A stretch of DNA of 64,000 bases from Mytilus galloprovincialis (taxonomy: Eukaryota; Mollusca; Bivalvia; Mytilida; Mytilidae), in assembly GCF_965363235.1 (NCBI RefSeq), contig NC_134844.1, positions 21,744,646-21,808,645 on the forward strand, read 5' to 3'. A program made the position numbers and the translations under genes. The notes beneath the pieces were generated by a model. The model was not told the origin of the DNA. It did no database searches and was given only the letters and a program-made list of their open reading frames with translations. This document shows, one piece after another, positions 1 to 64,000 of this stretch (position 1 is the stretch's first letter; every line of letters begins with the position of its first letter).

Positions 1-1103
1 TCCTCCATATATAACTTATTCGAAATTCCTCTCTACATCCCTATACTATGACACAGTTTGCAGAAATTAAAAAATTACGCTCAGCCTGTATATGCATTAA
101 ATATTTGTCACTGGATGCTCCGCAAACAAAAATCATGGATATATTACATTCTTTTCACATTTTAATCAAACCTTTTTTTTTTATTTTGATGGTAAATCAA
201 ACCAAGACTATTTATCAATCATAATGGATAATTGTCATTAGCAAGAATCTTAAACCCTTTTCTTCTTATTTTCCAACTCTGAATATGGGATAAGTACTAG
301 TATTGAATTGCCGTTCTTTCAAAATTAAAACATTTCATTGATTTCCCTATTGTATTATAAAAAAAAAAGACATAACGAACAGATTCTATTAAAATATAAA
401 TAAGGAAGATTTTCACTTCAATATATCCCACCCTGTAAACAAATATTCTTAAGAAATGTTGATTTACAAGAAACAGAGGGTGGAGAAGATGAACATGAGC
501 TGGCATGTCAGAAATGGCTAGTAGTTCCACTGAGTAGTTCTTTGTTGATGTATGTATCATTGTCATTTTGCCATTCTGACATCACACTCGGTTCCAAAGT
601 CAGGAACCTCTAGGCTTTGTAAGTATGTATGATTTTTTAAAAGGTTTCTTCGGGTGTATATTCCGAGTTAAATGTGGCATTCATTTCTCTGAACTCTTAC
701 ACATTATTGTTTAGGAGACAGCGGTTGCAATCAATAAATCCCTCCCGAAAACACACTCAGATGGAATGCTGGTAAAACTTTTATCTGCATGTGATTTGTG
801 GAATGACGTCATTGTTATAAAGACCAGCATATTTCTGTATTCATCAAATACTGATTAAACAACGTGAATAAACATTTTGTAAACCATTCAGTATATAAAT
901 GGTAAATCAAGTTTTTATAAGACATTACCATTCACCATCACAAAATGAATTGAAAAAAAAATCAAAAATCAAACTTGAAAAACATGTAATGATAGACTCT
1001 AAGACTGACTTTCTCCAAGGGTTATATATGACTAACATCTGTATTTACATTTACAAGGTTAGATCTGCAAACTTGAATTAGCATGTAGCTTTATATTATA
1101 TAT
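1..1103. other. AT-rich stretch, no gene seen
   Basis: I read this stretch on both strands and found no exon with a recognisable protein match and no clear repeat ends. The open frames here are short and AT-rich with no conserved motif. It may be intergenic DNA or the non-coding flank of a gene outside the window. Confidence 0.4.
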
Positions 1104-1141
1104 AAGAGAGAGAAGAGAGAAAGAGAGAGAGCGAGAGAGAC
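1104..1141. repeat. (GA)n microsatellite
   Basis: An impure GA/AGA run, broken by a few A and C bases. It lies next to the low-numbered end of the reverse-transcriptase element and may mark that element's 3' terminus. Confidence 0.8.
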
Positions 1142-1555
1142 AATCGGAATATAAGAAGTAAAAACACAAAAATACTGAACTCCGAGGAAAATTCAAAAAG
1201 GAAAATCAAAAATCAAAAGGCAAAATCAAAAGTCCAAGCACATCAAACGAATGGATAACAACTGTCATATTCCTGACTTGGTACAGGCATTTTCTAATGT
1301 AGAAAATGGTGGATTGAACCTGGTTTTATAGCTAGCTAAACCTCTCACTTGTATGACAGTCGCATCAAATTCCATTACATTGTCAACGATGCATGAACAA
1401 AACAAACATACTCAAAGAGTAAAAATGTCAAAAATAGGGGTACAACAGTCAATGTTGTGTTATCATCTTAATATCACTACATAAACAACAAATGTAACAA
1501 AGTAGCACAAAAAGGCATACATCAAATTCAACATTCTCATTTTGCTTTTCCTATA

Positions 1556-2055
1556 CGGCTGAATTTATCTATGTAAAGTCTACCCATAAATGAAAGAAGG
1601 TTTTCATTACTGGTGTAAAATTGCGCGTTTGAAATTCGCACAGGTAGACATAAAAATAATTTTGTCGTATGACGGCATACATAAATGCAGACTCACGTAA
1701 AGTAGATATAACAAAAAACAGACTTACAGTAAAAATAATAAATAAAATAATGGTGTGGTTCAAAGTATGACGGGATACATAAGTACAGTTTCACGTCAAA
1801 TACGGCTGAATTTATCTATGTAAAGTCTACCCATAAATGATAGAAGGTTTTCATTACTGGTGTAAAATTGCGCGTTTGAAATTCGTACAGGTAGACATAA
1901 AAATAATTTTGTCGTATGACGGCATACATAAATGCAGACTCACGTAAAGTAGATATAACAAAAACCAGATTTAACAGTAAAAGTAATAATAATAAATAAA
2001 ACAATGGTGTGGTTCAAAGTATGACGGGATACATAAGTACAGTTTCACGTCAAAT
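1556..2055. repeat. Tandem duplication of a ~250-bp unit
   Basis: Two near-identical copies start with CGGCTGAATTTATCTATG at 1556 and 1803 and end with TTTCACGTCAAAT near 1800 and 2055. The period is about 247-253 bp; the difference is a short AAT-rich indel. A more diverged third and fourth partial unit (phrases such as AATAATTTTGCCGTTC and CACAGAGTCACTTCAAAA) runs on to about 2240. The array sits directly 3' of the RT frame on the minus strand. Confidence 0.85.
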
Positions 2056-2295
2056 GTATATCCTAAAAAACAGACTAAACAGAAAAAGTAGTCTTATTGA
2101 ATAAAATAGTTTTGTCATTCATAGTATGTCAAGATCCTTAAGTAAAAGTAATATCAATAAATGAAATAATTTTGCCGTTCAAAGTATGTGGTTTTACATA
2201 ACCACAGAGTCACTTCAAAAGAATATCTAAAAAAGACATATAAAAGAATACTATAATACGTAATTAAGATGATAACAAACGTCAGTACGCAAAAT

Positions 2296-3486
2296 CTATA
2301 CTTCAAGACCATCTTGTATTATTTGTGAAGTTGATACGGAATATTTATCAACAAGTTCTGGGTATCTTCCGATGAACTTTTTTAGAAAAAGGACGAGACG
2401 TTCTTTGACATATCCCTGGTTCATCAATTTTCTGCTCAGACACTGGTGACGTTTTACAAAGTCTGAATAGGAGCTGCAAGCTCTTGAATACCTAATAAGT
2501 TGGGAAATGTATATTCCATATGCAGGTGAAGTTGGTATATTACTACTAAGGTGGGGGAAATTGATAATTTCAAAATTAAAATCGTCTCGTTTGTCATAGA
2601 TTCTGGTACTGAGATGACTGTGTATGTCAAATTCGAGGTATAAGTCTAAAAATGAGGCAGAGGAAGCCGTGTCTGTGGTCTCTTTAATTTCTAGTTCTGG
2701 TGGGTATATTAATGGAATCCAATCAGAAAAGTTCGGATTGTTAATGGAAAGAACATCATCAATATATCTGAAAGTGAAATTAAATAACCTGGCTTCTTTG
2801 ATCTTCTTGTTTTTGACAAGTGTCTGAAGGAACTCCGATTCATATGAAAATAAGAAGAGGTCGGCAAGGAGAGGCGCACAGTTCGTTCCCATAGGAATGC
2901 CGACAATTTGTTGAAAAAGTCTACCTCCAAATTCAACAAATATGTTGTCAATAAGAAACTCCAGCATACTGATCACTTGTTCCTCTGTGTAGTATGTTTT
3001 ACCCTTTTGTTCCTTATTAACAAAATATGCCTTGTGGTATCCCAAAGTGATAAATTTATAGCGTATGCTACCATTTTTATGATGAAAAGCATTGTGAATT
3101 ATTTCTTTTAGACGGGTTTTCAATTTCACATGGGGAATGGTTGTATACAAGGTTGAAAAATCAAAAGTTTTAATAGAACTAATTTCAGAAAAAGACCGAG
3201 ATTTAAAATTATCCAGAAGTTCTTTAGAGTTTTTCAGAATCCACATATGGTTAATACCACTACGTGAGTAAACAGTTTCACAGTATATCTGAAGACCCTC
3301 TTTAACTGCGGACAGAATTTTAGTCAATCTAATGGACAATTCTTTAGTAGAACAAGCAGATGAGCCGGCTATGTACCGTTGTTTGTACGGAATTTTGTGA
3401 AGTTTAGGTATCCAATACAAACAAGGTAAGTCCTCCGATTTGTTGTTCAATGCAATGTAAGAGTGTGAGAGAAATGCACAAAATCT
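2296..3486 (-). CDS. Reverse transcriptase of a Penelope-like element
   Basis: This would copy element RNA into DNA. The frame is open from about 3486. The first usable start is a TTG at 3450, so the true N terminus is probably upstream and missing; counting from 3450 gives 384 residues. Motifs in order: WIPKLHK with RYIAGSS near residues 13-31; motif A FDFSTLYTTIP at 96-106 with its catalytic Asp; GIPMGTNCAPLLADLFL at 184-200; motif C YIDD at 229-232 with both Asp; a SFLDLYLEF segment near 266-274; and KRDDFNF near 287-293. All RT catalytic aspartates are present. No GIY-YIG endonuclease follows: the frame ends soon after the RT thumb-like region. I recall very similar predicted proteins in molluscs and cnidarians. 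The exact clade (Penelope-like versus a sister group) is not settled from sequence alone. Confidence 0.8.
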   Translation of the reverse strand, partial: RFCAFLSHSYIALNNKSEDLPCLYWIPKLHKIPYKQRYIAGSSACSTKELSIRLTKILSAVKEGLQIYCETVYSRSGINHMWILKNSKELLDNFKSRSFSEISSIKTFDFSTLYTTIPHVKLKTRLKEIIHNAFHHKNGSIRYKFITLGYHKAYFVNKEQKGKTYYTEEQVISMLEFLIDNIFVEFGGRLFQQIVGIPMGTNCAPLLADLFLFSYESEFLQTLVKNKKIKEARLFNFTFRYIDDVLSINNPNFSDWIPLIYPPELEIKETTDTASSASFLDLYLEFDIHSHLSTRIYDKRDDFNFEIINFPHLSSNIPTSPAYGIYISQLIRYSRACSSYSDFVKRHQCLSRKLMNQGYVKERLVLFLKKFIGRYPELVDKYSVSTSQIIQDGLEV

Positions 3487-3490
3487 TTAC

Positions 3491-3854
3491 TTACATATAG
3501 CAGTTGTGTCTCTCATTTGATCTTCTTTGAGGAAATATATACGAATATCAAGACTGACAAAAAAAGTCTTTTAAATATAACTACCGTATCTGTTATTCCT
3601 TATACATGGGTTTGTTTTTACGGTTCAATACGTGACATTGTACATACGGTACAAGGAAATATTAATACAATATACCTTTACAAAAAGTACCAACCTCTTT
3701 TTAAAATAGATTTAATAATTTGAATGAAATTGTCCTTTACAATTTGGCAATATGCGACATCGTTTATTTCAATTTATAGAAACAATGGTTCTTCGTGGAA
3801 GAGTTGGTATTTTTTTCGTCAGTTTAAGGTCAAGGAACAGTTAATGGACTATTT
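3491..3854. other. No gene or clear repeat seen
   Basis: AT-rich sequence with no exon-like segment and no obvious repeat termini on either strand. Confidence 0.35.
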
Positions 3855-5089
3855 AGGGACTTATCATTATTTACCTGGGAGTGGGAGGGCTGGTCATTTT
3901 GAAATCAAATGTATAAAATTTTCCTGATCCCCCCATAAAAAATATCTATTTTTATTTGATCCTCCCTGTAAAAACATTTTAAAAAATGTGATCCCCTCTA
4001 TTAAACATGCCAAAATTTTAACATGCAAAACACTTATCATGTTATTGCACAGAAATATTGCAAACATGAAATATTTTCAGTGGATTGAGTCCAAAACCAT
4101 ATTTGAAAGAATATTGCCTTGACATAGGACGTTTTCGTGAATATAATGGGTAGAGCAAGCCAGTGCTTTGGGGAGCTATTTTTTTTTCTTATTTCCTTTA
4201 TTGGGCTATTAAAGAAACTTTTTGAGACAGTTATTTACTAAGACGGATCTATCAAATTGTCCCTCTCTTAATTACGTGAATTTTGAAACCTGTATGGATA
4301 GTTTGTGCTTTCAGTTTGAACAATTTAATTACTCATATATCTGAGTCATATTTCATTTATAAATGTGTGATAGTAACCCCAAAATTTTGATTTATTAGCC
4401 TAAAAAGTACAAACTTTGAAATGAGAGTTATAAATGGACCCAAAGGGATCTGATAATGAAAGAAAAAAGGTGCATTAGTGGTGTTGTCATCTCAGAATCA
4501 TCTTTTGTATCAATATTCAACTGGTTTTGTGCAGAATATTTGACCATTTATTGGAGAACTTATTGCTCTACACTATATTCTTTCATGATGCAGCGTGATT
4601 TTAATTTTTTGACAAAATTTTGCACAAATCGCTGTAGATTTCATTTTAATTTATACTTAATTTCTCTCAAACTTTTAAGCTTAACAAAAGTTTGCACTAA
4701 TGCTTGTTAATGTAGTGATCGAAGTGAGTGAAATATAACGACTGGATTTCGATTAATCGGGTTCTGAACATGATGAAGCACCTATGCATTCTAAATGGGA
4801 CAAAATGACACAAAATGACAGCTTACTGCATCACCAAAGTATTGTCATGTCTTACTTAATTGTATGAATGGTGGTAAAAATATATTTCCATTCAACTGTT
4901 GTAATGTTCTTCTTGGCATTTTGTCTGTTGAAGTATTTTAACTACTCATTTTCATGTGCAAAAAAATATTGATCCCCCCACTTGGAAGTTATAAGAAAAA
5001 TTGAACCCCCCTTTTCCACATACATAAAGGAAACTTGATCCCCTGTATTTTGAACAGCCCCCTTCCCAGATAAAATATGATAAGTCCCT
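3855..5089. mobile_element. Non-autonomous element with inverted ends (AGGGACTTATCAT)
   Basis: The left end AGGGACTTATCAT at 3855 is matched by its reverse complement ending at 5089, and the similarity continues for about 30 bp (ATTT, then CTGGGA). Just inside both ends are GATCCCC-type phrases (3925-4000 and 4970-5050). The interior of about 1.2 kb has no coding capacity I can recognise. I could not read a convincing target duplication. Confidence 0.6.
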
Positions 5090-5412
5090 TGTTATGTCAC
5101 AGATTTTGGTAAAATTTTGGTTTTACAAGATCTGATCTAAGAACTATAATTGAAAGTCGAAAAGTTATTGCATTCATCATTTTTGTCTGAAATATTAGTT
5201 ATTGAATTCTTTAAAAAGAGTTCATTCCATTTTTATGATAATAAATAATTATAGGGTTACCGACTACCGTAAAAACGAAGTCGGTGATCCCATTATTTAA
5301 CATCACTTGTAAACAGAAATTTGTCTACAGGATATAGTTTTATAAAGATAAATCTATGCACTTGAAATCTGAGATTTGATGAATGTAAGAACGTATGTTT
5401 GTCGATTATATG
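5090..5412. other. No gene or clear repeat seen
   Basis: AT-rich spacer between two inverted-repeat elements; nothing recognisable on either strand. Confidence 0.35.
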
Positions 5413-5414
5413 TA

Positions 5415-6214
5415 CGGGGCGCCGAATGGGACTCTTGTGATTTTGTACTCGAAATTTAAAATTTTGTCATACAAAATTATCTTTCAGTGGACAAAAGTTA
5501 CTTTTGTCATGACAAAATTTATTTTTGTAACACAGACTTTACTTTTGTTACCTAATTTGAAAATTGGGCGACAAAAGTCAATTTTGTATGCAAATTTGTT
5601 TAGTTTGGATTCTGTGAACTAATTTGCATACAAAATCGACTTTTGTGAGACAAAATTGACATTTGTGAGACAAAATTGACATTTGTGAGACAAAATTGAC
5701 TTTTGTGAGACAAAATTGACAAAATTGAGTTTTGTCTCACAAAATCAATTTTGTATGCAAATTTGTTTAGTTTGGATTCTGTGAACTAATTTGCATACAA
5801 AATCGACTTTTGTGACAAAAAATTGACATTTGTGAGACAAAATTGACAAAATTGAATTTTGTCTCACAAAATTGAGTTTTGTCTCACAAAAGTCAATTTT
5901 GTCTCACAAAAGTCAATTTTGTCTCACACAATTGACTTTTGTGTTTTAATTTCCATATCAGGTAACAAAAGTCTATTTTGTATGCAAATAAGTTTATATT
6001 TGCATACCTTTTTGACAAAATTGACTTTTGTCATGACAAAAATTGAATTTTGTCTACAAAAATGAATTTTGTCTACAAAAATGAATTATGTCATCACAAA
6101 ATTGAAGTTCTCATAAAACAAGTCTGTATCACATAGTTTTGTAAGACAAAAATGATTTTGTTATGACAGAATTGAATTTTGTACAAAACCACAAGAGTCC
6201 TATTCGGCGCCCCG
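5415..6214. mobile_element. 800-bp foldback element with TA target sites and ACAAAA/TTTTGT satellite core
   Basis: The left end starts CGGGGCGCCGAATGGGACTC and the right end is its reverse complement with two changes over about 34 bp. TA flanks both sides (5413-5414 and 6215-6216), which suggests a TA target duplication as in Tc1/mariner-type MITEs. The core consists of short monomers alternating ACAAAA and TTTTGT. One block (about 5645-5727) repeats a 20-bp unit containing GAGACAAAATTGAC four times. A longer block starting GTTTAGTTTGGATTCTGTG occurs at about 5598 and 5765. Open frames in this region come from the repeat and are not genes. Confidence 0.8.
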
Positions 6215-6216
6215 TA

Positions 6217-8090
6217 GTATGTGCTTTCTATACAAATATTGAACTTTTTAGAAGGTATTTCAATCAGTAAAATTTAGGAAAATAAAACAGACAAATTAAA
6301 AACTTCTTCGGTTTTCAATTTAAGTTGAACGAGCTAAAAGATATACGCAATTTGTTTTCAATACTTGTGCCATATACCATTTACTGTAACTTGACCATAA
6401 TTTGGTTGATCTAAGCAATACTTCTGTTGTGTATGAAATGATTGTCACTGGACATTAAGCAATCAATGAATTTTGTAGAACTTCAAGACACAATCTGTCC
6501 TCTTTTCCAAGACCTGTTATGACTATCAACAAATGCAAATTACCACTATGTCCTTATGTGTCAAGGCCTAGACGGAGGTCACAAGCGGAGCAGGAACCGC
6601 TTTACCTTTCATCAGTATCATCATTGACTTCAGTTTTAGGGAGTTCGTGTTGCTCAATGTTATTAATAAGTTGTTTTTTGTGGTATTTGTGTATTGTTGT
6701 TTGTACTTTCATACTTTTTCGGTCATAGTGTTTTGCTGTTGATTATTTCGACCTAATATTAAGTGACTTTATCGTTTTTATTTATTACATTTTTGTCTTG
6801 GTGAAGAAAAGCTTTTTTAAGGTGTAAATATCAGATACACATGTAAATGTTCTGTTTCAGGAAACTACAGGAACGGGGAAGGTATTTGTTTAGCCTTATT
6901 AGGTACATAATGGCATTATTTATATAAACAAATGTATAATACCAATGTCTGGGCTAACCTTAATATAAAGGCTTTTACAGAATGTAAACTTGAGCTCAGT
7001 TCTGATAACAATTTTATTGATTGGTGACTCAGTATTTTCCAGTTGCAAATATTTCAGACATGTATAGGACAATAGGATATTTTGGCTGTGATGTTCTTGT
7101 AATGTGGGAGATTCCACAAAAAATCAACTGTTGAAAAAGATATATGTACAAATGTATATGAAATTTTGTTAGTTAAATGCAAATGTTGACAGGAAATGCC
7201 AATTCTAAACAACTAAACTATGTGCAAAAACTTCAAAGTCATTGAACTATCAGACAGATGTAGGACAATCATAATCTCCATAGAAATAAGACATGCCATA
7301 CTTATACAACTGCATACACTGTCATGTCTTATCATAATTTATTTCCCATTGTAAAATATGTAGAAATTCCAAAGTCAATAAAACTGAGGGGACAGGGTCA
7401 TAATCTCAAATTAAATGAGATGTGATAATTCTAAAATAACTGAATACCAATTTGGCAAATAACATCACTAACATTAGTGGATCATTGTCAACAGACATAA
7501 TTACATGAAAAATTTAAAGTAAATAAACAATGACTGAGGATGACTTAGTAAAATAATGTTCTTGGCTGATGCTAATACAATTCCATACCAAATACCGTTG
7601 ACTTGCCATTAAACTGACCTAATCACTTGATTGTTCTCTGACATGTTTTACCCCTCCACATTATTTGTGTACCTGTCCACAGTCAGTGGTTGTTGTGGTC
7701 ATTGTATATCAATTTTGTTTTCATTTCATGTTTGTATTTAAACCAGGCAGTTAGTTTTTTGTATGAATTGTTTAACATTATATCATGTACAAATGATTTA
7801 GGGGTATTTTATAGCTTTACTATAGGGTATCGGTTTGCTCATTTTTGAAGGGTTGACAGTGATTTTTAGCAATATAAATGTGTACATCAATTGTATTTGG
7901 TCTCTGTTGGATAGTTTTCTCATTGGTAATCCTTCCACATTTTCTTATTTTTACTGTACCAAAAGTGCAATTTTCTTTTAAGGGCCAATCTGACACTATG
8001 CTTCATAAATTTGTAATAACATTTGTTATGGAAAAAATATGTTTCCTGTGATTTTACTGTAAAGAGACGAGGTATTGGTCAACAAAACAA
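6217..8090. other. Intergenic stretch with a dispersed-repeat fragment
   Basis: No exon with a protein match was found. The segment at about 6500-6790 (phrases GGAACCGCTTTACCTTTC and GGGAGTTCGTGTTGCTCAAT) resembles a dispersed mussel repeat I recall, in degraded form. The remainder is AT-rich and featureless to my reading. Confidence 0.4.
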
Positions 8091-8096
8091 TTTAAT
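8091..8096 (-). terminator. Possible FICD poly(A) signal ATTAAA
   Basis: On the minus strand ATTAAA lies about 40 bp past the FICD stop codon. Position and strand fit a cleavage/polyadenylation signal; this is inference from the hexamer only. Confidence 0.4.
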
Positions 8097-8133
8097 AAAT
8101 ATTAGTACAATGCAAATATATATCTAACTTTGG

Positions 8134-11100
8134 TCATTCTTCCCCTATCCCCCCTACTATCACATTTTTAGTCGTGTTGATTTTTTGTATTGTTAAACCA
8201 GTATGTACATCAGAGGTAGCCACCAGAAAATAGTCTAACGTTCTTTCTGTACATTCTGCTATAAATCTTATAAATGGATGAACATCACCCATGTTTACTA
8301 GCTGTAAAGTATCGTAATATGTCTGTCTATCTTCTACCCTCACTATAACGGGAGGATAACCTGCTTGCATGAGTATAAGATTCATAAGTAACCGAGATGT
8401 TCTTCCATTTCCATCATAAAACGGATGGATATATACAAGTTTATAATGAGCCAGTGCAGCATATTCGATTGGGTGAAGCTGTAAAGCTTCTTCTGAATTC
8501 ATCCATTCTATAAATCCATCCATTAAAGTTGGTATATCCTGCGCTGCAGGAGGTGTAAAATCACCTACAAAAACTTGTGTCTGTCTTAATCGACCTGCTT
8601 CTGTTAAATCTACATAGCCTAGCACTCTTTTATGGATTTCTAGAATATCTAGTAAAGAGATATTACCAATTTTGCCTAACAAAGTACTATTTACAAAACT
8701 TAAAGCAGCATCTAATCCTAGCACTTCATTCTGTTCTAATAAACTTTTACCTCCAACTGCAATTCTTGTTTCTATAATTGAACGAGTTTGCATCAATGTT
8801 AATGTGTTCCCTTCGATAGCATTGGAATGATAAATATTTTGAAAATAAGATTCTTTTTTGGCTCTCCGCAAACCAGGATGATTATGAGGAACTTTCATAA
8901 AATGTTTCAATTTCTTATCAATTCTGTTAAAATTTTTCAGATCAATTTCCTCGACCAATGGTTGAATTCTCTGCTTGGCTACTAAAGCTTTTGAATGCTC
9001 TGGGCATATATGTAAGGCTCTTTTGTACATGCTGTCTGCTAAAGTAATATCATGCTCAATTTTTTCTAAAAATTCTCCATAGGCGGTGAGAATCTCTACG
9101 TGTGAAGGATCCAGATTTATGGCATGAAGATACAGTTTCAATGCTTTTTCTCTTTTGCCTTGAGCTTCCATATCCAAAGCCAGATTCATCGCAGTTACTG
9201 CCTCTTTACTCACTCCTGCAATTACAAAATCCTTAAAGGTCAATAATTATATATACTAAATTTCTAATAAATTATAATGATACATTTATGTACCTGTACA
9301 CAGATTAAACAGCGCAAGAAATAGCCGGATTTACTATGTTTACTGTCATGACTGTGTCAAAAATTCAATTGTGATTTTTATTTATTTTAGTAGCTCCAAA
9401 TACAAACAAATATTTTTTTTATATTTTTAATACTACAATTTTATATAACAAAAAACAAATGCATGTATGAAATGAGAAGCTTTCTATGATTTATCTAGAA
9501 GTTCAATATTCCAAGCTTTGGGACTTTCAAGCTTTTTGAATTGTACATATTAATGTAAACTGTAAGTTTTGCAACAATGTCTTTGAAATGCCAAAAACAT
9601 CTTAGCATTAAGATGCCCAACTTATGCAATCTTTGAAAACAGGTTTGAGTTTCATAAAATCAATAGACACAGATCTCAGCATTCAGTGGCAAATCCATAT
9701 GCATATTCAGAACAAGACGCCTTTTGACGTCACCCCCTTTACTCCATAATGACGCCTTTCGACGCCTGTGTAGTGCCTCAGTTGAAATGTATTACCTAGG
9801 AAAAAACTTCATCAGACTTAAACAAAAATGTATCTAAAATAAAAAGGATATTCATGAGAACATCTGACTGGAATTTCATTGATGAAAAATGTGTTTTCAC
9901 AATGCATTAATACTTTAAACCTGATGATTATTTTTCATTGAAAAAATCCTATGTGAATCAAGTATGTAAAAAAAAAAATCCATGGAGGAAAGGGTTAATA
10001 ATATTAACCCTGCTTTGTACTACACCAACATGCAGAGCCAGATTGTTTTATGTCCTAGTTCAGAAGTTTACAGTCCACAGTAAGACATATCATCTTACAG
10101 TGGATCTAAGTGTGATGCCGGATTGCCAAATTTCTGTAATCGTGACACAATTATTGAAAGTCAAATTATTGTGCCGTGAAAACGTGAAAAGCCAACAGGG
10201 TGTGGGAAATTACAAAAGAAGTGAGAATTGCTTACGTACATTATTATGAGTGTAAACGGGATACAGGAATCTTACAAAACAGTATAAAGCGGGATGCAGG
10301 ATCAGAAACCCCCAATTAGATCCCCCTTACAGGGATACATTGTTTTTACTTTTAGCCGACTGGTCAGTCTTTGCTCTTTCTCCTAATTGCTGCATGCATA
10401 TACTTAGGGGAAAAGCTGCAAATACCAATTTATAAGCCTTTGGTTTGACCTGGCAGGGGAACAAACTCAACCTCTAGCAATTGAGGCAAACTAGTCCAGA
10501 TAATCATTCTGTCTGATGTGGGTATTTTTCGATTTTGACCTTTTTTTATTCCACATTGTCACAAGAAGGCGTCCAAAAAAAAAATTAGTCTTGTCAGACG
10601 TCATAATTATTTGGACTAGAGGCAAACATGCTACCAAAAGACTGTATCCAGTTGTTCCAGCTTCAAGTCAATCGGGCCCCAAGTCATTCCAGCCCCATAA
10701 TAAATGATAAGGAATAAACTATACAGACTTTTAATTAGTATAAATGGAATTTGTAAAAAGTATCAATGATGGATGACAACAGGTAAGTGTGAGGAATTTT
10801 AAGAACTTCAAACAAAAACAAAGTTTGTATGTATCAGCTTGGGGATCGGCTTTTACCATTATGTACATGTATGTAACTATTTGTTATTACACAGGATTAA
10901 AGACTTGTTAAGATCACAGTCAATTGAAAGAAATTGATTATTTAATACTGATAATTAATGTTGATTGTCTTAAATTCTGTTATATTTTTTTTAATATAAT
11001 TATACCCAATAATCTAGAAAACTTGTAGTGAAAACATTTTTTTACTTAACTAAATATATTTTTTTATTGGGGCCGGATCGACTTTAAATATGGACCGGAT

Positions 11101-11669
11101 TAACTTTTGGCCGGATGATCCCGGATCGACATGAAAGCCCAAAAGACCACTGAGGCGATTATCTGACACAGTAAGAACTGATTGTTGGATGACATCGTTT
11201 ATAACCTTTGGCACTCAGGTCAATCATTGTTACTCAATCATTAAAAACTCGAGATTGATGTAAATAGATACTTTTCACCTCAATCATATCTTCTTCCTTA
11301 TGAGTTTTATGACTCACAGTTAAAATGAATACATAACATAAAATTTATTTTACATAAAACTCAAAATTATTTATGACAGTTCTGCTCAGTGTCATTACCT
11401 GGATTTGTTGGAACCAGTCTTTGACTCACTCGTACTATAACTGAGGTGTCATGTGCTGAAAGTGTGCTTCCAAGTTCGGGTTTTCCTGGGGAAGCGAAAA
11501 CAGACAGCCAGACTGCCGGTAAATAAGTCGATAAATAAGCAACTGCTATGCCCGTCAAGAACACAACTAATAGAAACGATGTTCTAATCATTGAATCCGA
11601 TAAAACCACACTAAGGTTTATACGATTATTCTTTGGAAATCGTATAAAACCACTGGTTTCCATGTTCAT
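8134..11669 (-). CDS. FICD: FICD: protein adenylyltransferase, 2 coding exons, 450 aa
   Basis: FICD AMPylates and de-AMPylates the ER chaperone BiP. Coding exons (minus strand): 11669-11399 and 9215-8134, joined across a 2.18-kb intron with GTAATG donor and TTGCAG acceptor; phases match through a split Gly codon (residue 91). An ATG two codons downstream could also serve as start. A hydrophobic segment at about residues 26-52 (starting MIRTSFLLVVF) is the expected type II signal anchor. Two TPR-like repeats follow (about 95-175). The auto-inhibitory helix has SNAIEGN (Glu about 225), where vertebrates have Thr in the first position. The Fic motif HPFYDGNGRTSR starts with the catalytic His at about 354. 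Length is close to the human protein (458 aa). All active-site residues are intact. The intron is repeat-poor apart from GGCCGGATCGAC-type phrases near 11070-11130. It is divergent from DDX51. Confidence 0.96.
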
Positions 11670-11845
11670 TCATAATGTGCAGCACTTTCTGTTTGACGTT
11701 TAGTAATGTCAAGGCCGATAAAGCGGAAAAGAAATTTGGCAAATTTTGATTGGTGGGAAATCATCCAGAATGCCTCACTAAAATGACAGCCCCCATGTGA
11801 AACACGTGAATTTGTTTACATTTGGTTTTTTGTAAAACTAAAAGC
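11670..11845. promoter_or_regulatory. Compact bidirectional promoter between FICD and DDX51
   Basis: Only 176 bp separate the FICD start (11669, minus) from the DDX51 start (11846, plus), so both 5' UTRs and core promoters must lie here or overlap the genes. Visible motifs are an inverted CCAAT box (ATTGG, 11749-11753) and a palindromic E-box CACGTG (11803-11808). No TATA box is in an obvious position. Shared regulation is inference from spacing. Confidence 0.75.
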
Positions 11846-14800
11846 ATGTCCTTATTCCATATCAATAGGTATACTTATTGAAAGCTAAAAGTCATTCCCT
11901 AAAGTGCATTGCATTGTAATTGATTTATTTAATACAGTGACAAATTAAGTCACAATTTCTATTCAAAATGATAATTGATAAAGTTCTTGAAATTTTATTT
12001 TCAATTTGCTAAGAATTATCAATGGTTTGTGAGGTATTATACTACTATACAAGTCAAATGAATTATGCACCCGATCATGCTCATCACATGCTGTCTTTTT
12101 ATAGTAACAATACCTGTTTCGAGTGTTGGATGGGTATATTTTTCTCAATCTGGCATGTAAATTATCTAATAAAATTGAATTAAATTACCTAAGGGTGGTA
12201 ATGGGGTTACATGTACCTTCATGACGAATAACAGTAAAAATTCTTGCCAAATGACGTAAACGGTAATTTTTGGTGCATGACGATAAAATGTGCACTTTCT
12301 TTTAGATGATGAAAAAATCGATTGATTTTGACAAATCCCGTTATTTTTTTTCCAAAAATAACAATAACGATAATCATTTGAGAGCTCTGACGAATCACAG
12401 TAACATTTTGATCAATTTGACGCTTATGGTAGCCAAAAATGGTCAATTGATGTCTGACGGTAAATTGCTTAAGTACCCTCTTACCCCAGGTCACTTTTAG
12501 AATTACAGCATATGGCATAATTGGGGAAAGAATTCGTTCTAATTATTTTCTTGGTGTAAACAAGTGGTAATTCCTTAGTGAACGACAAGACATTTTCACA
12601 AACCTTAATAAAGTGTTTTCATTTTGTGTTAGTTTATGGCTAGTTTTTTGTATTACCAAAAACAGTAAGCTTTTCACAATACTGCTTGCTCAATGAACAC
12701 TTTCAATCCAAATTATGATGGCCTTTTTGGCATGGTCTAACAATTCTTTCTCTTGTTTCCGCATTTTTGTTGATTTCAACTTTTAACATTAGCTACACCA
12801 TATACTGATGTAGAACAGAATTTAAAAAGATAAGTTTATGAATTCCCCTTTTCAACATATTTTACTACATTTACATTACACAACATCAACATGATCAATC
12901 ATTGTCAATAAAGACTTTGTTTAAAGTCTGGCAGCAGAAATGGGGTGGGTGAGGGGTCCAGTCATGTTTCAATGATTCCCTTTATATTCAACCAAATTTT
13001 TCCTACAAAAAGGGGGGACACCTGGGTCTCGTGCTAAATCCATCAAGGTTCAGATCAGTTTTGACCATGTTGGTGCCACCTTTCATCCAACATTAAATCT
13101 TATCTAAATACTAAATACATTTTGTATTATGCTTATTACAAATTTTGTTATGTAATTTGCCATTATTTTGCCATATTGTAAACTGTATTGAAAAGGTCAT
13201 TGTATGTTAAGAGTAATTAATGATATTTTAAAAGTTGTCAACAAATAAATATTGTTCTATTATAAAGGTGAAGATACAAATCTAAAAGTATGTTTTATAT
13301 TTCTTTTGTCATGGTAAACTCGTGTGAACAAAAATAAAAGTTTTTTTTAATTTATTATATAAATGTAATTTCACAATGAATGGAATATTTTCTTGTCTAT
13401 TACAGCGAATTTCCTAATGCATGTAGAACAAAACTTTGGTTAGCTTGGTTGCTTTGTTTGTATATTGTACAATCATTAGGATAACACCCAATTAAATTCA
13501 AATATGATATATACAGGTTAAACTATCCCTATATAAATTGTTGAAAGATGTCAATCTTATTTACAAAGCTTGTATAAACAATTATACAAACAAAGCAACC
13601 AAGCCAACAAAAGTTTTACTTTGCAAGCTTTAAGAAATCAGCTGTAAAAAACATAACCTTTTTTTATGTAAATTTGGTTTATTGAATCTCATGTTAAAGT
13701 GTTGTATAATACTTGTTTTTAATGGAAATTTTAAGAAATTGATAAATTGTCATTGAACTCATTAAACCCCTACCAATTCAAGCTTAATGTTACATTGTAA
13801 GTTTAATTAACTTTATTTTTACACATTTATAGATATATTGGTGGTGATGAGGATGATGATGTAATTAACGAAGAATCTAGGGGAACATCAGCCAAACAAA
13901 TCCTAGAGAAAATAAAAAAGGATGCTGAAAAACGAAAAATTCAGAAATCAACACCCAATAAAAAACACTCTGATGCCACTAATAAAAAAGCAGCGAACAA
14001 GAAAACAAAAGAAGAACATATATCTGACGAATCAGAAACTGAAGATTCGGCACAATTAGATTGCTTACAGCAGAGATTACTAGAGGATGAAAACAAAAGT
14101 CCAAAGTCACGCAAAGGTCAAAAGAGAAAAACAGAAAGAGTAGAACATGAATCATCTAGTCCCAAAAAGCCAATGGGGGTTTTCACCAAGAAAAGTTCTA
14201 AAAATAAAAATCACAATGAAACAGGTGAAGAAATTTTGACAAAGAAAATAAAATCGAAAACAAAGGAAAAAACATTTGACCTTGAGGAAGAAGACTTGAA
14301 AAATTTATCAATATCAGATATGTCAGAAGATGAAAATGAACTCAAGACTCCAAATAAGAAAATGAAAATCCAATCAAATGTTACATCAGATGAGGAGGGA
14401 AGTCACCATGATGAATCTGTTGAGGTCGATGGAAGTGTTACTGAAGGAATTGAAGAAGACAGCTTCACTGAAAAGACTATATATGGTGGTTTTCCTAATG
14501 AAGTAGGAGGTTTTACTGTAATTGGTGAAGTTAAAGGGAAAGGCCACAAACAGGTTGTTATTATTTACTATAACTGTTACTAAAAAGTCCTTGTTTTTTT
14601 CAAAATAAAGTTACTCAAAGAAAATTCTGAAATTGCACACACATCATTATGCCTGGTTTTTATGTAAAGACAAACAAGTATCAGATTTACTGCTAAAAGT
14701 ATTCAAGTTCAAGTTTGTTCTTTAAACATATTCAATTGAAGGACAAGAAGATATAAGAAATCCATTTATTTGGTCCCTTGAATTAGAAAATCAAAAAAGT

Positions 14801-17800
14801 ATCATAAGCTCAAACAAATAATATCCTTCAGATGACATTTTATTCAAATAAATCAATACAACAGTCTTGTTAGTATTTAATTCTAATACATGTACATGTA
14901 ATAAATAGGATTCAGAAACCATCAAAATTTCTTTTATCATTTTTTTTAATCAGTCTTTTACAGACATTAACCTGTTAAGATATCAGTTAAAGCCTTCACA
15001 AACCAGTAGCTGAACCTGAATTTTTACAAGTGCAGGCCCACTAACTGTCTAAGAGGGGCCTACTCCAGTCATGCTTCAGTGATTCCCTATATAATCAACC
15101 AAAATTTCTCCAGAAAAGGCCCCTATCTAAATCAGCCTCTGCAAACAAGATATGCTGCTGCAAGATGTCTTTTTCAGAGATGTTAACCATGGATAAAAAA
15201 AAATTTTGGTTGGGTGGGATGTGGGAACAGTTATGTGTAGTATGACTGCTTAAGGAGGCTCGAGGGTATTACAATTTCAGAAAAAAATTAAACATTTATT
15301 TTTCATTACAAATTTTATTTATTACCTTTTGTAGTTGTTACCTAATCATATGGTACAAAAATCATTCAAAACAATTAATTCGTGTTGGCCCCAGATGACT
15401 TTTAAAATGTAAACATCATTGAAAAAGTTCCAAATTATCTCCCTTTGGTGGAAAAATGCCATTTTTTGGCTTTAAAATTGAAATATCTCTTTTAACTCAT
15501 CGGTGAACTATATTTTTTAATATAATTTCGATATTTGCTGTACTTAAACTAAATTATTGTAAAATTTGAGCGATTTCTGTAATAGATTTCTTTTTTTATT
15601 TCGATATTACCTTTATTTCTCCTATTAGTTCAACAGAAAAAAAAACTTTTTCAAAGATGTATGCTTCTTTCGAAGGCAGATTGTGAGGGCAAATGAATGG
15701 TGACCCCATTTTTTTATTTTATTTTTCTATTAACTATAAGATAAAGTTAATTTATAGAAAATATAGAGAAATCCTATATAAATGATTTAGACCCGCGAAC
15801 CCCCTTAAGGTTAAATTTGTCCATTTTGACATGTTTATGCCATCACAAAGGATATGTATCCACTAAATGGTCAAGACTATATTATCTTGTTCAATTATCT
15901 ATAGGAATTGACTCAAATTTGAAAGTCTTGCAATTATTAAAAAGGCATCACATATATTAAGGCTCTTATCATTCTTCCTCTAAAAACAACAAAACCTTTA
16001 TCATATTTATTCAAGGAATGCTTTGTTTGTTCCTACAATCCTCATAATCGACAAAGAGTCTTAGTGAATTGTTTACAATCTTGTTTTATTTTAGGTTAAA
16101 AGAGTTTTGCCAGAATGGTTAGCAGATCCTAGTATTATCACATCTGACCTCAAAACCAAAACATTGCCAGTATCATCGATGTCTACTTTAGATCAAGATT
16201 TGAGAGACTCATTACAGAAAAATGGAATAACACAATTTTTCCCTGGTAACTTTCATTTTGTATTCAATATCCTGTAAACTCAGTCGCTTAAATTTGTATG
16301 ACTATAAAAATGTGTGGCCTTATGGTATTGTACAAGAATGATACGTTGTCATTGAAGGGTTTTAAGTTTTATGAATTTTAGAAGTATTTATGATAGGTGA
16401 GGAATGTTATACCGGTTATGAAAACCTGCCTCCATTAAGTGCTGAAAGTATCAACATTATCTTTCCTTGAATTTTTGTACCCAGTACTTAAGAAAATCAA
16501 GAATTCTCTTTTCTTTTAAAAAAAACAGAACAAAATACAAGAAGTTAAGTGGTTATTTGTTTTATGGAATATTTTGCATCATGTATATAAAAAAAAACAT
16601 GTAGTATTAAAGTACAATTTACGTCTGGGAAAGGTAAATGATAAACATATCAAGCTTTTCTGTCATAAAGCAGTTTGTTACAAAATGTTCATTTATGTTT
16701 AGTCCAGATACAAGTTATACCAATGATGTTAGAATCAGTGAAGATGGGTTTTCTGTATGGTAATGGAGGGTTTAGACCAAGTGATATTTGTGTGTCTGCA
16801 CCTACTGGCAGTGGCAAAACTCTGGCTTTTGTCTTGCCAATTATACAGGTAACATAACATCGCAAACAGAGATAAATTAGGAATTATATTATCCTGTTAC
16901 AGCTAATTTCCTAATGCATGTAGAACAAAACTTTGGTTATAAAAAAGAAGATGTGGTATGATTGCCAATGAGACAACTGTCCATAAGAGACCAAAATGAC
17001 ACAGACATTAACAACTATAGGTCACCGTACGGCCTTCAACAATGAGCAAAGCCCATACCGCATAGTCAGCTATAAAAGGCCCCGATAAAACAATGTAAAA
17101 CAATTCAAACGAGAAAACTAACGGCCTTATTTAATAAAAAAATGAACGAAAAACATTTGGTTAGCTTGGTTGCTTTGTTTGTATATTGTACACTCATTAG
17201 GATAACACCCAATTAAATTCAAATATGATATATATACCATATATACAGGTTAAACTATGCCTATATAAATTGTTTAAAGATGTCAATCTTATTTACAAAG
17301 CTTTATAAACAATTATACAAACAAAGCAAATAAGCCAACCAAAGTTTTACTTTGCAAGCATTAGGAAATCAGCTGTAAACACCTACACCTTGTTTAAGAC
17401 CCTTCAAATCTTAATATGGTGAATATGTTTCACAATGTTATAGCAGAGGACTGATATGTCTTTCTTTTTTAGTTATATTAGGTGTATCTTTTAGATATTG
17501 ATTTTCCGCACACCCTTACCAAATATATTTGCAATTAACACATGATATTCCTATTTCTTGTTAATCTTGATTACAACTTTTTCAATTGTTCACTAGATAT
17601 ATATTCAACAAGTGACAACTTTTTTTGTCAAGAATTCCAGTGGTGAAAGAGGGTGTGGACAATGAGAACAAGAACACTTAGATATATCAGCATAGAGAGC
17701 GAATGACAAGTCACCATCCTTTTGCATAAAAATTTCCACAGCTGGTCAACTGCTAGTTGATCTACTTATTCAATTAGAAAAAAAACTAACTGATTCATGT

Positions 17801-20800
17801 TTTCTCTTGGACATTGTTCAAGTCAATATTGATTGATACTTGATACTAACCCTATTTATTTTAGGCACTAAAGACGCGAGTGACATGTCAAGTCAGAGCT
17901 CTTGTAGTTTTACCTGTTAGAGATTTAGCAGTACAGGTGTATAAAGTCTTCAAAGCTTACAGTGAAAATACACATTTAAAGGTAAAAGGCTTTTGTATTT
18001 GTGACAAAAAATAATAGTAAGATATGGAAATGAACATGTATTCATTATGTAACTTTAGTACAATGAAATCGAACATTTAGGAATTTTATCAAGCTGAAAA
18101 TTTAAAAAAATGTGACAATTTGATAATTTGTGGTTTAAGAGTTACATCTACTTATTTAAAATAAGTTAATCATTTGATGCATTGTTGTACTCCTCAACCA
18201 AAATATGCAAGCTACCAAGAGTTTTCTTTGGATATGTAAGTCTTTAAATCAATATAACACCTTAATGGTTAAGCCTTCAATAATGCTAACAGTCCAAATA
18301 TTCTACAAAAAAACTTTAAAATAGACCAAAATAAGAGTAGTGACAACATTTTTCAAACTTGACCACACAGACGTTTTACAGCACACAATTTGCAAATTCA
18401 ACTAATACATGTAGTATTTAAACATGTATTTAAATTCAAATACCAACAAAATCTGGACCAAGATGATATAACACATTCTGTTCCATAGAAGCGGTAGTAA
18501 ATGTTTTTTCTAGTAATAATTGTGTACAGTGTATGTATAATTATATATCTTTTATTAAGGCTCCCAAACAAAGTTTGAAGAATTATTGGTTTTGTTAACA
18601 AATGGTTTTAATTTTTAGAGCTTTTTCATTTTTGTTGGCTAGGTTAAAGCAAATTATCTCCCTTTTTAGCAATTTTTTAATTTGCACAATATTATTTGCA
18701 TCACAGTTTATTTTAGATTTAGATTTTGTTTGGAATATTTAAGATACCAGATTTTTTATATGTTCAAATACATGTATTTACTTTGAAATTTCAAATTACA
18801 CATTTTCTATGAGGTTGTATGCAGACATTAGTAAAACAACAAAATCAAAAATCAACATAAATTCAAGTTTTTCTCAATCCAAGGAAATTGGTAGCCACGA
18901 AAATAAATGAATCCGCAGTAATTTATGCCCTGTAGTATAATTGTTAATTATTGAATACATGTATTTCAGGTAGTGTTACTGGTAGGACAGAAACAGTTTC
19001 ATCAAGAACAACAAAGTCTTGTAAAGAAAAGGTAATTTAATTACTTAGTGACGACATCAAAAGATCAATGTAGGATAAAAAACTTAAATAAAAAAGTTTG
19101 GGGATGGGGGGGTTAAAATTGCTGCGAGTTTTGTTTATCCAAAATCTATTTTACATACATGTATATCCATATTGGTCAATCAATTTTTTTCTCAAATTAA
19201 ATTAAGAGGGGGAGGGGTAGTGAAAAAAACTACATGAATTAAGTTTTTTATCCTACATTGAACTTTTTATGTTGCCCTTAATGTCTGGTCCTACAGTTCT
19301 CTGACATTTTCTTTAACCCTGTGCTAAACCCCAATAGGCTCAAATTATTGACATTTTATTTGGTATTTGCTGCTTCTTTGTTAAGCATGCAGTATTTAGA
19401 AGGACTTTCTGATCAAGTGTTATGAATTGAAATGAGTGCACTTTTGCAATACAACTTTTTTAAATTAAGTTATTATAGCATTTGGTATTAAAACTAAAAG
19501 AAAATACTTACCATATGCGCTTGTTTGCTTTTCCCTTTAAAGCAGACATTCAAACTGCCTACATAAAGTATACATGTACTTTTAAAAAGTGTTGTATGGT
19601 AATGATTTTTTATGCCCCACCTACAATAGTAGAGGGGCATTATGTTTTCTGGTCTGTGCCTCCGTTCGTCCGTCCGCTTCAGGTTAAAGTTTTTGGTCAA
19701 GGTAGTTTTTGAAGAAGTTGAAGTCCAATCAACTTGAAACTTAGTACACTTGTTCCCCATGATATGATCTTTCTAATTTTAATGCCAAATTATAGTTTTG
19801 ACCCCAATTTCATGGTCCACTGAACATAGAAAATGATAGTACAAAGTTCAGGTTAAAGTTTTTGGTCAAGGTAGTTTTTGATGAAGTTAAAGTTACATCA
19901 ACTTGAAACTTAGTACACATGTTCCCTATGATATGATCTTTCTAATTTTAATTCCAAATTAAAGTTTTGACCCCAATTTCACGGTCCACTAAACATAGAA
20001 AATGATAGTGCGAGTGGGGCATTCGTGTACTATGGACACATTCTTGTTTAGACATAAAGTATGAATTAAACAGAACTTCAATTAAAGTTCATGCTTTTTG
20101 TATTGATTGGATAGAGATTCTGATCTGTACACATAATAGGAAATGTTAAGTGTTGCTCAATGAGACAGCAACCTGGTCAACCAATTTAATATGGTGTTTA
20201 AACAATTAATGAATTGTCCAAATTCTAAATAAGTAGTGTTTAAATTTATAAGGAACTATCATGGGTCTGCCTTTTAGAACAAATTTACAAAATGACTAAG
20301 AAAACTATTAAGATATGACAAAAGACAACCACTGACATAGTTCTAATTGATTTTTTTCAAATCAGTTTCTTTTCAATACATTCATTAGGCCACACCAATT
20401 TGAATAATAGTTCTATGAATTTTCCGGCTCCTGTTTTTGAGAAATTGACTTTTCAATAAAAAAAATAATTACCGCTTCCGCAAATTTTTGGGCTGCATGC
20501 CGCTCCAAAATTAGTTTATCCTTGACGTGTTTTTTTCTTGTAGACGTTTTTCTTGTGCATATATTGCTCCAATCGATTCAAATGCACATGTGATAAATTG
20601 ATGGCTTAATAAAAGGTAAAAAATCGGGATGCCAACATGAAGTTGTGTAAGATCATTGCATAGGACAAGTAGTTATTAAACACACAGTTATTTGAAATGA
20701 ATTTCGTTTTACCTATAAAAACCTGTTCTAGAAGATATTATAAAAAATGTTTCGTTTATAGATGACCACGATCACAGCAGTACTCGTTAGAACTATTGTC

Positions 20801-23800
20801 ATTTCCAATCATTGTTTTAACAGACATAGTTTGAGATTAATCTGACGTTCAACAGCTGTTTAGCAAGACAAGATATGGTGTTGTTGTCCAACGGCCCCAG
20901 CTTGTCAGGCAAAAGCTGTTGGACGTCAGAGGAATCTCGGACTACAACAGACATAGATAGAGCTATCTGTCTTGGATGAAATTGATATTAAATTCACATG
21001 ATTTAAAAACAAAATGACATATTAATCTTATTTTGATGTAAACCCACATCCCCTTGTTAGTCTATTGACATGCACTCAGAACTCTTTTGTAATGGACAAT
21101 TTAAGAGTTCCAATATTCGAGACCAAAGTTGTGGTGGAAGTCCTACAAATAATACTAAGGCAAAGGCATGTATTATTGGTGCAACCACTTACAGTTTGAG
21201 ATAGATATCAGGTTTCAGGGGCAAAAGGAAAATGTATTTTGCCAAATCACTTACGATAGTAGAGGGGCATTATGTTTTCTGGTCTGTGGCTCCGTTCGTC
21301 CGTCTGTCTGTCTGTGGTTCCGTTCGTCCGTCCAGGTTAAAGTTTTTGGTCAAGGTAGTTTTTGATGAAGCTGAAGTCCAATCAACTTGAAACTTAGTAC
21401 ACTTGTTGCTTATGAGATGATCTTTCTAATTTTTAAGCCAAATTAGACTTTTGACCCCAATTTCACGGTCCACTGAACATGGAAAATGAAAGTGGGAGTT
21501 TCAGGTTAAAGTTTTTGGTCATGGTAGTTTTTGATGAAGCTGAAGTCCAATCAACTTGAAACTTAGTACACTTGTTGCTTATGATATGATCTTTCTAATT
21601 TTAATGCCAAATTAGATAATTACCCAATTTCACGGTCCATGGAACATGGAAAAGGATAGTGCGAGTGGGGCATCCGTGTACTTTGGACACATTCTTGTTA
21701 GGGAATGTTTCATTACACTGAGACCTACATACATAGCAATACAACTATTTTACACGTACTCAAGATGTTGTTGAAATATTCACCTCACTCATAAATTGAT
21801 CCTATTATGGATAAATACATTGTTGTTCCAGCTAGATCCCAAGCAGCCAACAAACAATCATTACTTTGTATGAAAACAACCGTATCAAAGCTATTTAATA
21901 TTTTTCCAGGGCATTTTTTGGAATATATACATATATCATATCCGCTTTGTCTCCTTAATATATACTAAAATTCACGCAGTGAAAGCTTATTTGACAAAAA
22001 TAATCAAAATTATACTAAACCAAAGCAAAGCAGAAAGATCGGTATGGTATAGATTGTACTACAGGCACAAATACGTCAAATTTCATGCATAAGAGGCTTA
22101 AGAGCATGTTTCTCCTCCTTTTTCTATGAAGTTACCCAGTTTTAACATGTACATAAATTTCTAAATTACACAATTTAAAAAAAAAAATCACCGCTCGCTG
22201 CACTTGTAGAGCACCTGTCTCAACAAAACTCATTTTCAAGAATTATTTACAATAAAAAAAATTTGCTCACTTGCCCCATAATTTTTGGAGCTTTTGTCCA
22301 AAGAACTATAAATCAAATTGGTGTGGCCTAATAGAAAAGAAATAAGCATATTTGTTTTTATGTTACAGATCATGGGGTTCTGAGAGTTTGGCAGACATTA
22401 TAATAGCAACTCCAGGAAGACTTGTGGATCATATAAACAGTACAGAAGGATTTAATCTTAAACAGCTCAGGTTTTTGGTAGGTTAAATGAAAACTAGTTT
22501 GGCTGGTTTATATCCTTTGAAAATAGAAATATATGGGAAATTGCATTGTCTGTGTTTTCACACCTACATTTTTTTTATTTATAAAATATCTGCACTCTCA
22601 CTTGCTATGTTCAATGCACTGTGAAATTAGGGTCAAAACTCAAATTTTTACTTCCACAGTCGACTCTCGTTATCTCGAAGTCAGCCGGACTGGAGATATA
22701 TTTCGAGATACACATAGTTTGACTCAAACAAAAACCGGAAGTTTGACAAGGGACACAACTCTTGCTTAGCATGGTAAAGCTAAAATAAATCCCGGTGAAT
22801 ATGGAAAGGGGATCGATATTCTGGTATTAGATCAATGTATTTGTATGTCATGGTCTTTCGTTATTACAATAACATTGTTTTACTTATTCAATTGTTTCAG
22901 TTACAATTGTTTTCTATGGCTTTTATCCGAGAGAGTAATTTCCAATCGATAGTTTCATTATTCAGGTCGTTTAAAATTGACAAAATTGTTTATTCTCGGA
23001 TTCAAAAGACTTTAAAAAATTTAGATTCCTCTTCATTTTGTTTTATCTCACTCTTTCTTTTAATAAAAGAAAATACAACAAGATTAAAGACACCGAATGA
23101 GTAGTTTTTTGGTGATCATCAAAGGAAGTCATAATCCTTACTTTATACACACCCAAGCTCATTAGTGTAAATCACAATTAATTGTTTTGTAAACATTTTA
23201 AATACTTTTTCATGAACATTAACAATGTATCACTTATTATTTATAAAAATTCTATAAAAGATAATCTTAGGTAAACACTCGTGGAAATAGCATGTCATAA
23301 ATCAATACAGTGGTCAGTGACTGGAAATTTAATTACACGTGTTTTGTCAGATTAACTCTTCAATCCATTTAAATGCCGGAGGTCATGTTTTGACATATGT
23401 GTATTAGTTCGAGATAAATAATGAATTTTGAATGCTTTTGTTATCCTTTGGATTGTAAATTTAGTTCGACTCAACTGAAATTTCGACACATCCAAATTTG
23501 ACTCATCAGGAGTCGAATTACATACATTTATATGGGACAAAGTTCGGGACCACGTGAAAACTTCGACTCATCCAAAATTTCGAGTCAACCGAGTTCGAGA
23601 CAAAGAGAGTTAACTGTATATTTATTCATATAATCTCATAATCTGTTATGGCTAAAATGCAAGAATTCATAACAGAATGCAACAAAATAAACTAAAAATG
23701 TAACATGGCTGTTTTTTTAAATCCAAACACATGTAAAATGGCGAACTTCCGGTAGGGGGTGTATAATACCAGAAACAATTTCGATAAATACATGATTTTA

Positions 23801-26800
23801 TTTCTGGATTTTGACAACCCAAAAAAAAAATATATAAAATTTGCCAACCTACCAACCCTATTTTTTAAAAGTATGTAACTGGAACCACCCATATATTTTT
23901 AAGCAGTTAAGCTGCTTTATGCGAGCACCCTAGATTTATGTTCTACCCATTAAATGCTGAAATATGTGCCACTTTTATTATCTGGCTGGTTATCATGTTA
24001 TTTATAACTAATTGGACACTTTTGTCATACTTTTTATTCTGGAATATAAAAAATATTATCATAAAAATGTTAAATGGTCGTCGATTTTCCCAAAAGTTTT
24101 GAAGTTACACATAGGAAGTAGTGGTCTATTGATAAGTTGGCGGCAATTTCAAATTACATAGAAGACGAAATTTACGTACCTTTTAAATTGAGAGGATTCT
24201 GATGATCAGGGCTTTCGGTGTCTTCAAGTGCCGGCTACTTCACTGACAAAAATATAAATTCAAAAAGATAAAAAATATCTTTTTCAAATGTTTACAGGCA
24301 GCCGAGAGACGTATTGTCGCAAAGTCGCGGTCACACTAAACAAGGGTGAAAAGTCAGTGTTTACCATGGGCTAAATATAGTTCACATGAATTCAGGTCAC
24401 TGATTGGTTGTCTATTTAAAGTCAGAATGCATCGTTTCTTTTTAAAGATAACAAGAGAGACGTTCCGGTGGTCATTAAACGATAACAATAGAGACGTTCC
24501 GATGGGCATTAACTCGTTGGCTTTTTTTTTGGCTTTTAAAACGTGAAGACAATCAGATGAATGACAATCTTATGTTATGGAATAATATCAGTCAAATTAA
24601 AGAAAGTGTAGTAGATCATATTGTTCAGAATCTGGAAAACAGTATCTTTTGAAGTTCATTTTTCAAAGCCCACGTGGTGTTCAGAGAATCAAGGTCAAAA
24701 ACGAAAGTAGAATATTGTCGACTCGACCTCAAATAAATAACATTTCCAAATGATTTATGTATCAGACTTATTGAACAGTCTACAAAAAAAAAGAAAATCA
24801 GAGGACATATCAATTTTCTGTCAATACTTGAGAAATAATTGTATGATTTAAATACGCGTAACAGTCTTTAGAGAGAAGAGGGGGGTCATTTGTTTACAAA
24901 TGCACGTAGTTATGCAGAATAAATCGATCAAGATTTATAACAAACCGGATTATTATATAAATAAAACTCCTTTAAAAGTAAGTGAATTTTAAGCATAAGG
25001 TAATAAAAATAAAAAACTATAACATAAAAAAAATGAAATTTCTTTGAGATTTTTATTTCTTTTTTAAATTTCATACATAAAAAATGGTCAGTTGAAAGAT
25101 GAAATTAGGTGCCAGGAGATTGCGAGAATGCAGGATTTCATGCTCTATTTATGCCAGAGCTTCTGGGGGTCTTGAGGGACCCCCAGACCCCCTGCCATAA
25201 GGCACCAAGCTTACAGCTTGGTGGGCGTCTGGCTTCGCTGAACGCATGTTACAGCCGCCTATAATTTTAATTGAGCCTTCTACTTCAATTTCATAGGAAA
25301 GCCCTGCATTAGTGGGTCCTCACTATGGACAGGTGCATGCAGAATGTGGCGGCTTAAACATCTTAACTGGCACAAAACTCTCCCCTAACATAGGACAGTG
25401 TATGTGTATAATCTCAAACATTGAATCTTTATAAATATAAATTGGAAATAACTTTTGAAAGTGGTAGGATTGCATAACATAAACATTACTGTACAAGCAT
25501 TATTTGATACTTTAGAAATAGCTGAGAACAATGCCTGAGATAAATAATTGACTAATTCTTTACACTATATATTCATCTGAACTTTGCCAAGTTTGCCTTT
25601 GGGTTTTTGATTAACTGCCTATAGCACCCTTTGGTGCTTTGATTATTAGGCTTGAAGTAAAGTGGTAGAAACTCAAAGGATTTAATAGAAAATAATTAGG
25701 TTGAAAATTAAAAGCTTTAGAATTAGAGAGACAAAAAATATCCAACAAGTTGAAAAGATTTACCTGTATGCACAAAAATGAGAGAATCTATATTTTTCTG
25801 TAGGTTATAGATGAAGCTGATAAGATGATGGATCATATCAAACAGGACTGGTTATCACAAGTAGAGAATGCTGTACATTCTGATGAAAGACCTTTAACAG
25901 GTGCTCTGACAGTGGCAAGGTAATTAGTCAAAACACACATGTTAAGTATATTCAAAAGTTCATTTTAATAAACAATGTATATCAACAACTTTTTTCATGC
26001 TAAATAAAATATATGAAGATGTGGTATGGTTGCCAAAGAGATTCTCCACTTGAGACTAAAGATCACTGCTTTCAAACATCAGCAAAACCCAAACTGTGTG
26101 TTGGTTTCTCTTTTATGGTGAACTCACCCTCTGCCTCCAATCTTTTTGGTAAAAAAAAAAACCCTTTGTAAATAAAGACACTATTTCTGTACTGTTAATG
26201 ATCATACAATTTATATGTCCCCACTTTTGGCAACATCCTAGTGTATATCCACTTTATAACTTGGAAATTGCAATTGTTTTCTTTTCTGTTAAGTTTGTTT
26301 CATCCAAATTTTATGAAACTCATACACATTGCTTAAAAACACAAAACACATTTTTTTTTATTTCAAAAGAAACAAAACATAAAACTATTAATTACTTTTT
26401 TAATATATATGTGCTATGCAGTAATTTCAGTTAATGGTAGGGTTTGAACATTAAACTAATTTTTTGGGGGGCTTTAACAGAAATGTTATACAAGATGTTT
26501 TAAACAATCTGTGAACACATTATTTTTATCATTTTCAGGAGCAAACATATGGAAATACCTGTAAGTACGACATATTTTTCAGTTATGGACTTTTGATGAG
26601 GTCAATATGTTATATATGACCCTGTTCAGATTATATTGACCAAGGTCCGAGTGTCAATATGATATAATAGGTCCATATATAACGTATTGACTGAGTGAAA
26701 GTCCTTAATTTCTATATTACATATGTAAACAATGTATTAGGAAAATGACGTTCAATGTTTTTTCTGTGTATTATTATGCCCCATTTATGGGCATTATGTT

Positions 26801-29800
26801 TTCTGGTCTGTGCATCCCTCTGTTCATTTCTGTCTGTCCCGCTTCAGGTTAAAGTTTTTGGTCGAGGTAGTTTTTGATGAAGTTGAAGTCCAATCAACTT
26901 GAAACTTAGTACACATGTTTCCTATGATATGATCGTTCTTATTTTAATGCCAAATTAGAAAATTTCCCCCATTTTCACAGTCCACTGAACATAGAAAATG
27001 ATAGTGCAGATGGGGCATCTGTGCACTGGGGACACATTCTTGTTAAATTGTATTTTGCAAGAATTTTTAACATGTTATTGAAAATATATTTTTTTTTAAT
27101 TTATATCGTCTGCATTTAACCTAAAATACTTGAATCTCCTGATGTACTTGCAAATTTTCTTTTCTGATGCGATGCTTTCTCCGTGGTTGCTATATGTGAC
27201 ATCATGACGTCATAAATCTAAATTTAGTAACATTTTAATATTGACCACCATTATACGTATAAATAGAAACATAACATCAATATTCGTAAAATAGAAACAA
27301 GGTTGACAGATTCGTGAAATAAATTATGAAACATGTGATCATCATATCCAATGAAAACAGTAGAGTGCTACATCATATGTAATATAAGAAAATATTGTTT
27401 ACTTTATGGTTATGATGCATAATGGCATTTTGATTTTTTGATTTTACATTCATCATTTCTGCTCATGCCCAGTGAATTACATGTATGTAATGGGTATAAA
27501 TAAAGATCACCATGAAAATAGATTTACATATTACCTTTCGGAATGGAAACAACCTAAATTGAATGATATGCTAAAAACATTTATTTAAAAAAAAAGACAA
27601 ACTGTCAAAATATTATAATCGAGTTAAGTTGGAAGAGTGAAGAAATTTAAGTCTTACAGCTGATTTAATTGAGTGAGTAGGCAAAGGTAATATCTTTGGT
27701 TAGCTTGCTTGTTAGCTGAACCGTGAAGTCATTATTAGGTAAGGTATACTACCCTCCTTTCAAAGTAGCCTAGTTCAACAGACAGATATATTGATTATCT
27801 GGTGGACTATTCTACTCTTAAAGGAGGGTAGTTTACCTAACCTAATAATGACTTCACAGTTCAGCTAGCAAGCAAGCTAACCAAAGATATCACCTTTGCC
27901 TACACACCCAATGCAATCTGCTGTAAATGCAATCATTGTTTTGTATTATTTTAATCTCTACAAACACATATTTATATTGTATTTGATTAGTTCTATCTAC
28001 AAGAATTGTTTATATGTTTTAGTATTTATGCCTGCGCAGCAAGAGAGGGGATATTTAGCGTTATACTTGTCTGTTTGTACATTTGTTCCTAGATACATCC
28101 CAAAACTAGATTTGTAATCTAACTTTAATGTGCCTCAACCATCTGTTATGAAACTTATACACAATGCTCATTACATTTGTACAATTAATCACAGATCAAG
28201 TTTCAGTATTCTAGTTATGTCCCTTTATAATGTTATATGCAAGCAGGGGCATCATGTGTGTCCTATGATCACATTCTCCATTAATTTATTTCTCATTTCA
28301 GCTTCAGAAACTATTGTTTTCAGCAACTCTTTCACAAAATCCTGATAAACTACAACAGCTAAACCTTTTTCAACCAAAGTTATTTACTTCAGTATCTAAG
28401 GGAAGTAACTTACTTAAACCAGTGGATATGGTTATCTCCCCTGAAAAGACTACAGGGAAAGAACAAGAAGGTACATTATTTTATTGTATTGATTTTCTTG
28501 TTTGGCATTTAGATTTTAGATAGTATAATAGAAATTAAAGTGACTAATTTTTTCGTCACTTGTGGAATAGAGACTGAATCAAACAAAACTGACAATTTCA
28601 GATAAGGGCTATTCCAGAAAAAAATGTATGGGGGGGGGGGGGGGGGGGGGGGGGGGGTGGAAGGCACAATTTATTAATAATATGTGGGTGATGGGTTTCA
28701 AAGCAACTTTTCGCACTATAATGCACTATATTCTCAATTACAATTGTCTGGGTGGCGGGTGCTGACAAAAACTGCCTTCCAACCCCCCATACATTTTTTT
28801 CTGGAATAGCCCTTAAGTGATTATAAATTTGCTATTTGTGTGTGTAGTTCAAATTCATATTGCATACTAAACACATTTAAAGTATTTTAATAAGTTGTCT
28901 AAGCAAACTGAAAAATGACGAGATACTTTTCTCCTATTTCTTGGTAATGGGATTTGAGTGTAAAATTGCATGTGTTCTTACAGTATTTTATTTGATTTTA
29001 GATACACTAAATGAAATTGACAATAGTAAAGAGGACGGAAAGAGCGGAGAATTCATTGGTAAATACACCACTCCTGCTGGACTTACTGTAAGTTTTTATA
29101 TGATAGGAAAATTCAAAACTGCATAACTCACATTAAGTTTTATTTTTACAACCAAATGGAGGACTCCGTTATGATCTTTATTAAGTGTTATTATAGAAAA
29201 ATGCATAGTTTATAAAATCATTGCAAAAGTAAGACCCTGTAAAAAATGACAAAAGTAAAAACCTAGTTAAAGTGATGACACAGTCATCACAAAAGCAGAA
29301 CTTTATATAAATCCAGAAATATTATGAAAGTATGGATATTTTTCTTTAGACAGTAAAATTTTGACCACCAATGTAGATAATTTTATTAAAGGAAGATGCA
29401 TTTAGATTTCTTAGGAAAGTCAAAGAGGTCTAAAGTTAATGTTGACTAATATAGAATTTATTTTTACAGGAATACTATGTTGAATGTGCTGCAGCACAGA
29501 AGCCATTAGCTGTTCTTCATTTCCTTCATAATGTTAACTTTCGTAACATCTTATGTTTTACCAACTCTGTGGAAGCTACTCACAGGTAAGTAACTGATAA
29601 ATAGTTATTACAAGTTTTTGGGATACGATTGCTTTCAAGCAATCTGTAGACTTATACCGGTGGCTCAGAGCATTGCCCTCACGTCAATCCTTTTATTCTA
29701 AACATTAAGGAACATCTCAGATTCTTATGATTGTCTTGCTTTAAAAGGTAAAAACAAACAAAGGGATTGAACTACTTTCCTATAATGTTCTTTTCATAAT

Positions 29801-32800
29801 CTTCATGTTTGATAATTCCCTTGACTTATATGCGTGTTTTTAACAACGCTGAAAATCAGAATTAAGCAGTATTTATATTTAGTGTTTTTATAAATTTAGA
29901 AACACGTCGGAGGGAATTCCCAGTTTTGATAAAATGCGAGAGTTCTTTGAATTCTGATAAATCTATTTCTGTCATATAAGAACTGAAGTGGAGTTTTTCT
30001 TATATGTTACCGTTATGAAACTGATATTTGAGATTGTACTTCCATAAAGAAATAGAGAACCATCTAGGTCGTTTAATAAACATTTAATATACGTTCTTGC
30101 TCCAGGGTTTGTTTTGGAATTATGCGCATGCGTATAGTTTCTTGACTTCAAGGGGTTTTAGTAGTGTTGTTCCGATGATCGGAATAAGTCGGAAATCAGT
30201 TGGTTGGGCCTCACGATGTCGATAATCGATTGGGATTTTGTTCAATCGATTGTCGCTATAGTTTCCGGACTTTTTGTGTATCAACTTCCGGTCCGTTTGC
30301 GGTTTGAATTTTATTTGCTCAGTCAAACAAATTGCAACAAAAAATATCAGTGGATGACAATAACAATGTCAAACATCCTATAATTAAAGACAAAACCATT
30401 TTTTCCCCTTTAAAACGTGACAAAAGTATTGACTATATATATACAGATTGATCTTTAAAATAAATAACTTTGTATGAAATACTCTCTCAATACCGGATAC
30501 TTGTTACTTGAGAGCGTACATGAAATCCTTCAGATTTTAGACAAAATAATTTCTTTACTTCATTAGAGCGTGTCGCAAATTGCCTTTTATTAATGTTTTA
30601 TCCATTAGTAGCGTCAAAAGCGTCATATTCCTTCCCAAATTGCTTGTCAAACATCGATTATGTTTGTAAATTTTCTGAAATTTGTCCGCCATTGAAATAC
30701 ACTAGAATCACGGATCGGATACGGTTCAACTATGTAATAATTCCGCATTTTTGCAATTATAAGTTCAGACGCTCGCTTGACACAATTGACAGAAAAATGA
30801 TGATCATAAAGTGAAAAAAAAGCATTCTACACGAATTAACAGACATTGGCTGGATCCTCTTTGTTTACTGTATATATTTCAATGCAAATGCATTGTTTTA
30901 TTTTTTTCTGTTAATCTTAAATTTCTTAAAATAAAATACTTTATATATATCTTTTCTTACTGTGAAACATTCAAATGTTTATACTGCTAAGTTATTGAAA
31001 TTATAATGTGAGTTACACCATTGAAATTTAGAAAAGTTAGTGTCACTCTTGGTAATTAATGTTGTAATTATGAGATAAAATATGTTCAATCTGAATCTGG
31101 ATTCTAATTAATTCATTTTTATAATTGCTAAATAAAATATGAAAAGGAAACAGAAGATCAAATATTAACATATAAAACTCTGCAATGAAATGGAATATAT
31201 ACATTAGACATGACCAATGAGACTAAAATGCATGATTTCATTTAAAAAAAGGGCAAAGTATTCTGATGCGATTATAACCGATAGTCGGTTGGTTGCTGTC
31301 AAACGATTGTAATAGATAATCGGTTGGTAATTTCAACCGATTATCCAACACTAGGTTTTAGATTGAATGGTTGCTCTGGATTCCCCACTCAATTAACTAA
31401 TTTATAACTCATGGGATCTTTTCTATGTATGTCTGCTATTGAGGGTTATTGTTGTTGCATAATTTTAAATCATATGCATCATTTAAATTAAAATAAATGT
31501 AGTCGGCATTGTAGAGCACCCCTTCAGGCGAAATGGAGTCTTCCATATTATCGTTTCGAGTTGTCTCCCTCTCGGAAGTAACTTCCGTGAATTCTGAATC
31601 AATAACAACACGTCGAGTATTAGCTCGTTCTGTCAATAAACGTCGTATTATATTAAAAACGATCGCAATTTAAACCGATAAAAGTGTACGGAAAGGAGTT
31701 ATGATCACTGACCCAAAGGAAATTAAATATTTAAAGTTAGGAATGGGATTCCTCCTAGAATTAACGTACAGGAAAATAGGTGATAAGATACGAAGTGAAA
31801 TACCTTCTCTCACTCTGAGTCTCAGTGACTTCTGTGGAAAGTAAACTTGGAATTGTTAGTACAAAAATAAAACACAATAGGCCTAATTACATTGTTCATA
31901 CACTTTTATCCGGATTTGGCTATTTTGTAACTATTTTACATGTGCAGTTGAATTAGTTTTGAAAATAATATTATCCTGCTACATGTATACATGTGTCAAT
32001 GAAACAACGGCAATCGTATCCCTCAGAGCAATCTGCTGAGCTGCTCTTTGATTATACGCTTGTGTACGGAAGAAATTATGGTATAAAGATGTCTGCCTGT
32101 CATCAACATGTCTGACAATAACCAACAAATTACTTCAACTGATTTGCTTGAAACTTTGGTGAATTGTTCATATTGATCGACTTAAGCTCTATTTAGATTT
32201 TGGATTTTAAGTTCCTGATTTAATGGATTTTATTCATAAAAAAGGGGGTATTTTCTAGTTTTTCATGAAATTTTGGTGACTGGTTTATATCTATAAAAAT
32301 AACCTCCCTTTAGCTTTGTATAAATTTCTGATGTGACAGTCATGACAGTGGAGTGTAATGGATCTTTATACGTTGAAAAAATAATGGGTGTATCATGTGC
32401 TCATGGAGCAGCTGTTTATTATTATATTATGTTTTATCAATTACATAACAGCATTATATGAGGTTTAATTATTTGTTTGCCAACTCAGGCACTTACAGGA
32501 TAATTTGTTGGCTAATCATTACAGTATATTAGCTTTGTAACATTTTATTTTACCTCACTTTACCAGAGGTCATGTGAAATATTACATCTTCAACTTCATC
32601 TGTCGCCATAACATAGATTAACGTTTCACATTAGATGCATATCTTGTTTTTCTTAACAAAAAATATAAAACCAAATCTGATTGACATTGTTTCTTTCTAA
32701 GTGTCTTTGCATAGGTGCTGATTGTCCATTACTGGTTTCCAGATTTGTTATACTTTAAAAAGTATCTTCTGAAAAATATTAAATCTCTTAGAACCAAATT

Positions 32801-35800
32801 TTTGGTGTGTACTCTCTTGAATATCATTGAGAAATATAGATTCTACCAATGCATCGAGTGTGATACAATATTTATTCACTCGAGACAGTTAAATTTTCAA
32901 ATTTAAAACGTGAGGCACGCCCAGCGTTTTAAATATTTAAAATTTAACTGTCGAGAGTGGATAAATATCGTATTACACAAGATTTGGTGGTAGAATCTGT
33001 TTCTCTAATGATTATAAAACAATATGCAGACAAATGTATTTCTTCTTTTCAAATATCTGAAAAAAGATGTGTTCTTTCTATGTAACGTCATCAGGCATGG
33101 TCTCCATTTTTTCATGCCGTCACAATAGTAAATTCAGAGGAAAGCAAGAACATTCGACGTCATAATCGGATTTTAACCAATGAAGAACTGAGATCAAACG
33201 ATCCACACGTTGATTAAATTTTTTATACAATAGGTGCAGAAAGGAATAAATTGACGAAGAATTAGAGAAAACAATATAACTACTTGTTTAAAAAGAAAAC
33301 TAGAGGTCTTCAATGATAGACAAGTGTGTAGAAAGTATTACAATATAAGGTATACATGTGAGCTATTGATGATAAATTATTTCCATTATTTCAGGTTATA
33401 TCATCTTATAAAACTTGTTGGTGGTATAGAAGTACGAGAGTTTTTATCAGGTCTACACACAGCTAAACGTAACCGAATACTACAACAGTTCTCTAAAGGA
33501 AAGATAGACATGTAAGATTTATATTGTTTACTTTAAAGTATCTTGGAGATTTATTTGTGCCTACATTGCCTATGGGAGCATTAAGTGTTACCCCTTGAAT
33601 GCCCTTCTGTCTCCCCCATTTCATTTCCACAATCTATCTTAAGTTTGCCTCATCAAAATTTTATAAAACTCTTACTCAATCCTAAAAAACACAATATGCA
33701 GACGAAGTTCAAGTTCTACAGTTATGCCCCTTTTCTACTATGAAAATTTCAAAGATTGAGTGGAGCATCTGTGTCCTCAGATACAGTCTTCTTTTATTTT
33801 TTTTTTAATTTTCAGTCTGTAAATAAATAAATAAGCAAAGTTATCTACCATTTCTGATAAATCGATATATCTTGAAGTAAATTTGTTATTTAAATGGTAA
33901 ACCCATATGAAAGGTCATTAATCAGGTAAAATCTCAAGAAAAACAACTTTGAGAAGTAGGAACCTAATTGTTGAATGACCTATAAGGAACAAATTGACTG
34001 ATGAAAATATATATATATATATTGGTCAGAAATATATGCATCATTGTTTTTACTTCTTAAAATTATTTAAGTTTTGTCATGCCAAGATTCCTTTGTAGTA
34101 CAGAGAAAAAGAATTGGTGATTTTATCTAGTTTCTAACTTCAGGGAAAACCATTCTTACATTTTTAACCAAAATATTCTATTATTTTCTTTCAGAGTTAT
34201 TTGTTCTGATGCCATGGCTAGAGGTATGGATGTAGAGAATGTCAAGTATGTGATATCTTATGATCCTCCACCATTTATAAAGACGTACATACACAGAGTG
34301 GGAAGAACAGCTAGAGCTGGAAAAGTTGGCACAGCTATTACTATGTTACAGAAGAAAGAGGTGAATTTACCATATTCTATGCTACATAAACCTTTTTTAC
34401 TTTTTAATTGGCTCACCTGCCCAAAATGTGAGCTTTTCTCATCATCATTTGGTGTCTGTTACAGTGACTTGACTGTTCGTGTTGCTCTCCGACTATTGCA
34501 ACTCATTCAAAATTCTGACCAAATTGCAATTTGTTTAATAAAACCTAAGTGTTCAATTGGTCAGAAATTTGAACAAACTGTTCAGTCAAAATGTGAAAGT
34601 GCAAGGTGATAAAATAAAACATACTTACAATCCTATAAGACTTTAACTCCACTTTAATGTTGTTGTGACAAAATCAGTCTAACAGTTTGTATAGATATTT
34701 TATAGTCATTACCATGCGAAAGCTGAAATGTTGTAATTTTGAATTACTTTAAAAATGTCCAAACTTAGCTTTCAAATAATTTTTCTTTCGAAAAGTCTTC
34801 TTTATTCATTAGAATCAGACTTTATGTGAATAACAACATCATATATTCAGAAAAATATGTGTAAAATAACAATATGTTATTGATAAGTTTCCATGGGAAG
34901 ATAACCCAAAAAAAGTATTCTTCCGAAATAAAGACTTTTTGAAAGAAAAAATTATTTATCTCCCGATGGAAACTTCCCACAAACATATTGTAATTTCACA
35001 CATATTTTACTGAATATGAAATGTTTTAATTCACATAATGTCTGATTCTTATTAATATAGAAGACTTTCCGAAAGAAAAACTACTTGAAAGCTTAGTTTG
35101 GACATTTTTATAGCAATTCAAAATAACAACATTTCACCTTTAGTATGGTAATGACTATAAAATATCTATACGAACTGTTAGACTGATTTTGTCACAACAA
35201 CATTGAAGTTGAGTTAAAGTCTTATAGAATTGTAAGGCAAATTAAAATTAATTGATAGATTTTCATCCTCGCCCACCCTCTGAAATCGTCCTGCCCCGAT
35301 TTTTTTTAAATTATAAAATTAAGCCCCAGCTTGTCTGGCAAAACAGCTGTTTGACGTCAGAGTAATCTCGGACTACTTGCATAAGTACCAACTCTATTAT
35401 TTTCAACACTGTTTGAGTTTTTATTTTATTCTGTACTCATAATATTTGTGTTGCATACCAATGCATTTGCTTCATTTTATGGGACTACAAACCATCGTTT
35501 AGAAACCCAAATACATTTGGTGTAGGTAGTCCAACTGAAGAGAACATTTCTCACACGTTTTTGTTGTTTCGTTTTTAAAGCCGCAATTAATAGATATATA
35601 TATTTAAGGATTTGAAAAATTATGTAAGATTCCTCATACTTGTGTATACATGATATAAGCTTATTATTACACTTGCATATATATGAAGAACTCGTCACAA
35701 AAGGGTTTCATATGAAATAAAATTTTAAAAATAAAATCCTCCCACCCGCCCCATTTTTTTCAAAAATTTGGATGAAAATCTACTAATTAATTTTAGTTGG

Positions 35801-37500
35801 CCTAAGTATTTTAGTATATCACCTTGCACTTTCATGACTTGGATGTGGTTTTCTACAGCAGTTTGTTCCTATTTCTGACCGGTTGAACAGTTTGGTTTTA
35901 TAAAACAAATTGCAATTTGGTCAGAATTTTGAATAAGTTGCAATATGTGGAGAGCAACACTAACAGTCAAGTCACAGTAAAATCTTTTCCTCTGATACTA
36001 CTGGTCCACATTTAACCAAACTATGCCACATCATTATATAGGTATCTTGTTAAAAATGTTTTATGATCTGGCCTGCCAGCCAATATGGCTAAAAATGGAA
36101 CATAATGTTAAAATGCATGTTTTGTCTATCATCGTAAAATTGCTATGAACAGAAAAAAATCTGATAGATGCAGATATTTTCAGAATGTTGAGATTTATCT
36201 GTTGTCCATTTACTTCAAAACTGTCAGATGAATTATAGGAGCTACTAGATAAAGTTATTTGAACTAAAAAAAATACATTTAAATATAAATTATGCCAAAA
36301 AACATGCAAGAAATATTTAGATTGACATCACTATTGAAAGGAAACTTTTGCCATGTTTAAATTGTTGCAATTTAAGATGGGAAAATTTAATTGAAAAATC
36401 TTTCTGCCAAAAAAAATCGAATCTGTAGTCACACCTACTATACAAAAATTAAACCAAATCTATTGGTTAGAAAAATTGACCAAGGATGTCAAAGATTTTG
36501 AAATTTTGTTGAAATATTTTCAGTTTTTCCACTTTAAGAAGATGACAAGAGAAGCTGGTAAAACATCTGTGAAGGAATTAAAAGTAACCAAAGCAGATTT
36601 ACAACCAATGGTTCCAGCATTCCAGGAAGCATTAGAAAAGTTACAAGAAGTTTTACAGGTATAACTTCCGATTTGTCAAACTGGTTTATGTTTTATTTAA
36701 GAATTGAATGCTTCTTTTTGTAAATTTATTGGGGTGTAAAAGCGTTGACCGAAGTACATTTTGTATGAAGCGCGGAAACGCTTCATTCTAAAAATGTACG
36801 CACGGTCAACGCTTTTACAACCCTATAAAGTTACAAAAAGAAGCATTCAATACTTATAATTACATTTTTTAGCTATGATCATGAAAACACGAATTTTATA
36901 TATTTTATTATTTAATTCACCTGTGCACTTTTTTGTTGGAGCACGTGTTACCATGAATGAAAAGTTGTATTGAGCAATGCAACTGCTTACGGAATAACAC
37001 GAGATGTGCAGTTAGCCAATCAGAATAAAATATTATAATGAAACATACATCTAATGTAATTATTTATGTGTATTTGACATTGTTTACATTTGCATTTAAA
37101 AGTCAGTTTTTTTTTTATATATATATGAAACAAAATTGTTTAAAGGTATGTTAAGAATGTAATAACAATTTTATCAAGTAAATATGGGGTTTTGATTATT
37201 TACAAAATTGATGAAGTTTTCAGACCAATGACATGTATAAATTGACACAGGAAATGTTTCCATTCACTTTGTCATCAACATAAAAAATATTAAAAATCAA
37301 CAGAAGTAATCAATTTGTAAAGGATGACTTGGACTTGGTACAAATATAACAGTTGAGAATAATTTTCATAATTCATCAATCTTTAAACAAACACCTATAT
37401 CTACACATATAAAATAGGGACTAAATAAATTGTTTTGAAACTTATAATATATCAATTTTCATTATAGGTCGAAAAAATGAAGAGAAAATCCAAAGGATGA
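11846..37500 (+). CDS. DDX51: DDX51: DEAD-box ATP-dependent RNA helicase, 16 coding exons, 762 aa
   Basis: DDX51 (yeast Dbp6) is a nucleolar helicase for large-subunit pre-rRNA processing. Exons: 11846-11868, 13833-14553, 16095-16245, 16703-16848, 17865-17981, 18970-19031, 22369-22477, 25804-25919, 26539-26560, 28302-28470, 29002-29087, 29470-29585, 33395-33511, 34195-34360, 36524-36658, 37468-37500. All junctions are GT-AG and phases agree throughout. Exon 1 encodes MSLFHINR, as in the short conserved vertebrate start. Exon 2 is a charged Lys/Glu/Ser-rich tail, longer than in human (666 aa). VLPEWLADP precedes the core; Q-motif Gln about 300; APTGSGKT 331-338; TPGR 421-424; DEAD 446-449; SAT 496-498; [10 protein letters not shown] 685-694. 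All core motifs are intact. Introns are packed with transposons, and exons 1, 9 and 16 are very short (23, 22 and 33 nt). Confidence 0.96.
12185..12490. repeat. Probable dispersed repeat in DDX51 intron 1
   Basis: TGACGAAT-A/C-ACAGTAA phrases recur at about 12221 and 12389, with GACGGTAA-type motifs on both strands. The limits are not clear. Open frames across it are not genes. Confidence 0.35.
12935..13040 (+). repeat. Degraded copy of the CTCCAGTCATGTTTCA repeat
   Basis: Shares GTCCAGTCATGTTTCA, GATTCCCT and CTAAATCC with the copies at 15030-15140 and 53719-53847. It is the most decayed of the three and lies in DDX51 intron 1. Confidence 0.55.
13403..13644. mobile_element. MITE, 242 bp, TA target sites, CAGC ends (copy 1)
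   Basis: The left end CAGCGAATTTCCTAATGC and right end (reverse complement CAGCTGATTTCTTAAAGC) form inverted repeats of about 65 bp that include GGCTTGGTTGCTTTG. TA flanks both ends (13401-13402 and 13645-13646). CAG termini with TA sites suggest the Tc1/mariner superfamily. It has no coding capacity and lies in DDX51 intron 1. A second copy is at 16900-17375. Confidence 0.8.
15030..15140 (+). repeat. Copy of the CTCCAGTCATG repeat
   Basis: Contains GGGGCCTACTCCAGTCATGC, CAGTGATTCCCTATATAA and CTAAATCAGCCTCTGC, as in the better-delimited copy at 53719-53847. It lies in DDX51 intron 2. Confidence 0.65.
15254..15804. mobile_element. Non-autonomous element with TTAA target sites
   Basis: TTAA flanks both ends (15250-15253 and 15805-15808). 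Termini are GGAGGCTCGAGGGT and, reverse-complemented, GGGGGTTCGCGGGT. TTAA duplication is the hallmark of piggyBac and Kolobok elements. The 551-bp interior is AT-rich with no transposase frame. It lies in DDX51 intron 2. Confidence 0.7.
16900..17375. mobile_element. MITE copy 2, split by a nested repeat
   Basis: Same family as 13403-13644, with TA sites at 16898-16899 and 17376-17377. Sequence outside the nested insertion (16939-17155) is nearly identical to copy 1, so both copies are fairly young. It lies in DDX51 intron 4. Confidence 0.85.
16939..17155 (+). mobile_element. Nested ATGTGGTATGATTGCC-family insertion with 7-bp target duplication
   Basis: This 217-bp insert (GAAGATGTGGTATGATTGCC onward, including GGCCTTCAACAATGAGCAAA) interrupts the MITE. 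TTTGGTT is duplicated at 16932-16938 and 17156-17162. The family is abundant in mussel DNA; its class (SINE-like or other) is not settled here. Confidence 0.8.
19612..20049 (+). repeat. AGGGGCATTATGTTTTCTGG dispersed repeat, copy 1
   Basis: Starts TATGCCCCACCTACAATAGT and ends GTGGGGCATTCGTGTAC...ACATTCTTGTT. It contains an internal direct repeat (GGTTAAAGTTTTTGGTCAAG at about 19682 and 19853). Other copies: 21253-21702, 26774-27047, and a fragment at 40850-40960. It lies in DDX51 intron 6. Confidence 0.8.
20826..20945. repeat. Foldback repeat with GACGT-CAACAGCTGTT arms
   Basis: The left arm ATAGTTTGAGATTAATCTGA and right arm (reverse complement GTAGTCCGAGATTCCTCTGA) pair imperfectly over about 45 bp. 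The right arm (CCCCAGCTTGTC-GGCAAAA) recurs at about 35325-35377, so this is a dispersed family. Confidence 0.65.
21253..21702 (+). repeat. AGGGGCATTATGTTTTCTGG dispersed repeat, copy 2
   Basis: Same family as 19612-20049, with the internal duplication of the GGTTAAAGTTTTTGGTCA segment. Lies inside the 20388-22328 element. Confidence 0.8.
22657..23616. mobile_element. pogo/Tc1-like non-autonomous element (CAGT-ACTCTC ends)
   Basis: The left end CAGTCGACTCTCGTTATCTC and right end (reverse complement CAGTTAACTCTCTTTGTCTC) form inverted termini, followed by CGAA/CGAG-rich subterminal sequence. TA follows the right end; the left flank is CA, so the target duplication is decayed. The end sequence resembles pogo/Tigger-type termini. 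The 960-bp interior has no transposase that I can recognise. DDX51 intron 7. Confidence 0.6.
23895..24185 (+). repeat. CAGTTAAGCTGC dispersed repeat, copy with an empty site
   Basis: Matches 51350-51850: AAGCAGTTAAGCTGC, TGTTCTACCCATTAAATGC, GTTTTGAAGTTACACATAGG and GTTGGCGGCAATTTCAAATT are shared. This copy has a single TTATTATC (23975-23982), where the other copy carries a 29-bp palindromic insertion. Confidence 0.8.
24207..25306. mobile_element. Possible hAT-like element (CAGGGCTTTC ends)
   Basis: CAGGGCTTTC at 24207 and its reverse complement ending at 25306 are the only clear inverted termini. The right part contains GGACCCCCAGACCCCCTG. I could not find a matching target duplication, so the limits are tentative. 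DDX51 intron 7. Confidence 0.4.
26539..26560 (+). other. DDX51: DDX51 exon 9, a 22-nt microexon
   Basis: TTTTCAG precedes and GTAAGT follows. It encodes SKHMEIP plus one base of the preceding Arg. It keeps the frame between exon 8 (ends AG) and exon 10 (starts CTT CAG AAA). Skipping it would shift the frame before the SAT motif. Confidence 0.85.
26581..26715. repeat. Foldback repeat in DDX51 intron 9
   Basis: Arms carry GGACTTT, then GTCAATA and GTTATATATG, in inverted orientation around a centre near 26648. About 50 bp per arm with mismatches. It starts 20 bp after the exon 9 donor. Confidence 0.6.
26774..27047 (+). repeat. AGGGGCATTATGTTTTCTGG dispersed repeat, copy 3
   Basis: A shorter copy with one internal unit: TATGCCCCATTTATGGGCAT at the start and GGACACATTCTTGTTA at the end. 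Confidence 0.75.
27657..27923. mobile_element. MITE, 267 bp, ~110-bp inverted arms, TA sites
   Basis: CAGCTGATTTAATTGAGTGA at the left pairs with the reverse complement of the right end (CAGCAGATTGCATTGGGTGT). Arms continue through GGCAAAGGT-ATATCTTTGG and TGAAGTCATTATTAGG to GGAGGGTAG-like sequence. TA flanks both ends (27655-27656 and 27924-27925). It shares CTTTGGTTAGCTTG with the 13403 and 16900 MITEs, so the families are probably related. DDX51 intron 9. Confidence 0.85.
28605..28813. mobile_element. MITE, 209 bp, AGGGCTATTCCAG ends, with a 28-G run
   Basis: The left end AGGGCTATTCCAGAAAAAAA and its reverse complement at the right are flanked by TA (28603-28604 and 28814-28815). An uninterrupted run of 28 G (28630-28657) sits just inside the left arm, where the right arm has only six C. 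DDX51 intron 10. Confidence 0.8.
30162..31353. mobile_element. hAT-type non-autonomous element with perfect 8-bp target duplication
   Basis: TAGTGTTG at 30162 and CAACACTA ending at 31353 are the termini. GGTTTTAG is duplicated exactly on both sides (30154-30161 and 31354-31361). Subterminal sequence is rich in ATCGGTTG/CGATTATC phrases in both orientations. The 1.19-kb interior has no recognisable transposase. DDX51 intron 12. Confidence 0.88.
32825..33010. repeat. Foldback repeat in DDX51 intron 12
   Basis: Arms of about 85 bp include AGATTCTACCA, ATATTTAT-CACTC and GACAGTTAAATTTT, inverted around a centre near 32920 (GGCACGCCC). A MITE-like structure; the target site is not clear. Confidence 0.7.
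34459..35980. repeat. 1.5-kb inverted repeat in DDX51 intron 14
   Basis: Outer arms (34459-34615 with 35820-35980) share ACAGTGACTTGACTG, GTTGCTCTCC, CAAATTGCAATTTG and GTGCAAGGTGATA. Inner arms (34635-34900 with 34960-35235) share GTTGTTGTGACAAAATCAGT and AAAATATCTATA-type sequence. The centre is near 34930. The right side is interrupted by a 567-bp element. Transcribed as intron it could fold into a long imperfect hairpin. Confidence 0.75.
35236..35802. mobile_element. Nested element with TAA target sites (PIF/Harbinger-like)
   Basis: The left end GGCAAATTAAAATTAATT and right end (reverse complement GGCCAACTAAAATTAATT) extend to about 33 bp, including AGATTTTCATCC. TAA flanks both sides (35233-35235 and 35803-35805). 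A 3-bp TWA site suggests PIF/Harbinger. It splits the right arm of the 34459-35980 inverted repeat and contains a piece of the GCCCCAGCTTGTC repeat. No transposase seen. Confidence 0.7.
36701..36855. repeat. Foldback repeat in DDX51 intron 15
   Basis: Arms of about 75 bp contain ATTGAATGCTTCTTTTTGTA and GTAAAAGCGTTGACCG in inverted copies around GAAGCGCGGAAACGCTTC. It starts 42 bp after the exon 15 donor. Confidence 0.75.
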
Positions 37501-37595
37501 AAGACTAAAGACAGCATTTGTCAGGAAGTGACAAGGGAGATAATTAACATTATGCATGCATTACATTTTACATTTAAATTACTATGCATTTAAGA

Positions 37596-37601
37596 AATAA
37601 A
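37596..37601 (+). terminator. DDX51: DDX51 poly(A) signal AATAAA
   Basis: AATAAA about 95 bp past the DDX51 stop codon, in AT-rich sequence on the coding strand. The first consensus hexamer downstream of the gene. Confidence 0.65.
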
Positions 37602-38099
37602 CAATATTAGTACATAAATAATTGTTTGTTAACTCATTAACTTTGAGATATTAGAATGCACAAAGGATATACAAGTGATGATTGTTGTTATTATACAGTG
37701 TCATGAACTACCTTATAGCGGGTTATTTTTTCGGGGGTAAAAAATTTCACAATTTTCATTGAAAAAGGTATACAAATTATTTTGGCAGTTATTATTTTGG
37801 CGGATTCTAAACTTTTATCAATACTTTGCATGTACACTTTTAAATTGGCGACATTTATTTTGGTGATTGTGTTCTGTCTGCGAAAATAACCCACTATACA
37901 GTATTTACAGTCTTTTAATTAGAAGGAAAGGCTATAATATCATATGCTAGGGTGCATGAGACCTGTTGCCTTGATATTATTATAGGTTTATTGTCGAGTC
38001 TGTGACTTGTCTCATAAAGCTTGACATAGGGATAATGTTATGAGAGCAATGGGGGCGTTAACTAACTTCTTAAAATAAAGCTTAATATTTCAGAATGCA

Positions 38100-38410
38100 G
38101 AAGACCTGGATTCTTTTTTATATAAATGTCTTTTGTTATGAAGTTTCCATCTGTCATATGTCCATTGTCCTTGACCTCATTTTCATGGTTTAGTGACTAC
38201 TTGAAAATAGAGTTAAGACTAGGTATTTTTCATTTCTCTCTTATGAGTAATAGAATAACCATATTTGTTATGTACGTACCTTGCAAGTCCCAATGCCTAT
38301 CTAACAGTTTTCACTTTACTACAACCTCATTTCATGGATCAGTGAACAAGGTAAAGTTTTTGTGGTCAAGTTCATATCTCAAATATCATAAACAATAGGT
38401 CTACTAGATA
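38100..38410 (+). repeat. Degraded minisatellite (GACCTCATTTTCATGG units), left of the 4.5-kb element
   Basis: Phrases CTTGACCTCATTTTCATGGT, AGTTAAG and AATAGGTCTACTA recur, as in the sequence right of the large element (42916-43150) and, more decayed, at 39340-39960. The large element appears to have inserted into this array. Confidence 0.6.
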
Positions 38411-40589
38411 CATGGGTGTCATTCGGTTTATCGAGAGAAATGATAGTGAAAGAATATCCAACGGCGGTCAAGTATTGAGAGACGATCGTGAAAGTTCTGG
38501 TAACGGATCGTGAAAGACATTTAATCGAGAAGACATATGAAAGGTCAGTAAATATTATAATTAAATTAATTACACAGACACATTTACGACAAAATAAAAC
38601 TGTCTGTCAAAATGGTTCAACATTATGATCAGTATGTGAGAATATCCAGTTTCAAAAGTACATAGTTATTACAAAACGACAAAAGGCAGATTGCTTCTCG
38701 ACATTTCAATGACATAAAAAATGTAAACAAACACGATTTTTTCACAAATTCGACTAGAGAAACTACTTTTATCAGAATAAGGGTATTGTATTTGAATTAA
38801 TTAAACGGTTCTCATAGTTATTTTGTATAAATATAATCTGAAACTTGGTAAATAAAGAACTATTTACACAAAATTGATTTTTTGGATCGTGAAAGATCAC
38901 GTACCGCATTTTTGAAGATCGTGAAAAGGATCGTGAAAGATCTGATGCTACGAAGACGTTCAAATTATTCTTCAATTATATGACAATTGATATTTGTTAT
39001 TGGTATAGAGAAAGGCTAGATAGGTCAACATCCTCAATAGGTTTAAGCATCTCATATATTAATATTTTCAGAAAATGAAAAGAAAAAAAAATAACAACTA
39101 CGGCAATAAGAAAAGAATGGGTGACAAAACGCCGAAAAAAGCAATCCAGTGAAGTTGAGCCAATGGAAGAGGTTGAAGATGCAGATAACGTTACAGAAGC
39201 AACACACGAATATACAAATACATTAAAATTATTATTTGGGCATTTGTGAACATGGTGTTTGTAAAATAGATGGATGATTGCAGGATGAAGCTTTTTATTG
39301 TCATGTGAAGTACTCACTTATCACGAGTTATAGGATACCCACATTTTGTATATTGCATCCTATAAACTACATGTCCGTCAGACAGGATTCACCTGACCCT
39401 GAATTTGCCTCATTTCATGGATGAAGATTCATTTTAGTGGTCAAGTCCGTATCGAGGATTCGTTAAGCTTTAGGATAACTGTCTGTTGTTATGATTGTAA
39501 GGTGTACATTTTCGACTTGTGCAAGGTTTCAACTAACATTGAACTCATTATCATGCATCATTCGGCAATGTTTGTTTTATGTTGTTTGGCTTTTTGAATA
39601 TATACCTGTATGCTAAAGCGACAAGGTGTTTCGTGTATGGTGTACATGTCTGTCTGCATGTTTCATTGACCATGATGACTTCAATTGTGTTTGATTTATT
39701 GAATGATTGTAAGATGTCTATGTCTGGCTGTCGGTCAGGGTTCATATACTTTTGACCTTATGTTCCAAATTAATTGGCCAAGCATAACTTTTACATGTGT
39801 CAGTTTCTAAGGTACTGTAAGGATCGGAACACATTTATTTGGTGTACGGGATATTTGTAGAGATCTGTATGGCATGGTTCATCTGATCTTGACCTTTTTT
39901 ATGAAACATTGACAATCTTAAGCGCATTTGACACTTCTAGTAAAACCCTTGATATTATAGACGTTCAACAAATATACTATCATAAGTAAAGCAAACAAGA
40001 CATTACAAAATGTTGGTTATCATTCAATTCCAAATTACACATGAAATGTGCTGTTTTTGCTATGATTTTTTGTTTGATGGATAACACTTTGGGTTAAACG
40101 TTGCATATCCATATTATTGGCTGACTAGAGTCGGTCTGCCTGAAGTGCACTAGACTGATTCACAGAGCTGAATCTTGCTCACTTATTTAAACACGTTACT
40201 AGAACACACCCGCGAAATCGCGGGCATATACAACTTGTGAACTGTTGTAGGATGATTCTTTGTAAAAGATATTATGTATGGATAATTTCACAAAATGTAT
40301 CAAAAGCCCTCTCCCTAAAGTCCGATATTTGTTTCCTTTCTGTTAAATTCAATTATTCTTCTCCTTTGCTACAATGTTTCTTTTGGTAAAAGTCAAATCA
40401 AATTAAAAATTTGCACCGTTTCAAACATGAAATAAATGTAACTTCTTATATATGGACCATTATTAGTCTTATAAAATATGCTTCTAGAACAATCCATCGG
40501 TGCTTTTTCTTTGAAGAGCCTTATTAACATTCCAATGGTAGGATATGAATCTTGTATAAATGACCAAGACCGACTAAGGCTAATTTGAG

Positions 40590-40790
40590 GGGTGGTCGGA
40601 GGGGTCCTGATCCCGAAATCCCGGGCTTAAAACAATGAAATCCCGAGATGCAGAATTGAAAGAAATTCATATCACGAAATCCCGAAATCGAAAAATATAT
40701 TCCAGGATCCCGTAAGGATCAATCCCCAAATCCCGAGCTTAAAAACACCAAATCCCGACGCCTCGAAAAAGGTCCTGCCTCCCTCTAATC
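40590..40790 (+). repeat. ATCCCGAAATCCCG-rich repeat
   Basis: Short tandem-like phrases (AATCCCG, GATCCCG, CCCGAGCTTAAAA) within a segment that begins GAGGGGTGGTCGGAGGGGTC. I recall this as a dispersed mussel repeat. It lies inside the 4.5-kb element. Confidence 0.5.
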
Positions 40791-40849
40791 TCTACATTAC
40801 TTTCATTTTTGCCAAATCACTTTTTTTCCTTTCAACAATAAATTTGTAT

Positions 40850-40960
40850 GTCCCTTTTATGGGTATTATGTTTCTAGTCTGTGCATCCGTGCGTTCGTTC
40901 GTTTGGTCGGTTGTCCATCCGTTTCTCCCGCTTCAGGTTAAAGTTTGTGATCGAGGTCGA
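40850..40960 (+). repeat. Fragment of the AGGGGCATTATGTTTTCTGG family
   Basis: ATGGGTATTATGTTTCTAGT, then CCGCTTCAGGTTAAAGTTT, match the 5' third of the copies in the DDX51 introns; the rest is missing. Confidence 0.6.
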
Positions 40961-40989
40961 CTTTCTATACTAACATAGAAAGTCCCTGA

Positions 40990-41560
40990 CAGAATACAGA
41001 GAGTCTCTATATATTAAAGTATTACAATCGTAGTTTACATGTAGATAAACGCGAACAATAATTGTCCTCTCTTAAGGAGGTATAATAGTTGTGGTTTTTG
41101 CGATCTAAACACCATGATATGAAACACGAAAAATAATTGTCCTCTCTAAAGAGGTATAATAGGTGTGATTCTTGCGATCTAAACACCATGATATAGAGAA
41201 CGCTCTGAATCGCTTATTTATTTTTCATTTTTGTTATCTATCATACGATTGGTTGTACTTGTGTCACATGTTTTACTTATTTTGATAGATATGCAACTGG
41301 TAAGACCCCTTAAACAGTAAACATTTCAAAGAAAACAGTACACAGAATACAGACAGTCTCTATATTTAAAGTAATATAATCGTAATTTACATGTAGATAA
41401 ACGCGAAAAAATAATTGTCCTCTATAAGGAGGTATAATAGTTGGGGTTCTTGCGATCTAAACACCATGTTATGGAGAACGCTCTAATTGGCTTATTTATT
41501 TTTCATTTTTGTAATCTATCGTACGATTGGGTGTATTTGTGCATGTTTCAAACCGGAAGT
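40990..41560 (+). repeat. Direct repeat, ~353-bp period
   Basis: AGAATACAGA-AGTCTCTATAT at 40991 recurs at 41344, followed in both by GTAGATAAACGCGAA, AATTGTCCTCT and TTGCGATCTAAACACCATG. The first unit contains an extra internal duplication of the AATTGTCCTCT...CACCATGATAT segment (about 80 bp). Confidence 0.8.
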
Positions 41561-41835
41561 CTTATCCATGACTAAAATTTAGTCTGATGACGGAATCATA
41601 TCCGGACTCCTTTTTTGTCGTTTTTCTCCCAAAATAACTCAATCTGAATAATCCTAAGAATGGATGACAAATGCGACTATACATGTTACCTATAGAACAC
41701 GGAGGCATGATGATTGATTTATTGTGGAAGGAAGAGAAGCGACACACAAAATGAGGTCTTCTCGTTTAAAAGTATAGATTAGTTGTTGTTTTTTTTTTAA
41801 CTTTCAAGGTGAAGTGTTTAATAGAAAAAAGATAA

Positions 41836-42282
41836 TAGAATGAAATTCAAAACAGTGTGGCTGTGGCCATTGATTGACACATTAAATTCATCCATTGACT
41901 TGGACAATTTACGTGAAGGTTTGTCTGTAACGACCACTGTTCACGACGTACCTACGATAGACATTTAAACTGTGGGGTCACCAAAGGTTTCTTAACGCCT
42001 TTAATTATAAAATAATTCGAAAAATTAATCAGGAATAAACTTTATGTTTTGATTTATATAATTGATATAAATCAAAACATCGTGTTATTTCTGATTAATT
42101 TTTCGAATTACTTTATTAAGGTGTTGAGAACCTTTGGTGACCCCATAGTTTAAGTGTCTTTAAAAAGTACATAGTGAGCAGTGGTCGTTACATATAAACG
42201 TTCACCTAAATTGTCCCAATCAATGGATGAATTTAATGTGTCAATCAATGGCCACAGCCACACTGTTTTGAATTTCATTCTA
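41836..42282. mobile_element. 447-bp foldback element, long near-perfect arms
   Basis: The terminal ~70 bp of the arms are almost identical (GAATGAAATTCAAAACAGTG and its reverse complement). Pairing continues with few mismatches to a centre near 42059. TA at both ends may be the target site. It lies inside the right part of the 4.5-kb element, so it is younger than that element. Confidence 0.8.
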
Positions 42283-42915
42283 GCTGTAATGTTCATCCTT
42301 ATCAAAATAGTTACAGGCTTCAACCACTTGCAGATTTATCAAATGGTAAAAGAAATACTGATTTCTGAATACTAGTATTAAGTCTGGTCACGCATTTTCT
42401 TTCACGATCGAAATAATACGTTGCCTGATCTTTCACGATCAAGTTTGATGGAAATTCAACAAATTCAAGGTTTTCATAAACAAATTAACGCTTTTAATGG
42501 AAGAACATACTATAATTTTACTGTACTATCAGATACACCAAAGATTAAATTTCAAATATATCATGATATTCTGAAATATGACCATTATAGGTACAAAAAG
42601 GGTGTTATTTGTAATTAATTTCATAGACACGCATTGCGCCTTTTGTGTTTTTTTCAAAAAGTGCTTCATATTTTCTTTATCTTCTTTCACAGTTATGTTG
42701 AGAAAGTTAAACCATTTTGACAGACATATTTTTTTGTTAGGATTTGTTCCGCGTTTTGAAAATTAAGCGATTTTTTCAAAGAATTTGAATTAGAATATAC
42801 ATTAAATGTCTTTCACGATCCGTTACCAGAACTTTCACGATCGTCTCTCAATACTTGACCGCCGTTGGATATTCTTTCACGACCATTTCTCTCGATAAAC
42901 CGAATGACACCCGTG

Positions 42916-43150
42916 ATATATGGGGTTTGGGAATGATTGTAAGCTGTACATGCCCAATTGGCAGGTGTGACTGTCATCTGACCGTGACCTCATTTTCATG
43001 GTACAGTGGTTAAAAGTTAAGTTTTTGTGTTTTGGTCTATTTTTCTGATACTGTATGTAAATAGGTCAACTATTTTTGGTGTATGAAAATATTTAACAAT
43101 GTACATTTCAGTCTGGCATGTTTTATTTGACCTTGACATTTCAATTTTTT
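42916..43150 (+). repeat. Degraded minisatellite, right of the 4.5-kb element
   Basis: Contains GATTGTAAGCTGTACATG, GACCTCATTTTCATGG and GTTTTTGTGTTTTGGTC, continuing the array seen at 38100-38410. Confidence 0.55.
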
Positions 43151-43938
43151 AACTTTTTCTAGAAGATGAGCATTTACTGCTCAAATTTTCAACACTGTAG
43201 TGTTGCACATGGGAAGTAAAGACCTGGTAATCTCAGGAAAGTAGAAAAGATTTACCACATACTAAAGTCCTTTTGTAAATTCTGTTGATAAATTTCGAAA
43301 TATTTAAGAAACGAAGATTCCAACTTATTTAGGCAAAGTGCTTTAGGAGAGCCAGATTTATAGTCTTAAATTACCACATATATCAGTCGGTGTCAATCAG
43401 ATGTGATCCTATAGCAATACCAAACGAGAACTGACAAGATATTCTATGCGAGCTTAAAAGGAATATGAAATAAGGCATCACTGTTTAACTCCAGAGTAAT
43501 CAAGTAAACAAGCAAGGCAGACACCACAATAAAATATTTTTTGAGTGAAGTCTTTGAACAAATGAAAACTTTCAAAACAGAAAAGTAAAAAAATAATCAG
43601 CAGTTCTTTGATAAAAACTGAAATTTATTCAATTGTTTTGAAAGAATATATTAAATTTGGTTTCAACCTCAAACTTTACCGTTTTGTATTGAGATTTTAT
43701 GCCCCATACAAACTTCATGTTATAATTTCTGTGTCATTCGGTCTGTATTAAAGAATTGTCTCATTAGCAATCATACCACATCTTCTTAATTTTATATACA
43801 TGTATATAGGCCACGAAATAAGTTAGCAGGATGAACAAATTGTTCACCAATACAATGAAAATACTACTAGAAACCTCAAGATTAATACTGTTGGAGGAAG
43901 AATATGAAAGTATGAATAACACCATTTTAAAATCATAA
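43151..43938. other. Intergenic; one repeat fragment
   Basis: No exon seen. A minus-strand fragment of the ATGTGGTATGATTGCC family lies at about 43725-43795 (AATTTCTGTGTCATTCGGTC, CAATCATACCACATCTTC). The TAF8 transcript probably ends within this stretch; I see no well-placed consensus poly(A) hexamer. Confidence 0.5.
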
Positions 43939-46900
43939 CTATTTTAATCTTTTCTTGAATTTGGCAATTTTCATTGGTCTCAAATATGGATTGTCTATAG
44001 AATCTGTATCAACTCCTTGTGGGTTATCTCCCACTAATTCAGACTGTTCTGGTGCTCTCTTGCGTTTTTTAACTGCTGTGGTCTCTGGTTGATCTTGAGA
44101 ATCTAGATCTTGATCTTTTGGAAGCAATGCATTCAAATATGGCAAAGGCATAGGTTTAACTGCAATTACTGAAATAGAAACAATTTGGAAAACTACAGAT
44201 TTGATACTGTTCACAAAGTTAGCTGGAGTTGACATTTTTAGTTTGCTGATTTTATGAAAATCTTTAAACTACTATAAACCAACCAATTTTTGCAAGCAAT
44301 TTATTTTTGGAGCGTAGAACACAAACACACATCACCACCAATTTTGTAAAACTTGGATCTTCCCCTTCTACATGTACTTGTAATAAAGTCATCAATAAAT
44401 AATGCCCCTAGTTTTGTAAAAAGTGCTAAACACAAAAATGAAGAATCCATTAAAAAATAAGATGCATTGCAGTGACTTAAATACAGAATATTTGCACAGT
44501 AGTAAAAAAAAAAGCTGAATACCATTTTATAAAATTAAGCAAATGCATTATACAAAAGCAAAGATTTAAAATTGAAACAAAAGCAAAGATTAGAAATTGA
44601 AACAAGGTAACACATATCTTGTTAAATTAATATATGCAGATTCACACAAAAAGCAACAAACTAGCATGTACTGAAACAACAAAAAATCCAATTTATGTTC
44701 ATGTCTACAAAGTGTACAGTATTGTGCATATTTGAGGAGGTGTGGTGTCAAATATTTGAACACCTGTAAAATAGCCTTACATAATTTTCTTGACATTTTT
44801 AGTTTAAAGTTATAAATCAATACAGCATCAAATCAAAACTTACAAGGATATGTAGTTGTATCATCTCTAAACAAGGACTGAGTTTCTCCTGTTTTAGCTA
44901 TAAATCTTGTTAATGCTCTCTCTACATCACGTTTTTGAGAGGCTGCTTTCTCTCTGATCATTTGATATTCACTCATTGGAGCTTTTTTTGTCTACAAAAG
45001 AATGGGATGAAATTACATGAAAACAAAATGCATAAGATTAACTGGTGATCTTTATTTTATTTATTTAAAACTTTTTTAAATTGCATTGGATTGCAGCTTC
45101 ATGTATCTGAATCCCACATCTCTTCTTATTCATATTTTAACAAATATCATTGTACAGTTTGGAGCTAAGTTTTTAATATTTGTTGAAATAAAATTGCATC
45201 AAAATACACTACCTACAGAAACATTAAGAATAATTCTATATCATTTTCCAATTGTATAACTTACAGAAGTTTTGATGTATGTATGAGGATCAGGAAATGG
45301 AGGTAGATGATCTGGTATGTGTGAAGGATGCTCTCTACGATCTCCTGTCTGTAACATCTTAATATTGGGTGGTGGAGCACTGTGTGCCGCTGGAAAAAAA
45401 CCCAGACAAAATATGTTATTCAATAAGTGTATCTAGTTCAAATTCACTGCTGGATACTGTAGTACTTCAATTAACATACTCTTAGGAAGAATGTTTGGTT
45501 ATGGTAATTTTGCCAAAAGGGTTTATTAAAAATATTCTTGTCATATACGTGTACATATTTTAAAGTTTTAAGATCAATGCTAAAGAAAAATCCATGTCAA
45601 TTTTACAACAATATTAAAGTAAAAATAATGCCAATATCAACTCTGCAATTGACAACAATCAAGATTTTTAAGATACTGAAATTGACTATCCATAAAAAGT
45701 TTTTTCAATTTGAATACATTTTTCAAAAATTTTCAGGTCGAATTATGCAAATAACAAACTTCTTCCATTTTAGATTGTACAATTAAATTATTGCTATATT
45801 TGAAAATATTATACCAAAAAGAGAGAATACTGGGTAAGAAACTAGTACCAATTTTATTGAAATCAAAAATTTTATTTGAAATTTAAAGGAACATTTAGAA
45901 AACTATTTGTAGCCTTGAGATTTTTTCACTAAGATATCATTTTGGTGTAATTTATTACTCTTGTTTTATCAAACACTTGGACTATTTTGTGCAATATACA
46001 TGATATATGCAATTGTGTAAAACATGTCTGTCTTGAAAAACTTACGTGGGAGAAATACTGTTTTATTTGTTCTTTTTGCATGCCCTGGTAATGCATGAAT
46101 ATTTTGACCTAAAAATGCAAACATAAATTTATACATGGATAAAAAATTTATATTTATCTCTTTTGTATGGGTATTTTTTCAACAAAATACTGGTACCATA
46201 GAGTAAAGAGCTCTTCCTGAACAGATTTTAATTGGACATTCTTCTATGTATCTTTAGTTAGGTTACTGATTGTGATAAAGAAAAGAGTTTTAAACTTCTT
46301 CATATGTCAATGTTGCAGTCTGCATCCTATTTATCATCCATCCTTGGAGCTGTTATATTTTTTTTCTAACCGTACTCGTATATATCTATCTTGATAAAAT
46401 CTTCCAACATTAAACAGTTCATTCTGGAATATTTCTTTGATGTAGTTACATACAAGACCTAGTCATTTAATTAATTTGATGTTAAAGGCATATTTTAGCA
46501 GTCTCTTTCCTCCACTGATTTAATAATATATTGTAATACATGTATCTAGACTGGTGTTTTTACAATGTATATACATGTAGTTTGAGTTATAGTTATGTAA
46601 TATCACTTGTGTAAAGTAAGCTCAGATTTATATTACCCTAGATGTATGTGACAAGATCTCATGGTCATTATGTGTTAGAATATATATTATTATAAAGTGT
46701 ATGGTAGTTCTTGAGAAAATTGTGACCTTATTTTATGGGACACACAGACATACATGCATACAGACAGAGAGTAATGATGAGTAATGAAGGTGAAGTTAAG
46801 TTGAATCTGCATATTAGAATCTTAAAATGTACTAGGTTTCATATAGATATGACAAACCATGAAGGAGGACAGGATAATTTCTAAAAAGGGTAAACATTTC

Positions 46901-49304
46901 TGACATAGTCATGGATATTCCAAACATAATGAAAAATCCTTCAAATGGTGATGCTTGCATATCCTGATCAATTAATCTACAAAGTTTGAAATAAATCAAA
47001 TAAAGAATAGTGAAGTTGGTATGGACAAACAGACAGCATGGTTCCTATATACATGTACCCCCAAACTTTGCAGGGGTATAACATTTTTTTTTGTATTATA
47101 TAGATTAGACCATTGGTTTTCACGTTTGAATGGTTTTACATTTGTAGCTTGCAGTTCCTTGTGAGACAAAGCTCTGCAGGGGTGTGGAAATGCTATGCCC
47201 GACTCGCCCGACTCGTACATTTGAACAACCGGACAAGTAATTATTTTTGTCTTGGTTGCCCGTGGACAAGTAAAAAAATATACAAGACAAAGTTCAAATC
47301 CAACAAAACTATAAAATTAATTTCAAAACGTATAAAGTGTATGATGAAGAAACCAATGTTCAGCAAGTTAAAACATCAATGTTCATGACGATAACATGAT
47401 ACCAGAAATATATCGATTATCAGAATTAATAAAAATAAGTATGCGAACCCGAGTCGCGTAACATTGCATTGGCTTTGTCCATTGACCCGGGATCGTCGAC
47501 TATGACATTAGACATTAGACATTAGACATTAGACATTATTTATTAAACCAATCATGGGCCCTTGTTGGGCAAGATGTTTTATCCATCATTTACCGGAAGT
47601 GTCATTTCTTTAAATTTCGTATCGAGATTCAGATTGATAAATATTTAATAAAAAGGTGGGCAAGCAAGACAAAAAGAGTTATGAGTCGAGTAGAAAACCT
47701 TAAATGCAAATGGAGGACACAGAGTATTTTAAAAAAAAAAACGGAAGCGAGAAATTCAGACATCGTGGATATCAGATTGCCCCTGGCTATCTATGGAAAT
47801 TCGGAAAATAAATTAAGTTTTTGTCTTATTTATAGATGAAGTCTTATTTATAGATGAAGTCTTATTTATAGATGAAAGGTCAACATTATTTGTTGTCAAA
47901 GTGGAAAATGAAAGGGACGCTTTAATTGCCCATCAAGACAATAATAAATAATCAAGAAAAAAACAAGTGTGTCAGTTAAGAGAAACACCACAAAATCAAT
48001 AGTTTATCTATTATTTATTTTAAATTTCTTCAATCACTGTCCTCAAATTTAGTATATGTACCTACTGGCTACAATTTTTATTCAAAAACTGCTGCAAAAT
48101 TGTCCTTTACATGTCATTTCATTGGTTGGTTTGCTGTTAGTGTTCTGTCACATTGATGTCAACCCATTTCCTAGTACTTTCCTAATTTTTTACACATATA
48201 TAAACAAAATAGATTTCATTTGTTTGTGATGCACAACAGTGCTAAGTAAGAATCATATATTAGCTAACAAGAAATACTTCAATATTTATTGGGATCATCA
48301 GGGCAAGTAAATTTTTTTCCGGACAAGTAAAATTTTAGGTTCCACTTGCCCGGGGACAAGTGCTCACAACAAATATTTCCACACCCCTGCTCTGTGTTGA
48401 AGGCCGTACTTTGACCTATAATGGTTTACACTTATAAATTGTTAATTGGATTGAGAGTTGTCTCATTGGCACTCATACCACATCTACCTACATCTATATA
48501 TGTATAACCATGTATCATACATAATATATAAAACAAACCCATTTCAATCAAAGCCATTATAACATCTGTCATGATTCCTTCTGTTCTGCCAGCTAATTCT
48601 GCAAAGGCCTGTGTACTCCTGCCAAGCTCCATTAAAACTATAAGTAAAAATAAAGGAGTTCCTATAAATATCATGGTATTCTCTAATAGTATTTAAGTCA
48701 TTGTAAGTAATGTTAGTTATGTTAGGTTTAATAAAAATATTATCCAAATACAAATAATGTAGGTAATACACCAATGGCCCAGGTAAGGTTCTTGACTGAT
48801 CGGTTTGACATCCACACTAAAAAAGCACAGTAAAAGATCTTGGATCTATACAACAAAGACTTTTAGTATATAGTTAAACAGGGTAAAAAAAAAATCATAT
48901 TTAAAGATACCCCGGTTGAACTTTTGACATCCAACAACAATCATTTTTCCATTGTGGAGTCAAACATTTTCTATTGTGACGTCAAAAATTTTACGGGAAC
49001 CTTTGTGATGTCCATGTCTGACAAATTGTAATAACTTGACATAAGGTGTATTTACCAATATCATGCTCCCTGCTGCTATTGTTCCTTCAAAGGACTAAGG
49101 CGTTTGGAGTTGTTTCAGTCAGTTTCTATAAAGCATTGAAATGGCATACAGTTTTTACAACTTACAACTTTCCAGCATCTCAGTCAATGTTTCAATGACT
49201 GACTCTTCAGCTGTCTGGAACCCTACTTCTAAACACAGTGCACTAACTGCCACTTTTAATGCTTTTCGCGATGAAACAGCATGTTGGTCATTTTCTGATG
49301 CCAT
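43939..49304 (-). CDS. TAF8: TAF8: transcription initiation factor TFIID subunit 8, 6 coding exons, 267 aa
   Basis: TAF8 pairs with TAF10 through a histone fold and helps assemble TFIID in the nucleus. Coding exons (minus strand): 49304-49166, 48637-48539, 46108-46046, 45389-45265, 44991-44844, 44168-43939. Every junction is GT-AG and the phases agree. The histone fold occupies about residues 12-80: VGFQTAEESVIETLTEML, then GRSTQAFAELAGRT and IMTDVIMALIEMG. The TAF8 C-terminal signature HIPDHLPPFPDPHTYIKT is at about 124-141. REKAASQKRDVERALTRF and FIAKTGETQSLF follow at about 155-181. LPYLNALLP and a basic end with NPYLRPMK match the human tail. The protein is somewhat shorter than human (310 aa), mainly in the acidic linker before NPYLRP. 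Intron 2 carries a repeat split by a transposon 48 bp after exon 2. Its 3' end faces DDX51. Confidence 0.95.
47100..48510 (-). repeat. ATGTGGTATGATTGCC-family copy split by a DNA transposon
   Basis: Pieces at about 47100-47171 (TCACGTTTGAATGGTTTTAC) and 48390-48510 (TGTTGAAGGCCGTACTTTGA, AGAGTTGTCTCATTGGCACT) belong to one minus-strand copy. The 1.2-kb insert between them is described separately. TAF8 intron 2. Confidence 0.75.
47177..48389. mobile_element. hAT-like element with 15-bp inverted ends and a 5-bp target site
   Basis: CAGGGGTGTGGAAAT at 47177 and its exact reverse complement ending at 48389. CTCTG is duplicated on both sides (47172-47176 and 48390-48394). Both subterminal regions contain GGACAAGT/ACTTGTCC and GCCCG/CGGGC motifs. 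The interior has a GACATTA microsatellite (47504-47538) and three copies of GTCTTATTTATAGATGAA (about 47822-47875). No transposase recognised. CAGGGG ends with a 5-bp site suggest a hAT subgroup; this is inference. Confidence 0.75.
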
Positions 49305-50094
49305 TTTTGCTGTGGTTAGTATGTAAATTACTACATTATTTGATCGTTTTCAACAATAAATGGGCTTTTGTTGTCACTTTGACTTCCATGTTTGTTTCCT
49401 GATGTAAAGTCTAGAGGTATTCCGGTCTCATTCCGAATGAAAACAGTTAATAACCGAAATTAGTTTGTTTAATGAATCGACTAGTCACGTACTAAATAAG
49501 AAAGTACGTCACTAAATGTTATCAGAGACATATAATACAATTATATGTCTCTGATGTTATCTTACCCAGCTATAAAAAAAAAAAAAAAAAAAAAACAGAT
49601 ACTGAAGGAACATACTCGTGATAAACTTTTTAAAAAATTGTCACAAAAACAGACGAAAAAGTTAAAATCCTAATTAAAAAAAAAAGTTATATTAATTATT
49701 ATCAAACTCTAATGATAAAATAAACAACACTGACCAGAGGAATGAAAGTAATTAAATATATCTATAGAAAATTCGTAAATCTCATCAAGGATGATCTCAT
49801 ATAATAATCAAGTGTAATAATAGTCACAACCTTACTCACCCAAAAAAAAAAGAAACAAGTAAAAATGTGAACTACATTTAGAATAAGTGATCATTGGTTT
49901 TTAATCAGAAACTGGACGATATACAAAACATTGAAAAATACCAAGACATGAAATGTAAAATATGTAACATCTTAGTTGATGAATTCCACCTTTTCTTTAA
50001 CTGTAAAATTTATTTAAATAATAGAAAATACACCTTTAGAGATGTATTGAAAAATATGTAAATTGCTATACACTGCGGAGGAAATGAGACCAAT
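49305..50094. other. TAF8 upstream region and intergenic DNA
   Basis: The TAF8 promoter must lie just above 49304; I see no clear TATA or initiator. An uninterrupted run of 22 A lies at 49574-49595. Apart from the palindrome at 49516-49561, I see nothing else recognisable. Confidence 0.45.
49516..49561. mobile_element. 30-bp palindromic insertion with 8-bp target duplication (copy 1)
   Basis: ATGTTATC at 49516-49523 is repeated exactly at 49554-49561. The 30 bp between them (49524-49553) form a palindrome with arms AGAGACATATAA / TTATATGTCTCT and an extra G at the right. Counting the last C of the left duplication, the ends are CAGAGACATAT / ATATGTCTCTG. An 8-bp duplication is the hAT signature. 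See the second copy at 51425-51469. Confidence 0.75.
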
Positions 50095-50250
50095 AATTTC
50101 TGGGCTTTTTATAGCTGACTAGGCGGTATGGGCTTTGCTCATTGTTGGAGGCCGTACGTTGACCTAAAGTTGCTAATTTCTGTGTCATTTTGGTCTCTTG
50201 TAGAGAGTTGTCTCATTTGCAATCATACCGCATCTTTTTTTTTTTTTATA
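50095..50250 (-). repeat. ATGTGGTATGATTGCC-family copy, minus strand
   Basis: Reads GGCGGTATGGGCTTTGCTCA, GGCCGTACGTTGACCT and AGAGTTGTCTCATTTGCAAT, the reverse complement of the family at 16939-17155. It ends in a T run. Confidence 0.8.
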
Positions 50251-50767
50251 TTTAACATGTATATTATTATTGCTGAGTTTTTCTTATGTTTGTTTTGTAT
50301 CTGTATTGCTATTACCAAAATTGTTTTTGTTTGTTTGGGAATAAAGAATTTAAAGTCGGCATATATGTACACCATAACAGAGAAAAATTTTCATACTATC
50401 ATATAAAAATCACACTGCTCAGCCTCCATTCAGGTACTAATAAATAAGATTTTTTTAAAAGTATGTGAATGTAATAAAATTAAAAAAAAGAAAGATTTCT
50501 GGACCTCCAAGGTCACTTCATGATGGTACTCGTCACGGCTGCAAACACCTTCATATGCATTACATGGGTGAGAACCAGGCAGCAATGACTGCAATATCTT
50601 AAACACTAACAAACTAAAAAGCATAAACATATAAATTGGCTTTTTATAGCAGCTCAATATCCGTATAAAATAATGTATAAAAAACAGAGCAGAAAGCCGG
50701 AAATAAAAAGGAAGAAAATTTAGCTATACGAGGTAGAGCTGGATACTAGAGTAATGGACTTCTAATA

Positions 50768-51115
50768 ATTATAAGAAGATGTGGTATGAGTGCCAATGAG
50801 ACAACTCTCCATTCAAGTCATAATTTGTTAAAATTAAACACTTAAAGGTCAAAGAATGGCCTTCAACACAGAGACTTTGCTCATACCGAACAGCAAGCTA
50901 TAAAGGACACCAAAATGACTATTGCAAAACAATTCAAACACCGAGAAAACCAAAAGTCTAATCTGTATAAATAACGAGAAACGAGAAACACTTATGAACT
51001 ATATCAACAAACGACCACCACTACAGGTTCCTGACTTATGAAAGGTGCAAACAAATACAACGGGTTTAAACGTTTTAACTGGTGCCAACCTTCACCCTAA
51101 TTAACCTGAAATAGT
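50768..51115 (+). repeat. ATGTGGTATGATTGCC-family copy, longer form
   Basis: Starts AGAAGATGTGGTATGAGTGC and keeps the 3' part absent from the nested copy: AACAAACGACCACCACTACA, GGTTCCTGACTTATG and GGGTTTAAACGTTTTAACTG. A related 3' fragment lies at about 25350-25400. Confidence 0.8.
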
Positions 51116-51349
51116 AGCAGAACATTACATTCAGATTCAATGTTTTATAAAAGTCTCACCACTTAATTGTAAAACATATAATCTCTTGTCTGGTATGTAA
51201 AATGTTGATATTAATTAATATGATAATATGATAGTTATAGGTTTCCCCTAGATAATACTTGAGCATATGACCTAGAGCTATAAGAACATAATTGAAAACA
51301 TATAATGAATCTGTTTTTAATGTGGTTAATTAGTGTTTGTTAACATTTT

Positions 51350-51855
51350 TATGCAGTTAAGCTGCATTATGCGAGCGCCCTCGATTTGTGTTCTACCCAA
51401 TAAATGCTGAAATACTTGCCATTGTTATTATCAGAGACATATAATACAATATATGTCTCTGTTATTATCTAGCTCGCTACTATGTTATATATAACTAATT
51501 GAACACTTTTTTAATACTTTTTATTCTGGATTACAAAAAATATGACCAGAAAAACCTTAAATGATCGTCGATTTATCCAAAAGTTTTGAAGTTACACATA
51601 GGAAGTAGTGCTTATTAAGAATCCTTGTGTAGTTCATTATGACTTGTGCTTTTAGATAAGATGTCAAAGAACAATTGTATGAAATATTTAATCGCCGAAA
51701 ATCTCTTAAGGCAAGTAGTTTAGATTTCCCAAATGGCAAAAGTCGTAGGGATATTGTTTGTCATCAATACGTAGTACAATTACGTCAATAGTCTATTATA
51801 TAATAAGTTCAACTGTTCATGCTGTTGGCGGCAATTTCAAATTAGAAAAAGAAAT
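51350..51855 (+). repeat. CAGTTAAGCTGC dispersed repeat, copy with palindromic insertion
   Basis: Same family as 23895-24185. It carries a 29-bp palindrome at 51433-51461 and an extra segment of about 200 bp (from about 51615) before the final GTTGGCGGCAATTTCAAATT. Confidence 0.8.
51425..51469. mobile_element. 29-bp palindromic insertion with 8-bp target duplication (copy 2)
   Basis: TTATTATC at 51425-51432 is repeated exactly at 51462-51469. The 29 bp between them match the insertion at 49524-49553 apart from one missing T at the centre. The related repeat at 23895-24185 has a single TTATTATC at the matching place, so this is an insertion and not a local palindrome. Confidence 0.85.
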
Positions 51856-51859
51856 TTTC

Positions 51860-52499
51860 GTAGCTTTTCAATTTGGAGGCAGGTGTGCAAATTAGCGGTG
51901 GTCCGAGGTCCGCGACCTTCCACTTTTGCAAGCGGAATTTCGACTAGGATAGTTGGTTTCTAGCTAAGCCCGACGTAGTCACCTTCCACTTGAAAGAAAA
52001 TAAGAAATTACTTTGCAAACCTTCCATGCAAGTCACCAAAGTCTCCAATTAAACGAGCTAAAAACTTATTTTTATCATTATTATTCATGACAGCGATGTT
52101 CATTTTGTTCAACCGCTAGCTTTATACAGAAAATCGCCGACAAATATTGTATAAATTCGAGTAAAATCGTATCTGATTGACAAAAACAACATTGTAAACA
52201 CATAACAATGGCTAAACTGGACCCCTGCTGTTGTTTCAATCTTATCTACACAGAAAAAATAAATCTATGCATGGTAAATGAATATAAACACGAGAATTGT
52301 AAACCAAAAGATATATGTAAAAAAAAAAAGCCGAAAAATATTTTATACAGAAACTCAAAATTACTTTTTGACAAATTTTAATTTAAAAATCCAATACAAC
52401 GTGACAGCTGGCAACAGTATATCTAACAATATACATGATCATGGTCACAGTCTAAATTTTCTTTATCAGTGATAAATGATGATAATACATGTGAGATGC
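51860..52499. other. Intergenic, nothing recognised
   Basis: No exon and no clear repeat end on either strand. A short A-rich run lies near 52320. Confidence 0.35.
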
Positions 52500-52733
52500 T
52501 TTTAAAGTGTAAACATATTACTGCAATTTCGAAGGGTTATTAGTTTTTTTCTCAATTTTGAAGGGTCAATTAAAGTAGCTGAAAGTTTCTTTATTTTCAC
52601 AAATAATGCAACTATATTATATATACCTAAATGTAAGTAAATCATATGATATATAGGTGACATTCTTTGGGCCACTCTACCCCTCCTGTTTGATAACTTG
52701 GAAACGGTCGAGCTCCCCACCCCTAAACCATAT

Positions 52734-52925
52734 GAGGGGCAGATCCAGGATTTTAGGTTAGGAGGGGCACAAACTTAAATTTTCGCCGAGCAGAGCGAGC
52801 CTAAAATAAATTTGAGGTAAAATTATCGGAATATTCTTTATTAAGCTGAGAACAACCCATGCTTTGCAAATTTAAGGGGGGTGCCAGCCCGCAACACCCC
52901 CCCCCCCCCCCCGAATCCGCCCCTG
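52734..52925. mobile_element. 192-bp element, GGGGC-GATCC ends, 5-bp target site
   Basis: The left end GAGGGGCAGATCC pairs with the right end (reverse complement CAGGGGCGGATTC). CATAT is duplicated at 52729-52733 and 52926-52930. A run of 16 C (52897-52912) lies inside the right end. The ends resemble the CAGGGG termini of the 47177-48389 element, which also has a 5-bp site. Confidence 0.75.
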
Positions 52926-53718
52926 CATATATTCAAGTATAGGACAATATAATAAATAAAATGAAATATAGGGGAAGTCCCTGGAGTTACCCCACCCCCT
53001 CCTGTTTGAGAACTTGGAAACGGTCGAGATCCACACTCCTTAACCATATATATTCATGTTTGTGACCATATGAAAAATCAAATGAAATATAGGAAGAGTC
53101 GCTGGGGGTCACCCCACCCTTCCTGTTTTAGAATTTAAAAATGGTCCAGATCCCCACCCCTAAACCATATATATTCATGTATGGGACAATATAACAAATA
53201 AGATGAAATATAGGGGGAGTCCCTTGGGTCACCCCACCCCCTCCTGTTTGAGAATTTGAAATTTGAAACCCGTTGAGATCGCCACCCTTTAACCATATAT
53301 TCATGTACAGGACAATATAACAATTCAAATAAAAGATAGGGGGAGTCCCTGAGGTCACTGTACACCCTTCTGTTTGAGAACTTGGAAATGGTCAAGATCC
53401 TTACCCCTAAACCATATATACTCATGTATGGGACAATATAACAAATCAAATAAAATATAGGGGGAGTCCCTGTGGTCACCCCAACCCTCCTGTTTGAGAA
53501 CTTGGAAACGGTTGAGATCCCCACACCAAAACAATATATATTCATGTATGGGACAATATAACTAATTAAATGAAACGTCCCTGGGGTCACCCTACCCCTC
53601 CTGTTAGAGAACTTGGAAACTAATGAGATCCCCACCCCTAAACCATATATATTCATGTATGGGACAATATAACAAATAAAATGAAATGTAGGGGAAGTCC
53701 CTAGGGTCACCCTACCCC

Positions 53719-53847
53719 CAGTGGCGGATCCAGAAATTTTCATAAGTGGGGGCCCGCTCCAGTCACGTTTCAGTGATTCCCTATATAAGCAACCATTTTT
53801 TTCCCAAAAAAGGGGGTGGGCGGCCCCCTGCCCCCCTAAATCCTCTG
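53719..53847. mobile_element. 129-bp element with 8-bp target duplication CCTACCCC
   Basis: Starts CAGTGGCGGATCCAG and ends CTAAATCCTCTG. CCTACCCC flanks both sides (53711-53718 and 53848-53855), a hAT-type duplication. It contains GCTCCAGTCACGTTTCAGTG and belongs to the family seen at 12935 and 15030. Confidence 0.8.
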
Positions 53848-53990
53848 CCTACCCCTACCTTTTTGAGAACTTGAAAACCGTTGAGATTCCCACCCCTAAA
53901 TTATATATATTCATATGTATGGGACAAAATAACAAATCATTTACATTTACTATGGGCAGGTCAGTCAGACCTCACCTTTGATCCCTGTTG

Positions 53991-54262
53991 TAGTGAACAT
54001 TTGTCTGATTCGTGTCTCATAACTTTTGTACTATAGAACACAAACTCAGTTTTCTTTCCAGGGAAACCAGTCCATTCATTAGTATGGCGTTCATTATCAC
54101 TGAACTAGTATATATTTGTTTAGGGGCCAGTTGAAGGACGCCTCCGGCTGCGGGAATTTCTCGCTACATTGAAGACCTGTTGGTGACCTTCTGCTGTTGT
54201 TTTTTTCTATGGTCGGGTTGTTGTCTCTTTGACACATTCCCCATTTCCATTCTCAATTTTAT
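53991..54262 (+). repeat. GGGGCCAG-GAAGGACGCCTCCGG dispersed repeat
   Basis: Contains TATCACTGAACTAGTATATA, GAAGGACGCCTCCGGCTGCG, GAAGACCTGTTGGTGAC and TTGACACATTCCCCATTTCC, a highly conserved dispersed repeat I recall from mussel DNA. Limits approximate. Confidence 0.7.
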
Positions 54263-54839
54263 ACTATTACATGTTCATACTAAGTCAACTTGAACTTCTA
54301 GCAGTCAAATAAAAACCAAGGTTAACTACCAAGTAGAACAACTGCAATCATTAGGAACTTGTACCACTGCAGACTCACCATAAAAAAATATACATTGATA
54401 TATGCATTGCTTTTGAAACCTTGATAACATATAAATTATTTGCCTTAATAAATAAATCATTAGATAAACATGAATGTATACTATATATGAATGTTTAATG
54501 TTGACACAGTTTTCATAATTACGGTTGCCTTGGTTTTTGGTTAACTGCCTTCAGCGCTTACAGCGCTTTGATTTTTTTTTATTTGCGGAAGAAATTTCAA
54601 AGATTCTGTTTTAAAAATTCATGGGGTTGTAGGAACAGCGTGCGTTACGTTATTAAAACTAATATTTACGTCCTTGACATTTATTCACGATCCGTTTTAA
54701 TATATCATTTTTTATTTGCAATTTTTATCCGACTTTGTAAAAAATACTTTTTTGGTAAGAAAAATTCCTTTCTGAACCAACTTCTGTCAAGCCAATCAAT
54801 ATCAATTTCATTAAAAAGAATGTTCGAACTTAGAATGTG
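54263..54839. other. Intergenic with a short repeat fragment
   Basis: The segment at about 54527-54575 (GGTTAACTGCCTTCAGCGC, GCGCTTTGATT) is related to about 25597-25645 in DDX51 intron 7 (GATTAACTGCCTATAGCACC). Nothing else recognised. Confidence 0.45.
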
Positions 54840-55665
54840 ACCAAAACTACTGTGGTCGAACTGGTTGGTGGCCGAAACGACATGTGAACGAACTAGAAGT
54901 GTGGCCGAAACGAATCCATGAAAATCGCCCCACTGGAAAATCGCCCCATACCTATTCGCCCCACTTTTTCACAAACTCGCCCCACTTTTTAAAAAATCGC
55001 CCACTCTTGTTTACCAACTCGCCCCACTGATGAAAAGGGTAAAATCCCATTGCAAATAGGTTGGATAACATACCCCACTCATGAAAAGGGTTAAAATTCC
55101 GCTGAAATAAGGTCTGTCAACTCGTCCGTCTCATAACAAATAGCCTAAACCACGTTGAATTTATTAGTGCCAACTCGCCCCACTTATGAAAAAAGATGCA
55201 ATCCCGTTGTATATATATGTTCCTGCCCAACTTCAATATCTATGAAGTGCTATAAAATCAAATTGCTGTTAACTGAAATCCCTCAAATGTTATAAAAATA
55301 ACTAAGCTTACAAGTATAAAGCTATTCTCCAATAATGATACGAAAAGGAATTTGCAATTTTATTTTAAGAATGTTAAACATCATTTAATTTAAAAAATAA
55401 TGGTTTAATAAATTTCGTTTTTTTTTTATTATCCAACTCCTGTGTAGATTAGTTTTAATTAAGTGGGGTTACTTGGTAGACCTGAAAATTATACATTGAA
55501 GTAGATTTTACCTTTTTTTCAATAAGTGGGGCGAGTTGACAGGGAAAAATTAACGGGATTTAACACTTTTTACGAATGCATGTCGTTTCGTAACCTGGTC
55601 GTTTCGTACCTGGTCGATTCGTAACTACGTTGATTTGTAACTGAGACGTTTCGTACCTTGTATAA
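54840..55665. mobile_element. Foldback element with CGCCCCACTT and CGAAACGAC motifs
   Basis: The left part has CGAAACGACATG and repeated TCGCCCCACTTTT units (about 54935-55030). The right part has the inverted forms AAGTGGGGCGAG (about 55526) and CATGTCGTTTCG (about 55579), followed by repeated CGTTTCGTA. About 0.8 kb, no coding capacity. Ends approximate. Confidence 0.6.
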
Positions 55666-57454
55666 TTATATATGGTTATACAGTGTTAGTTTAAATTAAT
55701 TAATTAGTTTAAATGAAAAAGTTATTATTTATAAATGATCAAATTGTTCATCTTATACTGGCATAAAGCCTGATTTTTCATCCGAAAAACCCTGGTATAA
55801 ACATGAAACAAAGTCTTAGTTGGCCGGAGCAGCAGCAGCAGTTGGTCCGTATACAAAAGCACACTTCCTCAACTATGTACTACATGACATCTGGTTTTGA
55901 GTGTATTTATCCCAGAATGAAAATGCGTCCTTGTATGTAGCGGGTCCTTACACGCTGATACCCGGCTCTATAGTAGAGATTCACGTTGATAGTAAACATG
56001 CATATTTAGAGTAAAAATATGGTATATTAGTGTATATATGGTACAAATAAGTGATATATATTAAAAAATCTGAGATTTATGATAATAAGGGGGAGGGACT
56101 ATGGGGGGCTCATAACAGGATCCTGTCCTCAAGCACCTATGTACAAAACAACATTTCAAAGTGTCACATGTAATATATATATATATCAAAAACTGTTCTT
56201 CAGTCTCTACTTCAGTGCAAAATTTGCAAAAACGCTGTTCTCTTGGAATTTGGGGTTTATTATATCTACCTCGTAATGAGCACTGCGGATACGTAGTTGT
56301 GTAATTTTACTTTTCATATTTTTGTAAGATTGGATTGAAGATAGTAGGGAACAAAATTTGGAACAAAAATATTACTGAAAAGCACCAGTTTACTGTCCAC
56401 AGCTCCAGATTTGATATTTTGTAGTTGTATGTCAGATTGCTGCCTAAAGTATCTATCAGACTATTTAAAAAAAAAAATGTGTGTTTTTTTTTTGTATCAA
56501 GTTTAATTCAGTACTTTAAATACTAGTGTAGAAAACCAGCATTTTGAGTTTTCATTAGATAATTCTTGATCTGCAGTAAATGCACTGTATAATATTTTAC
56601 CTCTATTTACTTTAAGTAATCTCATATACTTATTATACATTAAACATAATGAACCTGAAATCAACATTGGATTCCTGTTACATCAGAATGTCATTTGATT
56701 ATATTGAAGCAAATATGATAGAAAAATACATATTTTTTTTCAAATTTAGTTGAAGTTCCATAAATACATGTCGCGCTTTTGCCACAGACAGGACACAACA
56801 TATACAGAAAAAAAACTGAGAATTCGAAAACGTCCGGGATCGTCCGACATAAATTGTATATTACTCGGGAATGTGGGAAAGGTTTTAACACTTCTTTTGA
56901 TGGTGTTGCGGCGGTGACATTTTTTGCCAGAGGTTATATTGCTGAAAACACGCTTGCCATCGAAATTTAAACATTTAAGACAGCTGAATATGGAAAAGGT
57001 TACCTCTCAGGTTTGCAATTTAAATGAAACAATAAATATAAAGTTTCAATCTGGTGCACGGAGCACCTCTCACCACTGTAATTGCGGGTATATCCTATAA
57101 CCTTAGTTCTATTGACATTGCATAATGCAAACAATGTTTTACAAGCACATTAGAAATATCACACAATGATAACTGTTCATTGATTTGTCTCTCATTGATT
57201 GTTTAAAAGTAATTGATAGAAAAACTGATTTTTATTTGGAAATGTAACTTTGTTTGAACTGCAATGGTCAATGTGCCTCATGTAAGACACAGGGCACACC
57301 CTCCTAAATTGGAGGATGGAGGATAGATATGCAAATGTACTAATAATATAACTGATTCTTATTACCAAGGATCTTACTATACAAATCCTTGTTATAATAA
57401 CCTAATTTATTTGTTACATTTTCCCACTCTTTACATTATTAAGTTTTTATAGGG
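55666..57454. other. Intergenic, nothing recognised
   Basis: AT-rich sequence with short simple runs. I found no exon with a protein match and no clear element ends. Confidence 0.35.
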
Positions 57455-57600
57455 TGTATATAGCCATTCAAATGCAGTGATCGTCCAAAATAAAAGGGGG
57501 GAACCACCCAGACCCCCCCCCCCCCCCCCAATTTTTTTTTTTTTAGATCCCCCTGAATCCATCACTACCAAATCATCATCATCCATGTCTCCAATGGCTG
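57455..57600 (-). repeat. GTGGCGGATCC-type repeat with a 17-C run
   Basis: In reverse complement it reads GGATTCAGGGGGATC, a homopolymer tract, then GGACGATCACTGCATTTG, which I recall as a dispersed mussel repeat. A run of 17 C lies at 57513-57529, followed by a run of T. Confidence 0.6.
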
Positions 57601-57876
57601 TTTCAAATTACCCATACTATGAAATTAGGAGGGAATTTGGCAGTGGAGATATTACTATATAGTTCTTTTTTACTTGTCATGCTTGTCAATCTGCAAGTAA
57701 TTTTCTTTTCAAGATGCTTACTGAAATATTTGATATCAGATTGAGATTGCAATCAAACATTAATGAACAGTCTCATATAATGAGAGGAACATCTCTATTG
57801 ACTAATGACTTTTAGGTCACCATGTCAAAGGTCAAGGTTATTGTTTAAAAATAGAAAAAAAATCCAGAATAAAATG
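57601..57876. other. Intergenic, nothing recognised
   Basis: No exon or repeat end seen. Confidence 0.35.
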
Positions 57877-58264
57877 GGTACCACAATTTCCCCGAGAAAT
57901 ACAAGAACAACATAATATCCCCAAAACAAACTGATATATCCCAATAACAAGATTTTCATGGTGTTACAAGATTTTCATGGTGTTATACTGGGTTGAATTA
58001 GTGTAACAGCATACAATTATAAAGTTTAAGGCGTTCATAATTAATAAAAGTACGTGCAATCTTCAGAAAAACGATTTGTATATATGAGAAAACCGAGAAA
58101 TATCTTTAATTGATATTCTTTGATAATTATTAAAAGTAGTAAACAGTAACACCATAAAAAGTAGCATAACACCATATTGCATAACAAATCTTTTTATCGC
58201 GATATATCAGTTTGTTTTCGGGATATTATAAAAGTTCTTGTATTTCTCAGGAAATCGTGGTACC
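57877..58264. repeat. 388-bp foldback repeat
   Basis: GGTACCAC-ATTTCC and GAGAAATACAAGAAC, then AAACAAACTGATATATC, are inverted at the other end. The arms are about 130 bp around a centre near 58070. Each arm also holds GGTGTTA/TAACACC phrases. Confidence 0.75.
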
Positions 58265-58538
58265 GGAATAAAAGTTTCAATTTGAGGTCAAGGTTGTAGT
58301 TTTTCTTTCTTTATAAATAATGCAGTCCTCCCATGGGAGTATATTGTACTGTAGTTACCAAAAAATAAACTGACATTTGTGAAAAAAAGTGTTTTCCAGA
58401 TCTGTGCTAATTATTTACAAAAATCAAATACTTCATATGGGATAGCAATCTTAACTTACATGTAGGCCTAAACAATTAAATTGTCTGGTTCAGGTAACAT
58501 ATCCCAAAAATGTTGTTTGGGAAGTTGGGTATTTTTTT

Positions 58539-60074
58539 ATACGACCGCAAAAATTAAAAAAATTTTGGTCGTATATTGGTATCACGTTGGCGTCGTCGTC
58601 TGCGTTGTCGTCGACGTCCGAATACTTTTAGTTTTCGCACTCTAACTTTAGTAAAAGTGAATAGAAATCTATGAAATATTAACACAAGGTTTATGACCAC
58701 AAAAGGAAGGTTGGGATTGATTTTGGGAGTTTTGGTCCCAACATTTTAGGAATTAGGGGCCAAAAAGGGCCCAAATTAGCATTTTCTTGGTTTTCGCACT
58801 ATAACTTTAGTTTAAGTAAATAGAAATCTATGAAATTTTGACACAAGGTTTATGACCACTAAAGGAAGGTTGGGATTGATTTTGGGAGTTGAGGTCTGAA
58901 CAGTTTAGGAATTAGGGGCCAAAAAGGGGCCCAAGTAAGCATTATTCTTGGTTTTCGCACCACAACTTTAGTATAAGTAAATAGAAATCTATGAAATTTA
59001 AACACAAGGTCCATGACCACTAAAGGAAGGTTGGGTTTGATTTTGGGAGTTTTGGTCCCAACAGTTTAGAAATAAGGGGCCCAAAGGGTCCACAATTGAA
59101 CTTTGTTTGATTTCATCAAAAATTGAATAATTGGGGTTCTTTGATATGCCGAATCTAACTGTGTATGTAGATTCTTAATTTTTGGTCCCATTTTCAAATT
59201 GGTCTACATTAAGGTCCAAAGGGTCCAAAATAAAACTTAGTTTGATTTTAACAAAAATTGAATCCTTGGGCTTTTTTGATATGCTGAATCTAAAAATGTA
59301 CTTAGATTTTTTATTATTGGCCCAGTTTTCAAGTTGGTCCAAATCGGGGTCCAAAATTATTACATTAAGTATTGTGCAATAGCAAGAAATTTTCAATTGC
59401 ACAGTATTCAGCAATAGCAAGAAATCTTCAATTGCACAGTATTGCGCAATAGCAAGAAATATCTAATTGCACAATATTGTGCAATAGCAAGACATTTTCA
59501 ATTGATTGGAGTTATCTTTAATTTCTTTGTCCAGAATAGAAGTTGAATCAACTTAAATCATTGTTTTATACAATATACAATGTATATTCACTTTTACTAC
59601 CAACTGATAAATTAAAACAATCTTTACCATTCAGTGATAACAAGCACCTTTTGTTACATTTTAATATTTTATGATGTATTTAAATGAGTAGTTATTGTTG
59701 CAAACTCCATTAGAAAGTTGAATTGAGATCAGTTTTGGAAAAAGGGAAAGGGGGATGTGAAAAAAAGGGGGGGGGGGTTAAATTTTTCTCATTTCAGATT
59801 TCATAAATAAAAAGAAAATTTCTTCAAACATTTTTTTGAGAGGATTAATATTCAACAGCATAGTGAATTGCTCAAAGGCAAAAAAAATATTTTAAGTTCA
59901 TTAGACCACATTCATTCCGTGTCTAAAACCTATCCTGTGTTAACTATTTAATCACAATCCAAATTTAGAGCTGAATCCAGCTTGAATGTTGTGTCCATAC
60001 TTGCCCCAACCGTTCAGGGTTCAACTTCTGCGGTCGTATAAAGCTGCGCCTTGCGGAGCATCTTGTTTTAATTT
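58539..60074 (+). repeat. 1.5-kb ACGACCGCAAAAATT element with internal tandem repeats
   Basis: Starts TATACGACCGCAAAAATT and ends TGCGGTCGTATAAAGCTGCG...GGAGCATCTTG, so TATACGACCGCA-like ends are inverted. Inside, a ~160-bp unit starting GTTTTCGCAC repeats three times (about 58630, 58790, 58952). A ~43-bp unit (AATAGCAAGAAAT, CAATTGCACA) repeats four times (about 59380-59500). No coding capacity. Confidence 0.75.
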
Positions 60075-60912
60075 GTAAGAGTTCCCACGATGATAGTGCT
60101 CAGGATGACCTTCTGGAAATATTTATCACACACTGCTATAAAAAAAAAATAGGGTCACCATCAGCGTTTTTTGTTAGGTAGGGTAGGGTTACCTGAACCA
60201 AATATTTGTTTTCTAGGCCTTAGTATATCATATGTACAAATGTATGGTCATAGATATTGAGACAAAAATCTATAATGATTTATGACATCACAACATAAAA
60301 GATCATAAAAGGTCAAGGGCATACATGAAGGTACTAAAAATACACCAAAATTTGTTCAGAAAAGTGGTTTCCAAATACATTTGTTGTGCTTCAATTGAGA
60401 TTGCATTCTTGCCTACACACATTGTATAAAATATCTTGTAATTTCATTGTAATGTTACTAATATGGACTGTAATTCAATTGTGTGCTGAAAAGCAGTTAC
60501 AGATAAATACGCTTTGTTGTCACCTTTTTTTTTTAGAGAGAAATTAAGATTTTTAACATTTTTATATGAATTTTAAAAATTTACCATTGTTATACAGAAA
60601 ATTGGTTCCCAGTTACACTAAAAAATATTATTAATAAACTGTTGGAATTTAAAACTTAATTCAATATATGGTCACTCACATGTAACATGTACAGTATATA
60701 AAAATATAGGAAGTTTCATTTTCTTTTTTCAGCTGTTTCGATTAGGTCTGACATGTATGTCCATAGTTGATTAGTTTCAGTTAGGAATACACACTAAATG
60801 TTGATACATTTCAGCACAGTACTATATTCATCTGTGAGAACTATAGATCTTGTATGTATTTCCAAACTTCAATTTGGTTGAAAAATATTTCACAATTGCA
60901 TTATTTATTTCA
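60075..60912. promoter_or_regulatory. Upstream region of the last gene
   Basis: No exon or repeat was recognised. TATTTATTTCAG at 60901-60912 fits a 3' splice site, so the start codon exon may begin at 60913 with an upstream non-coding exon somewhere in this stretch. This is inference from the acceptor alone. Confidence 0.4.
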
Positions 60913-60957
60913 GTTTTAAGATTTAGACTCGAGTTATAAAGAGACAGCTGACATACA

Positions 60958-63900
60958 ATGGAAAGGGCAGACCTTGTTTACAAGCTGGTTGACGAACTAG
61001 AACCTGTGGTAATAATTATACTATATTTGATAGAAACAAACTTTGCTGCTGAATCCTGTTTAAAGCAACATTTCTCCATTTGCAATGATTTGTAAATATA
61101 TTTGATATATTTGTTTCATATAAATTACAATAAATGAACACAAATGATACTTATAGAGAATTGTTCAAAAAGACACTTGCCACTCAGTCCACTCAGTCCA
61201 TTCTTGGTATGTAGTTCCTTCCTACTAACTCAAACATATGTGAAATGTTTGACTTTGAGTTTTAAATGGCTGAAGATATTGAAATTCACTTTTTTGATTA
61301 ATTATCATGATTCAAGATAAAAATTATATTTAATGAAATTACAGCCTTAGGCTTAGAAAGGAGTAGGTCCAGGAAGACCCCTTTTTGGCCCCAAAATATA
61401 GCAGTTTTACAAAGTTGTTAAAATGTAAACTTTTAGTTATTTATTGGACAGTAGAATGCTTCTGCTACAAATATATGGGCTGTTTTTGACATAACAATGC
61501 ACATATATCGGGTACTAGCACCATAAAGTCATGCTAAATTACTGAAATCTTCACAATTCTAGCATTTGAGTTAAATTTTAGACGGTTTTCGTGTAAAACG
61601 AAAGTGGCCGCATTCGTGTTCATCCTTAATATTGAAATGTAAGTTGTATTTTATGATAATACATAATATATATAAAGGTTGAGGATGAACACGGATGCGG
61701 CCACTTTCATTTTTGACAAAAACCATCTGAAAAGTGACATTTTTCAGCATATTTGGTAGATTTTTCATATTTGAGCTTGAATCGGATCGTTTTTAATGAC
61801 TGAATCAGTTAAAATCTTTCCATAAACTAATTGATTCAAATAAAATAGACACTTAAGTGTTTAAAAAGTGGTCAAAATCTTTCGTCAGATGAACCTGAAA
61901 TTTGAGGCCAAAATCGGTGCTTACCGGACCTACTCCTTTATCAACTCAATTTTCAAACAATTGCAGACTTTGCATAAATATTTTTTCAACCCAAAATACA
62001 TTAGCAAATGTATTGATATTCATTTACAAACAGTAGATTTCTATCCGACACAGCTCATTTAACATTTACATGTACATGATTTACAAACACAAATAATGAT
62101 AGAGATATACATTGTATGGTGTTAAATCAACATCAGACAGCTATCCAGATATTACCAAAGACAAAATTTACTTTATTTTGAATTCATGAATTAACTTTGC
62201 TACCAAAAATAAATGAATCCACAGTATTGAAAAAGGAGTTATAGGAACACAGAATGGTGCATCTGTTTTTTACGTTTACTTCCTGTATTACTTTGTAGTT
62301 AAAGAAGTATGCCTCCACAGGAATTGAGGTAGGGAATATATAGGATGTTGCATAGATCTGTTTATTACATGTACTTCCTTTTCATTTTCTAGTTAGAGAA
62401 GTATGCCTCCACAGGAATCGAGGTAGCTGTACTGATAAGTAAGGTCAATGACAATGTTGTTGGTTACCAAGGAACAAAGTTAGGCAAAGATTTCCTGGAA
62501 CAGAATACTTTCTTTACAGAGACATTTAGGAAGTTTTGTAAAGGTAAATATGATATCTCAGACACAAAGCTGTCAAAATCTTTATGACTGTCCCACTATC
62601 ACAAATGCCTTCCAATCAAAACAAACATACCGGTATGATTCAACAGAAATTAACCTGATTTATGGGCGTCCACAAATATTCACTCTGCGGTTAAAGTTTT
62701 TGAAATTGTCATAACTTTCTTAGACTAGCATGGATTTCTTCCAAACTTAGACAGAAGCTTGTTTATAATCATAAGATAGTACACAGAAGAAAATTTTGTA
62801 AAAAAAAAAACCCACTTTTTTCCATAGTTTACATATAAATGAACTTGATTTTTCTTCCAGTTAGCATTACAAACAGTCTACAGTTAAATTTTTTAAAACC
62901 TTTATTAGATTCATAAACTATGCTGGATTTTGACCAAACTTGGACAGAAGGTACTCACAAATGAGGAAAAAAATTGATAAAATATTCCACTCGAGTTATA
63001 TCTTACATATCGAGTGGAATATTTTATCAATTTTTTTCCTCATTTTTGTTGAGCCTGCAATTAACAGCAAAAGTAGGCGAGCCACTGGGTTCTACGGAAC
63101 CCTTACAAATTTTATTGCTAACTAAACCTATTGCTTGTGTGAAAGTTGCTTAAAATTGCATAAAATTTTGTCTATATTAAAGAGATGAGGTATGATTGCA
63201 AATGAGACAACTTTGATTTTAATAAAATATGAGAAATTGTTTGTGAATAGTACATATTAAAAAGGAAATACCAGGGTTGTCAATTTGTGAGCTGAATAAA
63301 AATTTATATTTTTTTTATAGCAGAATATATTCGTGGTAAATCCCATGCTTGTATAACAAGAGCTTTTGTCTAAGTGATATACCAACAAAGTAATCATGGT
63401 ATATAATATGACAACTTCCAAATGTTGTAATGTGTTGCTTTGAAGAAAAAGGAGGCAACCAGACCTTTGCCCTTTACTTGTCATTCAAAATGTTTGAAAA
63501 TTTCAATTCTAGGCTTTTAAAACAATTTATAATGCATGAACTAATTATAATGGATCAGCATTTCATGTGTTCCTTAGACTAGTCACCATTTAACTTACCA
63601 TCAAGATGACCTCCCATGACTGCTGATGATCATACAACTAGATACTTACATTAAAATAAAAGTATCTTTGTTTCAAAATAGAAAATGAGACATATAATAC
63701 TTTTATTTTTTGGCAGAAGTTCATTTATTAACAAATAATTTTAAACACACATAAAGTCAATCACTAATTTTTTTTATAAAGAAAGATTTGATTGTTTATT
63801 TTAGATTACTGGTATGGAGCTGACAATGTAGCAACATACTCAACACCTATCAAAAAGATGAAGATTCAGACATCTAATGATGAACATGAGGAGATAAATG

Positions 63901-64000
63901 AGATACAGGATGTTGACTTTCTGTCCGGAGATAATAACTCAGTTTTGAGTGGTCTGGAAGGCTTTGCTTTACTTGATGGACAAAAAATTTCAATTTCCAC
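60958..64000 (+). CDS. Unidentified host gene, first three coding exons (partial at window end)
   Basis: Coding exons 60958-61008, 62393-62543 and 63805 to beyond 64000; GT-AG junctions and phases agree. The product begins MERADLVYKLVDELEPVL. Exon 2 reads EVAVLISKVNDNVVGYQGTK and ends with FFTETFRKFCK. Exon 3 is acidic and low in complexity (DEHEEINEIQDVDFLSG) after a basic KKMKI patch. No signal peptide or membrane segment is visible. I do not recognise the gene. The spacing GT-x2-G-x2-F-x5-F-x3-F-x-K-x-C over residues 47-66 resembles the N-terminal segment of GTF2I/GTF2IRD proteins as I remember them, which would suggest a nuclear regulator; treat this as a weak lead. Exon 2's start is partly duplicated upstream (62299-62328). 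Confidence 0.8.
61357..61939. mobile_element. 583-bp foldback element in intron 1 of the last gene
   Basis: The left end AAAGGAGTAGGTCC and its reverse complement ending at 61939. Pairing resumes in the middle with GAAAGTGGCCGCAT and GTGTTCATCCT (about 61600-61630 with 61678-61712). No coding capacity; the target site is unclear. Confidence 0.7.
62299..62328 (+). other. Duplicated 30-nt microexon candidate
   Basis: CTTTGTAG precedes and GTAGGG follows a 30-nt segment encoding LKKYASTGIE, a near copy of the first 30 nt of exon 2 at 62393 (LEKYASTGIE). The duplication also covers about 30 bp of the upstream intron (TCTGTTT, CTTCCT). Both copies are in phase 0, so inclusion would add ten residues without a frameshift. 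Whether it is spliced in is not known. Confidence 0.55.
62640..63125 (+). repeat. Dispersed repeat with GCGAGCCACTGGGTTC end
   Basis: GGTTAAAGTTTTTGAAATTG, CTTCCAAACTTAGACAGAAG and a second related unit (TTGACCAAACTTGGACAGAA) are followed by GAGCCTGCAATTAACAGC and GAGCCACTGGGTTCTACGGA. I recall this as a mussel repeat. It is interrupted by the hairpin at 62959-63045. Confidence 0.55.
62959..63045. repeat. Perfect 36-bp inverted repeat with a 15-nt loop
   Basis: The left arm 62959-62994 (AAATGAGGAAAAAAATTG, ending CACTCGA) and right arm 63010-63045 are exact reverse complements. The loop is 62995-63009. It lies in intron 2 of the last gene. Confidence 0.9.

Follow-up and report, generated by a model that had tools for sequence, protein, structure and literature searches.

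Can a unit of about 30 bp, consisting of little more than two joined transposon ends, be mobile in its own right? The question arises from a 64,000-nucleotide stretch of a bivalve genome (C7:21744646-21808645, hereafter the window), in which two near-identical palindromes, CAGAGACATATAATACAATTATATGTCTCTG and CAGAGACATATAATACAATATATGTCTCTG, are each enclosed by an exact direct repeat, and the repeats around the two differ (ATGTTAT and TTATTAT). The original prediction, made from the window alone, took them for units of 30 bp and 29 bp (the latter at 51433-51461), moved by hAT-type transposition with 8-bp target duplications, and left it as a puzzle how a transposase would bring together ends so close to each other. 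The exact and mutually different flanking repeats are present as described, and both palindromes exist, but their lengths are 31 and 30 bp. A symmetric reading of the ends (CAGAG...CTCTG) gives a duplication of 7 bp; the count of 8 bp arose because the left end starts with C and, in both copies, the base after the right repeat is a C as well. The features, to which no strand was assigned, are as follows.

49516..49522, no strand: left target-site duplication of copy 1, ATGTTAT, 7 bp
49523..49553, no strand: putative palindromic scar of 31 bp, CAGAGACATATAATACAATTATATGTCTCTG, delimited by comparison with the terminal inverted repeat (TIR)
49554..49560, no strand: right target-site duplication of copy 1, ATGTTAT
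51425..51431, no strand: left target-site duplication of copy 2, TTATTAT, 7 bp
51432..51461, no strand: putative palindromic scar of 30 bp, CAGAGACATATAATACAATATATGTCTCTG, delimited by comparison with the TIR
51462..51468, no strand: right target-site duplication of copy 2, TTATTAT

By chance, direct repeats exact over 7 bp are rare at such a spacing: among the window's positions, 14 of 63,954 show one at 30 bp and 14 of 63,953 at 31 bp, a rate of about 2e-4. As single strands, both palindromes fold far better than shuffled sequences (z of -6.9 and -5.9). A half-like match had also been pointed out at 63687: GAGACATATAATAC, which corresponds to scar bases 3-16, does occur at 63687-63700 and gave 0 matches in 100 shuffles, but neither a partner arm nor a duplication was seen around it.

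We searched the whole genome (1,384,861,812 bases, or 1.38 Gb, in 331 contigs) for CAGAGACATAT followed by 0-30 bases and then ATATGTCTCTG, a pattern that demands perfect 11-bp arms. It matched at 1,452 places and the reversed control pattern at 0; with 31-91 bp between the arms there were 60 places. Flanks were tabulated for 50 places on C1 (about its first 33 Mb) and for the two copies in the window, and removal of 6 duplicates by flank left 46 distinct copies. With 11 more from loci fetched for other reasons, the larger set comprises 57 of about 1,450 copies and is a non-random sample. (L042, L053 and L066 lie in one larger repeat, L053 being counted separately from L042 on account of its different flanks, and L059-L063 lie in one duplication; the 57 include L098, one half of a compound copy, and a nested artefact, a 43-mer in L077.)

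An exact 7-bp duplication surrounds 35 of the 46 copies and 43 of the 57, and an 8-bp duplication surrounds none in either set (0/46 and 0/57); permuted flanks, the control for the set of 46, gave 223/90,020. The other 14 copies of the larger set have one mismatch (n=2), two (n=4), three (n=4), four (n=2) or six (n=2). There are 42 different sequences among the 43 duplications, TTATTAT of window copy 2 being found again at L068. Independent transposon insertions with target-site duplications, as first proposed, are thus supported by many copies with matching flanks. Two other readings that the window copies alone would have permitted, a 3-bp duplication and a fixed 46-bp repeat, were ruled out by this genome-wide table. 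When the 43 duplications and their complements are taken together, T at position 2 and A at position 6 are found in 68 of 86, which defines a palindromic target motif, nTnnnAn. This preference accounts in part for the TTATC shared by the two window sites, which had been taken as a hint of site preference.

Empty sites are found reciprocally at two loci of one older repeat: L031 carries 36+7 bp where L050 carries none, and L050 carries 31+7 bp (the form of window copy 1 on the other strand, with its own 7-bp duplication) where L031 carries none. Scars also lie nested within scars at L077 and L101, each with its own 7-bp repeat. In a collection of genome contigs the palindrome was found at 3 loci, unrelated by flanks; viral contigs held no copy of it, and the 14 loci at which they contain the 16-base end are all unrelated by flanks.

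The copies with 31-91 bp between the arms indicated which sequence lies behind the ends. Across the genome there are 145 matches (73 + 72) to the 31-mer CAGAGACATATAWWMMMAGAGATTGGCAACT, often in facing pairs, and ten facing pairs among the matches listed are spaced 4.2-4.36 kb. The following long elements have perfect TIRs.

L137: 4,292 bp, TIR of 32 bp, exact 7-bp repeat
L138: 4,339 bp, TIR of 32 bp, exact 7-bp repeat
L139: 4,360 bp, TIR of 31 bp, exact 7-bp repeat
L140: 6,901 bp, TIR of 32 bp, exact 7-bp repeat
L141: 6,556 bp, TIR of 32 bp, exact 7-bp repeat
L142: 7,688 bp, TIR of 32 bp, exact 7-bp repeat

L137, L138, L140 and L141 are about 88-98% alike across their aligned parts, with extra internal blocks in L140 and L141. 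L142 is more distant, and its right half (about 3.7 kb before the right TIR) is unrelated to the other long elements. Two end types, A (..ATACAA) and B (..TACACA), are found among long elements and palindromes alike; L139, which has the other end type, has little beyond the TIR in common with A-type elements and no match of more than 100 bp to the rest at E 1e-20. Both ends were read in ten long elements: the repeat is exact over 7 bp in nine of them and over 8 bp in one (L121/L122, ATGAAAAC). A relative of only 267 bp, with the duplication CCATAGG, lies at L084:574-840. A full-length hAT element with such ends had been suggested as something to look for. Elements of about 4.3 kb do have these ends; six-frame Pfam scans of L137, L139 and L142:4001-7738 contained no hAT domain. 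Nor was any transposase found in these scans, where the matches were all weak, below the cutoff and to unrelated families; the long copies examined are therefore probably non-autonomous.

Comparison with the long elements reveals how the palindromes are built, and the description of them as little more than two joined ends holds. The scar at 49523-49553 combines the outer 18 bp of the left TIR with the outer 14 bp of the right TIR, overlapping by 1 bp. That at 51432-51461 combines the outer 18 bp with 12-13 bp, overlapping by 0-1, and its form is also present at C1:49677 (L018, L022) with the duplication GTGAGGG. Across the 57 copies, each scar end retains 11 to 18 bp of the TIR, with exactly 18 in 38 of 114 ends and at least 19 in 0 of 114; the lower bound of 11 bp is imposed by the search pattern, while the upper bound was free (totals of up to 52 bp were permitted). 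The palindromes therefore hold at most 18 of 31-32 TIR bp, and do not carry the two complete TIRs that define a mobile MITE. That description fits the 267-bp element better.

The centres of the scars look like end-joining junctions. Plain joints of a TIR prefix to a TIR suffix, with an overlap of 0-6 bp, make up 38 of the 57 copies, and the other 19 have extra bases at the centre. Whereas 28 of the 38 plain joints have exactly the form of a copy at another site, only 2 of the 19 copies with extra bases do (Fisher p = 1e-5), and these two share the sole recurring form of that class, a 38-bp form at L042 and L080 that is compatible with a TIR variant containing an additional AT. Junctions dictated by the TIR thus recur and chance ones hardly do so, which argues for independent end-joining events and not for descent of a moving unit.

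Among 35 loci from the 31-91-bp class, 11 copies carry interior sequence (L075, L086, L087 and L090-L097; the compound L072 was excluded). Seven of them have an exact duplication and four a duplication with 1-2 mismatches, as expected from incomplete gap repair. By eye, some longer copies (L099, L100, L103) contain repeated TIR pieces, and L074 contains short tandem pieces. On the minus strand of L090, at about 342-430, CAGAGACATATATACACATGTG and GTTTCAC units stand in tandem, as if end and duplication had been copied several times.

We consider it likely, with good though not full confidence, that the palindromes are excision footprints of transposons resembling the P superfamily, and a 30-bp mobile unit they probably are not. 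A transposon with 31-32-bp TIRs would insert and duplicate 7 bp of target. Its transposase would later excise it by staggered cuts, one strand being severed at the outer end and its complement about 18 nt within each TIR; both donor ends could then retain up to 18 nt of TIR. The cell would then fill in, trim and join these ends, either blunt, via microhomology or with a few added bases. The expected product is a duplicated target around a palindrome of 22-36 bp, occasionally longer, to which each end contributes no more than 18 bp. If the palindromes are such donor-site scars, the question of how a transposase could pair ends only 30 bp from each other no longer arises.

The inside cut is deduced from the scars, and membership in the P superfamily, and with it the type of enzyme, is unproven, being argued from geometry and duplication length, not from a gene. 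Marks by which such membership can be judged are 7-8-bp target-site duplications, a TIR of about 31 bp starting with CA, a second cut about 17 nt inside the TIR and a palindromic target motif. Here, the duplications are of 7 bp in 43/57 scars, and of 7 or 8 bp in 9/10 and 1/10 long elements; the TIRs of L137-L142, which start with CA, measure 32, 32, 31, 32, 32 and 32 bp; the 18-bp edge of the scar ends points indirectly to a corresponding cut; and the target motif is that found in 68/86. The TIR of the Drosophila P element is likewise 31 bp long, and P-type transposases combine a THAP domain with an RNase H-like domain and a GTP-binding insertion. Work on excision in flies reports that P transposase leaves 17-nt 3′ TIR tails on the donor ends, and that these are joined by microhomology, blunt or with insertions, the products in Table 1 lying between 8-bp duplications (PMC2895639). 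In flies, as here, a footprint is a near-palindrome made of a duplication, up to about 17 bp of each TIR, a joint and a duplication, in blunt, microhomology and insertion classes; the differences are an 18-nt limit here instead of 17 and a 7-bp instead of an 8-bp duplication (PMC2895639). That table also includes joints with most or all of the TIR lost (PMC2895639), a class beyond the reach of a search pattern with 11-bp arms. The fly products are induced events, whereas the bivalve scars are a natural fossil population.

For Galileo, another member of the P superfamily, 7-bp and rarely 8-bp duplications are described, with targets like GTATTAC or GTANTAC (PMC4168063). The duplication lengths are as in the bivalve, and so is a palindromic motif whose second and sixth bases are T and A, but Galileo TIRs are long and variable (PMC4168063). 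Two further groups were considered and set aside: KolobokP, considered for its bivalve range, whose solo repeats are flanked by 3-5-bp duplications (PMC9587614), and Dada, which has 6-7-bp duplications but includes the Dada-U6 and Dada-U1 families without terminal inverted repeats (PMC3706591).

It is unlikely that the parent was a hAT-type element, as first proposed. The ends CAGAG...CTCTG are hAT-like, the target nTnnnAn is akin to the nTnnnnAn of hAT elements, and hAT MITEs are short non-autonomous copies with CAG...CTG ends comparable to those of the palindromes. Yet hAT MITEs have an 8-bp duplication and footprints without TIR remains, unlike the 7 bp and the TIR stumps seen here, where 8-bp duplications number 0/57 in scars and 1/10 in long elements. 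Excision by hAT transposases forms hairpins on the flanks, and to our knowledge does not leave 18 bp of each end behind. In favour of a hAT origin, Repbase text implies a 7-bp annotation for some hAT families (PMC4455052).

We think it improbable that the 22-36-bp palindromes themselves move, as two partial ends mobilised by a transposase in trans, perhaps via cruciform extrusion that would juxtapose the ends. Such mobility would explain why the same short forms occur at sites with different flanks (a 30-bp form at L019, L029, L036 and L088) and why clean empty sites exist (L031/L050), and such a palindrome would be the shortest nuclear transposon known to us. Against it, centres not predictable from the TIR hardly ever recur (the 2/19 against 28/38 above), TIR bases 19-32 are missing from the scars, and copies with partial interiors bear duplications of the same kind. 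Tiny mobile palindromes are known from mitochondria: GC clusters in yeast, short palindromes with putative target duplications and a putative 2-nt (AG) target site (PMC4478555), and very short, dispersed hairpin repeats in sponges (PMC2800124). Those are very short and dispersed, as here, but organellar, whereas the bivalve palindromes are nuclear, with 7-bp duplications and 4.3-kb parents.

Least probable is an origin from a longer hairpin element whose interior disappeared after insertion, through replication slippage or hairpin cutting. Long elements that share these ends and a 7-bp duplication do exist, but one would hardly expect deletions to halt at bp 18 of a 31-32-bp repeat on both sides, and the numbers of short (1,452) and intermediate (60) copies form little of a continuum.

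With excision footprints as the preferred explanation, the 1,452 places amount to a genome-wide fossil record of DNA-transposon departures and of break repair in the bivalve germ line. Excision scars are usually too short to be recognised, and here a duplicated target together with a TIR stump makes them countable. The record also points to an inside cut of P-like type in molluscs, placed at 18 nt, and cautions that 'ultra-short MITEs' can be scars. P-element excision footprints are already known; what seems to be new is how many there are in a bivalve genome and how clear they are. In the open-licence literature searched, the palindromes were not described: papers matching the end sequence were unrelated by title, and among the entries listed for MITEs of minimal size none was pertinent. 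Units this short probably fall below the size limits of RepeatModeler, MITE Tracker and HelitronScanner, which are the tools used in a survey of bivalve transposable elements (PMC10294476).

Other families have left similar traces. We surveyed 122,166 bases, a non-random set consisting of the window and 3-kb loci, for CA...TG palindromes with exact flanking repeats. Repeats of 7 bp gave 18 matches at 16 places; repeats of 6, 8, 9 and 10 bp gave none and repeats of 5 bp gave one, inside a tandem array. Five of the 16 places lie outside the CAGAGAC family, four of them being CAAGGATTTGTATA... and close variants and one being CATGGAAGTATTAT.... The CAAGGATTTGTATA family (CAAGGAT...ATCCTTG) has exact 7-bp duplications at L071, L073 and L077, and one palindrome in the window is a probable old scar of this second family.

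57366..57391, no strand: 26-bp palindrome CAAGGATCTTACTATACAAATCCTTG (CAAGGAT...ATCCTTG), flanks TTATTAC/TTATAAT agreeing at 5/7

At L077:1454-1577 (and also in L078), a CAAGG-family scar and a CAGAGAC-family scar adjoin and have copies of one 7-bp repeat, ATAAAAC, in common; the second of these scars contains a nested scar.

Elsewhere in the window, a FICD reading frame lies at 8134-9246, with best named matches that are molluscan (Potamilus, a bivalve, 71%) and two others at 98% and 87%; the DNA is thus that of a mollusc and probably of a bivalve. An open frame of 396 aa on the minus strand at 2296-3486 has no Pfam match and is, by eye, what we take to be reverse-transcriptase-like. Positions 5461-6183 hold a dense array of ACAAAATTGA(C)TTTTGT-type units, both tandem and inverted. 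A nearly perfect 59-bp hairpin at 62973-63031, inside longer inverted flanks, is probably an ordinary foldback element.
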